DNA from: Maribacter vaceletii
Lineage (GTDB): Bacteria > Bacteroidota > Bacteroidia > Flavobacteriales > Flavobacteriaceae
Length of the DNA stretch: 64,000 nt
Direction: 5' to 3'
Assembly: GCF_003634105.1 (NCBI RefSeq)
Contig: NZ_RBIQ01000007.1
Coordinates: forward strand, 992,001 to 1,056,000
The notes below the pieces were generated by a model. That model had not been told where the DNA came from, did not search any database, and worked only from the letters and a program-made list of their open reading frames with translations. The position numbers were made by a program, and so were the translations under genes. Of this stretch, positions 1-64,000 are shown piece after piece (position 1 is the stretch's first letter; each line of letters starts with the position of its first letter).

Positions 1-2014
1 ACTTGCTAATATTTTCTTCTGCTCCTGTTATTACTTGTAAAAACTCTTGGTTTTGGTATTTTTTATACAATGCTGCATAGCGCACATCTGGGCTGTCTAA
101 ACTACCCTCCAATACTGCTTCTGGATTTAATAATATTTCTGCGTAACGAGAATCTCCATGATTGCTTATAATATTCTGTTTCATAGATTCTGCTAAAGAG
201 CTACCTTCTTCTTCGTAAATCTTATACAAATTATATTTAGATGGTAATATTAATCTTTCTTCTGGATTAGATTTTAACACGCCCTCTAGTTTACCCGCAG
301 CTAAAAGGTTTTCTTTAAATTTCTCTTTATAGATTAACCCTAATTGGTAGTTAGCAAAATTTCTTCCTGTTTTAAGACTATCTATTACAGAAACATCTGT
401 TGGAATTTGTTTCATATAAAAATCTACCGAAAACTTTTCTTCTTCTGTTGGGTCTAAAGACGCGCTATTATTATTAGTAACAATATCCCCAGAATTGTCT
501 TCTATAACTGTTGTGTTTTTATTACTCCAACGCCAATTATCTTCTAGTTTTCTTGTTCCCCATTTATTCTTAAAATCGTTCTTACCGTATCCTAAGCTAG
601 TAATATTGTAAAAATAGAAATTGCCTTTATTTTCCTTACCTCCTTTACTTTCGCTAAAGGCTGCAAAACCATCTGTTAATTTTTGTTTTGCCTTTTTTTC
701 TTCTTCTTCTTTGGCTTTCTTTAATTCTTCAATATAGTTACCATAATATGTTATTTGTTTGTCTTTAGGCATATCATAAACCGTAATAACACTATCTGCA
801 TAATGTACAACGTCTTCATATTTTATAACATCTTCTAAATTGTCTAACTTCTTTTTAGTTGCTCTATATTTTTTTGTATTCTCTGCTAGATTAGTAAGTA
901 CACTATCATAATAAGCACCAGCATTTTTATAGGAATTCTGGTCAAAATTATACTCTGCCAAGTTCTCATAATTTAAAGCATTAAGCTTTGGAGTATTTTG
1001 TGTTTTTCTTAGCGATTTATTAAAATATACAATTGCCAAACTATCGGATTCTGTTGCTAAGTAATATTCTGCTTTTTGACGATAAATTTTATCTAAAAAA
1101 GGTCTGTTTTCTCTATTCTCCTCTAACTTTGTAAGGTATTTTAAAAGTTCTTCTTCATTTTCTCCTGTTAATTCTATATTCTGAATTTTTTGAAGATGTG
1201 CATTTATCATATACACTCTTGGAGATTTTCTGTTTAAATCTATAATCTTATCAAAAGCATAGTTTGCACTGTCTTTATGACCTAGCTGATTGTATAATTG
1301 CCCTATAATATAGTAGTAACGTCCTTTTTCAGGGTTCTTTTTAGTATAGTGCGATGCTATTTTTAATTGCTGAATTGCAGTATCTGGTGCATTTAAGTTA
1401 ATATACGCTTGTGCCAACATAGCACGAGCATCTGCATATTCTTGGTCTTTTAACTTATCATACTTCATTAAGTTTTTTAAGTTCTTAACCGCCAAATCAT
1501 CATTTTCTAAACGAATATTTACTTTTTCTCTCCAAATACGAGCTTCACTAAGTTTGTCACTAGCTGGGTATTTTCTAAGTATGTAATTAAAAGCTTCTAG
1601 TGCAGGAATATAGCGCTCATCAAAATACCTTGCTTTTCCTAAAAGTAGAAAAGCCTCATCTGTTTGTGGATTACGCTCTACATTTTTAATATCCATACTA
1701 TGTTTTTGTATGGCTTTTGTAGCTTTTTCTTCGGCAATAATAAAATTTGGATTATTATCTTCGGAGTCTAATTTTATTTCTCCACTTACCTCCATACGCT
1801 CAATTGGTAGTATTTCCCAATAATCGTCTTGGTAATTAGTGTTTAAAGTTTCTCTACCTTCCTCAAAAGCAATATTGCCATTGTATAGGGTATTATACTT
1901 AGTATTTAAGGCATGCCAATTTCTATTTAAAAAGGCATCTTTTTTAGTAGAACAAGAGTTAAACCCTAGTCCAATTAAAATTGTGGTAACTATAAATTTG
2001 TGTTGAAGCTTCAA
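1..2014 (-). CDS. porW: PorW/SprE-type T9SS/gliding lipoprotein, 3' end outside window
   Basis: The reading frame stays open from about 2030 down to base 1, so about 671 residues of the N-terminal part are visible and the C-terminus is missing. The N-terminus has a hydrophobic signal ending in a lipobox-like GLGFNSC followed by STKKDAFLNRNWHALNTKYN, which resembles the PorW/SprE family. That family is an outer-membrane-linked TPR lipoprotein needed for type IX secretion and gliding. The rest is rich in helical TPR-like repeats (tetratricopeptide spacing of short Ala/Tyr/Leu helices) and then a charged coiled region. No ATG is available between an in-frame stop near 2027 and the lipobox, so TTG at 2012-2014 is the best start. 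Family assignment is by recognised N-terminal pattern; full length is usually near 870 residues. Confidence 0.8.
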   Translation of the reverse strand, partial: MKLQHKFIVTTILIGLGFNSCSTKKDAFLNRNWHALNTKYNTLYNGNIAFEEGRETLNTNYQDDYWEILPIERMEVSGEIKLDSEDNNPNFIIAEEKATKAIQKHSMDIKNVERNPQTDEAFLLLGKARYFDERYIPALEAFNYILRKYPASDKLSEARIWREKVNIRLENDDLAVKNLKNLMKYDKLKDQEYADARAMLAQAYINLNAPDTAIQQLKIASHYTKKNPEKGRYYYIIGQLYNQLGHKDSANYAFDKIIDLNRKSPRVYMINAHLQKIQNIELTGENEEELLKYLTKLEENRENRPFLDKIYRQKAEYYLATESDSLAIVYFNKSLRKTQNTPKLNALNYENLAEYNFDQNSYKNAGAYYDSVLTNLAENTKKYRATKKKLDNLEDVIKYEDVVHYADSVITVYDMPKDKQITYYGNYIEELKKAKEEEEKKAKQKLTDGFAAFSESKGGKENKGNFYFYNITSLGYGKNDFKNKWGTRKLEDNWRWSNKNTTVIEDNSGDIVTNNNSASLDPTEEEKFSVDFYMKQIPTDVSVIDSLKTGRNFANYQLGLIYKEKFKENLLAAGKLEGVLKSNPEERLILPSKYNLYKIYEEEGSSLAESMKQNIISNHGDSRYAEILLNPEAVLEGSLDSPDVRYAALYKKYQNQEFLQVITGAEENISK

Positions 2015-2122
2015 AATTATCTGTATTCGTACCTAACTTAAACTAAAAAACAACCATATTATTATACCGTTGGTCGGTAAAATGCACTTTATTTTTGTGA
2101 TTAATAGGCTTCTAAAAAAAGA

Positions 2123-2156
2123 AAGGACTAAACGCTTTTAAAAGTGCTTAGTCCTT
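2123..2156 (-). terminator. Intrinsic terminator after DUF2059 gene
   Basis: A long inverted repeat (arms AAGGACTAA and TTAGTCCTT, continuing inward with CGCTTTT/AAAAGTG) is followed, read on the minus strand, by a T-rich run complementary to the A tract at 2114-2124. It lies 43 bases beyond the stop of the DUF2059 gene and separates it from porW. Confidence 0.75.
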
Positions 2157-2198
2157 AAATTTTAAAAAACAATTTATTACCCTAGAATAAAAACGTAT

Positions 2199-2603
2199 TT
2201 ATTGTGCATATTTTTGTGCAATTCCAGATACCTTCATACCCCAAGTTTGCCCAACCATCATTGCTTTTTGACTAATTAATAATTGTTTTACGCTCAACTT
2301 TTTACCTAAATCTGTGTGGTAAAAACTAATTAAAGAATCTATTTCTTCTTCTGTAAACTCTTCTGCATATAATGCTCCTAACTGATCATATATTTCTACT
2401 AAAGTGCCTTCTGCCTCTTTTTTATACGCTTCTTTTTTGTCTGCACCAACACCTGCGCCTATTTGCATTATAGCATCTTCAAAAGCTTTTCCTGCTCCTG
2501 TTAATTTTATAAGTTCTTCTGATTTTGTTTGTAAAGCTGATTTTTCTTGTGCTTGTACAGTTACTGCTAAAAATAAAATAAGACCTAATACTACTTTTTT
2601 CAT
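2199..2603 (-). CDS. DUF2059 domain secreted protein
   Basis: 134 residues with an N-terminal signal peptide (KKVVLGLILFLAVTVQAQ, cleavage after about residue 19), so it is exported to the periplasm or envelope. The mature part is mostly helical. The segment EEEIDSLISFYHTDLGKKLSVKQ is the hallmark of DUF2059, a short helical domain of unknown function common in proteobacteria and Bacteroidota. It stands alone, with its own terminator downstream. Function is unknown. Confidence 0.8.
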   Translation of the reverse strand: MKKVVLGLILFLAVTVQAQEKSALQTKSEELIKLTGAGKAFEDAIMQIGAGVGADKKEAYKKEAEGTLVEIYDQLGALYAEEFTEEEIDSLISFYHTDLGKKLSVKQLLISQKAMMVGQTWGMKVSGIAQKYAQ

Positions 2604-2736
2604 GATTTGTGTTTAAAATTTATTTGTTAGTGCTAAAATTAAATTTTTGTTACAAGTTTTATATTATTTTAAAGGTAATTATACAAAATAATCATAATTT
2701 TTAGCTCTTCTACTTAAAGAAACTACTTGCTTTGCT

Positions 2737-2744
2737 TAATTTTG
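2737..2744 (+). promoter_or_regulatory. Bacteroidota -7 promoter element
   Basis: TAATTTTG matches the Bacteroidota -7 consensus TAnnTTTG exactly and lies 24 bases before the ATG of the ferredoxin reductase gene. A clear -33 TTG at the usual 19-base spacing was not seen, so confidence is moderate. Confidence 0.5.
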
Positions 2745-2767
2745 CATTCTTATTTAAATAGCAAAGC

Positions 2768-3823
2768 ATGGCTCATTTTTATCCCCTTACAATAAAACAT
2801 ATAAAACATTTAACCCCTAGTTCTGTAGCAATAACCCTTAGTATTCCAAAGGAACATTTGCAAACGTTTCATTTTGAGCCTGGGCAATATATTACCATAA
2901 AAAAAGAAATAAAGGGAAAAGAATTGCGTAGAGCATATTCTATAAGTTCTTCTCCGAAAAGCGATTCTATTACTATTGGAGTTAAAAAAATAGATGGTGG
3001 TGGTTTTTCTGACTATGCTAACACCAAACTTAAAGAAGGGGATATTTTAGAGGTTATGGCACCAGAAGGGCGTTTTGTTTTTAATGCAACCTCTTCTGTG
3101 AAAAATATTGCTGCAATTGCTGCTGGTAGTGGTATTACTCCTATTATGAGTATTGCAAAAGCTGTTTTAGATAGTAATGCAGAAAGCAAATTTGTTTTGG
3201 TCTATGGAAACAAGTCTTATAAAGAGACTATGTTTTATACCGATTTAATGAAATTACAATTGGAGTACGCCAATCGCTTTTTTGTATATTTTACCAATAG
3301 CCAAACCAAAGAAGAAAATTCTCTTTTTGGTAGGATTGATGTTTCTACTATAAACTATGCACTAAAAAACAAACATAAAGATGTTACTTTTGATGGTTAC
3401 TATCTTTGCGGACCAGAGGCATTAATTACTTTAGCTTCTGCCACTTTAGAAGAGAATGAAGTTCCTAAAGATAAAATACATTTTGAACTTTTTACCAGTA
3501 CCGAAATTAAAGAAGAACTTCCTGTAACTGAAAGTGCAGACGGAAAAACACAAGTAACCGTTGTGGTTGATGATGAAGAATTTTCATTGTCTATGAATAA
3601 GAAAGAAATTGTTTTAGATGCTGTTCTTAAAGAAAATATTGATGCTCCTTACTCTTGCCAAGGCGGTGTTTGTAGTAGCTGTATTGCTCGTGTTACCGAA
3701 GGAAAAGCTACTATGGTAAAAAATCAGATTTTAACGGATGGCGAAATTGAAGAAGGATTAATACTTACTTGCCAAGCGCACCCAATAACCCCTACTTTAA
3801 AGGTAGATTTTGATGATGTCTAG
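2768..3823 (+). CDS. PaaE-like flavin/ferredoxin reductase with C-terminal 2Fe-2S domain
   Basis: 351 residues with three domains: an FAD-binding barrel (about 1-105) with the flavin motif RRAYS at 54-58, an NAD(P)-binding domain (about 110-235) opening with AAGSGITP at 118-125, and a plant-type ferredoxin domain (about 260-351). The ferredoxin cysteines are C297, C302, C305 and C335 (CX4CX2CX29C). Such proteins pass electrons from NAD(P)H through FAD to a 2Fe-2S centre and on to an oxygenase or other acceptor. PaaE is the reductase of phenylacetyl-CoA epoxidase, but no paa genes lie nearby, so the partner here is unknown. The last 32 bases overlap the 3' end of the convergent patatin gene. 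Confidence 0.85.
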   Translation: MAHFYPLTIKHIKHLTPSSVAITLSIPKEHLQTFHFEPGQYITIKKEIKGKELRRAYSISSSPKSDSITIGVKKIDGGGFSDYANTKLKEGDILEVMAPEGRFVFNATSSVKNIAAIAAGSGITPIMSIAKAVLDSNAESKFVLVYGNKSYKETMFYTDLMKLQLEYANRFFVYFTNSQTKEENSLFGRIDVSTINYALKNKHKDVTFDGYYLCGPEALITLASATLEENEVPKDKIHFELFTSTEIKEELPVTESADGKTQVTVVVDDEEFSLSMNKKEIVLDAVLKENIDAPYSCQGGVCSSCIARVTEGKATMVKNQILTDGEIEEGLILTCQAHPITPTLKVDFDDV

Positions 3824-4601
3824 ATTCTAAATACGTTTCTATCTTTTTGCTGGCGTGTTCATAGCCTATTTCAAAAGCTTTTTGCATTCCTCGTTTATCT
3901 AAAACACCTATTTTTTCTAGGGCAATTGGCTCTATAACTATGTTACAGGATTTTAGTTTTTGTTTAGAAGAAGCATAAATCATTAAATTAGTTACTCTTG
4001 CAGCAAGTTTAACTGCATTTTTAAGTTCTTTCTTCTCTAAACTACTTATTACAGAGACATTGCTTCCTATGATAAAATTTGCTGCTTTTTGCACTGGCTC
4101 TATCGGAAAGTTGTTCATGATTCCGCCATCTGCATATAGAGTACCATTCATTTCTACAGGACTAAACACTGGTGGTAAAGCTGCAGAAGCTAATAAAGGT
4201 CGTATTAATTCTCCCGAAGAAAAATAAGTTTCCTCCCCTTTCTGTAAATTAGTGGCTACTAAAAACAATTTCTTTCCTAAAGCTTCAAAAGAATCTTCTG
4301 GAAAGTAGTTCTTAAAAAGGGTAATATATTTATCTGTATCTATAAAGCCTGCCTTGGCCATAGTTAAAAAGTTATATTTAAAGATTGGTGTTTCCTTAAA
4401 AAAATCTAACATTTCTTCTATACTATTTCCGTTTGCATACAATGCCCCTACTAAAGCACCTGCACTACTTCCAGAAATTGTAGTGGCATTAATATTATTC
4501 TCCTTCATAGCCTTAATTACACCTATGTGAGCAAGCCCACGAACGCCCCCTCCAGAAAGTACTAGGCCTACCGAATCTAAGTCTATTATTGTCTTTGCCA
4601 T
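3792..4601 (-). CDS. Patatin-like phospholipase (RssA-type)
   Basis: 269 residues. The oxyanion-hole motif GGGVRG is at 17-22, the nucleophile motif GSSAG at 44-48 (Ser46) and the catalytic Asp in DGG at 158-160, so the Ser-Asp dyad of patatin hydrolases is intact. Length and layout match single-domain bacterial patatins such as RssA. No signal peptide is seen, so the likely place of action is the cytoplasm or inner membrane face, on phospholipid or acyl ester substrates. The gene runs convergent to the ferredoxin reductase and shares 32 bp of coding sequence with it. Confidence 0.88.
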   Translation of the reverse strand: MAKTIIDLDSVGLVLSGGGVRGLAHIGVIKAMKENNINATTISGSSAGALVGALYANGNSIEEMLDFFKETPIFKYNFLTMAKAGFIDTDKYITLFKNYFPEDSFEALGKKLFLVATNLQKGEETYFSSGELIRPLLASAALPPVFSPVEMNGTLYADGGIMNNFPIEPVQKAANFIIGSNVSVISSLEKKELKNAVKLAARVTNLMIYASSKQKLKSCNIVIEPIALEKIGVLDKRGMQKAFEIGYEHASKKIETYLESRHHQNLPLK

Positions 4602-4933
4602 TTTACCATAATACTTGCCTAAAATTACCCTTTTTATACTAAAAAATCATTCTAAAATTCTAAATAAAACAAACCCTATAGTTTGTTTTGTTTCTATTAT
4701 TTAAAGAAGTAATTTCAAAACAACTTTTTACCTAACAAACAACTCTCTTTACCGTATTCTAAGTAAATATATAAGTTTAAACCACTTTCTATTACAAACC
4801 ATTTAGTCTTTTCTTTATTCTTAATTAAAAACACAAAAAAATAAAAGAAACAATACTTTGTAATGAAAAAAAGAAGCTATCGACCAATGTAAAAGCATCT
4901 TTTTTTGTGTAAGTTTACTTTAGAATTAAGGAA
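4602..4933. other. Intergenic region between patatin gene and operon
   Basis: 332 bp with no credible ORF. It holds the palindrome at 4666-4689, a weaker relative at 4794-4811, and near the downstream gene a -7-like sequence (TAAGTTTA at about 4911) that could be the operon promoter. It must carry the start signals of both divergent transcripts. Confidence 0.5.
4666..4689. promoter_or_regulatory. Palindromic operator-like site (TetR-type candidate)
   Basis: A perfect inverted repeat with 9-base arms (AAAACAAAC / GTTTGTTTT) around a CCTATA centre. The 18-bp core at 4669-4686 has the form ACAAAC-N6-GTTTGT, the same form as the palindrome at 14194-14211 in front of the tetR gene (14 of 18 bases identical). 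It sits in the 332-bp gap between patatin and the organoarsenic operon. A weaker relative with a perfect left half-site lies at 4794-4811. Binding by the TetR protein is inferred. Confidence 0.5.
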
Positions 4934-5644
4934 ATGAAATTTAAAAGTTCAAAACAAACTGCCATTGTTTTTTTTGCGCAATCTTCTATCGAGGAAGTAA
5001 AGCACAAAAAAATAGCTAACGGTATTTCTTTATTTTCAGCCTTAACAAAAAAGACATTAGACACTATTTATAAGTCTAAGCTTCCATTTTTTCATTTTAC
5101 AGAACAAGAACAAGTAGGTAATACTTTTGGAGAGCGATTTACGAATGCAATAAGTTCTGTGTATGATTTAGGTTACGAACGCGTTATTGCAATTGGCAAT
5201 GATACCCCACAGTTAACAAAGCATCATTTATTAAAAGCTGCTCAAGAAATTTCTGAAAATAAAACCGTTCTAGGATTGTCTTTAGATGGTGGTTTTTACC
5301 TTATGGGTTTCCATAAAGCCCAATTTAATGCCCATTTATTTAAAAATTTATCTTGGCAAACAAATGCACTTAAAGAACAAGTTTTTACTTGGATAAAGGC
5401 AAATAAAATTAATGTCTTAAAACTAAATGCACTTAAAGATATTGATACCGAAAAAGATGTTTTTACAATATCTTCTTTATACATTCTAAGAAATTCTAGT
5501 TTTTACATTCTACTGCTTCAATTTGTTCAAGAAACCAAAAACATATTCTACTATATACAAAATATAGTTATTTCATCTACAAAAAGTGTCTTCTACAATA
5601 AAGGGTCGCCTTTTTTACAATTACAACACCCTTTTTTTAATTAA
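4934..5644 (+). CDS. DUF2064 glycosyltransferase-like protein, first gene of operon
   Basis: 236 residues. The core (about 8-180) matches the DUF2064/TIGR04282-type nucleotidyl/glycosyltransferase-like fold: GERF, IGNDTPQL for the usual IGxDxPxL, LDGGFYLMGF for DGGYxLxG, and DIDTEKD at the end. Members are annotated as arsenosugar-biosynthesis glycosyltransferases, which fits ArsS downstream. Two points are unusual. The N-terminal basic loop, normally GKVKTRL, reads EVKHKKIA. There is also a hydrophobic C-terminal tail of about 55 residues ending in FYNKGSPF, beyond the usual family end. Cytoplasmic; substrate unknown. First gene of the operon. Confidence 0.75.
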   Translation: MKFKSSKQTAIVFFAQSSIEEVKHKKIANGISLFSALTKKTLDTIYKSKLPFFHFTEQEQVGNTFGERFTNAISSVYDLGYERVIAIGNDTPQLTKHHLLKAAQEISENKTVLGLSLDGGFYLMGFHKAQFNAHLFKNLSWQTNALKEQVFTWIKANKINVLKLNALKDIDTEKDVFTISSLYILRNSSFYILLLQFVQETKNIFYYIQNIVISSTKSVFYNKGSPFLQLQHPFFN

Positions 5645-5698
5645 ATAATTTTGCAGACATTTTTCCTGTCTGCTAATAATCATTCTTTATACCAATTA

Positions 5699-8600
5699 AT
5701 GAAGTATACCATGCTTTTATTTGTCCTATTTGCTAGTGCATTAGGCCATTCACAACAAACCATTTCCGGAACTATTACAACTATTTTTGGAGACCCAATT
5801 TCTAATGTAAATATTACATTAGTAGGAACCTCAAAAGGAACTGCCTCAAATACTAAAGGGGCTTATGCTATAGATGTTCCAAACTTCCAGGGCGCATTAC
5901 AATTTTCTGCCTTAGGGTATACCACGCAAGTAATACCAATACATTATAATGAAACCGTAAATGCAGTTTTAGAAGAATCTTCAGAACAATTAGAGGAGGT
6001 AGTTTTAACTGCTTTAGGCTTTAAAAGAGAAACTAAAGAACTAGGTTATGCCGTACAAAGCATAAATGCAAAAGGAGTAACCGAAGTAAAATCTGCCAAT
6101 TTCTTAGATAATTTAAGTGGTAAACTAGCTGGTGTAACTATAAATCAAGGTGCAACTGGTGTTGGTTCTTCGTCTAAAATAACTATTAGAGGAGAAGCTT
6201 CCTTCTCTAACAACAATCCTCTTTTTGTGGTAGATGGGGTTCCTATTAATAACAACTCGGTTTTTAATTTTACTAATGAAGCTGCTGCTGGTTTTCAAGA
6301 AATAGATTTTGGAAACGGTGCCATGGAGGTAAATCCAGATGATATTGAAGAGGTTTCTGTATTAAAAGGCCCAAGTGCAGCTGCACTTTACGGTACCAGA
6401 GCATCTAACGGTGTTATATTAATACAAACAAAAAGTGGTGCAAAAAGCAAAGGTTTAGGTATAAGTTACAATACAAGTTTCTTTGTAGATTCTGCTTTTC
6501 GTTTACCTGACTTTCAAAATGAATACGGACAAGGTAATTCTGGACAATTTGCATATGTAGATGGTCTAGGTGGTGGAACAAACGATAATATTACCTACAG
6601 TTGGGGGCCAAGATTAGATGCAGGTAATCTAGTGCCTCAGTTTAATAGTCCTGTAACTCTAGCAAATGGTACGGTAGTACGTGGTGGTGATACTGCTCTT
6701 TACAATGGTTTGCCAATTACTGCTACACCTTTTACCTCTAACCCAGATAATCTTAAAGATTTTTATGAAACAGGAACAACAGCAATAAACAATTTAGCAA
6801 TAGCTTCTAATTTTGATAAAGGAAATCTAAGACTCTCTTTTACCGATTTACGAAGTGAGTCTATTATTCCAGGTGTAAATTTGGATCGCCAAACCATAGC
6901 TGCTCGTTTAGGATTTCATCCAACAGAAAAGCTACATATAAATTCTTCTATTAGCTATGTAAATTCGCAAAGCGATAATAGACCCTCTAGTGGATATGGT
7001 TCCGAAAACGTAAATTATTCTTTAGTAGCATGGGGGCCTCGTTCTTTAAACATTAAGGATCTAAAAAACTATTGGCAACCTGGTTTAGAAGGCACACAAC
7101 AATATTCTTTTAATTATACTTTTTTTGACAACCCTTATTTTATCTTAAATGAAAATACTAACTCTTTTAATAGAGATAGGGTATTTGGAAACCTTTCAGC
7201 AAAATATGATATAACAGATAATTTAAGTGCAACCATCCGTACAGGAATGGATTATTCTAGTGAGCTAAGACAGCTTAAACGTGCCTATAGTTCTAACCGA
7301 TTTAGAAACGGAGCATATGCCGAACATGATGTATTCTTTAGAGAAATAAATACCGATTTTTTACTGAATTATAAAAATAATTTTGGTGATTTTAAGGTCG
7401 ATATATCTTTAGGTGCCAATAGAATAAACCAAAAAGCGGTAACTAACCAATCGCAAACCACGAGTTTAGCACAACCAGGAATTTTTAAATTATCTAATGC
7501 GGCATCACCAATTGAAGTATTTGAGTTTGCATCCAAAAAAAGAATTAATAGCATCTATGGCCTTGCAAAGTTTGGCTATAAAAATTACTTATTTTTAGAT
7601 GTTACAGGAAGGAACGATTGGTCCAGTGCTCTTGCAACACCATTTTCAGTAGATAATACATCTCTCTTTTATCCTTCGGTATCTTCAAGTTTTATAGTAT
7701 CTGAAGTAGTAAATCTACCGCAAGAAATCTCTTTTGCAAAATTAAGAGCTAGTTGGGCACAAGTTGGTAATGATACCAACCCTTACCAAACTACAGGAGC
7801 TTTTGTAGCACAAACTCCTTTTAATGGTCAGCCAACTTTTAGTGACCAAAATACTATTGCAAATGCAAACCTAAAACCTGAACAAACATCATCGTTTGAA
7901 ATTGGTGCCGATATTCGTTTTTTTAAAGACCGATTAAGTTTTGATATATCCTATTACAATGCGGTCACTAAAGACCAAATTATTTCTTTACCTATTGGTA
8001 TATCTTCGGGCTTTACACAACAGGTAGTTAATGGTGGAGAAGTGCGCTCTAAAGGGGTAGAGATTATTCTTAATGCTACTCCTGTTCATACTACGGATTT
8101 TAGTTGGAATACTACTTTTAATTTTAGTAGAAACAGAGCAACTGTAGAAAGTTTGCCGCAAGACGGAGGCCTATTAACATTGGCTTATTCAAGAATATAC
8201 GATAGTCAAAACCAAACGGTATTTTTACAAGCAGAAGAAGGAGGCCGTATAGGGGATTTGTATGGTACGGGCTATCTAAAAAATGAAAACGGCGATTTTG
8301 TTCTTACCAATGAAGGTCGCTACATACCAGATAATAATTTACAAAAACTAGGAAATTATAATCCCGATTTTATCTTAGGGTTTAATAATCAATTCTCTTA
8401 TAAAAAATGGGATTTAGGGTTTTTGTTCGATTGGAGACAAGGCGGAATTATAGTTTCTAGAACAAGAGCTTTAGGAAATGTTGGTGGTCAATTAGCAGAA
8501 ACTGCTTTTAGACCAGAAGAAGGTATTATTGCTCAAGGTGTTGTTAATGTTGGTACAATAGATAATCCTGTTTATGAACCCAACACTACAGCAGTAACCG

Positions 8601-8902
8601 CAGAAAGTTATTATCGTCAATTTTATGACCGTAACCATGAAGAAAACAATACTTACGATGCTTCCTTTTTAAAACTACGCCAAGTTTCCCTTGGGTACAC
8701 TTTTGATAATTTAAAAGTATTTAAAAACGACGCTACTTTACGTGTTTCTTTAATCGGAAAAAACCTTTTTGCAATAACAGAAAATCCACACTTTGACCCT
8801 GAACAATTAGCTGTTCAAGGACAAGGTTTTATTAGCGGTATAGAAGACATGTCTTACGCTACCACTAGAAGCTTTGGAATAAAAGCCGGATTTAATTTTT
8901 AA
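5699..8902 (+). CDS. SusC/RagA-family TonB-linked outer membrane transporter
   Basis: 1067 residues from ATG 5699, chosen because MKYTMLLFVLFASALGHSQ is a clear signal peptide; the longer TTG start would add a hydrophilic leader. A carboxypeptidase-regulatory-like domain (QTISGTITTIFGDPISNVNI, about 20-95) comes first, then the plug (about 110-225) with SNNNPLFVVDGVPI, typical of SusC/RagA, then a TonB-dependent beta barrel. The protein ends in Phe (FGIKAGFNF), as barrels do. With SusD it forms a lidded outer-membrane uptake channel energised by TonB. No glycoside hydrolase or sigma/anti-sigma pair is nearby, so a polysaccharide substrate is not supported. The neighbours suggest an organoarsenic compound. 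Confidence 0.92.
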   Translation: MKYTMLLFVLFASALGHSQQTISGTITTIFGDPISNVNITLVGTSKGTASNTKGAYAIDVPNFQGALQFSALGYTTQVIPIHYNETVNAVLEESSEQLEEVVLTALGFKRETKELGYAVQSINAKGVTEVKSANFLDNLSGKLAGVTINQGATGVGSSSKITIRGEASFSNNNPLFVVDGVPINNNSVFNFTNEAAAGFQEIDFGNGAMEVNPDDIEEVSVLKGPSAAALYGTRASNGVILIQTKSGAKSKGLGISYNTSFFVDSAFRLPDFQNEYGQGNSGQFAYVDGLGGGTNDNITYSWGPRLDAGNLVPQFNSPVTLANGTVVRGGDTALYNGLPITATPFTSNPDNLKDFYETGTTAINNLAIASNFDKGNLRLSFTDLRSESIIPGVNLDRQTIAARLGFHPTEKLHINSSISYVNSQSDNRPSSGYGSENVNYSLVAWGPRSLNIKDLKNYWQPGLEGTQQYSFNYTFFDNPYFILNENTNSFNRDRVFGNLSAKYDITDNLSATIRTGMDYSSELRQLKRAYSSNRFRNGAYAEHDVFFREINTDFLLNYKNNFGDFKVDISLGANRINQKAVTNQSQTTSLAQPGIFKLSNAASPIEVFEFASKKRINSIYGLAKFGYKNYLFLDVTGRNDWSSALATPFSVDNTSLFYPSVSSSFIVSEVVNLPQEISFAKLRASWAQVGNDTNPYQTTGAFVAQTPFNGQPTFSDQNTIANANLKPEQTSSFEIGADIRFFKDRLSFDISYYNAVTKDQIISLPIGISSGFTQQVVNGGEVRSKGVEIILNATPVHTTDFSWNTTFNFSRNRATVESLPQDGGLLTLAYSRIYDSQNQTVFLQAEEGGRIGDLYGTGYLKNENGDFVLTNEGRYIPDNNLQKLGNYNPDFILGFNNQFSYKKWDLGFLFDWRQGGIIVSRTRALGNVGGQLAETAFRPEEGIIAQGVVNVGTIDNPVYEPNTTAVTAESYYRQFYDRNHEENNTYDASFLKLRQVSLGYTFDNLKVFKNDATLRVSLIGKNLFAITENPHFDPEQLAVQGQGFISGIEDMSYATTRSFGIKAGFNF

Positions 8903-8912
8903 GATATTACCA

Positions 8913-10364
8913 ATGATATATAAAAAATATAAAGTACTAATAACACTTTGCATTATTGCAACAGTATTTTCTTGTACTAAAGACTTTAAAGAAATAAATA
9001 CAAATCCTAATGCTCCCGTTAGTGTACAACCTAGTTTACTTTTAAGGCAGGTTATCTACGATTATGGAGAACAAATGTCCTATGAAGGTTTTACCGCAGG
9101 TAATTTATTAGGACAATATACTACAGCATTAGATTTTAATCTTTTTGATCGCCACGATTTAAAATCACCACAACTTGGTGGCAATCCTTGGCCAATATTA
9201 TATACTAATCTTAGAGACAATGAACAAATACTAACACTTGCTTTAGAGAACGAAACCCTTGCGGTTTATGAAGGTCCTTCTAGAATACTAAAAGCGTATA
9301 TGGCAGGCGCACTTACCGATATTTTTGGGGATGTACCCTATTCCGAAGCTTTTAAAGGAAAAGACATTACAGTAACTCCTACTTATGATACACAAGAATC
9401 TATTTACTTAGAAGAAGGTGGTATACTAGATAATTTAGAAAAAGGAATTACTGCTATAGAGAGCTATAATGGTTCTATAACTTTAGAAGGTGATATTCTT
9501 TTTAATGGCAATTTAGATGCTTGGGTACGTTTTGCAAAATCGTTACAATTAAAATTTTTAATGCGTATTTCAGGCAAAGAAAATGTTGCAACACAAATTC
9601 AAGCCCTATATACCGAAAATAATTTCATTGCAAATAACACTCAAAATGCTACGTTCGATTTTACAGATGGAGAACCAAACAATTTTAGGTTAGCAAGATT
9701 ACGAATTGGAGATTTTAACAACTTTGTTTTATCAGAAACAATGGATGAAATTTTAACCAATCTAAACGACCCAAGATTAGAAACTTTATTTAGACCCTTT
9801 AGCAATAGTACTACAGGAGAATATAATGGTTTACTAAATGGTATTGATGCCTCACAAACCTCCATTGCATTAGCAGATTATTCTTTAACAGGAACTATTT
9901 TTAGAGAAAATCCTGGTGTTTTAGATGCTAATTTTATGACTAGTTGGGAAACCAAGTTTTTACTTGCAGAAGCTGCAGAAAAATTACTAATCTCTGCAAA
10001 TGCACAAACCTTATATGAACAAGCTGTAGAAGAATCTTTTGCATATTGGGGTACAACATTACCCGTAAATTACCTTACCACAGTTGCTGCGTATGGGCAG
10101 AACGGACAAAATCCTATAGAGCAAATTTGCACTCAAAAATGGATTGCTACTATGATAAATGGTTACGAAGGATGGATAGAATATAGAAGAACTGGTTACC
10201 CAAACCTTAAACCAATATCTGCTAGTTTAAATAACAACCTTCTTCCTGTTCGTATGCCATACCCTGCAGAGGAAGAAGCATTAAATAGTAGTAATTATAA
10301 TATCGCTGAAGAAAATACAGATGGTAATAATATAAACGTAAAAGTTTGGTGGGACCAAGATTAA
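8913..10364 (+). CDS. SusD/RagB-family outer membrane lipoprotein
   Basis: 483 residues with a lipoprotein signal ending at Cys21 (ATVFSC) followed by TKDFKEINTNPNAP, the usual opening of the SusD-like_2 group. It is exposed on the cell surface and acts as the substrate-binding lid of the SusC barrel encoded 10 bp upstream. The central part has the expected ILKAYMAGALTDIFGDVPYSEA segment, and the C-terminal part contains KWIATMINGYEGWIEYRRTGYP. No truncation is seen. Its ligand is unknown; operon context suggests an arsenic-containing sugar or lipid headgroup. Confidence 0.92.
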   Translation: MIYKKYKVLITLCIIATVFSCTKDFKEINTNPNAPVSVQPSLLLRQVIYDYGEQMSYEGFTAGNLLGQYTTALDFNLFDRHDLKSPQLGGNPWPILYTNLRDNEQILTLALENETLAVYEGPSRILKAYMAGALTDIFGDVPYSEAFKGKDITVTPTYDTQESIYLEEGGILDNLEKGITAIESYNGSITLEGDILFNGNLDAWVRFAKSLQLKFLMRISGKENVATQIQALYTENNFIANNTQNATFDFTDGEPNNFRLARLRIGDFNNFVLSETMDEILTNLNDPRLETLFRPFSNSTTGEYNGLLNGIDASQTSIALADYSLTGTIFRENPGVLDANFMTSWETKFLLAEAAEKLLISANAQTLYEQAVEESFAYWGTTLPVNYLTTVAAYGQNGQNPIEQICTQKWIATMINGYEGWIEYRRTGYPNLKPISASLNNNLLPVRMPYPAEEEALNSSNYNIAEENTDGNNINVKVWWDQD

Positions 10365-10376
10365 AATAAAAAACTG

Positions 10377-11714
10377 ATGGATATAAAAATTTGGCAATGG
10401 GCATTAGTAATAACATCTAGTTTGGTGTTGTTTTTCTTGTCTCCATTGGCTAAAAATACCAATCAGTTTTTTATGGCTAAGCAACGTAAAAAAACGCCTA
10501 ATACCTTTATGCTAATGGGTAGTTTGGTAATCTCTTGGATATTTGCCAAGAGTATTACTAATGCTGCAAATTTAGGCTTAGCTTTTGGTTTAGTAGGTGG
10601 CGTTGCATATGCTGCATATTACGTGTCTTTTGCTGTAGCCGGCATTATAATTTATAAGATGCGAACTAAGGGTAATTACATAAGCATTCATCAATTTTTA
10701 ACCACAAAATTTGGTAAAAGTGCCGTTGCGGTTTTCTCTATATTAATAGCTTTTCGTTTGTTTAATGAAGTTTGGAGTAATACCATGGTAATTGGCTCCT
10801 ATTTTGGAGATCCAGATAGCACTGCATATTACTGGTCTATTTTAGTTTTTACAGTGCTTACTCTATCCTATGTATTAAAAGGCGGAATGAGTAGTTCCAT
10901 TTTTACAGATGTAATTCAAATGGGGTTTTTCTCTATATTATTACTTGTTATTCTTGGTGCTATTTTTAGTTCAGATGCAAATTTTACAACTTCCAAAGTA
11001 ATAACCTCTGGCACTTGGTCTTTTGATATGGGATTAAACTTATTATTTGCAGCATTATTACAATCTTTAAGTTATCCTTTTCATGACCCTGTTCTTACAG
11101 ACAGAGGATTTATTAGCAGCCCAAAAATTACTCTAAAAAGCTTTTTATGGGCATCTTTTATTGGCGCTATTTGTATTATACTATTTAGTGTAATTGGAAT
11201 TTATGCACAGTCTTCTGGGTTGCAAGGGCAGGCTGCCGTGGAAGTTGGTAAGGCTTTTGGAGTTGTTATTTTATTAGTAATTAATTTTATTATGATAACC
11301 TCAGCGGCATCTACTTTAGATTCTACATTTTCTTCTTTTTCTAAATTACTAGCTATAGATTTAAATTTAGGAAATACCCTAAAATTTGGCAGATTATCTA
11401 TGATTGTAATAGCAGTTATAGGAACTATTCCTGTTTTCTTAAATGCCGAAATATTATCTGCAACAACCATTAGTGGCACTATGGTAATTGGGTTAACACC
11501 AATATTTATTTTTTGGCATAAAAAAGCAGATATACTAAGTTTTCATTTAAGTGTTTTTACAGGAATTATTTTCGGTTTTTTATTAATTTTTAAAATATTC
11601 CCACAACAATTAATTTTTACAACTGGCAAGTATGCCGATTTGCTTTGGGTTAATTTCTGGGGTATTATTTGTTGTCTAATCTTATATTTTATACCTACAT
11701 GGATAAAAAAGTAA
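10377..11714 (+). CDS. Sodium:solute symporter (SSS family)
   Basis: 445 residues, nearly all membrane segments (12 or more), with the SSS-type core GLVGGVAYAAYYVSFAVAGI and an AASTLDSTFSSFSKLLAIDL stretch typical of Na+-binding TM8 (Ser/Thr rich). The family couples Na+ entry to uptake of sugars, nucleosides, amino acids or vitamins across the inner membrane. It begins 12 bp after susD and overlaps the next gene by 16 bp. It would therefore carry the compound delivered to the periplasm by SusCD into the cytoplasm. Substrate is inferred from context only. Confidence 0.85.
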   Translation: MDIKIWQWALVITSSLVLFFLSPLAKNTNQFFMAKQRKKTPNTFMLMGSLVISWIFAKSITNAANLGLAFGLVGGVAYAAYYVSFAVAGIIIYKMRTKGNYISIHQFLTTKFGKSAVAVFSILIAFRLFNEVWSNTMVIGSYFGDPDSTAYYWSILVFTVLTLSYVLKGGMSSSIFTDVIQMGFFSILLLVILGAIFSSDANFTTSKVITSGTWSFDMGLNLLFAALLQSLSYPFHDPVLTDRGFISSPKITLKSFLWASFIGAICIILFSVIGIYAQSSGLQGQAAVEVGKAFGVVILLVINFIMITSAASTLDSTFSSFSKLLAIDLNLGNTLKFGRLSMIVIAVIGTIPVFLNAEILSATTISGTMVIGLTPIFIFWHKKADILSFHLSVFTGIIFGFLLIFKIFPQQLIFTTGKYADLLWVNFWGIICCLILYFIPTWIKK

Positions 11715-12562
11715 TACATCTTGGAGAACGCAAAGGAAAAATACTAGTTTTTGGTGGCGTTTATAGCAATTTACAAGCTTTGCAAGCACTAAAATATGTG
11801 TCTGAAGAAGAAGGTATTGTTCCTGAAAATTGTATTTGTACTGGAGATATTATTGGATACTGCTCCCAACCTGAAGAAACGGTTAAATTGTTTAGGGATT
11901 GGAACGCATTAAGTATTCTAGGAAATGTAGAATTACAATTAGTGGAAGGAGCCGAAGATTGCGGCTGCGATTTTACGCAAGGTAGTAGATGTGATAATTT
12001 TTCTAAATTATGGTACCCTTATGCGCAAAGTAAACTATCTGCCAATTCCATAGAATGGATGGGAACTTTACCCCATCATATTTCTTTTACTTATGGAACT
12101 AAAAAAGTTAGTTTAGTACATGGTTCCTATACTAATATATCCGAATTTATTTTTGAGTCTACCTCAGAAAAAATAAAAGAAGAAAGCTTAAAGAACTTAA
12201 ATTCTGATGTTATTCTTGCAGGACATTGCGGTCTACCTTTTCATTCTATTATAAAAGAAAAATTATGGCTAAACCCAGGTGTAATAGGCATGCCAGCCAA
12301 TGATGGCACTTCTAGAGTTTGGTACATGATTTTAGAAAATATAGAAGGAAACATAAAGTATACTCATAGGTATTTAAATTACAATTACGAAAAAGCTTCC
12401 TCCTTAATGGAAGAAAATAATTTACCCATAGAATATACCAAAACCTTAGTTTCTGGTATATGGGATAACATGGAAATATTACCCGAAATAGAAAAGAAAT
12501 TACAAGGAATACCTTATGATTTTGAAACATTTATTAAAGAACATCAAACTATAAAAAAATAA
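11699..12562 (+). CDS. Metallophosphoesterase-family protein with altered metal site
   Basis: 287 residues from ATG 11699 (MDKKVIHLGERKGKILVFGG); a start at 11669 would lie inside the symporter gene. The fold is that of YfcE/MPE-like calcineurin phosphoesterases: CTGDIIGY (D50) for motif II, LGNVE (N76) for motif III, LVHGS and ILAGHCGLP for motifs IV-V. Several ligands are absent: motif I reads GGVYSN where D-x-H-[GS]-N is expected, GNHE has become GNVE, and GHTH has become GHCG. Five cysteines (C45, C47, C55, C88, C90 area) cluster in the N-terminal third. It may be a pseudo-enzyme, or bind a different metal or arsenic; this is inference. Confidence 0.7.
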   Translation: MDKKVIHLGERKGKILVFGGVYSNLQALQALKYVSEEEGIVPENCICTGDIIGYCSQPEETVKLFRDWNALSILGNVELQLVEGAEDCGCDFTQGSRCDNFSKLWYPYAQSKLSANSIEWMGTLPHHISFTYGTKKVSLVHGSYTNISEFIFESTSEKIKEESLKNLNSDVILAGHCGLPFHSIIKEKLWLNPGVIGMPANDGTSRVWYMILENIEGNIKYTHRYLNYNYEKASSLMEENNLPIEYTKTLVSGIWDNMEILPEIEKKLQGIPYDFETFIKEHQTIKK

Positions 12563-12564
12563 AC

Positions 12565-12900
12565 ATGGCAGATTCTTATTACGACCCAAAAGATTTAAGA
12601 AAATTCGGAAAAATTACCGAATGGAGTGAAAATTTAGGAACAAAGTTCTTTGACTATTATGGGGAGGTTTTTAAAGAAGGAGCTTTAACAGCCCGCGAAA
12701 AATCTTTAATTGCATTAGCTGTAGCACACACAGAAAAATGTCCCTATTGCATAGATGCCTATACAAAAGATGGATTGCAAAAAGGAATTACTAAAGAAGA
12801 AATGATGGAGGCTGTTCATGTAGGTGCTGCAATAAAAAGTGGTGCAGCCTTAGTACATGGTGTGCAAATGATGAATAAACATGATAAATTATCTATGTAA
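12565..12900 (+). CDS. AhpD/carboxymuconolactone decarboxylase-like CxxC protein (arsenosugar-associated)
   Basis: 111 residues, 2 bp after the phosphoesterase gene. A CMD/AhpD helical domain with the redox motif H55-T-E-K-C59-P-Y-C62 and the downstream VHVGAAIKSGAALVHG helix. AhpD-like CxxC proteins work as thiol peroxidases or disulfide reductases. A subgroup of this size is annotated as an arsenosugar biosynthesis-associated peroxidase-like protein and is found beside ArsS, as here. Cytoplasmic. It might keep the sulfur or arsenic chemistry of the neighbouring enzymes reduced, which is inferred. Confidence 0.85.
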   Translation: MADSYYDPKDLRKFGKITEWSENLGTKFFDYYGEVFKEGALTAREKSLIALAVAHTEKCPYCIDAYTKDGLQKGITKEEMMEAVHVGAAIKSGAALVHGVQMMNKHDKLSM

Positions 12901-12947
12901 CCTCCTAAATATTTGAAGGAAAACAAAAAAATATTTTTATTAAAATG

Positions 12948-12988
12948 AAAGTAATGCATAAAATAGAGTACTAAGCATGTATTACTTT
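12948..12988 (+). other. Intercistronic hairpin before arsS
   Basis: Arms AAAGTAATGCAT and ATGTATTACTTT pair over 12 positions with one G-U wobble around a 17-base loop. It fills the 103-bp gap before arsS, the only large gap inside the operon. No T tract follows directly, so processing, mRNA stabilisation or partial attenuation are all possible. Confidence 0.4.
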
Positions 12989-13003
12989 TACTAATTAGAA
13001 AAA

Positions 13004-14059
13004 ATGGCTACAAAATCATTACAAGCAAAGGGTGAAGATCTAGCAATAGCTAATAAGCAACTAGAAATTTTAAATGGAGGTATTTTCGCTGATGGAGAAC
13101 TTCCTTATTTTAAGGATAATATTGCTAAAATTGGTCATTTTCCTTTACGTCCAAAAAAGTTAGAAATTCTTCAGATAAATGTTGGTTATATGTGTAACCA
13201 AGTTTGTGAGCACTGTCATGTAGACGCTGGTCCTGATCGTAAAGAGATTATGACTCGTGAGACTATGCAGCAGTGTTTAGAAGTAATAAAAAACACAGGA
13301 GCACATACCTTAGATTTAACTGGAGGTGCTCCAGAAATGAACCCTGACTTTCGTTGGTTTGTAGAAGAAGCTGCTAAAGCTGGTATTAAAGATTTTATTG
13401 TACGCTCTAACCTAACTATTATTAGAGCAAATAAGAAGTATTATGATTTACCAGATTTCTTTAAAAAACATAATGTACATGTAATCTCATCTATGCCACA
13501 TTATACCCGTGGAAAAACAGACAAACAACGTGGTGATGGTGTTTTTGATAAATCTATTAAAGCATTGCAAGAACTAAATGAACGTGGCTATGGTATGCCT
13601 GGTAGTGATTTGCGGTTAGATTTGGTTTATAATCCATCTGGTGCATATTTACCTGGAGACCAAATGGCTTTACAGGCCGATTTTAAAAAGGCTCTTAAAG
13701 AAGATTTTAATATAGATTTTCATAATTTGTTTGCAATTACTAACTTACCAATAGCACGGTTTTTAGATTACCTAATAGCGTCAGAAAATTATGAAGACTA
13801 TATGTATGCATTAGTAGAAGCATATAATCCTTCTGCTGTTGCAAATGTTATGTGTACCAATACTATTTCTATAAGTTGGGATGGTTGGTTATATGATTGT
13901 GATTTTAACCAAATGTTAGATTTAAAGGTGGCTAGTAAGGTAAAACATATTAAAGATTATAATGAAGATATATTAAATGATAGAAACATAATTATATCGC
14001 AACATTGTTATGGTTGTACTGCTGGTTCTGGTAGTAGCTGCCAAGGAACAGTTGCTTAA
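13004..14059 (+). CDS. arsS: Arsenosugar biosynthesis radical SAM protein ArsS
   Basis: 351 residues. The radical SAM 4Fe-4S motif is C64-NQV-C68-EH-C71, followed by DLTGGAPEMNPDF (the GGE-like SAM-contact strand). The C-terminal third is the Cys-rich DUF3641-type domain with CTNTISISWDGWLYDCDFNQ and a terminal CYGCTAGSGSSC. This layout and length match ArsS, which is proposed to generate the deoxyadenosyl-arsenic linkage in arsenosugar formation. Relatives in other phyla are selenoproteins; this gene has no in-frame TGA and ends with TAA. The arsenite methyltransferase ArsM, its usual partner, is not in this window. Last gene of the operon, followed by a terminator. Confidence 0.9.
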   Translation: MATKSLQAKGEDLAIANKQLEILNGGIFADGELPYFKDNIAKIGHFPLRPKKLEILQINVGYMCNQVCEHCHVDAGPDRKEIMTRETMQQCLEVIKNTGAHTLDLTGGAPEMNPDFRWFVEEAAKAGIKDFIVRSNLTIIRANKKYYDLPDFFKKHNVHVISSMPHYTRGKTDKQRGDGVFDKSIKALQELNERGYGMPGSDLRLDLVYNPSGAYLPGDQMALQADFKKALKEDFNIDFHNLFAITNLPIARFLDYLIASENYEDYMYALVEAYNPSAVANVMCTNTISISWDGWLYDCDFNQMLDLKVASKVKHIKDYNEDILNDRNIIISQHCYGCTAGSGSSCQGTVA

Positions 14060-14103
14060 AGAATTTTTTTCTGCGTAGTTCCCTCGGCAGGAAAAATGTT
14101 TGC

Positions 14104-14130
14104 AAAACCTCTATTAATTTAGGGGTTTTT
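14104..14130 (+). terminator. Intrinsic terminator of the organoarsenic operon
   Basis: Arms AAAACCTCTA and TAGGGGTTTT pair with one T-G wobble around a TTAATT loop and are followed by T residues. It lies 45 bases after the arsS stop. Confidence 0.8.
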
Positions 14131-14193
14131 GTATTTTAAATCTCCACTTAAAAATTAAAAAAGACCCGTTTATCTTATTTATATTACCGTTTA

Positions 14194-14211
14194 ACAAACT
14201 AGGTAGTTTGT
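14194..14211. promoter_or_regulatory. Palindromic operator upstream of tetR
   Basis: Arms ACAAACTA and TAGTTTGT around a GG centre form an 18-bp near-perfect palindrome, the usual size for a TetR-dimer site, 150 bp before the tetR start. It is nested in further inverted repeats (TTATCTT 14170-14176 with AAGATAA 14222-14228; CCCG 14165-14168 with CGGG 14240-14243). The same ACAAAC-N6-GTTTGT form occurs upstream of the operon at 4669-4686. Autoregulation and control of the operon are inferred. Confidence 0.55.
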
Positions 14212-14361
14212 AATTATAGTGAAGATAATGGTAGTTCATCGGGCTTTTTACATTTTAACGATTTTACACTACACTACACCTTTTAAAATACTAGCAAAAC
14301 TAAGTTCGGCGGTTCTTTGTATAGAGACTTAACGGTCTGTTTAACCCAAAACCCAAATCTT

Positions 14362-14979
14362 ATGAGTAATAGTATAAAACGCATGGCTACCATGCAAAGA
14401 ATGCAAGTAACAGGACTAGAATTAATCTACAAAAAAGGATATTACAACACTAGTGTAGACGATATCTTAAAAGAGCTTTCCCTTTCTAAAGGTGCTTTTT
14501 ACTATCATTTTGATTCTAAAGAAGACTTTTTTGTTCAAATTATAGACAACCTTATTGTGCGTAGAGTATATAGTATGTTAATTGAACCTATAGAAGGCCA
14601 TGACAATCCTTTAGATTTAATTACAAATTGTTTTGATAATGCTCTGGAAACTGCAGTTCATAATGAAATGGACTTTGGTTTTATGTTAAGTAATTTAATT
14701 GCCGAATTTAACGGTAAAAATGATACCATAATGAAACATTTAACCGATGTTTTAAAAATATGGGAAGTTAACTTAGTTACTACATTACAAAAAGGAAAAT
14801 TTAATGGTTTTATAGATAGGCATGTAGACTGTGAAGGCGTTGCTACCTATTTAATGAGTTCTTTTATTGGTATTAGAACACTAATGACCGATGTTGCTCC
14901 AAGTGCACGTAAATACAGGTTTATGGCACAATTAAGACAATACTTAAAAAGTATAGAACTAAAACCAGAAAACGTATAG
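14362..14979 (+). CDS. TetR/AcrR-family transcriptional regulator
   Basis: 205 residues from ATG 14362 (MSNSIKRMATMQ); an earlier start at 14317 would add a non-conserved leader. The N-terminal helix-turn-helix is typical: a helix with GLELIYKKGYYNTSVDDILKE, then SLSKGAFYYHFDSKEDFF. The C-terminal part is a helical ligand/dimer domain with no obvious cysteine pair for direct As(III) sensing. It lies just downstream of arsS on the same strand, with a palindrome of TetR-site size upstream. The most likely role is repression of itself and the SusCD-ArsS operon in response to a pathway compound, which is inferred. It converges with the GT9 gene with 1 bp between stops. Confidence 0.88.
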   Translation: MSNSIKRMATMQRMQVTGLELIYKKGYYNTSVDDILKELSLSKGAFYYHFDSKEDFFVQIIDNLIVRRVYSMLIEPIEGHDNPLDLITNCFDNALETAVHNEMDFGFMLSNLIAEFNGKNDTIMKHLTDVLKIWEVNLVTTLQKGKFNGFIDRHVDCEGVATYLMSSFIGIRTLMTDVAPSARKYRFMAQLRQYLKSIELKPENV

Positions 14980-14980
14980 A

Positions 14981-16024
14981 TTACTTTTTACTTAAAATTT
15001 CAATAACTTTTTGAACTACAGTTTTGGGTTCTATAGTATACATTACCCTTTCATAACCCTCTGGGAATTTATTTCCGTAAACAGATGTTGGTAAAAAAGG
15101 GTATTGTTTAGTATCAGATGTTAAACAATTTTCCATCTCTTGCCCAAAAGGAGCAAAACCAGCATAAGGGTGTGTAACCCCCCAAAGTGTAATTGTAGGT
15201 AAACCATACATTGCAGCTAAATGAGAGTTACCACTATCCATGGCCAACATAACATCTAGATTAGAAATAAGGGTAAGCTCTTCTTTAAAAGGCAAATTAC
15301 CTGCAATATTTATACAATTAGTATAAGTCTCTTCTAATTTTTGAAGTTGCTTTTTTTCCGATTTTCCGCCTCCAAAAAGTAAAATAGTATTCTCATTTGT
15401 AGCGTCTATTTGCTTAATAACCTTTTCCATTAATTCCAAAGGATACATTTTTCCTTTAAAAGCTGCAAAAGGGGCAATTCCTATCCATTTTTTTGGAGAA
15501 GATCCTACTAATTTTACAATAGTATCTTCTATAGGCTCTCTTTGTAAAACATTTTCTTTAGAAAGGTTTATGGTATACCCTAATTTTCTAAAAACGTCTG
15601 CATATCTTTCAGGCGTAGTTTTTAAAGGTTGTATGGTCTTAACTTTAAGAGCCGTTAAATCCTTTTTCTCTTGTCTGCCTTTATTTATTTGAACAAAAGG
15701 AATAGAGCCTAGTACAAAGTATGTTTTTAAAATATTACTTCGTAAAACATTATGTAAATCTGCCACTTGGGAAATACCTAAATTTTTAAGCTCTTTAGAT
15801 AGTTTTCTTAAACCAAGAACACCCTTATGTTTCCCTTTAACATCAGCCTCATATACCTGCACATTTTTTAATTGCGCAAACATAGGTCTAAAAAAAGCTC
15901 TGGTTAAAACCGTAATTTTTATTTGAGGGTTTTGTTTAATTAATGTAGAAAGCACAGGAATAGTCATTGCTACATCTCCCATAGCGGATAATCGAATAAC
16001 AAGAATGTGCTTTTGTGTGCCCAC
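14981..16024 (-). CDS. Glycosyltransferase family 9 (heptosyltransferase-like)
   Basis: 347 residues. The GT9 opening HILVIRLSAMGDVAMTIPVL carries the conserved Asp (D17), and the C-terminal DSGNSHLAAMYGLPTITLWG is the nucleotide-sugar-binding motif of ADP-heptose:LPS heptosyltransferases. The enzyme would add a sugar to the lipid A core at the cytoplasmic face. The DUF4254 gene lies 12 bp upstream and is probably cotranscribed, as is usual in flavobacteria. The exact sugar is not known. Confidence 0.88.
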   Translation of the reverse strand: MGTQKHILVIRLSAMGDVAMTIPVLSTLIKQNPQIKITVLTRAFFRPMFAQLKNVQVYEADVKGKHKGVLGLRKLSKELKNLGISQVADLHNVLRSNILKTYFVLGSIPFVQINKGRQEKKDLTALKVKTIQPLKTTPERYADVFRKLGYTINLSKENVLQREPIEDTIVKLVGSSPKKWIGIAPFAAFKGKMYPLELMEKVIKQIDATNENTILLFGGGKSEKKQLQKLEETYTNCINIAGNLPFKEELTLISNLDVMLAMDSGNSHLAAMYGLPTITLWGVTHPYAGFAPFGQEMENCLTSDTKQYPFLPTSVYGNKFPEGYERVMYTIEPKTVVQKVIEILSKK

Positions 16025-16036
16025 AAGAAATTGTAT

Positions 16037-16639
16037 TTATTTTTGCCCCCTAAGAACTGGGTTTAGCTCATCATCATTATACATTTTCATTTGCTTATAA
16101 ACCTTCATAAACTTAGAGCCTTCTTCAATATCTAATAATAATTGGTCTATTGCAGTAGTAAGGTCTTTTTTTTGCTCTAAAAGAACATTTAATTTTGAAG
16201 TACAAGTAGTTATATGTTCTTTAGAAGCATCCTTACGGTCTACTTCTTCTTGCATATGGTAAATTTTTAATGCTAAAATAGATAAACGATCTATTGCCCA
16301 TGCAGGACTTTCTGTATTTATAGTAGCATTTTCTTTTACTTGTACCAATTGGTATTTATTTAGAAAATAACTGTCTATATACTCTACTAAATCTGTTCTG
16401 TCTTGGTTACTAGCATCAATCTTACGCTTTAGTGTTAATGCTGCTTCAGGGTTAATTTCTGGATCTCTTATTATATCTTCATAATGCCATTGCACGGTAT
16501 CTATCCAATTTTTTCTATACAAAAGATGGGAGATTTCGTTCTTTGGATATGGGTTATTAAAAGGCTGCTTAACATCATCCAAAACATGATATTGCTGAAT
16601 GCTTTTTTCAAAAATATCGAAAGCAAATTGACTAAACAT
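16037..16639 (-). CDS. DUF4254 protein
   Basis: 200 residues, no signal peptide or membrane segment, mostly helical. Recognised by the opening FDIFEKSIQQYHVLDDV, an NPYPKNEISHLLYRKNWIDTVQWHYEDIIRDP block and SPAWAIDRLSILALKIYHM. DUF4254 has no known activity, but the gene is regularly paired with a GT9 heptosyltransferase as here, so a link to lipopolysaccharide core synthesis is likely. The C-terminal 60 residues look like coiled coil. Confidence 0.82.
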   Translation of the reverse strand: MFSQFAFDIFEKSIQQYHVLDDVKQPFNNPYPKNEISHLLYRKNWIDTVQWHYEDIIRDPEINPEAALTLKRKIDASNQDRTDLVEYIDSYFLNKYQLVQVKENATINTESPAWAIDRLSILALKIYHMQEEVDRKDASKEHITTCTSKLNVLLEQKKDLTTAIDQLLLDIEEGSKFMKVYKQMKMYNDDELNPVLRGQK

Positions 16640-16669
16640 AATAATAAATTTTAAACAAAGATACCTATT

Positions 16670-17605
16670 TTATGATAGGAATAAAGTAGAACAAAAAACT
16701 AATAAAGGAACTACAATACTAAGTATTAATGCTACTTCTTTATATTTAGGTTTTTCTATAGATTCTACATAGTTTGTGAAAAAAATAGCAGAAGAGAAAA
16801 AAGTAAAAATAATAGGATTTCCGTTGCCAAAAGTTAATAATACAATTACTAACCCTAAAAGAAAAACATAGGAAATTAATCGCATAGTAGTTACTTTACC
16901 AACGCCTGAGGCACCCATTTTAAGAAAAGCTAATACACTAATAAAAATATTTAGTAAAATGTAAATACTATATTTAGCATTAGTTCCCCAATTTAAAAAG
17001 TAGTCTTTATTAAAATGAAAATTAAAGGTATACTGCTCTAAAAAAAAGGAGGAGGAATTTGCTAAAATTAAAATACTATATGTTATAGAAGTAAAAGCAA
17101 CTATTCCTACAATTGGTACTAACCAATTTCTTATATTTTTAGGCTCGTAAATATAAATTGCAGCAAAAACAAGTATTAAAAACAAAAGAGACCAATTGTA
17201 AAATAAGGACGCTATTAAAATCCATAAAGTGGCATCAAAAATTTTTAACTTAATACTTTTTAAAGATTTTATACTTAATATTCTTCTAATTGCTAGCAAC
17301 AAGAAAAACATACTTACTATAGCCTTACTATCTAGTAGGGTTTCTGGAAAAACAAAACATAATGCAGCAAAAATTAACATTGCAAAAGAATTTGCACCAG
17401 TAATTTTATTACGCTGAATAATAAAATTAGCAACAAAAACACTGCTCATTAAAATTACTATTACCGCAACTCTTATAAGTATTTGTTCTGTTTTTAATGC
17501 TGCATTAGGAAGATAAAATTGTACTAACCAATAGAGCAAAAACAAAAAAGTTACTACAATTATGTAGTTTATTGGCTTTGTTTTGCCAAAAATGCTTGAA
17601 ATCAT
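16670..17605 (-). CDS. DUF6427-type polytopic membrane protein
   Basis: 311 residues with about 9 or 10 hydrophobic segments starting at residue 13 and short loops throughout. The opening MISSIFGKTKPINYIIVV is characteristic of a flavobacterial membrane family (DUF6427). No catalytic motif can be seen. It is divergent from the small 17646 gene with 40 bp between, and upstream of the DUF4254/GT9 pair with 30 bp between, so an envelope role is likely. Function unknown. Confidence 0.7.
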   Translation of the reverse strand: MISSIFGKTKPINYIIVVTFLFLLYWLVQFYLPNAALKTEQILIRVAVIVILMSSVFVANFIIQRNKITGANSFAMLIFAALCFVFPETLLDSKAIVSMFFLLLAIRRILSIKSLKSIKLKIFDATLWILIASLFYNWSLLFLILVFAAIYIYEPKNIRNWLVPIVGIVAFTSITYSILILANSSSFFLEQYTFNFHFNKDYFLNWGTNAKYSIYILLNIFISVLAFLKMGASGVGKVTTMRLISYVFLLGLVIVLLTFGNGNPIIFTFFSSAIFFTNYVESIEKPKYKEVALILSIVVPLLVFCSTLFLS

Positions 17606-17625
17606 CCTTGATTTTTATATTTTTG
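17596..17625 (+). promoter_or_regulatory. TTG-N19-TATTTTTG promoter
   Basis: TTG at 17596-17598 and TATTTTTG at 17618-17625 are separated by exactly 19 bases, the canonical Bacteroidota -33/-7 arrangement, and end 20 bases before the ATG of the small gene at 17646. Confidence 0.65.
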
Positions 17626-17645
17626 CACCGTAAATATACTATAAG

Positions 17646-17867
17646 ATGAAAGCATTTTTTGAAAGCATACAAGATTTATTTGTAAATGTACTATTTGCTC
17701 CTTTAGACACATTACGTTTTATGGAGAGCTGGTGGGCAGCAAATACCCTTAATTGGATTTTTATGATAATAGGATCAATAGCTATGGTTTATTGGATGCT
17801 AGAATTAAAAAAATACAATGATAAAGGAGAAGAAGATAAGAGTAGCACAAGCCACTCTTACTTATAA
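17646..17867 (+). CDS. Small membrane protein, DUF6341-like
   Basis: 73 residues with one clear membrane helix (about 33-50, TLNWIFMIIGSIAMVYWML) preceded by an amphipathic N-terminal stretch (FFESIQDLFVNVLFAPLDTL), and a charged C-terminal tail. It resembles a small flavobacterial family (DUF6341) that has sometimes been mislabelled as uracil phosphoribosyltransferase; nothing in it supports that enzyme. The last 6 bases overlap the 3' end of purD on the other strand. Confidence 0.7.
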   Translation: MKAFFESIQDLFVNVLFAPLDTLRFMESWWAANTLNWIFMIIGSIAMVYWMLELKKYNDKGEEDKSSTSHSYL

Positions 17868-19133
17868 ATCGAATCCTAAGTCCTTACGATAATTCATCTT
17901 ATCAAAATGTAGTTTTTCTATGTTTTGATAAGATTTTTTTAGTGCTTCTTTGAAATCTTCTCCATAAGAAGTAATTGCCATTACACGACCACCATTAGTT
18001 ACCACTGTACCATTTTCTATTGTTGTTCCTGCATGGAAAACTAAAGAATCTTCTATCGTATTATATCCTGTAATTTCTTTACCTTTTTCATACGCTTCTG
18101 GATATCCGCCAGAAACGGTCATAACCGTAGTTGCTGTACGATCATCTAACTCAATATTTATAGTATCTAAAGTTTGTTTCCCAACTGCCTGAAAAACCTC
18201 TACTAAATCATTCTTAATTCTTGGGATAACAACCTCTGTTTCGGGATCTCCCATACGAACATTGTATTCTATTACTAGAGGATTATTATTAACCTTTATT
18301 AAGCCAATAAAAATAAATCCTTTATATGGTAAGTTATCCTTTTTAAGACCTTCTACAGTAGGAATAACAACTTGCTCATGTATTTTATCCATGAACTCTT
18401 TATTTGCAAAAGGAACGGGTGAAATAGCTCCCATGCCTCCGGTATTTAATCCAGTGTCTCCTTCTCCTATACGTTTGTAATCTTTAGCTGTTGGTAGTAC
18501 TTTATATCCACTCCCATCTGTAAGAACAAAAACAGAAAGCTCTATACCATCTAAAAACTCTTCGATAACAACAGTAGCACTAGCGTTACCAAATTTAGAA
18601 TCTACCAACATTGCTTTTAGCTCATCCTTTGCTTCTTGCAAATCTTTAAGAATTAAAACTCCTTTACCCGCAGCTAAACCATCTGCCTTTAACACATATG
18701 GTGCATTTAAGCTTTCTAAAAAAGCATACCCTTCTTCCAAGTTTGCAGAGGTAAAACTTTCATACTTAGCAGTAGGTATATTATGTCTGTACATAAACTC
18801 TTTTGCAAACTCTTTACTACCTTCTAAAGTAGCTGCTGCTTTTTGTGGGCCAATAACAGGAATATGCTTTAAAGCTTCATCTTTTAAAAAATAATCATGA
18901 ACTCCGTTAACCAAAGGATCTTCTGGCCCAACAATTACCATTTCTATAGCGTTCTCAATCACCGCTTTTTTTATAGCTTCAAAATCATTAACACCTATTG
19001 CTAAATTAGTTGCAATTTCTGCTGTTCCTGCATTACCAGGTGCAACAAATAAATTAGATAATTTAGGGCTTTGTTTAAGTTTCCAAGCAAATGTATGTTC
19101 GCGGCCTCCAGAGCCAAGAATAAGTATGTTCAT
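17862..19133 (-). CDS. purD: Phosphoribosylamine-glycine ligase
   Basis: 423 residues from ATG at 19131-19133 (MNILILGSGGREHTFAWK); the six extra residues of a longer frame are not conserved. This is the second step of de novo purine synthesis: ATP-dependent ligation of phosphoribosylamine and glycine. The N-terminal GSGGREH, the ATP-grasp LKADGLAAGKGVLI segment, GEGDTGLNTGGMGAISP and EYNVRMGDPETEVVIPR are all intact. Cytoplasmic. The neighbouring uxs gene ends 51 bp upstream, so purD may share transcription with the polysaccharide locus or have its own start. Confidence 0.95.
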   Translation of the reverse strand: MNILILGSGGREHTFAWKLKQSPKLSNLFVAPGNAGTAEIATNLAIGVNDFEAIKKAVIENAIEMVIVGPEDPLVNGVHDYFLKDEALKHIPVIGPQKAAATLEGSKEFAKEFMYRHNIPTAKYESFTSANLEEGYAFLESLNAPYVLKADGLAAGKGVLILKDLQEAKDELKAMLVDSKFGNASATVVIEEFLDGIELSVFVLTDGSGYKVLPTAKDYKRIGEGDTGLNTGGMGAISPVPFANKEFMDKIHEQVVIPTVEGLKKDNLPYKGFIFIGLIKVNNNPLVIEYNVRMGDPETEVVIPRIKNDLVEVFQAVGKQTLDTINIELDDRTATTVMTVSGGYPEAYEKGKEITGYNTIEDSLVFHAGTTIENGTVVTNGGRVMAITSYGEDFKEALKKSYQNIEKLHFDKMNYRKDLGFDL

Positions 19134-19184
19134 GGTAAAAAATTTTGGCAAAAATAGGCGATGCCAATTTATAATTTAAGTTTT

Positions 19185-20156
19185 CTAAGAAAAATTACGA
19201 TGTTCTTTTTTTTGAAGCTCCTCTTTGGATAGGGACTTAAAATAATCAAATACAATCTTTAACCCTTCAGAACGCTCCACTTTAGGCTCCCAATCTAATA
19301 TTTCTTTAGCTTTAGAAATGTCTGGTTGTCTTTGTAATGGATCATCTTGTGGTAAAGGTTTATATATAACTTTCTGAGAAGTTCCTGTAAGTTTTATAAT
19401 TTCTTCAGCAAATTCTTTTATAGTTGTTTCATGCGGATTACCAATATTAATAGGGTCTGTATAATCACTCATTAATAATCTATATATCCCCTCTACTTGG
19501 TCATCTATATAACAAAAAGAACGTGTTTGTGAACCATCACCAAAAACAGTTAAATCTTCGCCACGTAATGCTTGTCCCATAAAAGCAGGAACAACCCTAC
19601 CGTCATTTAAACGCATTCTAGGGCCATAAGTATTAAAAATACGAACTATACGGGTGTCTAACCCATGAAAGCGGTGATATGCCATTGTAATAGACTCCAT
19701 GAACCTCTTAGCTTCATCGTAAACTCCTCTTGGGCCTATTGGACTTACGTTGCCATAATATTCCTCGTTTTGCGGGTGGACTAATGGGTCTCCATATACC
19801 TCTGAAGTAGATGCTACTAGAATTCTAGCATTCTTTTGTTTAGCTACACCTAAAAGGTTTAAGGTTCCCAATGATCCTACCTTTAAAGTCTCTATAGGAA
19901 TTTTAAGGTAATCTATAGGGCTTGCTGGAGAAGCAAAATGTAAAATATAATCTAACTCCCCAGGAACATGAACAAATGTACTAACATCATGATGTTGAAA
20001 TTCAAAATTCTTTAAGGGAAAAAGGTGTTCTATATTCTTTAAATCTCCTGTAATAAGATTATCCATACCAATTACATGATACCCTTCTTTTATAAAACGA
20101 TCACATAAATGTGACCCCAAAAATCCTGCGGCTCCTGTAATTAGTATTCTTTTCAT
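19185..20156 (-). CDS. UDP-glucuronate decarboxylase-like SDR (UXS)
   Basis: 323 residues from ATG at 20154-20156 ([14 protein letters not shown]); a longer frame would run into the upstream sugar transferase gene. Extended SDR with the NAD motif GAAGFLG at 8-14, catalytic Y146 and K150 (YDEAK), a serine/threonine strand [11 protein letters not shown], and the UXS-type [15 protein letters not shown] and [19 protein letters not shown] blocks. UDP-glucuronate decarboxylase makes UDP-xylose, a possible donor for the surface glycan. It lies 19 bp after the initiating sugar transferase gene and probably shares its transcript. A related epimerase cannot be fully excluded. Confidence 0.85.
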
Positions 20157-20175
20157 TTTATTGTTTGCTTTCAAA

Positions 20176-21528
20176 TTAATATGCCTTTTCTTCTCCTCTA
20201 ATAGCATTTATTATTGTTTGAATAATAATTTTTATGTCCATAATAAATGACCAATTCTCTACATAAAAAATATCAAAACGTATTCTGTTTTGAATATCAC
20301 TTTTTTTTTCAATTTCCCCTCTATAACCTCGAACTTGAGCTAAACCAGTTATGCCTGGTTTAACAAAATGGCGCAACATATATTTATCTATCGTATTAGC
20401 ATATTCATTTGTATGTTTTAGCATATGTGGCCTAGGGCCTACAATAGACATATTTCCAAAAAAAACATTGTAAAATTGAGGTAGCTCATCTATACTTGTT
20501 CTTCTTATAAATTTTCCAATTTTAGTTACCCTCATATCATTTTTTCCTGCTTGAATAGCGTCTGAAGAATTATTTACCCCCATAGATCTAAACTTAAAGC
20601 ATTGAAACTCCTTATTGTCAAAACCAGTTCTTTTTTGAATAAAAAAAACAGGTCCTTTAGATTCTAATCTTATAAGTATTGCTAGTATTGGTCCAATCCA
20701 TATTAAAAGACCAAAAATTACAATTAATGAAAAAACAATATCAAAGGTTCTTTTTAAAAAAGCATTAATTGTAGTATGCAATGGAATATCTCTTAATGAA
20801 AGAATAGGTAGATAATCATAATATTCAAATTTTAATTTCTTAGAAAAAATATTTTTATTATCTGGTAAAAATTTAAGAGTCTTTAAATTATTATCTGCAA
20901 AATTAATAAACCCTGTTAATTCTTCATTCCCTAATTCTGAAACAGAACAATATACTTCATCTATTTTATTATCAACAATAAATCTATAACAAGTAGTTGG
21001 ATCAAAATTATCTCTTTTAGGGTCAAATTGATTTACAAATTGAAAACCAAATTCTGTTCTTTCCTGAAAAACTTCTATCAATTGATCCGTTTTTTTATTT
21101 TTTCCTATTACAACAACTCTTCTAATGTTTCCTTTAACACTTTTTCTATATTTCATTAATAGTAAGTAATTCAAAAATTTTATAACTCCTATACTAACTA
21201 ATATCAAACCAAAATATTGAGCCATTGCTAGTCGGCTCATATTAGGTTGTTTAAAAAAGCCTATAAATGCATATAATAACAATCCAAAGAATACAAATTG
21301 ATTAAATAACTTACGAAGTATATATACTACTTTAGAATACCTATATATTTTATAAAATTCGTTCTTATAAGAAAGTAAAATCCATGAAAGAGATAAATAA
21401 CTATGGAATAAGATAGGAGTCTGAAAATTAATTGGCATATAATATGCAAATAAATTTATGACCAATAAATCTATTACTAAAAAGATTGGGGTTATATACC
21501 CAGAAAACCTGTGTTGCTTAAATAGCAT
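20176..21528 (-). CDS. Initiating polyprenyl-phosphate sugar-1-P transferase (WcaJ-like)
   Basis: 450 residues: four or five N-terminal membrane helices (to about 135), a central CoA-binding-like domain (about 140-250), then the catalytic Bac_transf domain beginning with [17 protein letters not shown]. Conserved elements include [43 protein letters not shown] and [11 protein letters not shown]. The enzyme loads the first sugar-phosphate onto undecaprenyl phosphate at the inner membrane, starting repeat-unit assembly. A TTG-N19-TATCTTTA promoter lies just upstream, so it may be transcribed separately from the long upstream run. Confidence 0.9.
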
Positions 21529-21568
21529 TAATCATCTAAATTTTTCTATAAAAAAGAAATACAATGTA

Positions 21569-21598
21569 TAAAGATACTTTTTATTTAGTGTTTAACAA
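21569..21598 (-). promoter_or_regulatory. TTG-N19-TATCTTTA promoter for the sugar transferase gene
   Basis: On the minus strand TTG (21598-21596) and TATCTTTA (21576-21569) are separated by 19 bases, matching the Bacteroidota spacing; only the last base of TAnnTTTG differs. It lies in the 77-bp gap upstream of the WcaJ-like gene. Confidence 0.55.
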
Positions 21599-21605
21599 TT
21601 ATTAA

Positions 21606-22724
21606 CTAAATACCTTTGCTTTTAAAATCTAAATATTTTTTTTCAACAAAGTTTTTAATTTCTTTTTGAAACCTATCTACACTAAACTTTAAAGCGTGTT
21701 CTCTTATTAATATGGGGTTAAATTCTAGCTTGCTAAAATTGTTTATTGCCTTAATAATAGCTTGTTCAGACTGTTCATAAAAAAAAACTCCTGTTTTATT
21801 ATTAATCACTGTTTCTTTAAGACCTCCCTTTGCATAAGCAATTACAGGTGTTCCACAAGATTGGGCTTCTACAGGCACAATTCCAAAATCTTCTTCTGCA
21901 GCATAGATAAATGCTTTAGCTTTTTGGAGATGAATTTTCAATTCATTCCCAGAAATAAAACCTAATAATGTAATATTCCTTTTTGCAATTTTATTTATTT
22001 TTTTAAACTCAGGTCCCGCACCAGCAACAATTAATTTTTTATTTGGCATCTCATTAAATGCTCTAACTATTAATTCTACTTTTTTATAAGATACCATCCT
22101 AGAAGCTGTAAAATAATATTCTTCTTTATTTTCATTTAATGTAAATAAATCTGTATCAACTGGAGGGTATATTACTGTTGCTTCTCTATTATATATTTTT
22201 TTAATTCGACCAGCCACAAAATTAGAATTTGCTATAAAATAATCTACTCTATTTGTATTTAGTATATCCCAATTTCTTATTTTATGCAAAACATATTTAG
22301 CATAAATTCCTTTTAACCCATTATTTAAACCTGTTTCTTTTAAATATTGATGGTATAAGTCCCAAGCATAACGAACGGGAGAATGACAATAGCAAATGTG
22401 CAATTGATTTTGGTTGGTTAGAACTCCTTTTGAAACGGATGCTGAAGAACTTAATATTAAGTCATACTCTGTAAAATCAAATTGTTCTATTGCATATGGA
22501 AACCATTGTAAAAATTTTTGATGCCCTTTTTTTGCTGTAGGTAATTTTTGAATAAAACTAGTCGTAACTTTTTTTCCATTAAGAATTGCTTTACGATCTT
22601 CATTTTTTAAAAAATCTACTAAAGCAAAATGGTCAAAATCTTTCCAAATAGAGTTAAAGGATTTTATTACTTTTTCTGCCCCTCCGTCTACATAATACCA
22701 ATCGTGTACTAAAGCCTTTTTCAT
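21606..22724 (-). CDS. Glycosyltransferase family 4
   Basis: 372 residues, GT-B fold. N-terminal ALVHDWYYVDGGAEKVIKS has the GGAE loop of GT4. The C-terminal donor site has YFTASRMVSYKKVELIVRAF, AGAGPEFKKI and AAEEDFGIVPVEAQSCGTPVIAYAKGG with the E-x7-E motif. It resembles WbaZ-type mannosyltransferases, which is a guess at the sugar. Cytoplasmic or peripheral at the inner membrane; adds one residue of the repeat unit. Confidence 0.88.
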   Translation of the reverse strand: MKKALVHDWYYVDGGAEKVIKSFNSIWKDFDHFALVDFLKNEDRKAILNGKKVTTSFIQKLPTAKKGHQKFLQWFPYAIEQFDFTEYDLILSSSASVSKGVLTNQNQLHICYCHSPVRYAWDLYHQYLKETGLNNGLKGIYAKYVLHKIRNWDILNTNRVDYFIANSNFVAGRIKKIYNREATVIYPPVDTDLFTLNENKEEYYFTASRMVSYKKVELIVRAFNEMPNKKLIVAGAGPEFKKINKIAKRNITLLGFISGNELKIHLQKAKAFIYAAEEDFGIVPVEAQSCGTPVIAYAKGGLKETVINNKTGVFFYEQSEQAIIKAINNFSKLEFNPILIREHALKFSVDRFQKEIKNFVEKKYLDFKSKGI

Positions 22725-22752
22725 TTTTTTTTAATATTAGAAAATACTTAGT

Positions 22753-23802
22753 CTATATATTTTCATTAATAATTTTAAGTACTTTTTTAGCACTCTTCTC
22801 CCATGAATATTTTAAAGATAAATCCTCCTGCTTAATTTTATTCTTATTTAGATTTTTAAGCCCTAATAAAATATTGTTTTTAATATCATTAATAGAGTAC
22901 GGGTTAAAAAAAAACACATCATGATTTTCACATACCTCTCTAAAAACAGGAATATCAGAAACAACAACAGTTGTTTGTTGACTTAAAGCTTCAATAATAG
23001 GAATCCCAAAACCCTCATACAAACTAGGATATACAAATAAAGTGGCTCTTTTATAAAACTCTACTAAATCTGCATCTAAAATATTGCTTAAAAATTTAAC
23101 CCTAGTATTGTCTTTCTTAATATAATTTTGAATAAAATGCTTATTTACATTACCAATAATATATAAATTTAAATTGGGGTCATTTATTAAATTAAAAGCA
23201 TCAATAAGACTTTTAAAGTTTTTCCTTGGGTGATGTGAAGAAACTGTAAGTATATATTTTTTATTTAATAATTTATTTTTAACATTTTCATGAAATTCAT
23301 TACTTAAAAAAAAGGGGGCTACGGCGTTATATATAACTGAAATCTTATTCTCATGAACACCAAGTATTTCAATAATTTCATTTTTTGAAGTTTCACTTAC
23401 AGTTAATACAAAAAGTGCTTTTTTAACTATTCTAGGAATTAAAAAATTATAAAATGTATAAAATGATTTTGAAAACCATTCTGGATGTACTTTAAAACAT
23501 AAATCATGAATTGTTACTACTTGGTTTTTGATAAAAAGAGGAGCGGTATTACACAATGAAATTAATAATGCATTTTTGCTAATAACATATTTTTGAAGTG
23601 TAATTTGTTCCCATGCATGGCCACTAAATGGTCCTATACATTTTACATTTAATTCTTTTGCAACATCAACATGAATTATATTTTTTGGAGAAACAAAAAT
23701 AATATCTGGATTTAGTCTTTTTAACTCTTTAGAAATTTCTATTCCAAATCTTTGTACACCCGTAATTTTTTGGGTTAAAAATCGTGCGTTAACTATTATC
23801 AT
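22753..23802 (-). CDS. Glycosyltransferase family 4
   Basis: 349 residues, GT-B fold. Acceptor domain starts IVNARFLTQKITGVQRFGIEI; donor domain has ILTVSSHHPRKNFKSLIDAF, and SLYEGFGIPIIEALSQQTTVVVSDIPV with the E-x7-E pair. Its first 14 bases overlap the end of the upstream polymerase/ligase gene, so the two are translationally close. Adds one sugar of the repeat unit; donor not predictable by eye. Confidence 0.88.
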   Translation of the reverse strand: MIIVNARFLTQKITGVQRFGIEISKELKRLNPDIIFVSPKNIIHVDVAKELNVKCIGPFSGHAWEQITLQKYVISKNALLISLCNTAPLFIKNQVVTIHDLCFKVHPEWFSKSFYTFYNFLIPRIVKKALFVLTVSETSKNEIIEILGVHENKISVIYNAVAPFFLSNEFHENVKNKLLNKKYILTVSSHHPRKNFKSLIDAFNLINDPNLNLYIIGNVNKHFIQNYIKKDNTRVKFLSNILDADLVEFYKRATLFVYPSLYEGFGIPIIEALSQQTTVVVSDIPVFREVCENHDVFFFNPYSINDIKNNILLGLKNLNKNKIKQEDLSLKYSWEKSAKKVLKIINENI

Positions 23803-25018
23803 TTTCTAAATAAGTTCTATAATAAAAAAGAGAATTAAAAATACTAAAAAGTACAATTCCTGTATTCCTATTTATTATATTCTCCGTTAGGAAACATATT
23901 AAGAAGAAAACAAGAAAATAAAAGTAACTATTGTCATTTATTATCAATGCTCTTTTAAAAAATAAAATAAAACTATATACAATGATAATAAAACCTAACA
24001 AACCAAAGCTTATATAAAAATGAAAATATTGATTATGTGTATTATATATTTTTTTTTCATAAACATTTGTATTAAAACTCTTTTCGTAGCAACTATTTAA
24101 CACCCCTTGAACACTACCCGTTCCAAAACCGTAAATAGGAACCTGTTTACTTATTTCAAAAGCACATTTATAAATCCCGTTTCTTATATTAAATGAATTA
24201 TGGTGAATCCCTTCTGGATAAAAAGATTTAGTTGTTGATATTTCTTTTATTCTACTATTTAGTGGAGAAAAGAAAGTAACAAAAACAATTGAAATAAAAA
24301 AAAGAAACAATAATAAAAGAGCTCTTAATCTATTTTTATTATTCTGTATTATTATGCATGAAAAAACAATTATTAAAGCCAATAAAGGACCTCTACTACT
24401 AGCAAGTAAAAGTGTTGGTATTATTACTAAAACAATTCCAACATTAAGCCATTTTTTTTTAAATCTATTATAAAACAACAAAATTAAAGCTAAAGCTAAC
24501 ATTAAGCTTAAATAAATTGGGTGTTCATGTATAATAGGAATTCTATCTAGTTCTGCTCTGAGGCTTACAACACTAAAATAATCTGAATTTTCTATAAGTA
24601 TTTTCCCTATCAATATTTTATAGGTAATAAATAAAAATACTACACAAGAGAATATACTACTAGCTATTATATAAATTTGGATAAACGTTTTTATTTTAAT
24701 TGAATCATAAATTTGACAACAGAAAATTAATAACGGGAAAAGAAAAAAAACATAACTCCTTTCTACAAAAGAAAAACCATTTTTTATATCTAAAGACCAA
24801 AATAAACCCATTAAATACATTGTAAATGGTAATGAGAGCCAAAATAAACTTTTTAATATATCTTTTTTATTTAACAATGATTTAGATTTTGTAATATAAC
24901 ACCATACCCCAGCAATAACAAAAAATAAAATTGCAATATTTACCATTGCCATACTTAACAATGGTAAAACAGCTAGGCTATATAATAAAATATGTCTAAC
25001 CATTTTTATGCTCCTCAT
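23789..25018 (-). CDS. O-antigen ligase/polymerase (Wzy/WaaL-like) membrane protein
   Basis: 409 residues with about 11 membrane helices and one longer periplasmic loop (about 230-310) containing IPIYGFGTGSVQGVLNSCYE and YNTHNQYFHFYISFGLLG. The GFGTG and NTHNQYF-type motifs are those of the Wzy_C/O-antigen ligase superfamily, with the catalytic His in the periplasmic loop. It polymerises repeat units or ligates the chain to lipid A core. It overlaps its neighbours at both ends. A second protein of this type is encoded directly upstream. Confidence 0.8.
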   Translation of the reverse strand: MRSIKMVRHILLYSLAVLPLLSMAMVNIAILFFVIAGVWCYITKSKSLLNKKDILKSLFWLSLPFTMYLMGLFWSLDIKNGFSFVERSYVFFLFPLLIFCCQIYDSIKIKTFIQIYIIASSIFSCVVFLFITYKILIGKILIENSDYFSVVSLRAELDRIPIIHEHPIYLSLMLALALILLFYNRFKKKWLNVGIVLVIIPTLLLASSRGPLLALIIVFSCIIIQNNKNRLRALLLLFLFFISIVFVTFFSPLNSRIKEISTTKSFYPEGIHHNSFNIRNGIYKCAFEISKQVPIYGFGTGSVQGVLNSCYEKSFNTNVYEKKIYNTHNQYFHFYISFGLLGFIIIVYSFILFFKRALIINDNSYFYFLVFFLICFLTENIINRNTGIVLFSIFNSLFYYRTYLENDNS

Positions 25019-26298
25019 AGTAACTTTTCTTTATCTCTATTTTGCCTTATTGCCAATCCATAAGGTATTGCTAAATATACCCATAAAAAAAGCATTATAA
25101 ATGATGGAAAAGCGTTCAAAGAAATGTACATAGCTAACAACCCCCCAGTAATAATAATGTTTTTAAGTTTTAAAGCTGTTCGTAACGTTATTATCAAGAA
25201 GGATAAAAAAAGAACAAACCCAATAATACCATATTCTGCCCAAATTTCTAGATAAACATTATTTGGAATTGCTCTAATGTTATCTCTGTTAAAAAAATTT
25301 ATAGACCATTTTGAGTGGTTATCTACTATATTTAAAATGGTATTATATTCATCATAATGCAACCCATAATTATATGGCCCTACCCCAAAAAAAGGATTAT
25401 CAATACCTGCTTCATATGCTATATTTCCTGTTAAATACCTATCTACCTTAGAAAGGTTAGATGTTGTAAGGGAATTTAAAGGGGTAAAGAGTTTATCATG
25501 TACATATTTTTTATAGAAATCTCCTTTAATAAAATATACTAGTAATATCATTAAAAGGGGGATTATTATAAGAATTATTCTTAGTACTTTTTTCTTTAAA
25601 AAATAACTTTTAAAATACACACCTAATAGTAAAATTGCACTAAAAATAGAGATTGTAGAAAAAGAAACAAGAATAGAGACCATAAGAAACCATGCTATCT
25701 TTATTTTATTTAAATAAAAAGCTATAGTAGCCGAAAGCAAAAGATATAACCCAAAATAATTTCCTTCTTTAAAAGTTCCACATCTAACAATTCCAACTAT
25801 TTTTTGTGGAGACTCATCCATGCCGGGAAGGCTTAAATATGGAATATTAAAAGCTGATGATATTGCTAAATACCACCCATAAAATGCAGCTATAACAGCA
25901 CCTTTTATCCAAAAATTTAACGCTCTATTTCCTCTACTTAAGAAAAAAATTGCAAGAAAAAAAGCTCCAACATTAAGATATATATATATTAAACGAAGTA
26001 AACTATCAGGAACTCTTGCTATTCTATATGGAATGTTTTTTATAGGATAATTATAAACCCAAGGAATATTAATAATAAATGAAATTGTAGCTAGCAACAA
26101 AAAAAATATTAGAACATCTATTTTTCTTATAGTATTAATATAATCTTTCTTTAATTTTAATTGTAGTGAAAAGAAAATTATAATAAAAAGTAGAATTTCC
26201 GATACCTTAAGTGGGAAAAATAAATGTACCGTTAAAGCCTGCGTAAATGGTAAGAAAAGCAAAAAATAGTTAAAGAATACACTGGTTTGTATTTTCAA
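25015..26298 (-). CDS. Second O-antigen polymerase-like membrane protein
   Basis: 427 residues with 11 or 12 membrane helices. A periplasmic loop near 285-345 contains NPFFGVGPYNYGLHY, then NVYLEIWAEYGIIGFVLF, resembling the Wzy/WaaL GxGP and N-x-Y-L-E-x-x-x-E-x-G-I pattern. It overlaps the next gene by 4 bp. One of the two proteins is probably the Wzy polymerase and the other a ligase or second polymerase; the sequence alone does not decide which. Confidence 0.75.
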   Translation of the reverse strand: MKIQTSVFFNYFLLFLPFTQALTVHLFFPLKVSEILLFIIIFFSLQLKLKKDYINTIRKIDVLIFFLLLATISFIINIPWVYNYPIKNIPYRIARVPDSLLRLIYIYLNVGAFFLAIFFLSRGNRALNFWIKGAVIAAFYGWYLAISSAFNIPYLSLPGMDESPQKIVGIVRCGTFKEGNYFGLYLLLSATIAFYLNKIKIAWFLMVSILVSFSTISIFSAILLLGVYFKSYFLKKKVLRIILIIIPLLMILLVYFIKGDFYKKYVHDKLFTPLNSLTTSNLSKVDRYLTGNIAYEAGIDNPFFGVGPYNYGLHYDEYNTILNIVDNHSKWSINFFNRDNIRAIPNNVYLEIWAEYGIIGFVLFLSFLIITLRTALKLKNIIITGGLLAMYISLNAFPSFIMLFLWVYLAIPYGLAIRQNRDKEKLL

Positions 26299-26310
26299 AG
26301 TTATATATTT

Positions 26311-27492
26311 TTAATATTCTTTCTTATAGTTATTTACTACACTCTCTGAAAGAGTAAGCCATTTTTCAATATGATTGCTTAACGAGAAAAACGCTAGATC
26401 TTTAATAGCTTTCTCTTTATCAATAATTTTTTTTTGTATTATTGAAGTCTCTAAGCTTTGCTCTGTTAAAATAGAAATACCTCCTATTTTAACAGATAAC
26501 TCTTTTAAACCACCAACATTATTAACTAAAACAGGTAGGTTGTTTTTTATTCCCTCAAGAGCAACTCGACCAAAGGGTTCTTCCCATAAAGAAGGTACTA
26601 CTAAAAGGTTTATTTTTTTATAAAATTCATCACTATTTACATGCCCTATAAACTCTATATTTAATTTTTGAAAATTCTTTTTAATTGTATTTATAAAGTC
26701 ATCACTTCCATTGCCTGCTAAAAATAATTTCCAATGTAACTTATGTAAAGGTTTTGATGACAACATTTTTAACAAATATAAGACTCCTTTTTCTTCTGAA
26801 ATTCTACCAATATAACCTATTTTATATATTTTCTCATCAATTTCTGTGGTACTATTAATCGAATTAGAAGCTACTGTATTATATATTACATTGTCTAGGG
26901 GGTTTTTGTTTAAACCAAATTTATAATGTCTTTTCAAAATAAAATCGCTAATGCCAATAGTTGCAAAACTATATTTATTTACTAATTTAATTTTTTGATT
27001 AGCAGTTAATTTACACAACATAGATTGCTTTTCTGAATTACAACCCCCATGATACATGGTTGCTTTATAACATAAAAGGTAATAATCTCTTAACGTATTT
27101 ACTATTGGAATTTTATTTTTATGAATAGTTTTTAATATATAAGGAGAAAAACCACTTAAATTATTGGCATTAACAATATCAGGTTTGGTTACTTTTATAA
27201 TATTATTAATTTCCTTTGTGTAAAACGGATTAAATGAGTCAAGTAAATGCCATATAACTTTAGACACCTTTCCTTTCTTCGTCTTTGTAAAAGGAAAGTA
27301 AATGTTTTTAATTTTTAAACGGTAAATAGTAACTCCATTTTTATCCTCTTGGTTATTCTTTTTATTTGTTAATGTTAAAACAGAAACAGTATGCCCTAAT
27401 GTAACAAGACCTTCTGCCAAAAGTTGTACAGATTTTTCAGCCCCACCAATTTGATAAGGATAATATAGGGTATTTATAAAAAGAATGTTCAA
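26311..27492 (-). CDS. Glycosyltransferase family 4
   Basis: 393 residues. N-terminal NILFINTLYYPYQIGGAEKSV gives the GGAE acceptor loop; donor side shows IGYIGRISEEKGVLYLLK, LAGNGSDDFI, and VPSLWEEPFGRVALEGIKN with E-x7-E. An internal CNSEKQSMLC Cys pair is seen in some GT4 members of capsule loci. It follows the acetyltransferase gene by 53 bp and precedes the polymerase gene by 12 bp. Donor sugar unknown. Confidence 0.87.
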   Translation of the reverse strand: MNILFINTLYYPYQIGGAEKSVQLLAEGLVTLGHTVSVLTLTNKKNNQEDKNGVTIYRLKIKNIYFPFTKTKKGKVSKVIWHLLDSFNPFYTKEINNIIKVTKPDIVNANNLSGFSPYILKTIHKNKIPIVNTLRDYYLLCYKATMYHGGCNSEKQSMLCKLTANQKIKLVNKYSFATIGISDFILKRHYKFGLNKNPLDNVIYNTVASNSINSTTEIDEKIYKIGYIGRISEEKGVLYLLKMLSSKPLHKLHWKLFLAGNGSDDFINTIKKNFQKLNIEFIGHVNSDEFYKKINLLVVPSLWEEPFGRVALEGIKNNLPVLVNNVGGLKELSVKIGGISILTEQSLETSIIQKKIIDKEKAIKDLAFFSLSNHIEKWLTLSESVVNNYKKEY

Positions 27493-27545
27493 TCTCTTTG
27501 TTTTAGTTATTCAGTTTTAGATTATGAAAATAACAAATAATTGTT

Positions 27546-28064
27546 TTAATGGAATGCTTCTAATTTTTTTAATCTGTAATAGTGTTCTTTATCTCTTTCA
27601 GAAAATTTGCTTGCTGGATGACCTCCAACAATTGCTAATTTCATAACATCTTTTACAACAACACTACCTGCTTGGACAATTGCTCCTTCACCAATAGTAA
27701 CACCTCCAAGTATTGTAACATCAGACCCCAGCCAAACGTTGTCTTCAATGATAACTTTTTTAATAATATAAGTGCTATCATAGGGCAAACTATTGCCATT
27801 ATAATTATGAATATCAGTAATTATTTTACAATTTCTTCCTGAATGAAAATTATCCCCAATATTTACCTCTCCAAGGCCAAAGACACGTAAACCGTTAAAA
27901 TTAATGTTACTACCTATTTTTGTATTCTTTGTTAAAAGAGTGAAGCCATTCGCAGTTAACTTTCCTCTTTTAAACCCAACACTTAAATTAGCAAGATATG
28001 TAAAAAAATATTTTGAAAATCTTCGATAAGTATCATAACTAAATTTTATTACTTTTTTTATCAT
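27546..28064 (-). CDS. Left-handed beta-helix acyltransferase (hexapeptide repeat)
   Basis: 172 residues. After a basic N-terminus the chain is made of hexapeptide repeats: INFNGLRVFGLGEVNIGDNF, then VWLGSDVTILGGVTIGEGAIVQAGSVV, ending with GGHPASKFSERDKEHY as in maltose/galactoside O-acetyltransferase-like trimers. The LbH fold with this ending marks an acetyl-CoA-dependent O- or N-acetyltransferase; the catalytic His may be in DIHNY. It would decorate a sugar of the surface glycan. Confidence 0.85.
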   Translation of the reverse strand: MIKKVIKFSYDTYRRFSKYFFTYLANLSVGFKRGKLTANGFTLLTKNTKIGSNINFNGLRVFGLGEVNIGDNFHSGRNCKIITDIHNYNGNSLPYDSTYIIKKVIIEDNVWLGSDVTILGGVTIGEGAIVQAGSVVVKDVMKLAIVGGHPASKFSERDKEHYYRLKKLEAFH

Positions 28065-28086
28065 ATGTTACTCGCATTTATCATCT

Positions 28087-29511
28087 TTAATACTTCCTAA
28101 AAGTAGTTGAAAGTTCTATGAATTTTTTTTTATTCATAATAAATACTATTACAATTAACAAGAGATAAATAGCTAATTTTATTAAAAATTGGTTCCATTC
28201 AAAGTTAACAAAAATTAATAACGATAAGATGAAAAAACTAAATGCATAAATCATCATAAGTTTAACATAAAAATTAATCTTCATAAACTTTTTATAAACT
28301 AAACTTACTAAAACAGCAAGTATCATTTTAGATATTAGTGTGGATACTGCTGTACCCATAATACCGTACTTTATAGTAAAAAAATAATTTAAAGTTATAT
28401 TTATTATCGCTGTAGAAATTGTGAGCAATGGAATAATTCTATTTCCATTCGCTTTTAAATTATAAAACAATGGAGCAACTAAAAAATAATAAATACCATT
28501 AAAAACAGCAGAAAAGGCAAAAAAAGGAACTACTTGCCAAGCGTCATGGTATGCTTTAGGAGTTAATATAGATATTACATCTTTTCCAAAAAAAGAAAGC
28601 CCCAAAGCAATAATACAATAACCTAATACAATTAATTTAGCTTTTTCTGGTATCTGATTTTGTTCTTGTTTCTTTACTTTTTCATTAAACCAAGGAACAA
28701 AAGCCTGATTAATACCTGTAGCTATAAACAAAACAATACTACCAAAAACATTCCCTAGACTATATATACCAACTAATGAGGTGCTTAAAAAGGTATTTAC
28801 AAAAATTCTATCGATAAAATTTGTAGCTACTGCAGATAATGAATGTGGTACTAAAGGCAATGAATATCTTAAACATGTTTTAAGTATCTGCCAATCTATA
28901 CCAAAAACAATTTCTTTGCCAAATTTACCTAATGTATAAAATCCAAAAAGAACATTGGTAATAGCCAAAGAACCAAGTACTCCTTTCGCTCCTAAATTAA
29001 ACCCTAAAACTGTTATTAACACAAATACTACGTTAACAATAAAAAAAGCAAAGTTATTTTTTCCAAAACGTTTGCCTTCTTGTTTTGCTTGCATAGCACT
29101 TTGAAAAATAGCAAATACTGGGTTAAATAAAACGGAAATCATCCCTAAAAACATGTAAGGAAAAAAATCAATTGAATCTAAAAAAGGGTCAATTAGCCAT
29201 TTATGAGCAACAAAAAGAATTAAACTTAAAAAAGCACTAAAAATTAAGACAAAGGTTATTATAGTTCCAAATAACTTTTTAGTTTTTAATTTGTCTCCTT
29301 TATACTCATAATAAAACCTATTTAAACTTGCATTTAAGCATAATAAATAAAATATATTAAGAAAAGAATTAATTCCTACTACAACTGCTACAATTCCATA
29401 ATCATTTGTGGTCAAATAAACTGTTAATACAGGAAGTAATAATAGGTTTATTCCTTTTTGAAAAAAATTTAGGAATATGTATATAGTAGAATTTTGTACT
29501 ATTTTACTCAT
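28087..29511 (-). CDS. wzx: Wzx-type oligosaccharide flippase (MATE/MOP superfamily)
   Basis: 474 residues with 14 or so membrane helices beginning at residue 8. The N-terminal TIYIFLNFFQKGINLLLLPV and the central YSLPLVPHSLSAVATNFIDR block are typical of polysaccharide exporters of the MOP superfamily. It moves the lipid-linked repeat unit across the inner membrane. It is the only flippase in the locus, consistent with a Wzx/Wzy pathway. Confidence 0.88.
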   Translation of the reverse strand: MSKIVQNSTIYIFLNFFQKGINLLLLPVLTVYLTTNDYGIVAVVVGINSFLNIFYLLCLNASLNRFYYEYKGDKLKTKKLFGTIITFVLIFSAFLSLILFVAHKWLIDPFLDSIDFFPYMFLGMISVLFNPVFAIFQSAMQAKQEGKRFGKNNFAFFIVNVVFVLITVLGFNLGAKGVLGSLAITNVLFGFYTLGKFGKEIVFGIDWQILKTCLRYSLPLVPHSLSAVATNFIDRIFVNTFLSTSLVGIYSLGNVFGSIVLFIATGINQAFVPWFNEKVKKQEQNQIPEKAKLIVLGYCIIALGLSFFGKDVISILTPKAYHDAWQVVPFFAFSAVFNGIYYFLVAPLFYNLKANGNRIIPLLTISTAIINITLNYFFTIKYGIMGTAVSTLISKMILAVLVSLVYKKFMKINFYVKLMMIYAFSFFILSLLIFVNFEWNQFLIKLAIYLLLIVIVFIMNKKKFIELSTTFRKY

Positions 29512-29533
29512 TAAAAATTTATAAAAGCATTTA

Positions 29534-30556
29534 TTAAAGATTTATTTTATTTATTCTCTCATTAGAAACATATTCTTGGTAAAGCCCTGTAATTAAATCA
29601 TACTGAAGCATTAATTCTGAACTATCTATTTCAAAAGAAGTAAAGTTTTTGTCTACTAATTTAGAAATACTAACAAATGCTGTAGAATAAAAAAAAGCAA
29701 ACTCTAATGGTAAAAATTTCATTTCTACCAATGCTATTTCAATTGGTAAATTAAAATTTGTTATTTCCCACCCGAATTGTTTAATAACTTCTAATTGTTC
29801 TTTGTCCTCATATCTATGAGGAAAGTAAACAATTTGTTTATTTAAATAATGCTTAGTAATCTTCTCTATATTTTTATTAAAATAATCTCTTGATATTATC
29901 TTACCATTAAACGGAGACCCGATAAAAAAAACTTTTTCAGTATTAGTTACTTTTGTAGACAATAATTTTCTTAACCTATTAAAATTATTAAACTCAAAAT
30001 TTAAGTAAGAGTATTTATCCGTAATTAAATCTTTATACATTGTATAAAAATTTAATTTTCCTTGCTTATAATTTAAATTAATATTGCATCCTGTTAATTT
30101 TGCAATAAATACTTGCTTTGGAGAAAAAAAAGAAAAAATTTTCTCTTTTCTTAATCTTTTTTGTTCCATGTATGCAGAGTTTCCATCATCTAAAATTACA
30201 ATTTTTTTAGATGTTACTCCATTAACTAAAACTGTTTGATACATTGATAAAATGTGTCCCATTAATACCAAATCAAACATATTTTCATTATAATTTAATT
30301 TAATTTTTAAGGTTCTTATTTTTATATAGTAAAGGGTTCTAGTATAAAAGTTTTTTAAAGCATTATTCTTAGATGCTTCAATTACATTTCCCTTTATCTT
30401 TAAAGTCTTAAAGACTTTTCTCATTTGTAAAATATTACTTTCACTTTTACAGTTTATAAAGTAAAATTTACATTGAGTCTTTTGGTTTAAACTACTTATA
30501 TATTCGTTAGCATTAATTAGTTGTAATGGAGATTCTACAATAATAAGTATTTTCAT
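29534..30556 (-). CDS. Putative sialyltransferase-like glycosyltransferase
   Basis: 340 residues with no close family recognised at the whole-protein level. It starts like many bacterial sialyl/polysialyltransferases (KILIIVESPLQLINANEYI) and shows three short motifs in the order expected: ILDDG at 121-125 (D/E-D/E-G), YFPHRYED near 245 (the HP-like CMP site) and FYSTAF near 294 (the Ser/Thr motif). This is the pattern of GT52/GT38-type enzymes that use CMP-activated nonulosonic acids. The CMP-nonulosonate synthetase gene is 11 bp upstream, so the role is probably transfer of that acid. Family placement is tentative. Confidence 0.6.
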   Translation of the reverse strand: MKILIIVESPLQLINANEYISSLNQKTQCKFYFINCKSESNILQMRKVFKTLKIKGNVIEASKNNALKNFYTRTLYYIKIRTLKIKLNYNENMFDLVLMGHILSMYQTVLVNGVTSKKIVILDDGNSAYMEQKRLRKEKIFSFFSPKQVFIAKLTGCNINLNYKQGKLNFYTMYKDLITDKYSYLNFEFNNFNRLRKLLSTKVTNTEKVFFIGSPFNGKIISRDYFNKNIEKITKHYLNKQIVYFPHRYEDKEQLEVIKQFGWEITNFNLPIEIALVEMKFLPLEFAFFYSTAFVSISKLVDKNFTSFEIDSSELMLQYDLITGLYQEYVSNERINKINL

Positions 30557-30567
30557 AACCTTACACT

Positions 30568-31719
30568 CTATTCTTTCAAAAGAAGCTCTGTAAACTCTCT
30601 AAACACACCTTCTCCTCCTTTTTTACCTAAAATATTTATATTATATATTTCTTTTATTGTTCTTGTAGCATTTTTAGGGCAAGCAGAAATACCAACATTA
30701 GTTAACAGTTCTTTACAATTTATATCGTCTCCAATATATGCAACCTCATCTAAAGTAATATTTAATTTTTCACAAATACTTTGAGCTGCATTTAGTTTTC
30801 CTCCATTAATTTTTCCTTGAAACAAAAAATCTACTTTAAGCTTTTCTGCTCTGTTTTTAACAATATTTGTATTTTCAGAAGTAATTATTCCTGTTTTAAA
30901 ACCCGCTTCTCTTAACAGTTGAAACCCCATACCATCGTGGGTATTAAACTTTTTTATTTCATCACCACTTTCAGAATAATACATCCCTGCATCGGTTAAA
31001 ACTCCATCAACATCCGTAAGTACTAATTTAATAGATGATTTATTTTTAATTAAAATATATTTTTTCATTATATATTCCGCAAAAACCCAATCGTCTGGTT
31101 CATCTATTTCTGTAATAGAATATTCTGGCATTTCATAGGTTAAAATCTTACCGCTTAATCTATTTTCATTCTCCAAAATGCTTTTAACAGTTGAAATATA
31201 AAAAGCTCCATTTTCTACTAATATACCGTCAAAATCTTGTCTCCTTGGTCTATTATTATAATCATAATTAATTGGAGTTCCGTTTTTACCCCAAAAAAAC
31301 CTTTTTATTCTACAAACGCTTAAAGCGGAATCATAAACACCCTGATCCATTTGCTCAATTGCACTAGAAAGGTCTTGTTCTAATAAAAAAGGTGAAGTTG
31401 CCTGAATTAATATAAATTTACTCTCTAAATCTAAATTAACATTTTTCAAATATTCAATCATTACACTTTCAGTAGATGAAGTGTCTGTAGCATTTTGAGG
31501 TTGTCTATTATATAGTTCAACTTTTTTTAAACTAAAACCAGCAACTTGTTCTTTTATTTTATTATCATCTGTAGCAACAATTACCTTGTTTATATACTTA
31601 GACTCTGAAGCAGCTTTAATTACCCAATAAACTAAAGGTTTACCACAGAAATTCTTTATGTTTTTATTCTTTATAGATTTACTACCTCCTCTAACAGGAA
31701 TAAAGGCTATTGTTTCCAA
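30568..31719 (-). CDS. CMP-nonulosonate cytidylyltransferase fused to KdsC-like HAD phosphatase
   Basis: 383 residues, two domains. Residues 1-225 are NeuA-like: IAFIPVRGGSKSIKNKNI (CTP-binding loop), LIQATSPFL and the C-terminal ITEIDEPDDW. Residues 230-383 are a KdsC-type HAD phosphatase with nucleophile D236 in DVDGV, TSENT, a lysine at 308 and GDD at 330-332, plus the KdsC-like tail GGEGVFREF. The fusion could remove the 9-phosphate of a newly made nonulosonate and then activate the acid with CTP. It is 1 bp from the NeuB-like gene. Bifunctional NeuA/HAD proteins are known; substrate is inferred to be KDN- or Neu-type. Confidence 0.85.
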   Translation of the reverse strand: METIAFIPVRGGSKSIKNKNIKNFCGKPLVYWVIKAASESKYINKVIVATDDNKIKEQVAGFSLKKVELYNRQPQNATDTSSTESVMIEYLKNVNLDLESKFILIQATSPFLLEQDLSSAIEQMDQGVYDSALSVCRIKRFFWGKNGTPINYDYNNRPRRQDFDGILVENGAFYISTVKSILENENRLSGKILTYEMPEYSITEIDEPDDWVFAEYIMKKYILIKNKSSIKLVLTDVDGVLTDAGMYYSESGDEIKKFNTHDGMGFQLLREAGFKTGIITSENTNIVKNRAEKLKVDFLFQGKINGGKLNAAQSICEKLNITLDEVAYIGDDINCKELLTNVGISACPKNATRTIKEIYNINILGKKGGEGVFREFTELLLKE

Positions 31720-31720
31720 A

Positions 31721-32590
31721 TTATGCTTTTTGAAATTTTAACTTTTTTCTTTGAACCTCTTCAATTGGAAGAATTTCCTCAGCCTTATAAGACAAAGAAT
31801 CATAAGTTGCTTTAATATCTCTACAAAGTTTTCGTAAACCTGCAGGTTCTAATGAAGCGGCATGGTCTGTTCCTTTCCAAGTTCTATCTTTTGTGAAGTG
31901 TCTTTCCACCCAAGTAGCTCCCAGTGCTACTGCTGCATTGTCTATTGCAATACCTAGATGATGACCAGAAAAACCAATATCTTTAACTTTATCTCCATAT
32001 TTTTCTTTTAACCTAGAAATTTCTAATAAACAAACATCTTTAAATGGAACAGGGTACCCTGAAGTACATGAATAAATTACCAACCTTTTGGCTTGTTTTT
32101 TTTCTAAAAAAAAATTTACAATCTTTTCTTCTTCATCTTGAGTTGTCATACCAAAAGATAAATGTACATCTCCAGAATACTCATCTCTAAGGACCTTTAG
32201 CATTTCAAAATGATTATTACAGGCTGAAGGAACTTTTAATAAAGAAGGCTTAAAAGAAATCATTTCTCTCGCAGAAGTTACATCCCATACTGAGGTAGAA
32301 TATTCAATTCCTATTTGGTTACAATAATCTCTTAACTCTTCATGCTGTTCAACAGAAAACTCTAAAAATTCTCTATGTTCTCCATATGTATCTCCGTATG
32401 AATTTGAAGGATTAGGGTGTTCTGCTAAATATTGTTCTTTAGTTAATAATTCTTTGTTATTTCTTTTTTGAAATTTAGCTACATCTGCATTACACTCTTT
32501 CGCTAACTTAATTAGCTCTTTAGCAATATCCATTTCTCCCTTGTGGTTACATCCTATTTCTGCAATTACTTTTGGTTCCTTAAATTTCAT
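31721..32590 (-). CDS. NeuB-family nonulosonic acid synthase lacking SAF domain
   Basis: 289 residues. The TIM-barrel synthase domain is intact: VIAEIGCNHKGEMDIAKELI, DVAKFQKR, EYSTSVWD, LKVPSACNN, GFSGHHLGI and ERHFTKDRTWKGTDHAASLEP. It condenses PEP with a mannose-type sugar. Ordinary NeuB proteins are near 340-350 residues because of a C-terminal SAF (antifreeze-like) domain; this one stops after the barrel. The adjacent fused phosphatase suggests a phosphorylated acceptor (Man-6-P or ManNAc-6-P). No NeuC epimerase is in the window. Confidence 0.82.
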   Translation of the reverse strand: MKFKEPKVIAEIGCNHKGEMDIAKELIKLAKECNADVAKFQKRNNKELLTKEQYLAEHPNPSNSYGDTYGEHREFLEFSVEQHEELRDYCNQIGIEYSTSVWDVTSAREMISFKPSLLKVPSACNNHFEMLKVLRDEYSGDVHLSFGMTTQDEEEKIVNFFLEKKQAKRLVIYSCTSGYPVPFKDVCLLEISRLKEKYGDKVKDIGFSGHHLGIAIDNAAVALGATWVERHFTKDRTWKGTDHAASLEPAGLRKLCRDIKATYDSLSYKAEEILPIEEVQRKKLKFQKA

Positions 32591-32654
32591 GTTATAATTT
32601 TCGTTTGTTAATTAAAATTTTTATTTAGCAGTTTAACAAAGCTACTATATTTTT

Positions 32655-32693
32655 GTAATACAATAATTAAATAAATTTTAATTATTGTATTAC
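32655..32693 (-). terminator. 17-bp perfect hairpin at the end of rmlD
   Basis: Arms GTAATACAATAATTAAA (32655-32671) and its complement (32677-32693) with a 5-base loop. It contains the rmlD stop codon and the last codons, and lies between the rml block and the nonulosonate block. There is no strong T tract after it on the minus strand, so it may attenuate rather than stop the long transcript. Confidence 0.55.
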
Positions 32694-33461
32694 ACTATTT
32701 TTTGGTCTTTTTAAGTTTAAAGAAATATCTTTAGATTTAATAATCTTAATAGATTTTTCCATATTATTTTCTTCTAAAATTAGCTTTGCAAATTCATACC
32801 AAGTCATTGGAAGCTTATCTGTAAAATGGAATGTTCCATATATACTATTTTTATTTAAAACAATTTTTTCAATTATAAATAAGCTCAAATTTAAAGTATT
32901 TGTTGGGCACCCTATTTGTTCATTGGTTACCTTCAGAATTTCTCCTTTTTGTGCCTTCTCCAAAATAGTCTTATAAAAGTTCTTGCCAAATTTTTTACTA
33001 TACAACCAAGAAGTTCTAATTATAAAATACTCTTTTAATATTTTTTGAATGTATTTTTCTCCCTCCCATTTAGATTTCCCATATGCATTAATTGGGTTAG
33101 GAACATCATTAACTGTATATGGTTCTTCTTTTTCCCCATCAAAAACATAATCTGTAGAAAGATGCACTAAAATAGTATGATTTTTTTGACAACTTTCAGC
33201 CAAATTTTTAACTCCTTCAGTGTTTACTTTATAAGCAATTTCAGGAGTTTTTTCTGCTTGTTTTACATTTGTATATGCTGCACAATTTATACAATAATCG
33301 TATGTGTTTGTATGGAACAAAATCTTCAAATCAATAAGATTAGTTATATCTAACTCTTTAGAACTTTTAAAATCAAAATTAATATTTGGGTAATTTCTTG
33401 AAATTTCTTGAATTGATTTCCCCAATTGCCCATTTGCTCCAGTAACTAAAATCCGTTTCAT
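32682..33461 (-). CDS. rmlD: dTDP-4-dehydrorhamnose reductase, C-terminally shortened
   Basis: 259 residues; last step of dTDP-L-rhamnose synthesis. The NAD(P) loop is GANGQLG at 8-14, the Ser-Thr strand STDYVFDG at 102-109, catalytic Y127 and K131 (YGKSK), and EQIGCPTNTLNLS is intact. The family normally continues about 20-25 residues beyond the RPKNSV motif. Here the chain ends right after it (NSVIQ) because a stop lies inside a 17-bp hairpin. The last helix is therefore missing; activity may or may not survive. It overlaps rmlC by 4 bp. Confidence 0.9.
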   Translation of the reverse strand: MKRILVTGANGQLGKSIQEISRNYPNINFDFKSSKELDITNLIDLKILFHTNTYDYCINCAAYTNVKQAEKTPEIAYKVNTEGVKNLAESCQKNHTILVHLSTDYVFDGEKEEPYTVNDVPNPINAYGKSKWEGEKYIQKILKEYFIIRTSWLYSKKFGKNFYKTILEKAQKGEILKVTNEQIGCPTNTLNLSLFIIEKIVLNKNSIYGTFHFTDKLPMTWYEFAKLILEENNMEKSIKIIKSKDISLNLKRPKNSVIQ

Positions 33462-34000
33462 AACTTTATTTCTGAAAATGATGGTAACTCTCTATCCTTT
33501 AATGAAATTATCATTTTAGATTCTGGATACCCCCAATTAATGCCTAATTTTTCATCATTATAAATAATCCCTTGTTCGGAATTCCTATTATAAAAATTAT
33601 CGCATTGATATGTAAAAATAGTTTCTTCTAAAGCTAAAAAACCATGTGCCATACCCTTTGGTATAAAAAGTTGTTTTTTATTTATTTCAGACAATTGTAT
33701 TTTAAAATGTTCTCCATAAGTGTTACTATCTTTTCTAATATCTACGACAACGTCTAAAATATTCCCTTTTACAACGGAAACCAGTTTTGCCTGAGCATAA
33801 TTACCTCGCTGAAAATGGAGTCCTCTTAATGTTCCCTCTTGAGATAAAGATTGATTAGCTTGGACAAAATTTACTTCATACCCAACTATAGTATCTAAAC
33901 GTTCTTTTTGGTATGTTTCAAAAAACACACCTCTATCATCTTCATAGATTGTTGGATCTATAATAAAACAACCTTTTAAATTAGTCTCTGTTACCTTCAA
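33458..34000 (-). CDS. rmlC: dTDP-4-dehydrorhamnose 3,5-epimerase
   Basis: 180 residues, the usual length of this cupin enzyme. LKGCFIIDPTIYEDDRGVFFETY at the N-terminus, QANQSLSQEGTLRGLHFQRG with the catalytic His, and LFIPKGMAHGFLALEE are all present. It converts dTDP-4-keto-6-deoxyglucose to the L-lyxo isomer. It lies in the order rmlB-rmlA-rmlC-rmlD, 5 bp after rmlA and 4 bp overlapping rmlD, so the four are one transcriptional unit. Confidence 0.95.
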   Translation of the reverse strand: MKVTETNLKGCFIIDPTIYEDDRGVFFETYQKERLDTIVGYEVNFVQANQSLSQEGTLRGLHFQRGNYAQAKLVSVVKGNILDVVVDIRKDSNTYGEHFKIQLSEINKKQLFIPKGMAHGFLALEETIFTYQCDNFYNRNSEQGIIYNDEKLGINWGYPESKMIISLKDRELPSFSEIKL

Positions 34001-34005
34001 TACAA

Positions 34006-34863
34006 TTATTTTAAATCCAATAAGTATTTTCCATAACCACTTTTAAATAATGGCTTAGCAAGTTCTTGAAGTTGTTTTTTATTGATGTATCCCATATTAT
34101 AAGCAACCTCTTCAATAGCACCTATTTTTAACCCCTGTCTTTCTTCAATCACTTCAACAAACTGTGATGCTTTCATTAAAGAATTAAAAGTTCCTGTATC
34201 TAACCAAGCGGTACCACTATCTAATATACTTACATTTAATTTTCCTTTTTCAAGATATACACGATTAATATCTGTAATCTCTAATTCTCCTCTATTACTT
34301 GGCTTAATATTCTTTGCTATAGTAACAACATCGTTATCATAAAAATAAATCCCAGGAACAGCAAAATTAGATTTTGGTTTCATTGGCTTTTCCTCAATAG
34401 AAATAGCCTTGCCTTCAGAGTTAAATGTAACCACACCATATCTTTCTGGATCTTGTACGTGATAAGCATATATTAAACCTCCATCCGGATTATTGTTATT
34501 TTGAAGCAAATCTGCTAGGCCTGATCCATAAAAGATATTATCTCCTAAAATTAAAGCTACTTTATCTTCTCCAATAAATTTTTCTCCAAGTATAAAAGCT
34601 TCTGCAAGTCCGTTAGGCTTCTCCTGCGAAATATATTCAAAGGAGCAACCTAGTTGAGAACCATCTCCTAATAAATTTTGAAAAAGAGGACGGTCTTTTG
34701 GTGTTGTTATAAATAGTATTTCTCTTATTCCTGCAGACATAAGTGTTGCTAGAGGATAATAAATCATTGGTTTATTATAAATAGGCATTAATTGCTTACT
34801 TATAGATAACGTTAATGGGTATAACCTTGTTCCTGACCCACCTGCTAAAATAATCCCCTTCAT
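34006..34863 (-). CDS. rmlA: Glucose-1-phosphate thymidylyltransferase
   Basis: 285 residues. Starts [18 protein letters not shown], the nucleotide-binding loop; [26 protein letters not shown] and [20 protein letters not shown] are the family signature blocks. It makes dTDP-glucose from Glc-1-P and dTTP, the first rhamnose-pathway step. Full length, nothing missing. Confidence 0.96.
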
Positions 34864-34872
34864 TTTATAACT

Positions 34873-35934
34873 TTATAGGTATTGTTTTTGATAATATTCT
34901 CTATAGGAACCCGACGTTACATTCTGTAACCATTCTTTATTTTCTAAAAACCAATCTATTGTTTTTTCTAATCCTTCTTCAAAAGTAACAGATGGTTTCC
35001 ATCCTAATTCTTTATAAATTTTATTAGCATCTATAGCATACCTTAAATCGTGTCCTGGTCTATCCTTAACATATGTAATCAATTTTTTACTATTTCCTTT
35101 TTCTCTATTAAGTTTTTGATCTATCAAGTCACAAAGTAACTTTACTAAATCTATGTTTTTCCATTCATTAAACCCACCAATGTTATACGTTTCGTGAATC
35201 TTTCCTTTATGAAAAACTAAATCAATAGCCAATGCATGATCTATAACGTATAACCAATCTCTTGTGTAATTACCATCTCCATATACTGGTAAAGGTTTAT
35301 TTTGAATGATATTATTTATAAAAAGTGGGATTAATTTTTCTGGAAACTGATTTGGACCATAGTTATTTGAACAATTAGAAATTACATAGGGCAAATCATA
35401 CGTTTTTCCATAGGCCCTTACAAAATGATCTGAACTAGCTTTTGAAGCTGAATATGGAGAACTAGGGTCATAATTAGTTTCTTCTGTAAAAAAATCATTG
35501 TTGTTAACCAGACTACCAAATACTTCATCTGTACTTATGTGATAGAATCGTTTGTTAATATAATTCCTTTTCCATATTTTCTTTGCAGCTTGTAATAAGT
35601 TTAATGTACCAATAACATTTGTTTTTACAAATGCTAGTGGTTCATTTATAGAGCGATCCACATGAGATTCTGCTGCTAGATGTATTATACTGTCAAACTT
35701 ATGCGTATCAAAAAGATTAAAAATAAAATTCTCATTAACTATATCTCCTTTTATAAAAGTGTAATTAGGAAGGCTTTCTATATCTTTTAAATTCTCTAAA
35801 TTCCCTGCATATGTTAAGGCATCTATATTATAAATCTTGTAGTTTGGATATTTAAGCACAAACCTTTTAACAACATGAGAGCCTATAAAACCTGCTCCTC
35901 CTGTAATTAATATTTTTTGGTTTGGTTTATCCAT
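34873..35934 (-). CDS. rmlB: dTDP-glucose 4,6-dehydratase
   Basis: 353 residues. NAD loop TGGAGFIG at 11-18, the dehydratase triad strand STDEVFGS (T135-D136-E137) and the YSASK pair Y161/K165 are present, along with SHVDRSI, SNNYGPNQFPEKLIPL and DRPGHDLRYAID. Second step of dTDP-rhamnose synthesis. Its start codon abuts the end of the Wzz-like gene, so both are cotranscribed. Confidence 0.96.
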   Translation of the reverse strand: MDKPNQKILITGGAGFIGSHVVKRFVLKYPNYKIYNIDALTYAGNLENLKDIESLPNYTFIKGDIVNENFIFNLFDTHKFDSIIHLAAESHVDRSINEPLAFVKTNVIGTLNLLQAAKKIWKRNYINKRFYHISTDEVFGSLVNNNDFFTEETNYDPSSPYSASKASSDHFVRAYGKTYDLPYVISNCSNNYGPNQFPEKLIPLFINNIIQNKPLPVYGDGNYTRDWLYVIDHALAIDLVFHKGKIHETYNIGGFNEWKNIDLVKLLCDLIDQKLNREKGNSKKLITYVKDRPGHDLRYAIDANKIYKELGWKPSVTFEEGLEKTIDWFLENKEWLQNVTSGSYREYYQKQYL

Positions 35935-36939
35935 TTATAATAACTCCTTTGTTTTTTTATTTAAATATTTAATGAACGACCAAACAAAAAATAGAAAAAT
36001 TAAAATAGAAGGTATTAAAACAAGCCCTTTAGTAAAAAATGCTTGTTTAATTTGTTGTGGCCCTCCAAAGTTTAATATTTTTATAGTTTCTTGTTGTTCT
36101 TTAATTTCCAACTTATTAGTACCTGTAGTTTCTATTAATTTATTCTTTAGATTTAATAGCTGAGGAATATCTAGCCCTTCTTCTCCGCCTAACAATACCA
36201 TTCCGTCTCCAGATGTACCGTTTTTACTTCCAAGGGCTTTTGTATAGTTTGTTACTAATAAATCAATTTGTTTAACAAGTGCTTCATTTTCTCTTATTTG
36301 AGACTCTGCATTGTCTAAATATATTTCTTTTAGTTCTTGAAAGTACTTATTTTTATTAATATAGCTTATAATTTTCTCCGCAGCATCTTGCCCCATTTTA
36401 GCATCTTTGTATAAAAAAGAAATTTTATGGTTTACATAACTACTTGCCAAAACTTCATTCTTTACAACTTGTTTTATGGAGTTATCATCTTTAAGATTTC
36501 CTAGATATTCTAAATACTTTAAGGATTCTTCTAAATTTACTACCTTATTATTAGATTCCTGAACAGGTTCAATTTCTATTTTAAATCCTTTTATAGCTTC
36601 TAAATCTATACCTATACTACTATAAAATTCATTATCCTTTCCTTTAATTTTAGACTGTAATTCATTAACTATTCCATACAAATAATCCTTACTTTCAAAA
36701 TTAGGTTTTACAATAACCTCTGTCTTTTTTGTGATGGTAGATATTTGTTTTAAACCATATCCTAAACCAACTCCTACCACTCCTAAAAGCACTAAAATTA
36801 GTAGGTTTTTTTTAAAGTATAGAAATACGCGAAGAATCCCAATAAAAACCTTATGAAATCCTTTTTTAATTAACTCAAACAACTGCCCTAAATCTATTTC
36901 ATCAGAAGAAGTATTGTTTGTTGGTGATTTTTCTTCCAT
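35935..36939 (-). CDS. Wzz-like chain-length determinant protein
   Basis: 334 residues. An acidic cytoplasmic N-terminus (with DEIDLGQLFELIKKGFHKV), one helix at about 47-66, a long periplasmic part predicted as helical/coiled coil (about 70-305), and a second helix at about 308-327 before a basic tail. That two-helix layout is the Wzz/PCP-1 design that sets O-chain length. No kinase domain is attached. It stands at the head of the rml genes and 1 bp from the upstream DUF6909-like gene. Confidence 0.82.
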   Translation of the reverse strand: MEEKSPTNNTSSDEIDLGQLFELIKKGFHKVFIGILRVFLYFKKNLLILVLLGVVGVGLGYGLKQISTITKKTEVIVKPNFESKDYLYGIVNELQSKIKGKDNEFYSSIGIDLEAIKGFKIEIEPVQESNNKVVNLEESLKYLEYLGNLKDDNSIKQVVKNEVLASSYVNHKISFLYKDAKMGQDAAEKIISYINKNKYFQELKEIYLDNAESQIRENEALVKQIDLLVTNYTKALGSKNGTSGDGMVLLGGEEGLDIPQLLNLKNKLIETTGTNKLEIKEQQETIKILNFGGPQQIKQAFFTKGLVLIPSILIFLFFVWSFIKYLNKKTKELL

Positions 36940-36940
36940 T

Positions 36941-38632
36941 TTATTTGGTATTAAATATCTGTTTCAAAATTTTATCTGTAATTAAATAGGTTGGTTTTAC
37001 GCCTGTAGTCCCTAAACCACCAGAAGCTAATGTGCTTCCTGTTTCTAATGGATTATCAGAAGCATAATAGGCATACCTTACTTTTACATCTTCTTTTATA
37101 CTCTTACGTATTTTAGATGCAGATTGTATTGCTTTTTGGTAGTGTACACCTTCCATTTCTAGGCCTATAACATTCCAGGTAGATTCATAAAAAAACTTAA
37201 GAATATCTTTATTTTGCAATGATGTTCCTAAAACCGATACCATTGTACCTTCAAAAACTTGTAAACCATGTCCTTTAAAATCTTCGGCACACAATTCGTT
37301 TTTAAAAGGATAATTATCTGCGGTGCCTTCAAAGATATGAGAAGAAGGAATCATTAAATCTCCTTTACCGCCATCTAATATACCTGCTTTCCCCATAACA
37401 GAGATTGAATCAATATTTAAAAATTGAGGTTTCTCACCTTCTTTTTTATATGGTTTTAAAAACTCATCTATAGTTTCATATGCTTGTTCTCCAAATGCAT
37501 AGTCCATCACAAAAATTACTGGTAGCTCTTCTTCTTTTAATGTATCTGAAAAAGAGTAACAACAACTATCTTTTCCTAATTTAGCCATGTCAAAAATCTG
37601 AATATCTATATTAGTCCCAGATTTATCATCTATACTAATCATACCATTTTTTAGAGCAACACTTTTAACCTTGTCCCTTAATTTTCCATTTTCTGAAGCG
37701 CTTAAAGCTTCATAAATTTCTAAATCGTTTTTGGTGTCTTTAAATTCATTTTTAAGTGCTTTTCTTGCAAATAAAGAATTCATTACACTATGCATGTTTG
37801 CACTAATAATATGGATGGGTCTGTTTAGTAAGTTATTAGCTACTAAAGTTTCTTTTATTGTGTTTGCCCAAAGCTCCCCATGTATATGATGACCTAAGGT
37901 TTCTCTAAGTATAGAGCTAAAGGTAATTGCTCGCTTGTTTCCTGAAACCTCTTCCTCTATTGCTAGTTTACCTAACCAGTATATTATTCTTAAGAATCTT
38001 TCTGGATCTGTTTTGGTAGCAAACTTTTCATAAACACTAATAATTTCTTCAAAAGAACGCCCTAAAATATTTGCGGTGTGTATTAATGCTACTTCTCTTT
38101 CGGACTGAGATAATTTCTTTTTACTAACAGAAGCTTCTAGCTTTCCCCAATCTCTTATAGTCTTATTCGTGTCTTCTATTAAAACCCTTTTACAAATTTT
38201 TTCAGATTCAATAATTAAAAAAGTTATATGCGTTAGAATATCATAAATATCAGAGCGCCCTCTGGTTATTTCAATATTCATTTGCTCATCATCAATTCTA
38301 TAGCAATTTCTTCTTCTTTTAGGAGGAACTATAGCTTTAAAATGAGATTTACTATAGCCTTCGTCTGCGGTTAAGTTTATAAATCTGCATTGCTCTATAC
38401 CTTCTGGTAGGCGTTCTAAAACATAAATAAGACCGTTTAATTCTGATTTTTCTTCTGCAATAGAACCATAAATTTCTGGGCGTAATAATAGTAAAGCATC
38501 TTTAAGTGTTTGTCCAGATATTCCAGTTGGCTTATAAAAGCCGCGATTAAATAAATGGCGCATTGTAATATACAAGCGTTCTATAGCATTGGTAGATTCT
38601 TGTGCTCTAGTTGTAATTATTGCTTTTCCCAT
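36941..38632 (-). CDS. DUF6909-like protein with nucleoside-phosphorylase-like C-terminus
   Basis: 563 residues, soluble, no signal peptide. The N-terminal half (about 1-220) is helical and includes RLYITMRHLFNRGFYKPTGISG. The C-terminal third shows GLEMEGVHYQKAI near 503-515, similar to the M-E-x-E substrate loop of PNP/UDP-family phosphorylases, with LQVFEGTMVSVLGTSLQ before it and ASDNPLETGSTLASGGLG after it. I recall the family as DUF6909, conserved in Bacteroidota, with no known function. It lies between the GH3 and wzz genes, so it is probably cotranscribed with the envelope genes. A phosphorylase activity is only a possibility. Confidence 0.55.
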   Translation of the reverse strand: MGKAIITTRAQESTNAIERLYITMRHLFNRGFYKPTGISGQTLKDALLLLRPEIYGSIAEEKSELNGLIYVLERLPEGIEQCRFINLTADEGYSKSHFKAIVPPKRRRNCYRIDDEQMNIEITRGRSDIYDILTHITFLIIESEKICKRVLIEDTNKTIRDWGKLEASVSKKKLSQSEREVALIHTANILGRSFEEIISVYEKFATKTDPERFLRIIYWLGKLAIEEEVSGNKRAITFSSILRETLGHHIHGELWANTIKETLVANNLLNRPIHIISANMHSVMNSLFARKALKNEFKDTKNDLEIYEALSASENGKLRDKVKSVALKNGMISIDDKSGTNIDIQIFDMAKLGKDSCCYSFSDTLKEEELPVIFVMDYAFGEQAYETIDEFLKPYKKEGEKPQFLNIDSISVMGKAGILDGGKGDLMIPSSHIFEGTADNYPFKNELCAEDFKGHGLQVFEGTMVSVLGTSLQNKDILKFFYESTWNVIGLEMEGVHYQKAIQSASKIRKSIKEDVKVRYAYYASDNPLETGSTLASGGLGTTGVKPTYLITDKILKQIFNTK

Positions 38633-38664
38633 ATATCTATTTCATGTAAAATTACAATTTATAT

Positions 38665-40170
38665 TTAACTAATTGTAGTACTATACTTATGTAATCCATT
38701 CGCTAACTTACGGTCATTAGATAGTCTTTGTACTTTATTTTGACCTCCTAGTTTACCTATAGATTTCATGTAAGATGTATATCCTCCTGGTTTTATTTGT
38801 GTAATTTTTAAGGTTTGAAGCACATTCCCAACTATTAAATCGTAATAATAACTATTCTGATTTTGTAAAGATGTATCCAAAGTTTCAATAAACTTTTCCA
38901 TATTATCTGGTAAAGTTTCAAACTCTATTAACCACTCGTGAAATGGAAGTTCATTTTCTTGTGGTGTTATTTGTGGTGCAACCGTAAATTCATTTACACT
39001 AGCATTAGTTGCGCCAATAGCTTCTTGCATAGCCTGCTCAACTTCTTTAGCTATTACATGCTCTCCAAATGCCGATATAAAATGTTTTATACGCCCAGAA
39101 ACTATTACTCTATAGGGTTTTAAAGAAATAAACTGAACGGTATCTCCAAGGTTATATGCCCATAAACCTGCGTTTGTAGAGATAATCATAACATAATTTA
39201 CATCTATTTCTACATCTTTTATTGTTAGTCGTTTTGGGTTTTCTTCAAAAAAATCATCGGACTTTATAAACTCATAAAATATTCCAGAGTTTAGTAACAA
39301 AAGCATGCCTTTTTCTTTTTGAGAATCTTGGTAGGCAAAAAAACCTTCGCTAGCAGGAAACAGTTCTATACTATCTACTTTTCTTCCAATTAAATTCTCG
39401 AACTTGGCTCTGTATGGTTCGTAATTTACACCTCCGTAAATAAATAAATTAAAGTTTTTAAATAAGTCTCCAACTTTTACTTTAGATTTTTCATTTAGCT
39501 TTTCAAAATACATTTGTACCCAAGAAGGTATTCCTGCTATAACAGTCATGTCTTCATTTATGGTTTCTTCTACAATAGCATTTACTTTAGTTTCCCAATC
39601 TTCTATACAGTTGGTTTCCCAACTGGGAAGCCTATTTTTTTGTAAATAATTTGGAACATAATGTGCAGATATTCCTGATAAACGACCTAAATTAATTCCA
39701 TTTTTTAGTTCTAATTCTGGGCTACCTTGCAAAAAAATCATTTTACCATCTACAAAAGAGGAATTACCTGTTTCGTTAATATAAGTTAGTATTGCATTAC
39801 GAGAAGCATTTACTTGTTCTTTTATAGATTCTTCTGTTATAGGAATATATTTTGCTCCAGAAGTTGTGCCAGATGTTTTGGCAAAATATATAGGCTTTCC
39901 TGGCCATAAAATATTTTCTTTACCCTTTACAACCTCCTCTACATAAGGCTTTAACTCCTCATAATCTCTAACGGGTACTGCTTTAGAAAAATCTTCAAAA
40001 GAACCTATTTTATTAAAATTATGATCTTTTCCAAACGAAGTGTTTTTTGCTGTATTTATTAGGTTTTGAAATACTTTTTCCTGCGCTTTAACCGGGTTAT
40101 TTACCCACTTTAAAGTCTTATTTACAATATTTTTTGCAAATATTTTTGCGGCTACGGATTTTAATGACAT
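38665..40170 (-). CDS. GH3 auxin-responsive-promoter family acyl-adenylating enzyme
   Basis: 501 residues, the usual length of bacterial GH3 proteins. FAKTSGTTSGAKYIPIT is the ATP/AMP loop; IYGGVNYEPYRAKFENLIG, ELFPASEGFFAYQD and SGRIKHFISAFGEHVIAKEVE are the later adenylation motifs. Plant GH3 enzymes join acyl acids to amino acids through an acyl-AMP; the bacterial substrate is not known. The gene stands 5 bp after the M23 peptidase gene and is a regular flavobacterial neighbour of it. Confidence 0.88.
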   Translation of the reverse strand: MSLKSVAAKIFAKNIVNKTLKWVNNPVKAQEKVFQNLINTAKNTSFGKDHNFNKIGSFEDFSKAVPVRDYEELKPYVEEVVKGKENILWPGKPIYFAKTSGTTSGAKYIPITEESIKEQVNASRNAILTYINETGNSSFVDGKMIFLQGSPELELKNGINLGRLSGISAHYVPNYLQKNRLPSWETNCIEDWETKVNAIVEETINEDMTVIAGIPSWVQMYFEKLNEKSKVKVGDLFKNFNLFIYGGVNYEPYRAKFENLIGRKVDSIELFPASEGFFAYQDSQKEKGMLLLLNSGIFYEFIKSDDFFEENPKRLTIKDVEIDVNYVMIISTNAGLWAYNLGDTVQFISLKPYRVIVSGRIKHFISAFGEHVIAKEVEQAMQEAIGATNASVNEFTVAPQITPQENELPFHEWLIEFETLPDNMEKFIETLDTSLQNQNSYYYDLIVGNVLQTLKITQIKPGGYTSYMKSIGKLGGQNKVQRLSNDRKLANGLHKYSTTIS

Positions 40171-40175
40171 ACGTT

Positions 40176-41045
40176 TTATTTAAAATCTATAAAATCTGTT
40201 GGGTTTACTGGCGCACCATTATTCCATATTTCAAAATGTAAATGCGGACCTGTTGTTAATTCTCCCGTATTACCTACGGATGCAATTACTTCACCAGCCC
40301 TAACAACTTCTCCTTGTTTTTTGTTTAAAGAACCATTGTGCTTATATATACTTAATAAACCATCTTTATGTTCTATAATAATTACATAACCTGTATCTGC
40401 TGTCCACTCTGCAAAAATAACCATGCCGTTTGCAATAGCTTTTACTGGAGAATCTTTGGGTGCAACCACATCTACTGCATAGTGTTTTGCATTTGCATCA
40501 TATTCTTGAGAAATTATTCCAGATATTGGAGGAAAAAGAATAAAATCGGTGTTTGTTGTATTTTGTTCAAATAAATTATACTTATCCTCTAAAGCTACTT
40601 CTGCTCTTAACAAAGAATCTTGTTTAATTGGTGTTAAATCTACTGTTGATGGATCTAATTTAAATTTTCCAAAAAGAGAATCTCTACTCACTTCATTATT
40701 CTCAATATCTCCTCTTAATACTTTACGAATATTATCTAAATACCTATTGGTATAATTTAATCTTCTCACTAAAGAGTCCGTTTTATAAGTAAGTACCGTA
40801 GCTTGTCTTTTAAGTTTTGTAGAAGAATACCCTGGAATATATTCTCTTAAAGGGGTAAAAGCTATTAACAAAGTAGTAAAGCCAATTAGTGCTATAATAC
40901 AAAGAGTTCCGGTTACAAAAACATTTAGTCTACTAAGCTTAAAAGATATTTTCTCTTCAAAAGTACTTTCGTTTAATATTACTAAACGATACTTATGAAG
41001 CAGTTTTCTTTTTATTTCTTTCCTTTTCTTTGTTTTCTTAGCCAT
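40176..41045 (-). CDS. M23-family murein endopeptidase
   Basis: 289 residues: basic cytoplasmic N-terminus, one membrane helix (about 44-64), a coiled-coil stretch (about 76-115) and a LytM/M23 domain (about 170-289). Zinc ligands H188 and D192 (HYAVD) and H269, with H267 (HLH) and H235 (YKHNG), are all present, so it should be an active DD-endopeptidase in the periplasm, anchored in the inner membrane. It heads a minus-strand run of genes leading into the polysaccharide locus and is divergent from tatA. Confidence 0.9.
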   Translation of the reverse strand: MAKKTKKRKEIKRKLLHKYRLVILNESTFEEKISFKLSRLNVFVTGTLCIIALIGFTTLLIAFTPLREYIPGYSSTKLKRQATVLTYKTDSLVRRLNYTNRYLDNIRKVLRGDIENNEVSRDSLFGKFKLDPSTVDLTPIKQDSLLRAEVALEDKYNLFEQNTTNTDFILFPPISGIISQEYDANAKHYAVDVVAPKDSPVKAIANGMVIFAEWTADTGYVIIIEHKDGLLSIYKHNGSLNKKQGEVVRAGEVIASVGNTGELTTGPHLHFEIWNNGAPVNPTDFIDFK

Positions 41046-41190
41046 TAATCACAAATATAATGCTAGTATTAAACTTTAACTAACACAACAATAAATTATC
41101 TTATTAAGCATTATAAATATATATAATTGTTGTTTTATTTTATTAAATATTCACTTTTTAAAATTTAATACGATTCTATAAACTTTTTAG

Positions 41191-41198
41191 TATCTTTG
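41191..41198 (+). promoter_or_regulatory. -7 promoter element of tatA
   Basis: TATCTTTG is a perfect match to TAnnTTTG and ends 22 bases before the tatA ATG. The -33 region is less clear. Confidence 0.6.
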
Positions 41199-41220
41199 TT
41201 TTCTATAAAAATCATACAAG

Positions 41221-41406
41221 ATGATAGCTTTACAAACATTTTTAGCCATTGGTGCACCACAAATAATATTAGTAGTAGTAGTAGTTCTTTTATTATTTGG
41301 AGGTAAAAAAATACCTGAATTAATGAGAGGCTTAGGTAGCGGCATTAAAGAATTTAAAGATGCCTCTAAAGACGAAGACAAATTAGAAGAAAATAAAGAA
41401 GATTAA
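41221..41406 (+). CDS. tatA: Sec-independent protein translocase TatA
   Basis: 61 residues: a short N-terminus, a membrane helix (about 12-27, [16 protein letters not shown]), the [21 protein letters not shown] hinge and amphipathic helix characteristic of TatA/E, and an acidic tail. It forms the pore of the twin-arginine pathway. tatC is not in the window. It has its own promoter and a strong terminator, so it is monocistronic. Confidence 0.93.
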
Positions 41407-41414
41407 TTTTTATA

Positions 41415-41462
41415 ATACACCATAAAAAAACCCAGCAAATGCTGGGTTTTTTTATGGTGTAT
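41415..41462 (+). terminator. 22-bp perfect terminator hairpin after tatA
   Basis: Arms of 22 bases (outer ATACACCAT, inner AAACCCAGC) around an AAAT loop; an internal T run (TTTTTTT) follows the GC-rich inner stem. The same structure read on the other strand has a similar T run. Confidence 0.85.
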
Positions 41463-41598
41463 CCCCAAAATACATTCCTGTTTTTTTAGGAAATATAATG
41501 TTATAATTACCTTTTACTATTCAAACTCCTCTAACTTTTTAAAAATTAGCTTTGTAGGAAATTAACAAAAATTTAGACTTTACCTCTATTTATAGGTC

Positions 41599-41610
41599 TT
41601 TCACAACAAA
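41599..41610 (+). promoter_or_regulatory. TTTCACAACAAA motif upstream of the adhesin gene
   Basis: The identical 12-mer occurs twice upstream of the small gene at 51507 (51394-51405 and 51415-51426). Here it ends 26 bases before a perfect -7 box (TAGATTTG, 41637-41644), so it is centred near -45, a classical activator position. Regulator unknown. Confidence 0.5.
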
Positions 41611-41636
41611 AAATATTCCTCCTCCATCCATATATA

Positions 41637-41644
41637 TAGATTTG
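41637..41644 (+). promoter_or_regulatory. -7 promoter element of the adhesin operon
   Basis: TAGATTTG matches TAnnTTTG. It overlaps the GTG at 41644, which is one reason to prefer the ATG at 41698 as the true start. Confidence 0.55.
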
Positions 41645-41697
41645 TGATAAACCATAAGCAACCAAAAAAATATATCGCTTGTGTTTATCAGAAAGCT

Positions 41698-44600
41698 ATG
41701 CATATTAAAAGTTTCCTCGATTTAAATAAACCCATATCTAGTAAGACTAATTTATTACTATTATTTGTTTTTATTCTGTTTTCCGTAAACACAGGATTCT
41801 CTCAAATAAATAATGGAAATTTTAGAGTAGACCTAAGCTCTACAACTATGGGGCCTTGTGGTGGCAGTAATAACGGAACAAGTACTGTTGGTATTACAGC
41901 CAAAATGGCCAATTTAAATACTTTTAAAATAAATTTTGATTTACCAGATGGTGTAACTTACCAAACAGGAACAGCACTTATAGTAAACCAAACGGGTTCT
42001 TCTAACTTTACATTATCAGAATTTGATATAACAGATTTAAATAATCCAATTTTTCAAATAGAAAGACCAAGTAATGCAAATTGGCAAGTTTCCGATTTTG
42101 TGGAATTTACTTTTAATAAAACAGCTGCTTGCGAAGCAGTACAATATTCTTATAATGGCGGACTTTTTAAAGATGCGCATACTATAACTTATCTACAAGG
42201 AACATCTGCTAGGTCTCATAACGACACAGATGTAACTGTAAACGCATATAGCTTTTTAAGTGCCTACCTTGCTGTAGAAGATATAACTACGGAAAACGCA
42301 CTTGTAGGGCAAACCACAAATAGGCCAATTACTATTACAAACTCTGGAAATGGTAGCATACAATCTTTTGTCCATGATGTAGAGGTTTCTCCTGGTTTAC
42401 AAAGTAATTACCAGTTATCTTTTAATGGCACTATACTTACGCCATCTATAAGTGGAAATATGTATACTTACCAAATAGACCTCAATTCTGCTCCCTTTTC
42501 AGGACAAGTTGGGGATGGTGATGCCCTTTTTGAAAACGAAAATATTGTTCTTAATGAAAGACTAGTTCTTACAAATTGTGCGAATAATCAAGTTACAAGA
42601 CATAGTCCTAAATGGGGTTGTACATCTGGTACTTACTGCCAAATAGGAGCTCCTATTCCTGGGTTTATTGGTGTTGATCAAGAATGGTCAGACATAAATT
42701 TAATTACAGTAAATGAGCCACGCCCACGTTGGGATGCGCCAGTAACCTATACCTATAGACTAGAAAATGATGCTAGTGCAGATAATGCATATGATGTAAA
42801 CTTTAATATTGGCTTTACTTGGGATAGTAGATACTCTTCCATTGGTTTTAATCCTATGTATGGTGATGATAATGGCACAAATCGCCAATTATCAAATTTT
42901 AGATTTTCTGGAGGAGCCAATTTTTCTCCACAAAGATGGCCTAGCACAACAACAAGTGGTACTGGACTAGGTTCCTACTTATTCGGAGCAGATTTTTTTA
43001 CTAGTGATCCAGATGGCGCAGGCGGATTAGAAGATTTAGATGGGGATGGTTTTTTTGATGATATGTTACCTGGTGCATCTACTGAAATAAATGTAGACCT
43101 TACTATGTTGCAATTAAACCCTGCATGTGATGCTTATAATGCAGATTACTCAGAAAGCTTAAGTTTAAATATAGATACTTGGACTGTAAATAAATGTAAT
43201 AACAGCAATAAAACATTAAGAGAAGAATTAGAAAGACATTATGTAAGAAGAGATGCCTTATTTAATTGGGAATTCCCAGAAGATTATGATTTAGATGCAG
43301 AAGATGGTTCTGTTTTTAATTTAAATTTTGTTGGTAGTTTTGTTGCTTCTAACCAATCTCCTACTTGTAATGGTATAGAAATGTTTTCTAACGATCCTTC
43401 AACTATATACAGGGCTGTATTAGATATACCAAATGGTATAACACTAGATTCTAGTGCAGATTCCAGGTATACTCAGGTGGGTAATCAAATTATATTTACA
43501 GAAACACAATTAGAGGACTTTGAATATAACTCCTATGCATTACGTATTCCTATAAATTTTGCTTTAAATATAGATTGTAGCACCTATGCCGGTCCAGAAG
43601 AATTAGCCTTAAATTATACTACATCATACGAAAGTTCTTGCTATAATAAGGATTTACATTGTGGCTCTTTTAGAGTAACTACACACTGCCCAAATAGTTG
43701 TACAGGACCAACAACTACAGATTTTGAAGCAAACAGAACTACTTCTGGTTGGACAGATGAAACTATGAGTACAAAAGTAGTTTTAGACCCTAATGTACAT
43801 GCTACTAAATATTATATGGCAAAAGATAAAATGACCGTTACTGCTAATGCTATAATGCAAAGTAGTACACAGGACAACTTATATTTTGAAATGCGTTATG
43901 TAACCGACAATGGTCAAAACATGGCAGATATTATTGGATTTACAGATGGTACAATAACCATTAACGACGTTTCTTCAGGAACGCCACAAACTTTTCCTAT
44001 TACTAACACACCAGTAATAACTACACAAGGAACAAATGATAATTTCTTTACTTTAGATTTAACGTCTTATCAATCTTTAATATCTGGAACATACCAATAT
44101 GGAGAAGGGTTAGAGGCTGATGAAATTTCTTTAGAACTAAACTTTGAATTTAAAGAAGGTTTTCCTGAAGAAGCAAGATTGTATGAGTTTCACTCTTTTC
44201 AAGGTCGTTATTATAGCTTAGATAGTTTTAGTAATGAGGTTGGTTGTGGTACCTATAATGATAGAGCTTTCTTTTTTGAAAATAACATTCAACTTAATGC
44301 AGATTTAAGTGACTCTGTCAATGGTTGTGATGAAAAATGGTTATACGTAGGCCTATCACAAGCGTCTGGTGTTGCAGATAAATTTCCAGACGAATTTAGA
44401 CCTCCTTTATTATGGGATAATACCACTATACAAATTCCTGATGGAATGCAATTTAACAATCTTGTTAGTAGTTGGGGATACCCCAATGTTATGCCAGAAA
44501 ATCAAGATCCCGCATCTTGGAATAATGGATTAAATTACTCGGTTTCAGGAAATATTGTAACTATAACCCCTGGTCCAAGATTTACACATTTAGACCAAGG

Positions 44601-47600
44601 AGGAAATTATTACCCTAGCGTATCTATAAGCTTAACAGCAACTAGTGCTACACCAGCTTTAAGTTCTCATAATATTTCGGTAACATATGATGAATATGCT
44701 TATGCAGATAACCCTGTACAAAAAACCGAAAGTGATGTTAAAGATTTTAATTATACAATACCTAACTATTGGATTTCTTCAGATAATGTAGTAGAAATTG
44801 GAAATTCAGAAATTGAAGGTTTTACGATAGATATTTGTAAACAAGATGCAGGCGAAATAAATAACAATTGGCTACGTATAGATACAGGAACAGATTATAC
44901 TGTTACAAATGCTTTTTTAGTTAATGGTGCAACAGAAACTCCTTTAACTTTTACAGAAGAAAATGATGTTACTTATATACAGTTTGGAAATATGCAAGCT
45001 GGTAATTGGATTTGTAGAAAAATTAGATTTGAAGGAACATACACTTCTAGTACACCAATAGATTTAGAAATATCACATAATTACGACTGTGTAGCTTACC
45101 CCGCAAACTTTAGTGGTATTCCATTCTTCCATGAAGAAACTTTTACACTAGAACCAGCACCAGCTGCTATACAATTACAAATATTAAATGAGCCAACAAC
45201 AACAGTAGATACCTGTACAGACTATGATATTGTGTTAGAAGTAAGAAATGCTGGGGAAGCAGATTTAATTTCTCCAATCATGAATTTTGATGTTCCCGGA
45301 GATATATCAGCTATATTAATTAATGATATTACTATAGAATATCCTAGAGGTTCTGGTAATATAGAAAGTATAACCCCAACAATTACAGGAAATAATGTAT
45401 CTGTAAATCTATTAGATCACAGCTTAATTGCAGCAAATAACGGACTCGTAGGTTCTCTAAATTCTGTAAATATAAATGAGCAAATTGCAATAATTAGTTT
45501 AGACTTAAGTCCACAATGTAATTATGTTTCTAACACTGGAACAGCATATACCGTAACAGGAAATAATCCTTATGGTACACCTGCAACAGGAAGCGGAAGT
45601 AGAACAGCTGCAAACCCAATAATTATTACTGGTGCAGAACCTCCTTATAGTACAGATAATTCTTTATCTATAACAAACGCTGCTCGTTTAGAAGGTTGTA
45701 CACCAGAAACAGTAAATATTACCACTTCAATTATAGATGGCACTACTGGCACTACTGATTTTGTTAGAGTAATTCTTCCAGATGGCGTACAGTATGTACC
45801 TTCATCTTTTGTAGCAACAAGTGCTTTACAAGTAACTTATATTACTACAAATACGGTTGGTAATCATCAAGAAGTAGAACTACAACTTCCGCAAGGAGCA
45901 ACAGCTTCAGATAATTTGTCATATAATTTTGATATTACAAACCAGACTACTAGTTGTACCACATCAGCAAATATAGATTTAACAACCTATGTTACTACGG
46001 ACGCTTTAAGTTGTGGAGGAGTAGCCTGTGGTACCACAGAAATCTTTACAGGAGATAGTACAATTCCACTAGAAACATTTAAATCGGAAATTGCTTTATC
46101 TGCAATTACGCCACAAGGAACTTACACAAGTAGTGGATCAGATTATACTTATTCTATAGATTTTAGTATCGATAATATTGGAGCATATACAGTTGCCTCT
46201 GGAGCAAATTATTCTGTTTTTTGTACAGATGCTTCTAATAATAAATCTGGTGCAGCAATATATACAGGGAGTTTAGATTCTGAAATTCTTAGTGGAAATA
46301 CTATCAATGAAACCGATTCTTTCACAACTACTTCTTTTTGTGGAGCAGGAACTAATTTATTAATAGAATTAGAACCAGCTGTTGGAAATTGTTTTTGTAA
46401 TGCAGTTTCGTTTTTAATTTCAACTTCTAATGATTCGGCAGATTTATCTCTTAACAAATCTGTTTCTGAAACTAATCCGAATATTGGAGATTCTATAACT
46501 TTTACCATAGACCTTACTAATAACGGCCCCAATAATGCTACTAATGTTAGTATTGCAGATATGGTTCCGGTTGGGTATACTGTAAATGCTATTTCAATTT
46601 CTAATAGTGGTTCAATTACTGGAAATACTATTACTTGGAATTTAGCAACTGTAACTAACGGTACAACTGCTTTAACTTATGAGGTTTCTGTAAATGCACC
46701 TACGGGAGCAGGAGACGAATATAAAAATATTGCACAAGTAACTGCAAGTGATCAACTAGATCCAAATTCTACACCTAATAATGATGATGGTGACCAATCG
46801 GAAGATGATGAAGATAGTGTGGATAATGTTAGTATTGCAACGGTAGATTTAAGTTTGGATAAACAATTAGCTTCTGGCTCTAGTATAAACCCAAACATAG
46901 GAGAACAAGTAATTTTTGAAATTACTGCAACAAATTCTGGAACAGATACGGCAACAGGAATAGTTATAGAAGATTACATACCAATTGGTTTAACCGTGGA
47001 CCCTGCTTCAATTTCTAATGGAGGTACTTATGCTGGCAATACAATTACTTGGGTAATAAGCACTTTAAGCCCTGGAAACATTGTTTTAAATTATACTGTA
47101 ACAGTAAATGCACCTACTGGAGCTGTAGATGAATATAAAAATGTAGTACAGGTTACAAGAACTAATGAATTAGATGTAGATTCTACTCCAGATAATTATG
47201 ATGCCAACAGTCCTAATGAAGATGATGAAAGTGAATATACGTTAACAAATGCAATTACAGATATTGCAATAAACAAAACTGCATCTGTAACAACTGCAGC
47301 AATTGGTGACCAAATAATATTTACCATAAGCGCTACAAACTTAGGAAATATACAGGCTACAAATATTGAAGTAGAAGAAATTATACCAAATGGTTTTGAA
47401 TTTGTTTCTCAAAACACTTCGCATGGAACTTATGATTATACTATTGGTAGTTGGGCTATCCCTTCTTTAAATAGTAATGAAACTGCAGAATTAAATATCA
47501 CTGTAGAAGTAGTAGAAGGGTCAAATTATACGAATGTAGCAAGAATGTCTTTTGTAGATCAAATGGATTTAAATACAGATAATGATGAATCTGAAGTTAC

Positions 47601-47907
47601 CATTACTATTGAAGAAGAATGTTTAGTTATTTATAATGAATTTTCTCCAAACAATGATGGTAGTAACGAGTTCTTTTTTATTGAATGTATAGAAAATTAT
47701 CCAAATAATTTTCTACAAATATTTAATCGTTGGGGAACTTTAGTTTATGAAACAAAAGGATACAACAATAATTGGGATGGTACCTCTGAGGGTAGAGCTA
47801 CTGCAAACGCAGAACAAAAACTACCAATTGGTACATATTACTATATCCTTCTTTTAAATGAAAACCAAAAAGAACCAAAAACAGGATGGTTATACATTAC
47901 ACGTTAA
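41698..47907 (+). CDS. Giant T9SS-secreted adhesin with DUF11 repeats and type B sorting domain
   Basis: 2069 residues from ATG 41698; the signal peptide ends at about residue 36 (FILFSVNTGFSQ). Residues 40-1575 are beta-rich, Thr/Asn/Asp-rich and Cys-containing, with no catalytic motif seen. Three DUF11 (conserved repeat) domains follow at about 1580-1710, 1717-1850 and 1854-1970, each with an [DI]-x-[AS]-[IL]-x-K start. The C-terminal 95 residues (NEFSPNNDGSNEFFFIECIE, IFNRWGTLVYET, LPIGTYYYILLL) form the CHU_C-type T9SS type B sorting domain. It is probably carried out by the T9SS and kept on the surface, with PorP/SprF encoded 3 bp downstream as its partner, much as SprB and SprF are. A role in gliding or adhesion is inferred. 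Confidence 0.9.
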   Translation: MHIKSFLDLNKPISSKTNLLLLFVFILFSVNTGFSQINNGNFRVDLSSTTMGPCGGSNNGTSTVGITAKMANLNTFKINFDLPDGVTYQTGTALIVNQTGSSNFTLSEFDITDLNNPIFQIERPSNANWQVSDFVEFTFNKTAACEAVQYSYNGGLFKDAHTITYLQGTSARSHNDTDVTVNAYSFLSAYLAVEDITTENALVGQTTNRPITITNSGNGSIQSFVHDVEVSPGLQSNYQLSFNGTILTPSISGNMYTYQIDLNSAPFSGQVGDGDALFENENIVLNERLVLTNCANNQVTRHSPKWGCTSGTYCQIGAPIPGFIGVDQEWSDINLITVNEPRPRWDAPVTYTYRLENDASADNAYDVNFNIGFTWDSRYSSIGFNPMYGDDNGTNRQLSNFRFSGGANFSPQRWPSTTTSGTGLGSYLFGADFFTSDPDGAGGLEDLDGDGFFDDMLPGASTEINVDLTMLQLNPACDAYNADYSESLSLNIDTWTVNKCNNSNKTLREELERHYVRRDALFNWEFPEDYDLDAEDGSVFNLNFVGSFVASNQSPTCNGIEMFSNDPSTIYRAVLDIPNGITLDSSADSRYTQVGNQIIFTETQLEDFEYNSYALRIPINFALNIDCSTYAGPEELALNYTTSYESSCYNKDLHCGSFRVTTHCPNSCTGPTTTDFEANRTTSGWTDETMSTKVVLDPNVHATKYYMAKDKMTVTANAIMQSSTQDNLYFEMRYVTDNGQNMADIIGFTDGTITINDVSSGTPQTFPITNTPVITTQGTNDNFFTLDLTSYQSLISGTYQYGEGLEADEISLELNFEFKEGFPEEARLYEFHSFQGRYYSLDSFSNEVGCGTYNDRAFFFENNIQLNADLSDSVNGCDEKWLYVGLSQASGVADKFPDEFRPPLLWDNTTIQIPDGMQFNNLVSSWGYPNVMPENQDPASWNNGLNYSVSGNIVTITPGPRFTHLDQGGNYYPSVSISLTATSATPALSSHNISVTYDEYAYADNPVQKTESDVKDFNYTIPNYWISSDNVVEIGNSEIEGFTIDICKQDAGEINNNWLRIDTGTDYTVTNAFLVNGATETPLTFTEENDVTYIQFGNMQAGNWICRKIRFEGTYTSSTPIDLEISHNYDCVAYPANFSGIPFFHEETFTLEPAPAAIQLQILNEPTTTVDTCTDYDIVLEVRNAGEADLISPIMNFDVPGDISAILINDITIEYPRGSGNIESITPTITGNNVSVNLLDHSLIAANNGLVGSLNSVNINEQIAIISLDLSPQCNYVSNTGTAYTVTGNNPYGTPATGSGSRTAANPIIITGAEPPYSTDNSLSITNAARLEGCTPETVNITTSIIDGTTGTTDFVRVILPDGVQYVPSSFVATSALQVTYITTNTVGNHQEVELQLPQGATASDNLSYNFDITNQTTSCTTSANIDLTTYVTTDALSCGGVACGTTEIFTGDSTIPLETFKSEIALSAITPQGTYTSSGSDYTYSIDFSIDNIGAYTVASGANYSVFCTDASNNKSGAAIYTGSLDSEILSGNTINETDSFTTTSFCGAGTNLLIELEPAVGNCFCNAVSFLISTSNDSADLSLNKSVSETNPNIGDSITFTIDLTNNGPNNATNVSIADMVPVGYTVNAISISNSGSITGNTITWNLATVTNGTTALTYEVSVNAPTGAGDEYKNIAQVTASDQLDPNSTPNNDDGDQSEDDEDSVDNVSIATVDLSLDKQLASGSSINPNIGEQVIFEITATNSGTDTATGIVIEDYIPIGLTVDPASISNGGTYAGNTITWVISTLSPGNIVLNYTVTVNAPTGAVDEYKNVVQVTRTNELDVDSTPDNYDANSPNEDDESEYTLTNAITDIAINKTASVTTAAIGDQIIFTISATNLGNIQATNIEVEEIIPNGFEFVSQNTSHGTYDYTIGSWAIPSLNSNETAELNITVEVVEGSNYTNVARMSFVDQMDLNTDNDESEVTITIEEECLVIYNEFSPNNDGSNEFFFIECIENYPNNFLQIFNRWGTLVYETKGYNNNWDGTSEGRATANAEQKLPIGTYYYILLLNENQKEPKTGWLYITR

Positions 47908-47910
47908 AAA

Positions 47911-48843
47911 ATGAATACTAAAAAAAGATATATAATAAAATTAGGTTCTATTGCACTCTTATTTTTTGGTGTCTCAAATATTTTTGGGCAACAAGAACCG
48001 CAATACACCCAATATAACTATAATACCATGACGGTAAATCCTGGTTATACTGGTTCTAGAGGGCATTTTGCTGCAATTTCATTATTTAGAACACAATGGG
48101 TTGGCCTAGAAGGCTCTCCAAAAACTATTTCTTTAGGAATAGACTCTCCTTTTGAAAAATTTGATGGTGTTGGTTTATCTATAGTACAAGATCAAATTGG
48201 CCCCTCTAGTGAAACTTTTATAGATGTAAATTATGCACATAATATTATTTTAAATAGAAGAGGTCACAAATTAGCACTTGGTGTAAAAGCAGGAGGTCGT
48301 TTTTTAAGTGTAGACTGGTCTAAAGGAACATATAGAGACCCAGATGTTCTTTTCAATGAAAATATTAATAGTGAATTTTTACCAACAGTTGGCGCAGGTC
48401 TTTTCTACTATACAGACAATGCTTATTTAGGTATATCTACACCCAATATATTATACAATAAACGCTATGACGTTTTAGAAGAATCTGTTGGTAAAGACCG
48501 TATGCACTTATATTTTATAGGTGGTTATGTATTTAATTTAAACCCCTTATTAAAATTTAAACCATCCACTTTTGTTAAATATGTAGAGGGGGCACCCCTT
48601 ATTGCAGACGTTTCTCTAAATTTCTTGTTATACGAAAGACTAAATTTAGGCGTTAACTATAGATGGGATGATTCTGTCGGAGCTCTTTTTGGCTTCCAAA
48701 TTAACCCACAATTTAACATAGGTTATGCTTATGATTACAATACAAATGAACTAAATACATATAACTCGGGAACACACGAGATTTTTATACGATACCAACT
48801 AATATCTAAATTAACCAAAATTAAATCCCCAAGGTTTTTCTAA
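47911..48843 (+). CDS. PorP/SprF-family T9SS outer membrane protein
   Basis: 310 residues with a signal peptide (to about residue 26) and the family opening QQEPQYTQYNYNTMTVNPGYTGSRG. The rest reads as a 14-strand type beta barrel with aromatic-rich strands and ends in a basic tail. PorP/SprF proteins work with the T9SS to place or anchor type B cargo. It is 3 bp after the adhesin gene and 11 bp before the OmpA-family gene, so the three form one cassette. Confidence 0.92.
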   Translation: MNTKKRYIIKLGSIALLFFGVSNIFGQQEPQYTQYNYNTMTVNPGYTGSRGHFAAISLFRTQWVGLEGSPKTISLGIDSPFEKFDGVGLSIVQDQIGPSSETFIDVNYAHNIILNRRGHKLALGVKAGGRFLSVDWSKGTYRDPDVLFNENINSEFLPTVGAGLFYYTDNAYLGISTPNILYNKRYDVLEESVGKDRMHLYFIGGYVFNLNPLLKFKPSTFVKYVEGAPLIADVSLNFLLYERLNLGVNYRWDDSVGALFGFQINPQFNIGYAYDYNTNELNTYNSGTHEIFIRYQLISKLTKIKSPRFF

Positions 48844-48854
48844 TTACCCAAATC

Positions 48855-51293
48855 ATGAAAAAACTACTTACAGCTTTAATACTCTTTTTATCTTTAAGCA
48901 TAGGTGCACAAGAGAAAGAAAATTCTGCCATGTTACAACCTGGCACAAATCTTAGTTCTATACTAGAGGAAAATGACGTTTCCTTTGCCCAAGCAGCAGA
49001 AACAAATACTATTGCTCATAGAACTTTTACAAACCTTACTGATATTTATAATGGTTACTATATAATTGCTGGTGTTTTTAGTAAAAGTCAAGAAAAAGCT
49101 GCAAAAAAATACAAGAAAAAAGGGTATAACTCTGGTTACATTGCAAATCCAGAAAATGGATTAAACTACTTATATATTGATTATCAGAGTGATTGGAAAG
49201 AATCTATATCTAAAGTAACTTCAAAGTTTAATGGAAAATATAAAGATGAAGTTTGGATAATGGAAGTTGAGAATAGCAAACCAGCTATGGAAAATCCAAC
49301 TAAAGAAGATTTTATTACAAATAATTCTTCAGAAGAAAGTATTGCCGAAAATTTAACCTCTAAAAGCATAGACGGTACACCTAATAAAAGTAAACTTATT
49401 CAAAGAGCAGATTACTATTTTAATAAAATGTGGTACGCAGAAGCAGCAGATTTATATGAAATGGCTCTTAAAAAGAACGAAAAAAATTACTCCTACGATG
49501 TTTTACAAAAAGCAGGAGATTCACATTACTTTAATACCGATATGGAAAAAGCATACCATTGGTATAACATACTTTATGAAAAGTATGAAAAAGAAATGTC
49601 TGCCGATAATATTTTTAAATATGCACACTCTCTTAAAGGAACAGGAAAATATGCTAGATCTAAACGTTTAATGCGTTTATATAATAGAAAACTAAAGAAA
49701 GAAGACCTTGCTGCAATAAATAACCCATCGGAAGCTACACCTAATGAAATTGTTTTAGATAATATTTTAGGTACAAGTAAAAAGTTTGAAGTAAAAAACC
49801 TTTCTGTAAATTCTGAATATTCAGAATTTTCTCCAATGTTTCATGATGATAATAGAGTTGTTTATGCTTCTGCAAAAGACTCCTCTTTTTTTAATACCAG
49901 ACGGTATAAATGGAACAATCAACCATATTTAGATTTGTATGTTGCCAAAATAAATGAAGAATCTCAAGAACTTAAAGATGCTATTAAATTCTCTAAAAAG
50001 GTAAATACAAAATATCATGAAGCAGCTGTAACTTTTGCTCCCGATAATAGAACCATGTATTTTACACGAAATAATTATGGTAAAAAATTAAAGAGAGATA
50101 AAAAAGGAGTAAATCACCTTAAAATTTATCAGTCTAAAAAAATAGATGGAGAATGGACAGAGGCTACAGAATTACCTTTTAATAGTGATAATTACTCCAC
50201 AGGACACCCAGCTTTAAGTCCAGATGGTAAAGAATTATATTTTGTTTCTGACATGCCAGGAAGTATCGGAGAAACGGATATTTTTATGGTAGATGTTCGT
50301 GAAGATGGTAGTTTTTCTGAACCTAGAAATTTAGGCCCAGAAATTAATACAGAAAGAAGAGAAATGTTTCCTTTTATTAATGATAAAAAACTATATTTTT
50401 CTTCGGACGGGCATACAGGTCTTGGTGGTTTAGATGTTTATGAAGTGTCTTTTGAAGAAGAGGAAGGCTTTTTAGATGTAGTTAACTTAGGACAACCAAT
50501 TAATAGTAACAAAGACGATTTCTCTTATATTATAGATGAAGAGACTCAAAAAGGCTATTTTGCTTCTAACAGAGAAGGTGGTAGAGGTGATGATGATATT
50601 TATGCCTTTAAAAACTTAGTTTTAGAAGAAATTCCTGCTAATACAAATGCTATCGATGGTGTTGTAACAGAGCTAATTACAGGCGATGTTATGCCAAAGG
50701 CGTTAGTAGAATTATTAGATGAAAACAATATTAAATTAAAAGAAGTACTAACGGGTGATGATGGTAGCTTTATTTTCGAAGACTTAGAGGCTACAACCAA
50801 ATATGTAATTAAAACCACTAAGGGAACTTATTTTGACGATTTACAAGAGGTTACAACAAAAGAGAATGACACAATTAGTGTAGATGTTTCTTTACGTAAG
50901 CTAAAAGAAATGATTGCTGTAGAAGATGGAATTAAGAAGTTGAAAACAGAAATGATTCACTTTGACTTTGACAAATCTTACATACGAGAAGATGCTGCTG
51001 TAGAACTAGACAAACTTGTCGAAGTAATGACAGAATACCCTAATATGGTTATTAAAATTGAATCTCATACAGATTCTAGAGGTAAAAGGGCTTATAACAA
51101 ATACCTATCGGACAAAAGGGCTAAATCTTCTAGAGACTATATAATCTCTAAAGGTATTGCTGCTGAACGTATAGAAAGTGCTATAGGTTATGGTGAAGAA
51201 AGGTTAATTAATGAATGTGATGGTACAGTTAGGTGTACAGAGCAAAAACATTATCTAAACCGTAGGTCCGAATTTATAATTGTAAAAATGTAA
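48855..51293 (+). CDS. OmpA-family protein with SPOR-like, PD40 and carboxypeptidase-regulatory-like domains
   Basis: 812 residues. After a signal peptide (to about 18) comes a SPOR-like segment (about 65-135, GYYIIAGVFSKSQEKAAKKY), a TPR-like stretch (about 178-290), WD40-like PD40 blades (about 310-590, with LSPDGKELYFVSDMPG and DKKLYFSSDGHTGLGG), a Cna_B/CarboxypepD_reg-like domain (about 600-690) and a C-terminal OmpA domain (about 700-812: HFDFDKSYI, ESHTDSRGKRAYNKYLSDKRA). It would bind peptidoglycan and link the outer-membrane complex to the wall, as PorE-like proteins do in T9SS loci. Confidence 0.92.
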   Translation: MKKLLTALILFLSLSIGAQEKENSAMLQPGTNLSSILEENDVSFAQAAETNTIAHRTFTNLTDIYNGYYIIAGVFSKSQEKAAKKYKKKGYNSGYIANPENGLNYLYIDYQSDWKESISKVTSKFNGKYKDEVWIMEVENSKPAMENPTKEDFITNNSSEESIAENLTSKSIDGTPNKSKLIQRADYYFNKMWYAEAADLYEMALKKNEKNYSYDVLQKAGDSHYFNTDMEKAYHWYNILYEKYEKEMSADNIFKYAHSLKGTGKYARSKRLMRLYNRKLKKEDLAAINNPSEATPNEIVLDNILGTSKKFEVKNLSVNSEYSEFSPMFHDDNRVVYASAKDSSFFNTRRYKWNNQPYLDLYVAKINEESQELKDAIKFSKKVNTKYHEAAVTFAPDNRTMYFTRNNYGKKLKRDKKGVNHLKIYQSKKIDGEWTEATELPFNSDNYSTGHPALSPDGKELYFVSDMPGSIGETDIFMVDVREDGSFSEPRNLGPEINTERREMFPFINDKKLYFSSDGHTGLGGLDVYEVSFEEEEGFLDVVNLGQPINSNKDDFSYIIDEETQKGYFASNREGGRGDDDIYAFKNLVLEEIPANTNAIDGVVTELITGDVMPKALVELLDENNIKLKEVLTGDDGSFIFEDLEATTKYVIKTTKGTYFDDLQEVTTKENDTISVDVSLRKLKEMIAVEDGIKKLKTEMIHFDFDKSYIREDAAVELDKLVEVMTEYPNMVIKIESHTDSRGKRAYNKYLSDKRAKSSRDYIISKGIAAERIESAIGYGEERLINECDGTVRCTEQKHYLNRRSEFIIVKM

Positions 51294-51307
51294 CTAATTT
51301 TTAACAT

Positions 51308-51348
51308 AATAAAAGCCCATAGATATACTATATCTATGGGCTTTTATT
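51308..51348 (+). terminator. Intrinsic terminator of the T9SS cassette
   Basis: Arms ATAAAAGCCCATAGATA and TATCTATGGGCTTTTAT pair perfectly (18 bp with the flanking A-T) around TACTA and are followed by T residues. It lies 15 bases after the OmpA-family stop. Confidence 0.85.
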
Positions 51349-51391
51349 TTATAAATATTCTAATGTTATATCTATAAATTACTACAAACTA

Positions 51392-51426
51392 ATTTTCACA
51401 ACAAAAGTGAGTATTTTCACAACAAA
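51392..51426 (+). repeat. Direct repeat ATTTTCACAACAAA x2, 21-bp period
   Basis: Copies at 51392-51405 and 51413-51426 are identical over 14 bases, with starts 21 bp apart (two helical turns). The inner 12-mer also occurs at 41599-41610 before the adhesin operon. Tandem sites two turns apart are the pattern of LytTR-type response regulators, but the regulator here is unknown. Confidence 0.5.
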
Positions 51427-51506
51427 CACAAGGCTAATACATACCTTATAAGCTCATTTATAGTTATATATACATAATATTCCCAAATAACCTAAAATCC
51501 AAACCA

Positions 51507-51677
51507 ATGAAAAATATCCTACTTATCAAAGAAATTTATCTCGAAGCATTTAAAAGCTTAGGGAGTAAAATTGTAAAATCCTATTTTAAAATATTCACTT
51601 GGTTTTGCTTTGCCAGTTTTCTTGTAGTGCTCTATGCTCTTATTTTTAGAATTGTTACTGGTTTCCCATTTCAATAA
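51507..51677 (+). CDS. Small membrane protein, 56 residues (paralogue A)
   Basis: ATG 51507 to TAA 51677. The chain opens MKNILLIKEIYLEAFK, a basic amphipathic stretch, and continues with KSYFKIFTWFCFASF and one membrane helix (about 31-49, VVLYALIFR) before a short TGFPFQ tail. It aligns without gaps to the ORF at 51991-52161 with 31 of 56 identical positions, which makes a coding function very likely. It has its own terminator (51702-51732) and a repeat-containing upstream region. It may belong to a small flavobacterial DUF (possibly DUF6747), which I cannot confirm. Confidence 0.75.
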   Translation: MKNILLIKEIYLEAFKSLGSKIVKSYFKIFTWFCFASFLVVLYALIFRIVTGFPFQ

Positions 51678-51701
51678 AAATATTTCAACCAACCAATTTT
51701 A

Positions 51702-51732
51702 AGAAAAAGTGTCTTTTTAAGACGCTTTTTCT
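51702..51732 (+). terminator. Intrinsic terminator after small ORF A
   Basis: Arms AGAAAAAGTGTCTT and AAGACGCTTTTTCT (one T-G wobble), TTT loop, followed by TTTTTT. Confidence 0.85.
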
Positions 51733-51990
51733 TTTTTATGACTAATTCTGAAATTTAATTTTATAATTACTAAAGACAAATCTTACAAAGAAATATGAAA
51801 AAATAATAGTTGCTTGTTTTTTGTAAGCAAATGCTTAAAGCTCCCTTAGTAAGTTATCCCAAAAAACTACTGTTTGTCTATGCGCCTGCAAATAAACTCC
51901 TTACATCCTTTTAATTCAGCTTTTTAGCCAAAGGTTTTTCCCTCATTCAAAACAAGTCGGAACTTTGTAGCGAACCAAATATTGTTTACT
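51733..51990. other. Leader region between small paralogues
   Basis: 258 bp with no ORF. It contains a small hairpin (TTGCTT/AAGCAA near 51810-51830) and, just before the next ATG, an AT-rich stretch with ACTTTGTAG that may be a degenerate -7 box. Since the first paralogue is terminated, the promoter of the second must be here. Confidence 0.4.
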
Positions 51991-52161
51991 ATGGAGAAAT
52001 TATTACTATTAAAAGAAATTTATTTTGAAGCTTTCAAAAATTGGGGAAGCCAGTTTTTAAAAAGATATTTTAAAGTGCTCTCTTGGGCATGTGTGTTTTT
52101 AATTGCTGTTGCCCTTTACGCATTAATATTTAGAATGTCTACTGGATTTGCCTTTGTATGA
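51991..52161 (+). CDS. Small membrane protein, 56 residues (paralogue B)
   Basis: ATG 51991 to TGA 52161. Opens MEKLLLLKEIYFEAFKNWGS, then KRYFKVLSWACVF, a membrane helix ending LYALIFR, and a TGFAFV tail. Conserved with paralogue A at LL-x-KEIY-x-EAFK, GS, YFK, W-x-C, LYALIFR and TGF. The conservation falls on both the amphipathic N-terminus and the helix end, so both matter. It has a separate leader and terminator. Function unknown; localisation predicted in the inner membrane. Confidence 0.75.
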   Translation: MEKLLLLKEIYFEAFKNWGSQFLKRYFKVLSWACVFLIAVALYALIFRMSTGFAFV

Positions 52162-52185
52162 AAAGTAAATCAAAGTTTTAAAATC

Positions 52186-52219
52186 AAAAAGCTCATTAGC
52201 AATTGCTAATGAGCTTTTT
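52186..52219 (+). terminator. Intrinsic terminator after small ORF B
   Basis: Arms AAAAAGCTCATTAGC and GCTAATGAGCTTTTT around AATT, followed by a T. Confidence 0.85.
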
Positions 52220-52271
52220 TGTTTCAAACAAGGAAATACACTGTTTGTATTAAAACAGTGTATTAAAAGGC

Positions 52272-53279
52272 CTATTTTTCGCCTTCCTTCACGTTAATCT
52301 TAAGTGTTTTCAGGATTGCTTCTAACTGAAACATGTAATCTCTCTTTTCTGTTGCTGGTGCAAACGTAAATCCTTCTATTACTAATTTTCTATTATTTTT
52401 AGTATCATCAATAATATAAGTTATAAAAGGCCCTGCCATAGGATAGTTTTTTATATCCCAAATACCACGCACCTCAATAGCCTTCATTCCGTTTATTTCT
52501 GCAGGGAAAATATTTGGAGAAAAGGCTGGCTCTGTACGCATGTGCGTTATTTTGCCTTCTACATCTGGCCCTGGAATATATTTCTCGCCTATAGAATCTC
52601 TCATATGCACTATATCCCTTACTAAGGTAGAATCTGTTTTAAAACTATTTGCAGGTACTGTATAGGCTATTACATTAACGGTTCCTTTAGGTATTTGGTG
52701 GTCTATCCACACAAAATTATCTACTTCTCTACCAACTTTATAAATAGAGGGTATGTTTAGACTAATATTAAACTGATTTTCTAAAGCTTTTTCTTTGTTT
52801 AACGAACGTAAAAATCTTTTTTGAGCCTCATCAATTTCTTGCTTCTTAAATGCCGCAATTATTTCGGTAGCTTTTTTGTCTATATTGGCAATAATTTCTT
52901 GGTTATTGTGTCCTTTTATAACACCAATTTTCTGAGGTCTAGCATACATATCCCTTTTTATATGTGCTATATTTAAAGTGTCTTTTTGAACATACAATAC
53001 TGCTCTTGTGTTTCTTAGAGCGCCAGAAAATACACTTGCAGGAACATTAGTAATATTAAATAAAGGCTCATCCCAAGTAAGCCCAACAACGGGTGCCGCA
53101 AAATGTTCTCTAATTTTATCTCCTACGTCTCCTTTCCATAAGTCGTTTTCTATAACGACCGTAAGGTTATTTATTGCTCCAATAGATTCTGGTAAATAAC
53201 TTTTCTTATTGGTTTCTTTACAGCCAAAAAGCACTGCTACAAAAAGCAGTACAGAAAACATCCTTAATTTCTTATTCAT
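52272..53279 (-). CDS. DUF4837 lipoprotein
   Basis: 335 residues with a lipoprotein signal (VLLFVAVLFGC, Cys20) and the family pattern ESIGAINNLTVVIENDLWKGDVGDKIREHF. The rest matches DUF4837, found throughout Bacteroidota, with no known activity. It includes an IPKGTVNVIAYTVPANSF block and an ends-in GFTFAPATEKRDYMFQLEAILKTL block. It is 10 bp downstream of the lytic transglycosylase gene on the same strand, so it is probably made with it; an envelope role is inferred. Confidence 0.87.
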   Translation of the reverse strand: MNKKLRMFSVLLFVAVLFGCKETNKKSYLPESIGAINNLTVVIENDLWKGDVGDKIREHFAAPVVGLTWDEPLFNITNVPASVFSGALRNTRAVLYVQKDTLNIAHIKRDMYARPQKIGVIKGHNNQEIIANIDKKATEIIAAFKKQEIDEAQKRFLRSLNKEKALENQFNISLNIPSIYKVGREVDNFVWIDHQIPKGTVNVIAYTVPANSFKTDSTLVRDIVHMRDSIGEKYIPGPDVEGKITHMRTEPAFSPNIFPAEINGMKAIEVRGIWDIKNYPMAGPFITYIIDDTKNNRKLVIEGFTFAPATEKRDYMFQLEAILKTLKINVKEGEK

Positions 53280-53289
53280 GGTATATTAT

Positions 53290-54933
53290 TTATGATGGAC
53301 AAGCACATAATTTAAGCTTTGTTCCTGGTTTTAAGTTCTTACCACTAATACCGTTCCATTCTCGTAAATTTTCTATACTAATTCCAGGATATTTTTTTGA
53401 AATAGTCCAAAGCGAGTCTCCACTTTGCACCGTATGTACCTTTGCTCCAGGAGGGATTACTACTTTTTTAGTTGTTTTTGCTACTGTTTTCTTAGAAGAA
53501 GTAATAGATGGATTTCTTGTAAAAATAGTAAGTCTTTGCCCTATACGTAAATTATTACTTCGCAAACCATTCCAACGTTTAATTTGGCTTACTCCAACGC
53601 CATATCTACTTGCTATTTTCCCTAAATAATCTCCGCTACGCACTTTATATCGTATTTGGTCTTGCGCTTTTACCAATTGCGGCATTGGGCTTTCTTTACT
53701 TTTTAATTCCTTTTCTACATGTGCATATATAGCATCTTCATTTGCCACAAATTTACCCATAGCTGCAACTGGCAATCGTAAAGAATAATTTTTACCATCT
53801 ACATAAGGAATAACGTTTAACTTATAGGACGGGTTTAAAAGTTTTAGCTCTTCTACATCAACACCAACCAGTTCCGATATTTGTTTAAAGGTTATTAGGC
53901 TTTTTACATGTATGGTATCTGTAATAAAATAATTACGGTCTACTTCTTTTGCTTTTAAACCATATTCATCTGCATACTCAAACAAATACATAGTTGCTAT
54001 AAATGCAGGCACATAACCTGCAGTTTCTCTAGGAAGATTTCTTCTTATGTTCCAGTAATTCTTTTTCCCTCCTGATCTTCTAATTGCTTTATTTACATTC
54101 CCTGGACCAGAATTATAGGCTGCTAATGCTAAGTCCCAGTCGTCAAAAATATCATAAAGTCTGCCTAAATATTTACAGGCCGCTTCGGTAGCTTTTATAG
54201 GATCACTACGCTCATCTACATAACTACTAACATCTAATTTATACATTTTACCTGTACTGTACATAAATTGCCAAAGTCCTGTTGCTCCTACTCTAGACCT
54301 TGCTCTAGGGTTTAATGCAGACTCTACAATAGCCAAATATTTCATCTCTAAAGGAATATCATAATTGTCTAATTGCTGCTCAAAAAGAGGAAAATAAAAT
54401 TGGCTAACCGTTAGCATACGCTCCATTAAACCTCTTTTTCTTTTTAAGAAAGATTTAATTACGTTTTCTAAAGATGGGTTATATGTTATATTAAATGGTG
54501 TTTTTTGGTTTAGACGTTCTAACCTTGCTTTTAAAGAATCTGTATTAATTTCAGTTTCATATGTTGCATCTAAATCAAGATTCTCTATTTCTGCATACAT
54601 ATCTTCAAAAAGAACATTTGTCTCTAAAAGTTCTTTCATCCATAAACTATCATACTTTGCAGCATGTTCATTGTCTTTTAAATCATACTTTGCGGGTGTA
54701 TTTTCTTTTGCAGTAAGTGTTAAAGGATTATCTTTTATATCACCATTAACAGCAGTAGTTTGTATTGCCTTTTGTTCTAATAATGGTAATGCTAGGGTGT
54801 CTAAAGGAATATCCTTAGACTCAATAATTTTTACTTCGTTTTGCGGAGTAGAATCTTCTTCTTGTGCAAGTAGTGGAAACGCAAAAAGGAATAGCGCAAT
54901 ACTAAAATGAAAACGCTTTTTTAAAAAATTCAT
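53290..54933 (-). CDS. Membrane-bound lytic transglycosylase (MltD-like) with two LysM domains
   Basis: 547 residues with a signal peptide (to about 23). The SLT-type catalytic domain (about 180-320) has the glutamate E204 in AIVESALNPRARS, then GATGLWQFM, DERSDPIKATEAACKYL and LALAAYNSGPGNVNKAI. Two LysM repeats follow at about 430-475 (YKVRSGDYLGKIASRYGV) and 500-544 (HTVQSGDSLWTISKKYPG). It cleaves peptidoglycan glycan strands in the periplasm, with LysM holding it to the wall. Confidence 0.93.
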   Translation of the reverse strand: MNFLKKRFHFSIALFLFAFPLLAQEEDSTPQNEVKIIESKDIPLDTLALPLLEQKAIQTTAVNGDIKDNPLTLTAKENTPAKYDLKDNEHAAKYDSLWMKELLETNVLFEDMYAEIENLDLDATYETEINTDSLKARLERLNQKTPFNITYNPSLENVIKSFLKRKRGLMERMLTVSQFYFPLFEQQLDNYDIPLEMKYLAIVESALNPRARSRVGATGLWQFMYSTGKMYKLDVSSYVDERSDPIKATEAACKYLGRLYDIFDDWDLALAAYNSGPGNVNKAIRRSGGKKNYWNIRRNLPRETAGYVPAFIATMYLFEYADEYGLKAKEVDRNYFITDTIHVKSLITFKQISELVGVDVEELKLLNPSYKLNVIPYVDGKNYSLRLPVAAMGKFVANEDAIYAHVEKELKSKESPMPQLVKAQDQIRYKVRSGDYLGKIASRYGVGVSQIKRWNGLRSNNLRIGQRLTIFTRNPSITSSKKTVAKTTKKVVIPPGAKVHTVQSGDSLWTISKKYPGISIENLREWNGISGKNLKPGTKLKLCACPS

Positions 54934-54961
54934 AGTACGTTATTTAATTTCGGGACTAACG

Positions 54962-55017
54962 AAAATCGCACATTTTTCTGGGAGAATAAAATTTTCTCTC
55001 TTAAAATGTGCGATTTT
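54962..55017 (-). terminator. Terminator of pgk
   Basis: Arms AAAATCGCACATTTT (54962-54976) and its complement (55003-55017), with a small inner hairpin (GAGAA/TTCTC) in the loop. It lies 32 bases downstream of the pgk stop on the minus strand and before the transglycosylase gene. Confidence 0.75.
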
Positions 55018-55049
55018 TAATTTATTACCGTTTGTCGATAACGTACCAA

Positions 55050-56240
55050 CTATGCTAATATAGCAGCAATTCCAGGTAAAGTTTTTCCTTCTAAACTCTC
55101 TAACATTGCACCTCCGCCTGTAGATACATAGCTTACTTTATCTTGGAAGCCAAATTGTTTTACTGCAGCAACAGAATCGCCGCCACCAACAAGAGAAAAA
55201 GCTCCATTTTGTGTAGATGCATCAATATAATTTCCTAATGCAATAGTTCCTTTAGCAAAAGATTCCATTTCAAAAACACCTATTGGGCCATTCCAAAGAA
55301 TAGTTTTAGACTTTAAAATAACCTCTTTAAAGATTTCTAAAGTTTTAGGACCTGCATCTAAACCTTGCCATCCGTCAGGAATTTTATCAGAATCTACTAT
55401 TTGTGTATTTGCATCATTACTAAAATCATCTGCAGCCAAAACATCTACAGGAATATGTACTTCTACTCCTTTTGCTTTTGCTTGTTTTAAAATCTCTAAA
55501 GCCAATTCCATTTTATCATCTTCACAAATAGAATCTCCTACTTTTCCTCCTTGTGCTTTTACAAAAGTATAAGTCATTCCGCCACCAACAATTAGGTGAT
55601 CTACTTTGTCTAATATATTTTCTATAATTGTTATTTTAGAAGATACTTTAGCTCCTCCTAATATTGCAAGTACTGGTTTTTCTCCTGTTTGCATTACTTT
55701 TTCTATAGACTCTATCTCTTTAGCAAGTAAAAGTCCAAAACATTTATTTTCTGGAAAAAATTGAGCAACTACAGTTGTAGAAGCGTGAGCTCTATGCGCT
55801 GTACCAAAGGCATCATTAACATAAATATCTCCTAATTTAGAAAGTTGTTCTGCAAAAGCTACATCTCCGCTAGTTTCTTCACTATAAAAACGTAAGTTTT
55901 CTAATAATAAAATTTCTCCGCTTTTTAATTCTGCCACAGCTTTTTCTGCTGTTTCACCAACACAATCGTCAACAAATTTTACAGCAACACCAATAACTTC
56001 AGAAACTTTATCGCAAATATGCTTTAAAGACATATCGGCATTACGAGTTCCTTTTGGTCTTCCCATATGACTCATAAGAACAGCACTACCACCATCTTCT
56101 AAAACTTTAATTATAGTAGGTTTTGCTGCTTCTATTCTAGTTGCATCTGTTACATTAAAATCATTATCTAAAGGCACATTAAAATCTACACGTATTAGTG
56201 CTTTTTTGTTTTCAAAATTAAAATCGTTAATTACTTTCAT
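55050..56240 (-). CDS. pgk: Phosphoglycerate kinase
   Basis: 396 residues, full length. Glycolytic phosphotransfer between 1,3-bisphosphoglycerate and [23 protein letters not shown] at the N-terminus, [68 protein letters not shown] and the C-terminal [18 protein letters not shown] are all intact. Cytoplasmic. It is divergent from holB with 174 bp between them and has its own terminator. Confidence 0.97.
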
Positions 56241-56401
56241 CTATTGCAGTGTGTTTGTTTTTAATTTGGTTTAACTTATCATTAAACGCTTCTAAATATG
56301 CTTTCTTGAATGGTAAAGGTAAAGATTTATAACCTTTAGCTAAAGTATAACCCTTAATAAATCTACTATAACGTTATAATTATAGAATAGACCAAAAAAG
56401 C

Positions 56402-56409
56402 TATCTTTG
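56402..56409 (+). promoter_or_regulatory. -7 promoter element directly before holB
   Basis: TATCTTTG is a perfect TAnnTTTG match only 5 bases before the ATG at 56415, so transcription would begin at or within a few bases of the start codon. A -33 TTA at 56380-56382 has the right spacing but not the right bases. Confidence 0.5.
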
Positions 56410-56414
56410 GGGGT

Positions 56415-57566
56415 ATGTTATTTAGTCAAATTTTAGGGCTTTCCCATATTAAAAAACATTTAGCAACAAGTGCCAATGCTGGTAGAATACCACATGCACA
56501 ACTATTTGTAGGGCCAGAAGGGTGTGGTTTACTGCCTATGGCATTAGCCTATGCGCAATATATTATTTGTGGAAACACCAATGAAGAAAATAATGGAGCC
56601 AATAGTTCTTGCAATACAAAATTCGATTCTTATGCGCACCCAGATATGCATTTTGTTTTTCCGGTTGCTAACTCAGATAAAGTAAAAAGCCATGCCGTAA
56701 GTAACCATTATATGCAAGAATGGCGACAATTTATAACCGAACAGCCTTATGGTAATTTGTTTGATTGGTACCAAATGTTAGGTATTGAAAAAAAACAAGG
56801 CCAAATTGGGGTTGATGAAGCATTAGATGTGGTTAAAAAATTAGCCTTAAAATCTTATGAAGGTGGGTATAAGGTGATGCTTATTTGGATGGCCGAAAAA
56901 ATGAATGTTTCTGCGGCTAATAAACTCTTAAAACTAATAGAAGAACCTCCTAATAAAACCGTTTTTCTTTTGCTTGCCGAGGATGAAGAGCAAATACTAC
57001 AAACCATAAAATCTAGATGCCAAATATTACATTTTCCTCCTCTTGCAGAAGATGCTATTGCTACTGCTCTTATAGAAAAAGGAGCTAATAGAGAAGAAGC
57101 TTTACGTATTGCTCATGAAGCAGATGGTAATTTTAATAAAGCTATAGATTTACTAAATAACGATTCTGAAGATTTAGTTTTTGAAAAGTGGTTTGTACAA
57201 TGGGTACGTAGTGCTTTTAAAGCCAAAGGAAATAAAGCTGCTATTCATGATTTAATTCTTTGGAGCGAAGAGGTTGCAAAAACAGGTAGAGAAACCCAAA
57301 AGAAATTTTTACTCTATTGTATAGCAGTAATGCGCCAAGCAATGCTTATTAATTTTAATGCCGAAGAGCTTGCATATATGCATATGGAATCCGAAGGTTT
57401 TCAGCTTAAAAAGTTTGCTCCTTTTGTACATGAAAATAATATTCTTAGTATTGTTAAAGAATTAGAAGATGCTATTTACCATATAGAACGTAACGGTAAT
57501 TCTAAACTAATACTAACCGACCTTTCTATACGACTAACTAGATTACTGCATGCAAAAGCAGCCTAA
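56415..57566 (+). CDS. holB: DNA polymerase III delta' subunit
   Basis: 383 residues. Clamp-loader AAA+ fold: VGPEGCGLLPMALAYAQYI is the degenerate P-loop expected in delta' (no GK[ST]); QIGVDEALDVVKKLALKSYEGGYKVMLIWMAEKMNVSAANKLLKLIEEPPNKTVFLLL is the central block (motifs cited separately: DEALD, MNVSAANKLLK, EEPP), then the SRCQ arginine-finger segment. Only two of the zinc-module cysteines (ICG...SSCN) are seen. It takes part in loading the sliding clamp. A perfect -7 box 5 bases before the ATG suggests a leaderless or near-leaderless transcript. The DoxX gene follows after 12 bp. Confidence 0.9.
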   Translation: MLFSQILGLSHIKKHLATSANAGRIPHAQLFVGPEGCGLLPMALAYAQYIICGNTNEENNGANSSCNTKFDSYAHPDMHFVFPVANSDKVKSHAVSNHYMQEWRQFITEQPYGNLFDWYQMLGIEKKQGQIGVDEALDVVKKLALKSYEGGYKVMLIWMAEKMNVSAANKLLKLIEEPPNKTVFLLLAEDEEQILQTIKSRCQILHFPPLAEDAIATALIEKGANREEALRIAHEADGNFNKAIDLLNNDSEDLVFEKWFVQWVRSAFKAKGNKAAIHDLILWSEEVAKTGRETQKKFLLYCIAVMRQAMLINFNAEELAYMHMESEGFQLKKFAPFVHENNILSIVKELEDAIYHIERNGNSKLILTDLSIRLTRLLHAKAA

Positions 57567-57578
57567 CAAAATTTATTT

Positions 57579-57977
57579 ATGGAACCTATATTTACGAATG
57601 CAACAGAGATTCTTATTTTACTTTTTTTAATTATTACTTTTTTACAAAGTGGTTATGATAAAATAGCCGATTGGAATGGTAATGTATCTTGGCTTAAAGG
57701 ACATTTTGCCGAAACGCCTCTTAAAAATATGGTGCCAATGCTTGTTGCGGTAATTTTAGTTACAGAAATTATTGCTGGTGTTTTATGTGCCATAGGAATA
57801 TATCAACTATATGCAACAGGGATTTCTACTTTTGCTATGTATGGAGCAATCCTTTCTTGTGTGGTTCTCTTAATGCTTCTTTTTGGGCAGCGTGTAGCTA
57901 AAGATTATGATGGTGCTAGAACCATTGCTATTTACTTTATACCAGCTATATTTTTAGTGTTTTTATTGCAGGGGTAA
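57579..57977 (+). CDS. DoxX-like membrane protein
   Basis: 132 residues with four membrane helices (about 10-27, 48-70, 75-98, 112-130). The sequence FLQSGYDKIADWNGNVSWLKGHF between helices 1 and 2 is the pattern of the DoxX family, inner-membrane proteins of unclear redox role. It follows holB by 12 bp and is probably cotranscribed. It converges with the small gene at 57980, with 2 bp between. Confidence 0.85.
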   Translation: MEPIFTNATEILILLFLIITFLQSGYDKIADWNGNVSWLKGHFAETPLKNMVPMLVAVILVTEIIAGVLCAIGIYQLYATGISTFAMYGAILSCVVLLMLLFGQRVAKDYDGARTIAIYFIPAIFLVFLLQG

Positions 57978-57979
57978 GT

Positions 57980-58150
57980 TTAACTAAATATAATGAAATA
58001 TACTCCAAATATTATCATTAGTATTCCATAAATAATAGCTTGTTTATTCTCAAAATTATTAAACTCATATTTTTCATCTAAAGGATTGTAAATTGTATGA
58101 CCAATAGATATTACACCTACTAAAATAAAAATTACACTTATAATTAACAT
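57980..58150 (-). CDS. Small two-helix membrane protein
   Basis: 56 residues from ATG at 58148-58150; an upstream TTG at 58160-58162 is also in frame. Two hydrophobic helices (about 3-22 and 39-55) are linked by a polar stretch with NPLDEKYEFNNFENKQ. No family recognised. The charged loop between two clean helices suggests a real protein, but there is no other support. Confidence 0.55.
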   Translation of the reverse strand: MLIISVIFILVGVISIGHTIYNPLDEKYEFNNFENKQAIIYGILMIIFGVYFIIFS

Positions 58151-58245
58151 GTTTATATCCAATATACGATTAAAGAGGTAAGCTATTTATACTTTCTTCC
58201 TTACTGATTCTTATGTTTTTATTTGGTGTTTTATTAAAAGGGTTA

Positions 58246-59082
58246 TTACTTTAATTTTTTGGGATTTTTTAGACTCTTCTTTTCATCACTTTTTAAACGC
58301 CTATCTATCTTAGTAATATCTTCTTCTGGGGTTAAAGCTTCAGGTTTAATACCTCTTGAAATTAAAGTACTTCTTACAGATTTATTATTTGTAATATGTT
58401 CTTTAGAGATTTGCCCTTCGGTTTTCATATTGTTTCCTTTGGCATTAAATATGGTAATCTCAGTCGCAAAATCTTTTGCTTTTAGAAGTATTGTAGGCAT
58501 AAAATCTGCCAAAGGTTTATTCTTTATTCCCCACCTATCCTTCATCTGTTGGGTTGTTTTGCCAAACAATGCTGTATCTCCTTTACTTCTAATTAAAGCA
58601 AAATTTTTATTTCCTCCAGTTTGCTCAAATATTACTTGAGATAATTCTTTCTCAGTAGATTTTAATTTTTCCCTAGCTAAAACTCTTTCGTATTCTAATA
58701 TTTTCTTTTCTATTAGTTCTGCTTTTCTAGTTTGAATTGCAAAATAACGTTGAGCAAATGCTATAGTCTCTTTTCTAGGGTCTCCATTTTGGGCTATTAA
58801 GTAACAAGCATATCTTGTCAACATAATGTCATCAATTTCCCTTTCGCTCCCAGAACCTAGAGTGACCATTTTGTTGACGTCAACAAAATGGTCATCTATT
58901 TGCTGTTCAGAAACTTCGCAAGCAGTTTTAGCTTTATTAATTACTAAACTAAAATTCCTCCATTCTTTATATCCTAAAAGATGTTGTAAATCTCTTGCCA
59001 TCCAAAATTCTACTCCATCTGAAGTTTCATTTGCCTGAGACTCAAAATTTTCTGTAAGACTGTATATTATTGATGTTTTCAT
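58246..59082 (-). CDS. dinD: DinD-family DNA-damage-inducible protein
   Basis: 278 residues from ATG at 59080-59082; a longer frame would add nine residues running back into a hairpin. The N-terminal domain has DGVEFWMARDLQHLLGYKEWRNF, the BRO/KilA-N-like antirepressor opening of DinD. DIMLTRYACYLIAQNGDPRKETIAFAQRYFAIQTRKAE follows (motifs LTRYACYLIAQNGDP and FAQRYFA), then the FGKTTQQMKDRWGIK block. DinD inhibits RecA filament activity in E. coli; the Bacteroidota protein is assumed similar. The C-terminus is Lys-rich. It faces the LRR-TIR gene across a structured 230-bp gap. Confidence 0.85.
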   Translation of the reverse strand: MKTSIIYSLTENFESQANETSDGVEFWMARDLQHLLGYKEWRNFSLVINKAKTACEVSEQQIDDHFVDVNKMVTLGSGSEREIDDIMLTRYACYLIAQNGDPRKETIAFAQRYFAIQTRKAELIEKKILEYERVLAREKLKSTEKELSQVIFEQTGGNKNFALIRSKGDTALFGKTTQQMKDRWGIKNKPLADFMPTILLKAKDFATEITIFNAKGNNMKTEGQISKEHITNNKSVRSTLISRGIKPEALTPEEDITKIDRRLKSDEKKSLKNPKKLK

Positions 59083-59096
59083 ATTATAAAAATAAA

Positions 59097-59125
59097 ACCC
59101 GAGTGACATAATTGCCGGCTCGGGT
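59097..59125 (-). terminator. Terminator-like hairpin directly upstream of dinD
   Basis: Stem ACCCGAG/CTCGGGT (7 bp), 15-base loop, followed on the minus strand by a T-rich run, ending 14 bases before the dinD ATG. It could end a short upstream RNA or hide the dinD start in its own leader. Confidence 0.5.
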
Positions 59126-59280
59126 CTATTAACTTAAGTTAATTATCGTGAGGCTGCCTAAGCTATATAGTATACTAGCTATTAAGCATCATAAAATTTA
59201 ATCTCTTATGACCACGCCATTACCCTATATTTATTTATTAATCCCCTTTCCTCCGAAGGGACATTACAAATGTAGGAAAT
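59126..59280 (-). ncRNA. Possible small structured RNA or dinD leader
   Basis: About 150 bp with no ORF, more GC-rich in patches than its surroundings. On the minus strand it contains TCCCTT/AAGGGGA pairing near 59248-59268, a 16-bp palindrome (59128-59143, ATTAACTT/AAGTTAAT), a TAGTATACTA palindrome at 59168-59177, and then the terminator-like hairpin at 59097-59125. It matches no RNA family I can recognise from memory. It could also be an operator-rich dinD promoter. Confidence 0.3.
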
Positions 59281-59286
59281 TTGAGT

Positions 59287-59294
59287 TAATTTTG
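59287..59294 (+). promoter_or_regulatory. -7 promoter element of the LRR-TIR gene
   Basis: TAATTTTG matches TAnnTTTG and ends 23 bases before the ATG at 59318. Confidence 0.5.
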
Positions 59295-59317
59295 ATGAGA
59301 CAACTTACAATCAAAAA

Positions 59318-60442
59318 ATGATAAAAATACCTTCAAAGAATATTTCGAAATTAGATTTATCAAATCAAAACTTAACTCAGTTTCCTTTAGAAATAGTTAA
59401 TCTCAAAAATTTAAAAAAATTAAACCTTAGCGGAAATAAAATAAAACACATTCCTAAAGAAATTGAAAGATTAAAAAATTTAGAACAACTAGATTTGTCA
59501 AAAAACTTAATTAATAATTTCTATTCTAAAATATGTTCATTAAAAAAACTGAAGGTATTAAACCTTAATAACAACCAAATTAAAACCATTCCTAAACAAA
59601 TTGAAAATCTTGATAAATTAAATACTCTAACTATTGCAAATAATATAATAACTAGTCTTCCAATTACATTTTCCAACCTTAAAAACCTTAAAAAATTAAA
59701 TTTATCAAAAAATAATCTTGATAATTTTCCTAGTGAAATTTTAGAATTAGATTCACTGACTCATTTATGGATGAATGAATTAAACATCCAAAAATCGTTT
59801 TCGAAAGAAATGATTAATAAACTTAAAACCCTTAATTCAATCTATTGTTATTCTCAAAATAGAAAATCAACAAAAGATATCTATCTTCAATTATCTAAAC
59901 ATAAAGGTAATTCTATCAAAAAATTGAGAAATAATTCAACTTTAGAATTAAAAAAAATTAGGCCTTCTAATATGAAAAAACAAAATATTCTTAAAAATAA
60001 AATATTTATTAGTTATTCTCATAAAGATAAATTGTGGCTAGAAAAGGTCCAAACTAACTTAAAGGCTATGGGCCATAGCATAAATGAAGAGCATGATGTT
60101 TGGGATGATACAAAAATTAAGGTAGGAGACAAATGGAGAGATGAAATTGAAAACGCATTAGAGAACGCTAGAATTGCAATATTAATTATATCAACTGAGT
60201 TCCTTGCTTCAGATTTTATTCAAAGTGATGAACTCCCTACATTACTTAGAAATGCCAAAAATAATGGCACGCGAATTTTACCTTTAATTGTAGGGCATTG
60301 TTTTTTTAATAACAACAAAAATTTATCTGAATTTCAGGCAATTAATTCTCCTGAAAAACCTTTAAACTCTCTTACGCCTTCCGAAATAGAAAAACAACTC
60401 TTAAACTTAACAAAAGAGGTCTATGGCTTACTAAAATCATAA
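59318..60442 (+). CDS. LRR-TIR protein
   Basis: 374 residues. Residues 8-160 are six or seven 23-residue leucine-rich repeats of the form L-x-x-L-[DN]-L-S-x-N-x-[IL]-x-x-[FI]-P-x-x-[IF]. A Lys-rich linker (about 160-226) leads to a TIR domain (about 228-374): KIFISYSHKDKLWLEKVQTN, then WRDEIENALENARIAILIIS and SDFIQSDELPTLL with the expected catalytic Glu at 305. TIR domains with this Glu often cleave NAD+; the LRR part may sense something. It is strongly A/T- and Lys-rich compared with its neighbours. It may be a stand-alone defence gene, which is inferred. No known sensor or effector partner gene is adjacent except dinD. Confidence 0.88.
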   Translation: MIKIPSKNISKLDLSNQNLTQFPLEIVNLKNLKKLNLSGNKIKHIPKEIERLKNLEQLDLSKNLINNFYSKICSLKKLKVLNLNNNQIKTIPKQIENLDKLNTLTIANNIITSLPITFSNLKNLKKLNLSKNNLDNFPSEILELDSLTHLWMNELNIQKSFSKEMINKLKTLNSIYCYSQNRKSTKDIYLQLSKHKGNSIKKLRNNSTLELKKIRPSNMKKQNILKNKIFISYSHKDKLWLEKVQTNLKAMGHSINEEHDVWDDTKIKVGDKWRDEIENALENARIAILIISTEFLASDFIQSDELPTLLRNAKNNGTRILPLIVGHCFFNNNKNLSEFQAINSPEKPLNSLTPSEIEKQLLNLTKEVYGLLKS

Positions 60443-60483
60443 AAAAATCCCGCTGGTTAATTAACCAGCGGGATTTTTTTATG
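60438..60483. terminator. 46-bp perfect palindromic bidirectional terminator
   Basis: Arms of 23 bases (CAT, seven A, TCCCGCTGGTTAA and complement) with no loop to spare, flanked by A and T runs, so it works on both strands. It overlaps the LRR-TIR stop codon at 60440-60442 and also serves the OmpH-like gene converging from the other side. Confidence 0.85.
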
Positions 60484-60501
60484 TTCTAAAAGTAAAACGT
60501 T

Positions 60502-61008
60502 TTACTTCTTATACTTATCATTTAATATTTTAACTACCTGATTTGTTAAGTTATTAGCATCTGTACCGTAAAGTACGCTACCACCTTCACCACCACCTAA
60601 GATATACGAGTAGCCTTGTGCTTTACCATAAGCGATAATCTCTTTTTTTACCTTACTTACAATACTGTCCATTTCTACTTGTCCGGCTGCTTGTAACTGT
60701 TGGTCTTCTTGTTGCAATTGTTGCCCCATTACCTGCCCTTTTTGTTGCATTAAGCCATACTCTTCTTGTGCTTTTTTCTGAGACATTTTTTGTGCCTTTA
60801 TCTGAAAAGCTTGTGCTTCTAATTGAAAAGCCTGCGAGATACTATCTCTCTTTTTTGTTAATGCTTCTACCTTTTTTTTAAATTTAGCTTCTACATCAAT
60901 TTTTTCTTGGTATTCATCCATTAGCTTTACGTTATCTACATAACCTATCTTCTCTTGCTGACAAGAAGCCATTCCTAACACAGCTAATACTAATAAAATC
61001 TTTTTCAT
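60502..61008 (-). CDS. OmpH/Skp-family periplasmic chaperone lipoprotein
   Basis: 168 residues with a lipoprotein signal (LAVLGMASC, Cys16), then KIGYVDNVKLMDEYQ, the OmpH opening, a long helical coiled-coil segment rich in Gln and Lys (about 40-125), and the closing YSYILGGGEGGSVLYGTDANNLT. Skp/OmpH proteins hold unfolded outer-membrane proteins in the periplasm; this one is tethered to a membrane, unlike E. coli Skp. Its terminator is shared with the LRR-TIR gene. Confidence 0.88.
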   Translation of the reverse strand: MKKILLVLAVLGMASCQQEKIGYVDNVKLMDEYQEKIDVEAKFKKKVEALTKKRDSISQAFQLEAQAFQIKAQKMSQKKAQEEYGLMQQKGQVMGQQLQQEDQQLQAAGQVEMDSIVSKVKKEIIAYGKAQGYSYILGGGEGGSVLYGTDANNLTNQVVKILNDKYKK

Positions 61009-61301
61009 TTTGTTCTCTTTAATATTTTCTTATTGCAAAAATTATTTTTCTGCTGCGCTAAAATAACAAAGGTTTTTAAATTGAAAGCCTTTATACTCAT
61101 AATTGTTAAAATCATACAAAATGGTTTATAAAAACCTGAAAAAACAAATAATAGCTAAAATCTATTTAAAAAATGGTTTATAATAAGTTTTAATTATGTT
61201 AAATGATTTTAAATTGATAGATTTAACAACGCTTATAAAAATCTTGACTACAATATACTTTTCTAACCACAAAAAGCCACTAAACCTCTTTAAAACAAGA
61301 A
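61009..61301. other. Intergenic region upstream of ompH-like gene
   Basis: 293 bp, very AT-rich, with no ORF. A 14-base direct repeat, AAAATGGTTTATAA, occurs at 61118-61131 and 61170-61183 (starts 52 bp apart). The promoter of the OmpH-like gene must lie here. No clear terminator for the methyltransferase gene was seen. Confidence 0.4.
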
Positions 61302-62129
61302 TTAAGCATTTTTAAGTATATATATTACAGAAGAATATTCTTTTGTAAAGACTGCCTTAAGATTAGACCACAAGCCTACCATAAATGCTCTAAAAATATT
61401 TTTTTTTGTAGGTTGATGCTCTTCTGATAAAATAGATACATAAAAGGAATCGAACCACATGGGTTTAGTTTTTACAACTTTCATACTATGAGAAGAAAAT
61501 AGTTTAGAGATAGATGTTCTCGAAAAATGCCAAAGATGTCTTGGCACATCATAAGCTGCCCAATTTTCTTTATACCATTTTGCATCAAAAGATTTATAGT
61601 TTGGAACGGCAATAATTAAAGTGCCATTTTCTGCAAGTAATTTTTTTAGATTTTGAATTTGCTCTTCTAAATTTGGAAGGTGTTCTAAAACATGCCAAAG
61701 AGTAATTACATTAAACTTTTTGTTTTTTAATTCCGTAAAGTCTGAATATAGAGTAATTCCTTTTTCCGATGCTTTTGTAATTGCATTAGAATTTGGTTCC
61801 ATTCCACAAACTTGCCAACCTCCATTTTTTGCTCCTAACAAAAAGTCTCCTGTACCTGCTCCAACATCTAATACATTTTTATCTGAAGTTCTATAAGAAT
61901 TAATTAGTGAGACTTTTTTTTGAATACTATATTTTTTTACGACTTGGTAAATTTTATCTAGCAAAGAAATAGAAGCGTCGGAATGTGAAATATAAGCATC
62001 ACTCTCATAATACATATCTAAATTATTTGGCTGTGGTTTTGTTACCAACATATCCAAATCAGAATCATGCTCTAATTGAAACTCCTCACCCGTTATTAAA
62101 AAATCTTTAGTTTTTAAATACAATTTCAT
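61302..62129 (-). CDS. Class I SAM-dependent methyltransferase
   Basis: 275 residues. Motif I is VLDVGAGTGDFL (about 87-97), then FNVITLWHVLEHLPNLEEQI (motif near 140-160) and the NGTLIIAVPNYKSFD strand. VPRHLWHFS is often seen in the Methyltransf_23 group found in polysaccharide and lipid contexts. The target is unknown. The first 23 bases of the gene overlap the 3' end of the lipoprotein gene in another frame. Confidence 0.87.
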   Translation of the reverse strand: MKLYLKTKDFLITGEEFQLEHDSDLDMLVTKPQPNNLDMYYESDAYISHSDASISLLDKIYQVVKKYSIQKKVSLINSYRTSDKNVLDVGAGTGDFLLGAKNGGWQVCGMEPNSNAITKASEKGITLYSDFTELKNKKFNVITLWHVLEHLPNLEEQIQNLKKLLAENGTLIIAVPNYKSFDAKWYKENWAAYDVPRHLWHFSRTSISKLFSSHSMKVVKTKPMWFDSFYVSILSEEHQPTKKNIFRAFMVGLWSNLKAVFTKEYSSVIYILKNA

Positions 62130-62658
62130 TGTAATTGTGCGTAGACAAATATTCTTTTTTCAAAGTGCAAAGATACTTTAAAACAACTTCTCTAGAAAGT
62201 GAATTTATTTCTAAACAATCTTTTTCTAGATCGCTATACACTTCTATTGCTAAATACCAATTTCCGTTTCTTGACATAGTTGGATCCTCAATATCTGCAT
62301 CTTCTAAGTTACCTATTAAAGCATTAAACATCACACTTGTAATCATGGGTGCTAAATTTATAGCTTTGTCCGGAATTTCTACTTCATAAAAAGAAAAGAA
62401 ATATTGTTCGTCATTAATTTTAAAAGGAACATTATCATAAACATCTATATGCTGTAAATCATATTTAGTATTCACATAATTATAAAATTGATTTACTTCC
62501 TTTGGGTCTTCAAAAATAAACATTTGCCTTTTGGATAGGCTTCTTTTAAATTTTTTTCCTTTGGTAACATTATAATCAGAAATACTTGGTGCTATACGAA
62601 TAGGAATACAAGAATTAAGGAAAGTAACAGAAGCAATGACATAGAGAAGTTTCTTCAT
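62107..62658 (-). CDS. Lipoprotein of unknown function
   Basis: 183 residues with a lipoprotein signal (VIASVTFLNSC, Cys17). The mature part has alternating strands and ends KEYLSTHNYNEIVFKN; nothing in it points to an activity. No family recognised. It overlaps the methyltransferase gene by 23 bp and probably shares its transcript. Confidence 0.65.
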   Translation of the reverse strand: MKKLLYVIASVTFLNSCIPIRIAPSISDYNVTKGKKFKRSLSKRQMFIFEDPKEVNQFYNYVNTKYDLQHIDVYDNVPFKINDEQYFFSFYEVEIPDKAINLAPMITSVMFNALIGNLEDADIEDPTMSRNGNWYLAIEVYSDLEKDCLEINSLSREVVLKYLCTLKKEYLSTHNYNEIVFKN

Positions 62659-62719
62659 TTTTTAATGGCATATTAAGTTGCTTATATGCATCAAAAACTA
62701 AGCCAAAAAAATAATTTTA

Positions 62720-62743
62720 AAATTGTTCCACGTGGAACAATTT
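62720..62743. other. parS-like ParB-binding site
   Basis: A 24-bp perfect palindrome whose 16-bp core at 62724-62739, TGTTCCACGTGGAACA, matches the widely conserved bacterial parS sequence (TGTTNCACGTGNAACA). It lies between the lipoprotein and the membrane-protein gene, two genes from mnmG, and its end overlaps the stop codon at 62742-62744. ParB binding is inferred from the sequence only. Confidence 0.75.
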
Positions 62744-63218
62744 AGTTCTCACCGCGAATTTCTATAGCCAGAAAATTAGACAATTCTGTTGCTTTGTTAT
62801 TGGCCACCTCTATAGTATTCGTACGATAAATAGTAAAATGTTTATTTCCTTTAAACAATCTAATAACATAATTATCACCACCACGCTCTTTTCCCATTGC
62901 AGCAACAGAACCCCACTCTGCTCCTTGCTTATATTTAGCAGAAAAAACAATTAAATAATCTGGCAAGGGAAATACAACCTTACTTTTAAAAAGAGTAATT
63001 CCAAAAAATTTAAAATGTTTATACAGTTTAAATTTATGTAATACCTCGTAAGAATTAGAATAACCAATAAGTAGCAAAGAAAGAAATCCTAAAACAATAT
63101 GTTGATTTAAGGGCCCAGAATTAGTTGCCAAAAGGGAGAGTAAAACTGCTAATAAAATATAACCAAGAATAACAACCGTTAAAGGTTTCTTTTGCTTAAA
63201 AAAAAGAGATTGCATCAT
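62742..63218 (-). CDS. Small membrane protein of unknown function
   Basis: 158 residues with two hydrophobic helices (about 13-31 and 40-53) at the N-terminus and a soluble C-terminal part (about 55-158) with DYLIVFSAKYKQGAEWGSVAAMGKERGG. No family recognised. Its start overlaps the mnmG stop by 4 bp (62742 gene starts at 63218, mnmG ends at 63215), so the two are translationally coupled. A perfect parS-like palindrome overlaps its stop codon. Confidence 0.7.
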   Translation of the reverse strand: MMQSLFFKQKKPLTVVILGYILLAVLLSLLATNSGPLNQHIVLGFLSLLLIGYSNSYEVLHKFKLYKHFKFFGITLFKSKVVFPLPDYLIVFSAKYKQGAEWGSVAAMGKERGGDNYVIRLFKGNKHFTIYRTNTIEVANNKATELSNFLAIEIRGEN

Positions 63219-64000
63219 CGTCCCATAAATACTAAAAGCACACTAATGTCGCTTGGTTTAATGCCACTTATTCTAGATGCTTGAGAAATAGTTGCTGGTT
63301 GTATTGCAGTAAGTTTTTCTCTTGCCTCGTAAGACAAAGACTTAAGTTTAGTATAGTCAAAATTAGAAGGTATTTTAACGTTCTCTAAACGTTGTAATTT
63401 ATCTGCATTATTTTTTTCTTTAGCTATATAACCCGCATATTTTACCTGTACTTCTGTTTGTTCCAAAACCTCTCTATTAAGATTATGTTCTTTAACAAAG
63501 GAAGAAACTTTATCTAATTTTAGCATATCTTCCATCTTTACTTTAGGTCTAGAAAACACCTTAAACATCTTATCGGATTGTTTTACTAAAGCAGAATTAA
63601 CATTCTCCAATATTGGATTTATATCCTCTGGAATAACACTGGTATTTTTAAAGAAATCTACAAACATATTAGATTTTGCTTCCTTCTCTTCCATCTTAAT
63701 AAGACGCTCTTTCTTTGCAATTCCTAATTCATAACCAAGTGGAGTTAAACGCAAATCTGCATTATCTTGTCGTAACAATGTTCTGTACTCTGCACGAGAA
63801 GTAAACATACGATAAGGTTCTTCTGTGCCTTTAGTAATTAAATCGTCAATTAAAACTCCTATGTATGCCTCATCTCTTTTTAAAATAAAAGGTTCTTTAT
63901 TATTTATTTTAAGATGCGCATTAATACCTGCCATTAATCCTTGAGAAGCTGCTTCTTCGTAACCTGTAGTACCGTTTATTTGGCCAGCAAAATATAAATT
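63215..64000 (-). CDS. mnmG: tRNA uridine-5-carboxymethylaminomethyl modification enzyme MnmG, C-terminal part
   Basis: The frame is open at base 64000; 261 C-terminal residues are visible and the N-terminus is outside. Visible parts: the QINGTTGYEEAASQGL block, the EPYRMFTSRAEYRTLLRQDNAD segment (motifs EPYRMFTSRAEYR and LRQDNADLRLT), and the C-terminal helical domain with YAGYIAKE, IPSNFDY, SLSYEAREKL and PATISQASRISGI. With MnmE it makes the cmnm5 modification of wobble uridine in tRNA, using FAD and NADH. It is often near the chromosome origin. Confidence 0.95.
   Translation of the reverse strand, partial: NLYFAGQINGTTGYEEAASQGLMAGINAHLKINNKEPFILKRDEAYIGVLIDDLITKGTEEPYRMFTSRAEYRTLLRQDNADLRLTPLGYELGIAKKERLIKMEEKEAKSNMFVDFFKNTSVIPEDINPILENVNSALVKQSDKMFKVFSRPKVKMEDMLKLDKVSSFVKEHNLNREVLEQTEVQVKYAGYIAKEKNNADKLQRLENVKIPSNFDYTKLKSLSYEAREKLTAIQPATISQASRISGIKPSDISVLLVFMGR

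What the first reader, a model, noticed from the sequence alone, without database searches (positions are those of the whole stretch)
4934..14059. An outer-membrane SusC/SusD uptake pair built into an ArsS-type organoarsenic operon
Seven genes run in one direction with gaps of 2-103 bp or overlaps: DUF2064 glycosyltransferase, SusC, SusD, sodium symporter, metallophosphoesterase-like protein, CxxC AhpD-like protein, ArsS. The last two and the first belong to families annotated with arsenosugar biosynthesis (established). SusC/SusD and SSS would give a complete path from outside to cytoplasm (established for the families). No glycoside hydrolase is present, so SusCD is unlikely to serve a polysaccharide. 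The inferred model is import of an arsenosugar, its precursor or breakdown product, coupled to its making or recycling. No ArsM methyltransferase is in the window.
Basis: partly seen in the sequence, partly recalled or inferred. Interest (0 to 1): 0.8.

Follow-up and report, generated by a model that had tools for sequence, protein, structure and literature searches.

The report
Arsenic-sugar enzyme with its own importer
Many marine Bacteroidota keep an outer-membrane importer, a sodium symporter and an odd cysteine-rich protein next to the enzyme that starts arsenic-sugar synthesis, and these bacteria more often lack the enzyme that methylates arsenic, which suggests (not proven) that they take an arsenic compound from outside and build it into their own molecules.

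Summary
Confirmed: seven co-directional genes, cofC1-SusC-SusD-SSS-MPE-AhpD-ArsS. The linkage is not strain-specific. In 199 genomes of the family, SSS and MPE orthologues occur in the same 30, all with ArsS; in 29 the SSS lies within 10 kb of it; SusD is in 27. Two gene orders occur, and the unit reaches other families of the class.

New: (1) the window's DUF2064 gene is a cassette-specific paralogue, not the canonical TIGR04282 enzyme. (2) The "phosphoesterase" has lost metal ligands, keeps four invariant Cys, and is fused to AhpD in five genomes. (3) No ArsM was found in the window's genome, which keeps Rhod-cofC2-PNP-DUF547-GT2; ArsM absence is enriched with the cassette (15 of 30 against 17 of 118). 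(4) A sister cofC1-SusCD in two ArsS-negative genomes carries an ABC importer, a nucleoside hydrolase and, in one, a methylthioribose-kinase-like protein.

Best reading: uptake of a small organoarsenical or 5-modified riboside that feeds the ArsS pathway. The substrate is inferred, not shown.

The parts
4934..5644 (+). cofC1: DUF2064 / TIGR04282-like paralogue that travels with SusC/SusD; lacks the LGKVKTRLA motif
   Evidence: 101.8 bits, below the TIGR04282 cut-off of 134; falls in a support-1.0 clade of 36 with no KTRLA-type member
5653..5673 (.). hairpin (7 bp stem) in the cofC1-SusC gap; role unknown
   Evidence: reported on the minus strand; upstream sequences of other genomes are printed, conservation not scored
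5699..8902 (+). SusC-type TonB-dependent outer-membrane transporter (ORF open from 5651; ATG at 5699)
   Evidence: TIGR04056 590.9 bits; nearest solved structure BT_2264, E 5.5e-140
8913..10364 (+). SusD-type surface lipoprotein (SusD-like_2), lipoprotein Cys21 invariant
   Evidence: PF12771 294.1 bits; C21 invariant in 27 of 27; nearest solved sequences 5j5u, 4puc
10377..11714 (+). sodium:solute symporter of a sharply bounded clade
   Evidence: weak PF00474; AF2 model pLDDT 79, fold matches SGLT2, CHT1, SiaT; in 30 of 199 family genomes, nothing else at E<=1e-40
11699..12562 (+). cysteine-rich degenerate metallophosphoesterase-like protein (MPE)
   Evidence: PF12850 35.4 bits, cut-off 27; model pLDDT 86, nearest fold SapH Ap4A hydrolase; D-x-H of motif I lost, C55 C88 C90 C98 invariant in 35 of 35
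12565..12900 (+). AhpD-like CxxC protein (TIGR04169); one reading frame with MPE in five other genomes
   Evidence: 194.2 bits; fusions in L095, L100, L107, L126, L273
13004..14059 (+). ArsS, radical SAM C-As bond forming enzyme (TIGR04167)
   Evidence: 438.9 bits; only hit over the cut-off in the genome; CNQVCEHC = CX3CX2C motif in the translation
14104..14129 (+). terminator-like hairpin (10 bp stem) after ArsS
   Evidence: 11 such sites in the region, 5.8 expected

Best explanation
This is an uptake cassette dedicated to the ArsS pathway. SusC/SusD bind a scarce small molecule at the surface and move it across the outer membrane by TonB energy, and the sodium symporter takes it into the cytoplasm. 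The molecule is most likely an organoarsenical that already carries methyl groups: an arsenosugar, another 5-modified ribofuranoside, or a dimethylarsenical. Inside, the cysteine-rich MPE and the CxxC AhpD protein handle or reduce it. ArsS then joins the trivalent dimethylarsenic to the 5'-deoxyadenosyl group, and PNP, cofC2 and the TIGR04283 glycosyltransferase, coded elsewhere in the genome, finish the product. Shown here: the genes, their co-inheritance, their tie to ArsS, the absence of ArsM. Established by others for ArsS: adenosylation of arsenic. Inferred: the substrate, the order of the late steps, and the roles of MPE, AhpD and cofC1.
For: SSS and MPE orthologues occur in exactly the same 30 of 199 genomes, all ArsS+, 29 with SSS within 10 kb of ArsS; SusD orthologues in 27 of the 30 (Fisher p 7e-5). 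In 80 named loci: MPE 80, ArsS 79, SusC and SusD 76 each. Seven further genomes with the MPE orthologue all have ArsS, 5 of them in other families; of 6 genomes with only a distant MPE homologue 1 has ArsS. MPE and AhpD are one reading frame in 5 genomes, 4 of them near relatives and 1 of another family. The own genome lacks ArsM but keeps Rhod-cofC2-PNP-DUF547-GT2. ArsM is absent in 15 of 30 cassette genomes against 17 of 118 others with ArsS (p 9e-5); ArsM loss is faster with the cassette on the ArsS tree (LR 14.8; 10.3-17.7 over 12 trees). A sister cofC1-SusC-SusD unit in two genomes without ArsS or ArsM is followed by an ABC importer, a nucleoside hydrolase and, in one, an MTR-kinase-like protein, so this SusCD lineage plausibly takes ribosides. 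The nearest solved SusC, BT_2264, is recalled to belong to a peptide transporter, so a small substrate is plausible.
Against: 15 of 30 cassette genomes keep ArsM, and ArsM lies in the fetched stretch of 25 of 80 named cassette loci. 17 cassette-less ArsS+ genomes also lack ArsM (5 of them in the low-quality set), so this import is not the only way to live without it. The independent-pairs test found only 2 pairs on well supported branches and says nothing; the direction of the association is open, since a model in which the cassette is gained where ArsM is absent also gains up to LR 11.8 on resampled trees (0.0 on the full alignment). If whole arsenosugars were imported, ArsS should be dispensable, yet ArsS is in every cassette genome examined. 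Three of 30 have SSS-MPE without SusCD. Rhod-cofC2-(PNP)-GT2 also persists in 7 of 8 ArsS-negative genomes with the GT2 gene, so that operon is either fed by salvage or not only for arsenic. I found no transport or speciation data.
Confidence: 0.48

Rival explanations
1. The cassette imports a non-arsenic building block of the same pathway, such as a nucleoside or ribose donor, or the aglycone (a glycerol- or sulfonate-type acceptor) onto which the arseno-ribose is transferred.
For: Nucleoside hydrolase and MTR-kinase-like neighbours of the sister SusCD; PNP and a cofC2 of a nucleotidyltransferase-like family in the late pathway; the symporter model resembles sugar, choline and sialic-acid carriers.
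Against: Does not explain why ArsM absence is enriched with the cassette.
Confidence: 0.22
2. It is a salvage system for 5'-deoxyadenosine, methylthioadenosine or methylthioribose-like compounds, and is tied to ArsS because ArsS chemistry makes or is inhibited by them.
For: The sister locus codes a nucleoside hydrolase and, in G129, a protein matching S-methyl-5-thioribose kinase at 103.7 bits, below its cut-off of 275.
Against: The window's genome has three further, weaker matches to the radical SAM model but a single symporter of this clade, at ArsS; an outer-membrane importer is not needed for an internal by-product.
Confidence: 0.13
3. The cassette serves sensing or detoxification: it takes up an arsenical made by competitors or algae, and the arsenosugar pathway neutralises it.
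For: A TetR gene lies downstream and keeps its place in part of the clade; the AhpD CxxC motif and the MPE cysteines could bind trivalent arsenicals.
Against: Active import of a toxin is an unlikely defence; TetR keeps its place also without the cassette and without ArsS.
Confidence: 0.1
4. Neighbourhood without shared function: SusCD-SSS-MPE is a nutrient locus that happens to sit beside ArsS.
For: SSS is about 180 kb from ArsS in 1 of 30 family genomes, and MPE is on another contig than ArsS in 3 of 7 further genomes.
Against: Two different gene orders, MPE-AhpD fusions in two families, and ArsS in 37 of 37 genomes with the MPE orthologue, even where unlinked.
Confidence: 0.04

Closest known systems
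NanOU sialic-acid uptake (NanO SusC-like, NanU SusD-like) with NanT, Bacteroidetes
   Same: SusC/SusD-type pair plus a dedicated inner-membrane carrier for a small molecule (PMC3969230, passages)
   Different: NanT is an MFS permease and its genes sit with sialic-acid catabolism; here an SSS symporter, a degenerate phosphoesterase and ArsS
BT_2263/BT_2264 SusCD of Bacteroides thetaiotaomicron
   Same: nearest solved SusC by sequence (5fq6, E 5.5e-140); BT_2263 is among the weaker SusD matches (E 5e-24)
   Different: recalled to carry oligopeptides; no symporter or ArsS neighbours are known to me
Arsenosugar biosynthesis genes of Synechocystis (SsArsM, SsArsS)
   Same: ArsS family; ArsS with ArsM catalyses the initial steps (PMC8552651 and PMC12159101, passages; the primary papers were not read)
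   Different: no uptake cassette is mentioned in the passages seen; ArsM is missing here
SapH-type Ap4A hydrolases and YfcE-like phosphodiesterases
   Same: fold of the MPE model (3qfm E 2.7e-13), PF12850
   Different: motif-I D-x-H and the second H of GHxH lost; invariant cysteines

Membership tests
ArsS (TIGR04167) | score over the curated cut-off | tested here: met
   438.9 bits, cut-off 300
ArsS (TIGR04167) | radical SAM CX3CX2C motif | tested here: met
   CNQVCEHC in the translation, read by eye
ArsS (TIGR04167) | adenosylation of a methylated arsenical | not testable with these tools
   biochemistry known for other members, from citing papers only
TIGR04282 arsenosugar glycosyltransferase | score over cut-off; KTRLA-type motif | tested here: not met
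   window gene 101.8 bits, cut-off 134; motif absent
SusC/SusD uptake pair | SusC and SusD models over cut-off, adjacent genes, lipoprotein Cys | tested here: met
Polysaccharide utilisation locus | glycoside hydrolase or lyase beside SusCD | tested here: not met
   none among the ten proteins scanned at 3792-16024; the rest of the window was not scanned
Sodium:solute symporter (SSS) | Pfam gathering score | tested here: not met
   21.1 bits, cut-off 22.8
Sodium:solute symporter (SSS) | fold of the family | tested here: met
   model matches SGLT2, CHT1, SiaT, vSGLT
Active metallophosphoesterase | D-x-H, GD, GN, H, GHxH metal ligands (motifs recalled) | tested here: not met
   GD, GN, H and first GH kept; D-x-H and second H lost
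Complete arsenosugar operon (ArsM-ArsS-PNP-TIGR04282-TIGR04283) | arsenosugar ArsM present | tested here: not met
   none in the genome
Complete arsenosugar operon (ArsM-ArsS-PNP-TIGR04282-TIGR04283) | PNP, TIGR04282-type and TIGR04283 genes present | tested here: met
   near 1.60 Mb of contig C1: TIGR04283 239.2 bits; PNP and cofC2 by blastp to relatives (81% and 64%), not scanned with the models in this genome

The most novel reading that the evidence does not exclude
Marine Bacteroidota actively forage for organic arsenic as a raw material. A TonB-dependent, sodium-driven importer collects arsenosugars or methylated arsenic released by algae; a former phosphoesterase, rebuilt with cysteines and sometimes fused to a CxxC protein, acts as the thiol-based receiver or reductase of the arsenical for ArsS; and the cell can then discard arsenic methylation.
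Probability: 0.25. Interest if true: 0.87.

Novelty: new variant of a known kind. Interest (0 to 1): 0.64.

Why it matters
If the substrate is an organoarsenical, this would be a dedicated uptake system for organic arsenic, and it would show bacteria spending energy to obtain arsenic rather than only to expel it. It would make testable why arsenosugars exist at all, and it would link algal arsenic to the bacteria that live on algae. Even with another substrate, it gives a genetic handle on unknown steps of arsenosugar synthesis: a cysteine-rich pseudo-phosphoesterase that can be one protein with the AhpD-like partner of ArsS.

Tried and rejected
Polysaccharide locus: rejected, no glycoside hydrolase among the ten proteins scanned and a BT_2264-type SusC. 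Strain-specific accident: rejected. Window DUF2064 gene as the canonical arsenosugar enzyme: rejected. Strict replacement of ArsM by the cassette: rejected as a rule, since 15 of 30 keep ArsM and 17 of 118 cassette-less ArsS+ genomes lack it; kept as a statistical trend. Independent-pairs test: too few supported branches to say anything. Rates test: rows G002 (very divergent ArsS), G140 and G095 (incomplete genomes) were dropped, leaving 91; only 94 of 148 ArsS+ genomes had been fetched (all 30 with the cassette, 64 of 118 without, taken from the top of the ArsS list and on long contigs). Promoter-like sites: 34 found, 44.4 expected, so no information. Terminator-like sites on the + strand also occur inside the SSS gene (10631, 11624) and MPE gene (12058); I take them for chance but did not test it. 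The cysteines of MPE could not be placed in space, since no model coordinates were available. Fold matches of the symporter name several substrate classes and do not choose between them. Paper searches gave no listing whose title or shown abstract start describes a SusCD or TonB uptake system tied to arsenosugars; three papers were opened, in passages only, and subscription journals are mostly not held.
Full report
Observation. Seven genes run on the + strand from 4934 to 14059 as described. ArsS, AhpD-like, SusC and SusD pass their models' cut-offs; the symporter is just under Pfam's, but its predicted model matches SGLT, choline and sialic-acid symporters. A terminator-like hairpin follows ArsS at 14104-14129 and none lies in the susD-symporter gap. 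SSS and MPE overlap by 16 nt in 26 of 30 genomes and by 19 in 2; in the other 2 they are 28 and 30 nt apart, so the two are probably translated together. The SusD-SSS gap varies from -77 to 552 nt in 27 loci, taking the first start codon of each ORF, so one transcript is likely but not assured everywhere.

Spread. The genus is Maribacter by the nearest named records: the congener G152 shares a contig length of 509,052 bases with an uncultured Maribacter record. In 199 genomes of the family (198 genera), ArsS occurs in 148. SSS orthologues (67% identity or more, nothing else at E<=1e-40) occur in 30. MPE orthologues (55% or more; other hits 32% or less) occur in the same 30. SusD orthologues (64% or more; next 41%) occur in 27 of them. 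All 30 have ArsS; in 29 SSS and ArsS lie within 10 kb, the exception being G087 at about 180 kb. Cassette in 30 of 148 ArsS+ and 0 of 51 ArsS- genomes: Fisher p 7e-5.

Neighbourhoods. I fetched ArsS loci of 80 of the 148 genomes, then 14 loci of the 13 cassette genomes not yet covered (with six other loci), and mapped 95 loci with the window; 94 hold ArsS, the one without being the SSS locus of G087. SusC, SusD, SSS and MPE all lie beside ArsS in 13 of the first 80, and SSS-MPE without SusCD in 3 more. There are two orders: cofC1-SusC-SusD-SSS-MPE-AhpD-ArsS, as in the window, and AhpD-ArsS-cofC1-SusC-SusD-SSS-MPE, mostly followed by rhodanese-cofC2-PNP. In 80 named loci (the best 80 of at least 515 relatives found), MPE is present in 80, ArsS in 79 (the miss is a 6.4-kb contig), SusC and SusD in 76 each (two of the four misses are cut by contig ends). 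In 395 genomes of the phylum, MPE orthologues (356 bits or more) occur in 9, five of them in other families of the class. Those five have SSS beside MPE; SusCD are present in the four whose wider stretch I fetched, and the fifth, G368, was seen only 1.5 kb either side. Of the 9, G000 and G176 were already covered; the other 7 all have ArsS, within about 7 kb in four and on another contig in three. As a control, of 6 genomes with only a distant MPE homologue (about 110 bits) 1 has ArsS.

Two DUF2064 genes. The pathway's own TIGR04282 enzyme (cofC2, KTRLA motif; the member tested, in L083, scores 211.5 bits) is a different gene from the window's cofC1 (101.8 bits, motif lost). In a FastTree tree of 106 sequences cofC1 forms a support-1.0 clade of 36 with no KTRLA member; three motif-less sequences fall outside it. 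cofC1 also sits beside AhpD-ArsS without SusCD in several relatives of the window's clade. In the window's genome cofC2 lies near 1.60 Mb of the contig with rhodanese, PNP, DUF547 and TIGR04283 GT2.

ArsM. The arsenosugar ArsM model gives at most 28.6 bits in the genome, and the general ArsM model at most 43.6. Five ArsM+ relatives (G032, G056, G164, G011, G026; two of them with the cassette) have ArsM between PNP and GT2; in the window's genome and its congener ArsM alone is missing from that row, and 14 of the 15 cassette genomes without ArsM were seen to keep Rhod-cofC2-PNP and GT2 (G153 was not in that set). ArsM is absent in 15 of 30 cassette genomes and in 17 of 118 other ArsS+ genomes (Fisher p 9e-5); without low-quality genomes 14 of 29 and 12 of 99. 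A rates model on the ArsS tree (91 tips) gives ArsM loss 0.46 without and 6.0 with the cassette, LR 14.8; over 12 FastTree trees (one full, 11 resampled) LR is 10.3-17.7. The gene tree is weakly supported, the independent-pairs test had only 2 usable pairs, and the direction is open. So the trend is there but is no rule: ArsM lies in the fetched stretch of 25 of 80 named cassette loci, and four cassette-less genomes with an otherwise full operon also lack it (G013, G027, G133, G134).

MPE. The model (pLDDT 86) is closest to SapH, an Ap4A hydrolase. In 35 sequences (30 of the family, 5 from other families) D50, C55, N76, C88, C90, C98, H141, H176 and N192 never change, while the D-x-H of motif I has become G-x-Y. 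Three distant homologues (28% identity) keep D-x-H and GHTH and also C88/C90, so C55 and C98 are the marks of this branch. In five genomes MPE and AhpD are one reading frame; four are near relatives of the window's genus and one, G368, is of another family. This ties MPE to the ArsS partner independently of SusCD. A thiol-based role in handling trivalent arsenicals is my inference.

Sister locus. In two genomes without ArsS and ArsM (G001, G129) lies a related cofC1-SusC-SusD (SusC 43-44%, SusD 38-41%) followed by an ABC importer and a nucleoside hydrolase; G129 adds a protein similar to S-methyl-5-thioribose kinase, below its cut-off. The unit stands between the same patatin and TetR-GT9 genes as in the window: in G129 in the window's orientation, with SSS-MPE-AhpD-ArsS replaced; in G001 turned round. 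At E<=1e-40 the hydrolase is found in these 2 of 199 genomes only. Both keep Rhod-cofC2-PNP-GT2. 5-methylthioribose is the sulfur counterpart of the 5-dimethylarsinoyl-ribose of arsenosugars (recalled chemistry), so this SusCD lineage plausibly takes up 5-modified ribosides. The same result is a warning: Rhod-cofC2-(PNP)-GT2 is kept in 7 of the 8 ArsS-negative genomes that have the GT2 gene, so it may not serve arsenic alone.

Logic of the substrate. A cassette that goes with loss of ArsM but never of ArsS should supply something between the two: a dimethylated arsenical, or an arsenosugar that is first broken down. Three of 30 genomes do without SusCD, which fits a molecule small enough to pass porins when plentiful. 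None of this has been measured.

Literature. ArsS and ArsM are described as catalysing the initial steps of arsenosugar synthesis in Synechocystis, and a radical SAM enzyme as adenosylating arsenic (PMC8552651 and PMC12159101, passages read; the primary papers were seen only as references). The NanOU system shows that a SusCD-type pair can serve a small molecule with a dedicated inner-membrane carrier (PMC3969230, passages). Ten searches listed no paper whose title or shown abstract start is about a SusCD tied to arsenosugars (numbers in Tried and rejected).

Verdict. Real, conserved and, as far as these searches show, undescribed in its combination; mechanism likely in outline, substrate open.

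Noticed in passing
L095, L100, L107, L126, L273: MPE and the AhpD-like protein are one open reading frame in five genomes, four near relatives and one from another family.
   Followed up: yes
L132:4877-14976, L133:3712-15211: Sister cofC1-SusC-SusD locus with ABC importer, nucleoside hydrolase and (L133) a methylthioribose-kinase-like protein in ArsS-negative genomes.
   Followed up: partly
L237, L238, L240-L242, L244, L245: Rhodanese-cofC2-(PNP)-GT2 operon, whose families are named after arsenosugars, persists in genomes without ArsS or ArsM.
   Followed up: partly
L160, L175, L177, L183, L192, L202; L180, L182, L185, L191: ArsM lies in the cassette's own neighbourhood, after ArsS or after MPE.
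   Followed up: no
G549 contig C12, 541683 and 547789 (L266): A distant MPE homologue (107.7 bits) lies about 5 kb from an ArsS gene in another family.
   Followed up: no
L138 (own genome, contig C4 near 73.9 kb): A second TIGR04283-type glycosyltransferase (198.9 bits) next to a DUF547-like gene, away from the arsenosugar operon.
   Followed up: no
window 14317-14979: A TetR-family gene downstream keeps its place next to a heptosyltransferase-like gene with or without the cassette and even without ArsS, so it is probably not its regulator.
   Followed up: partly
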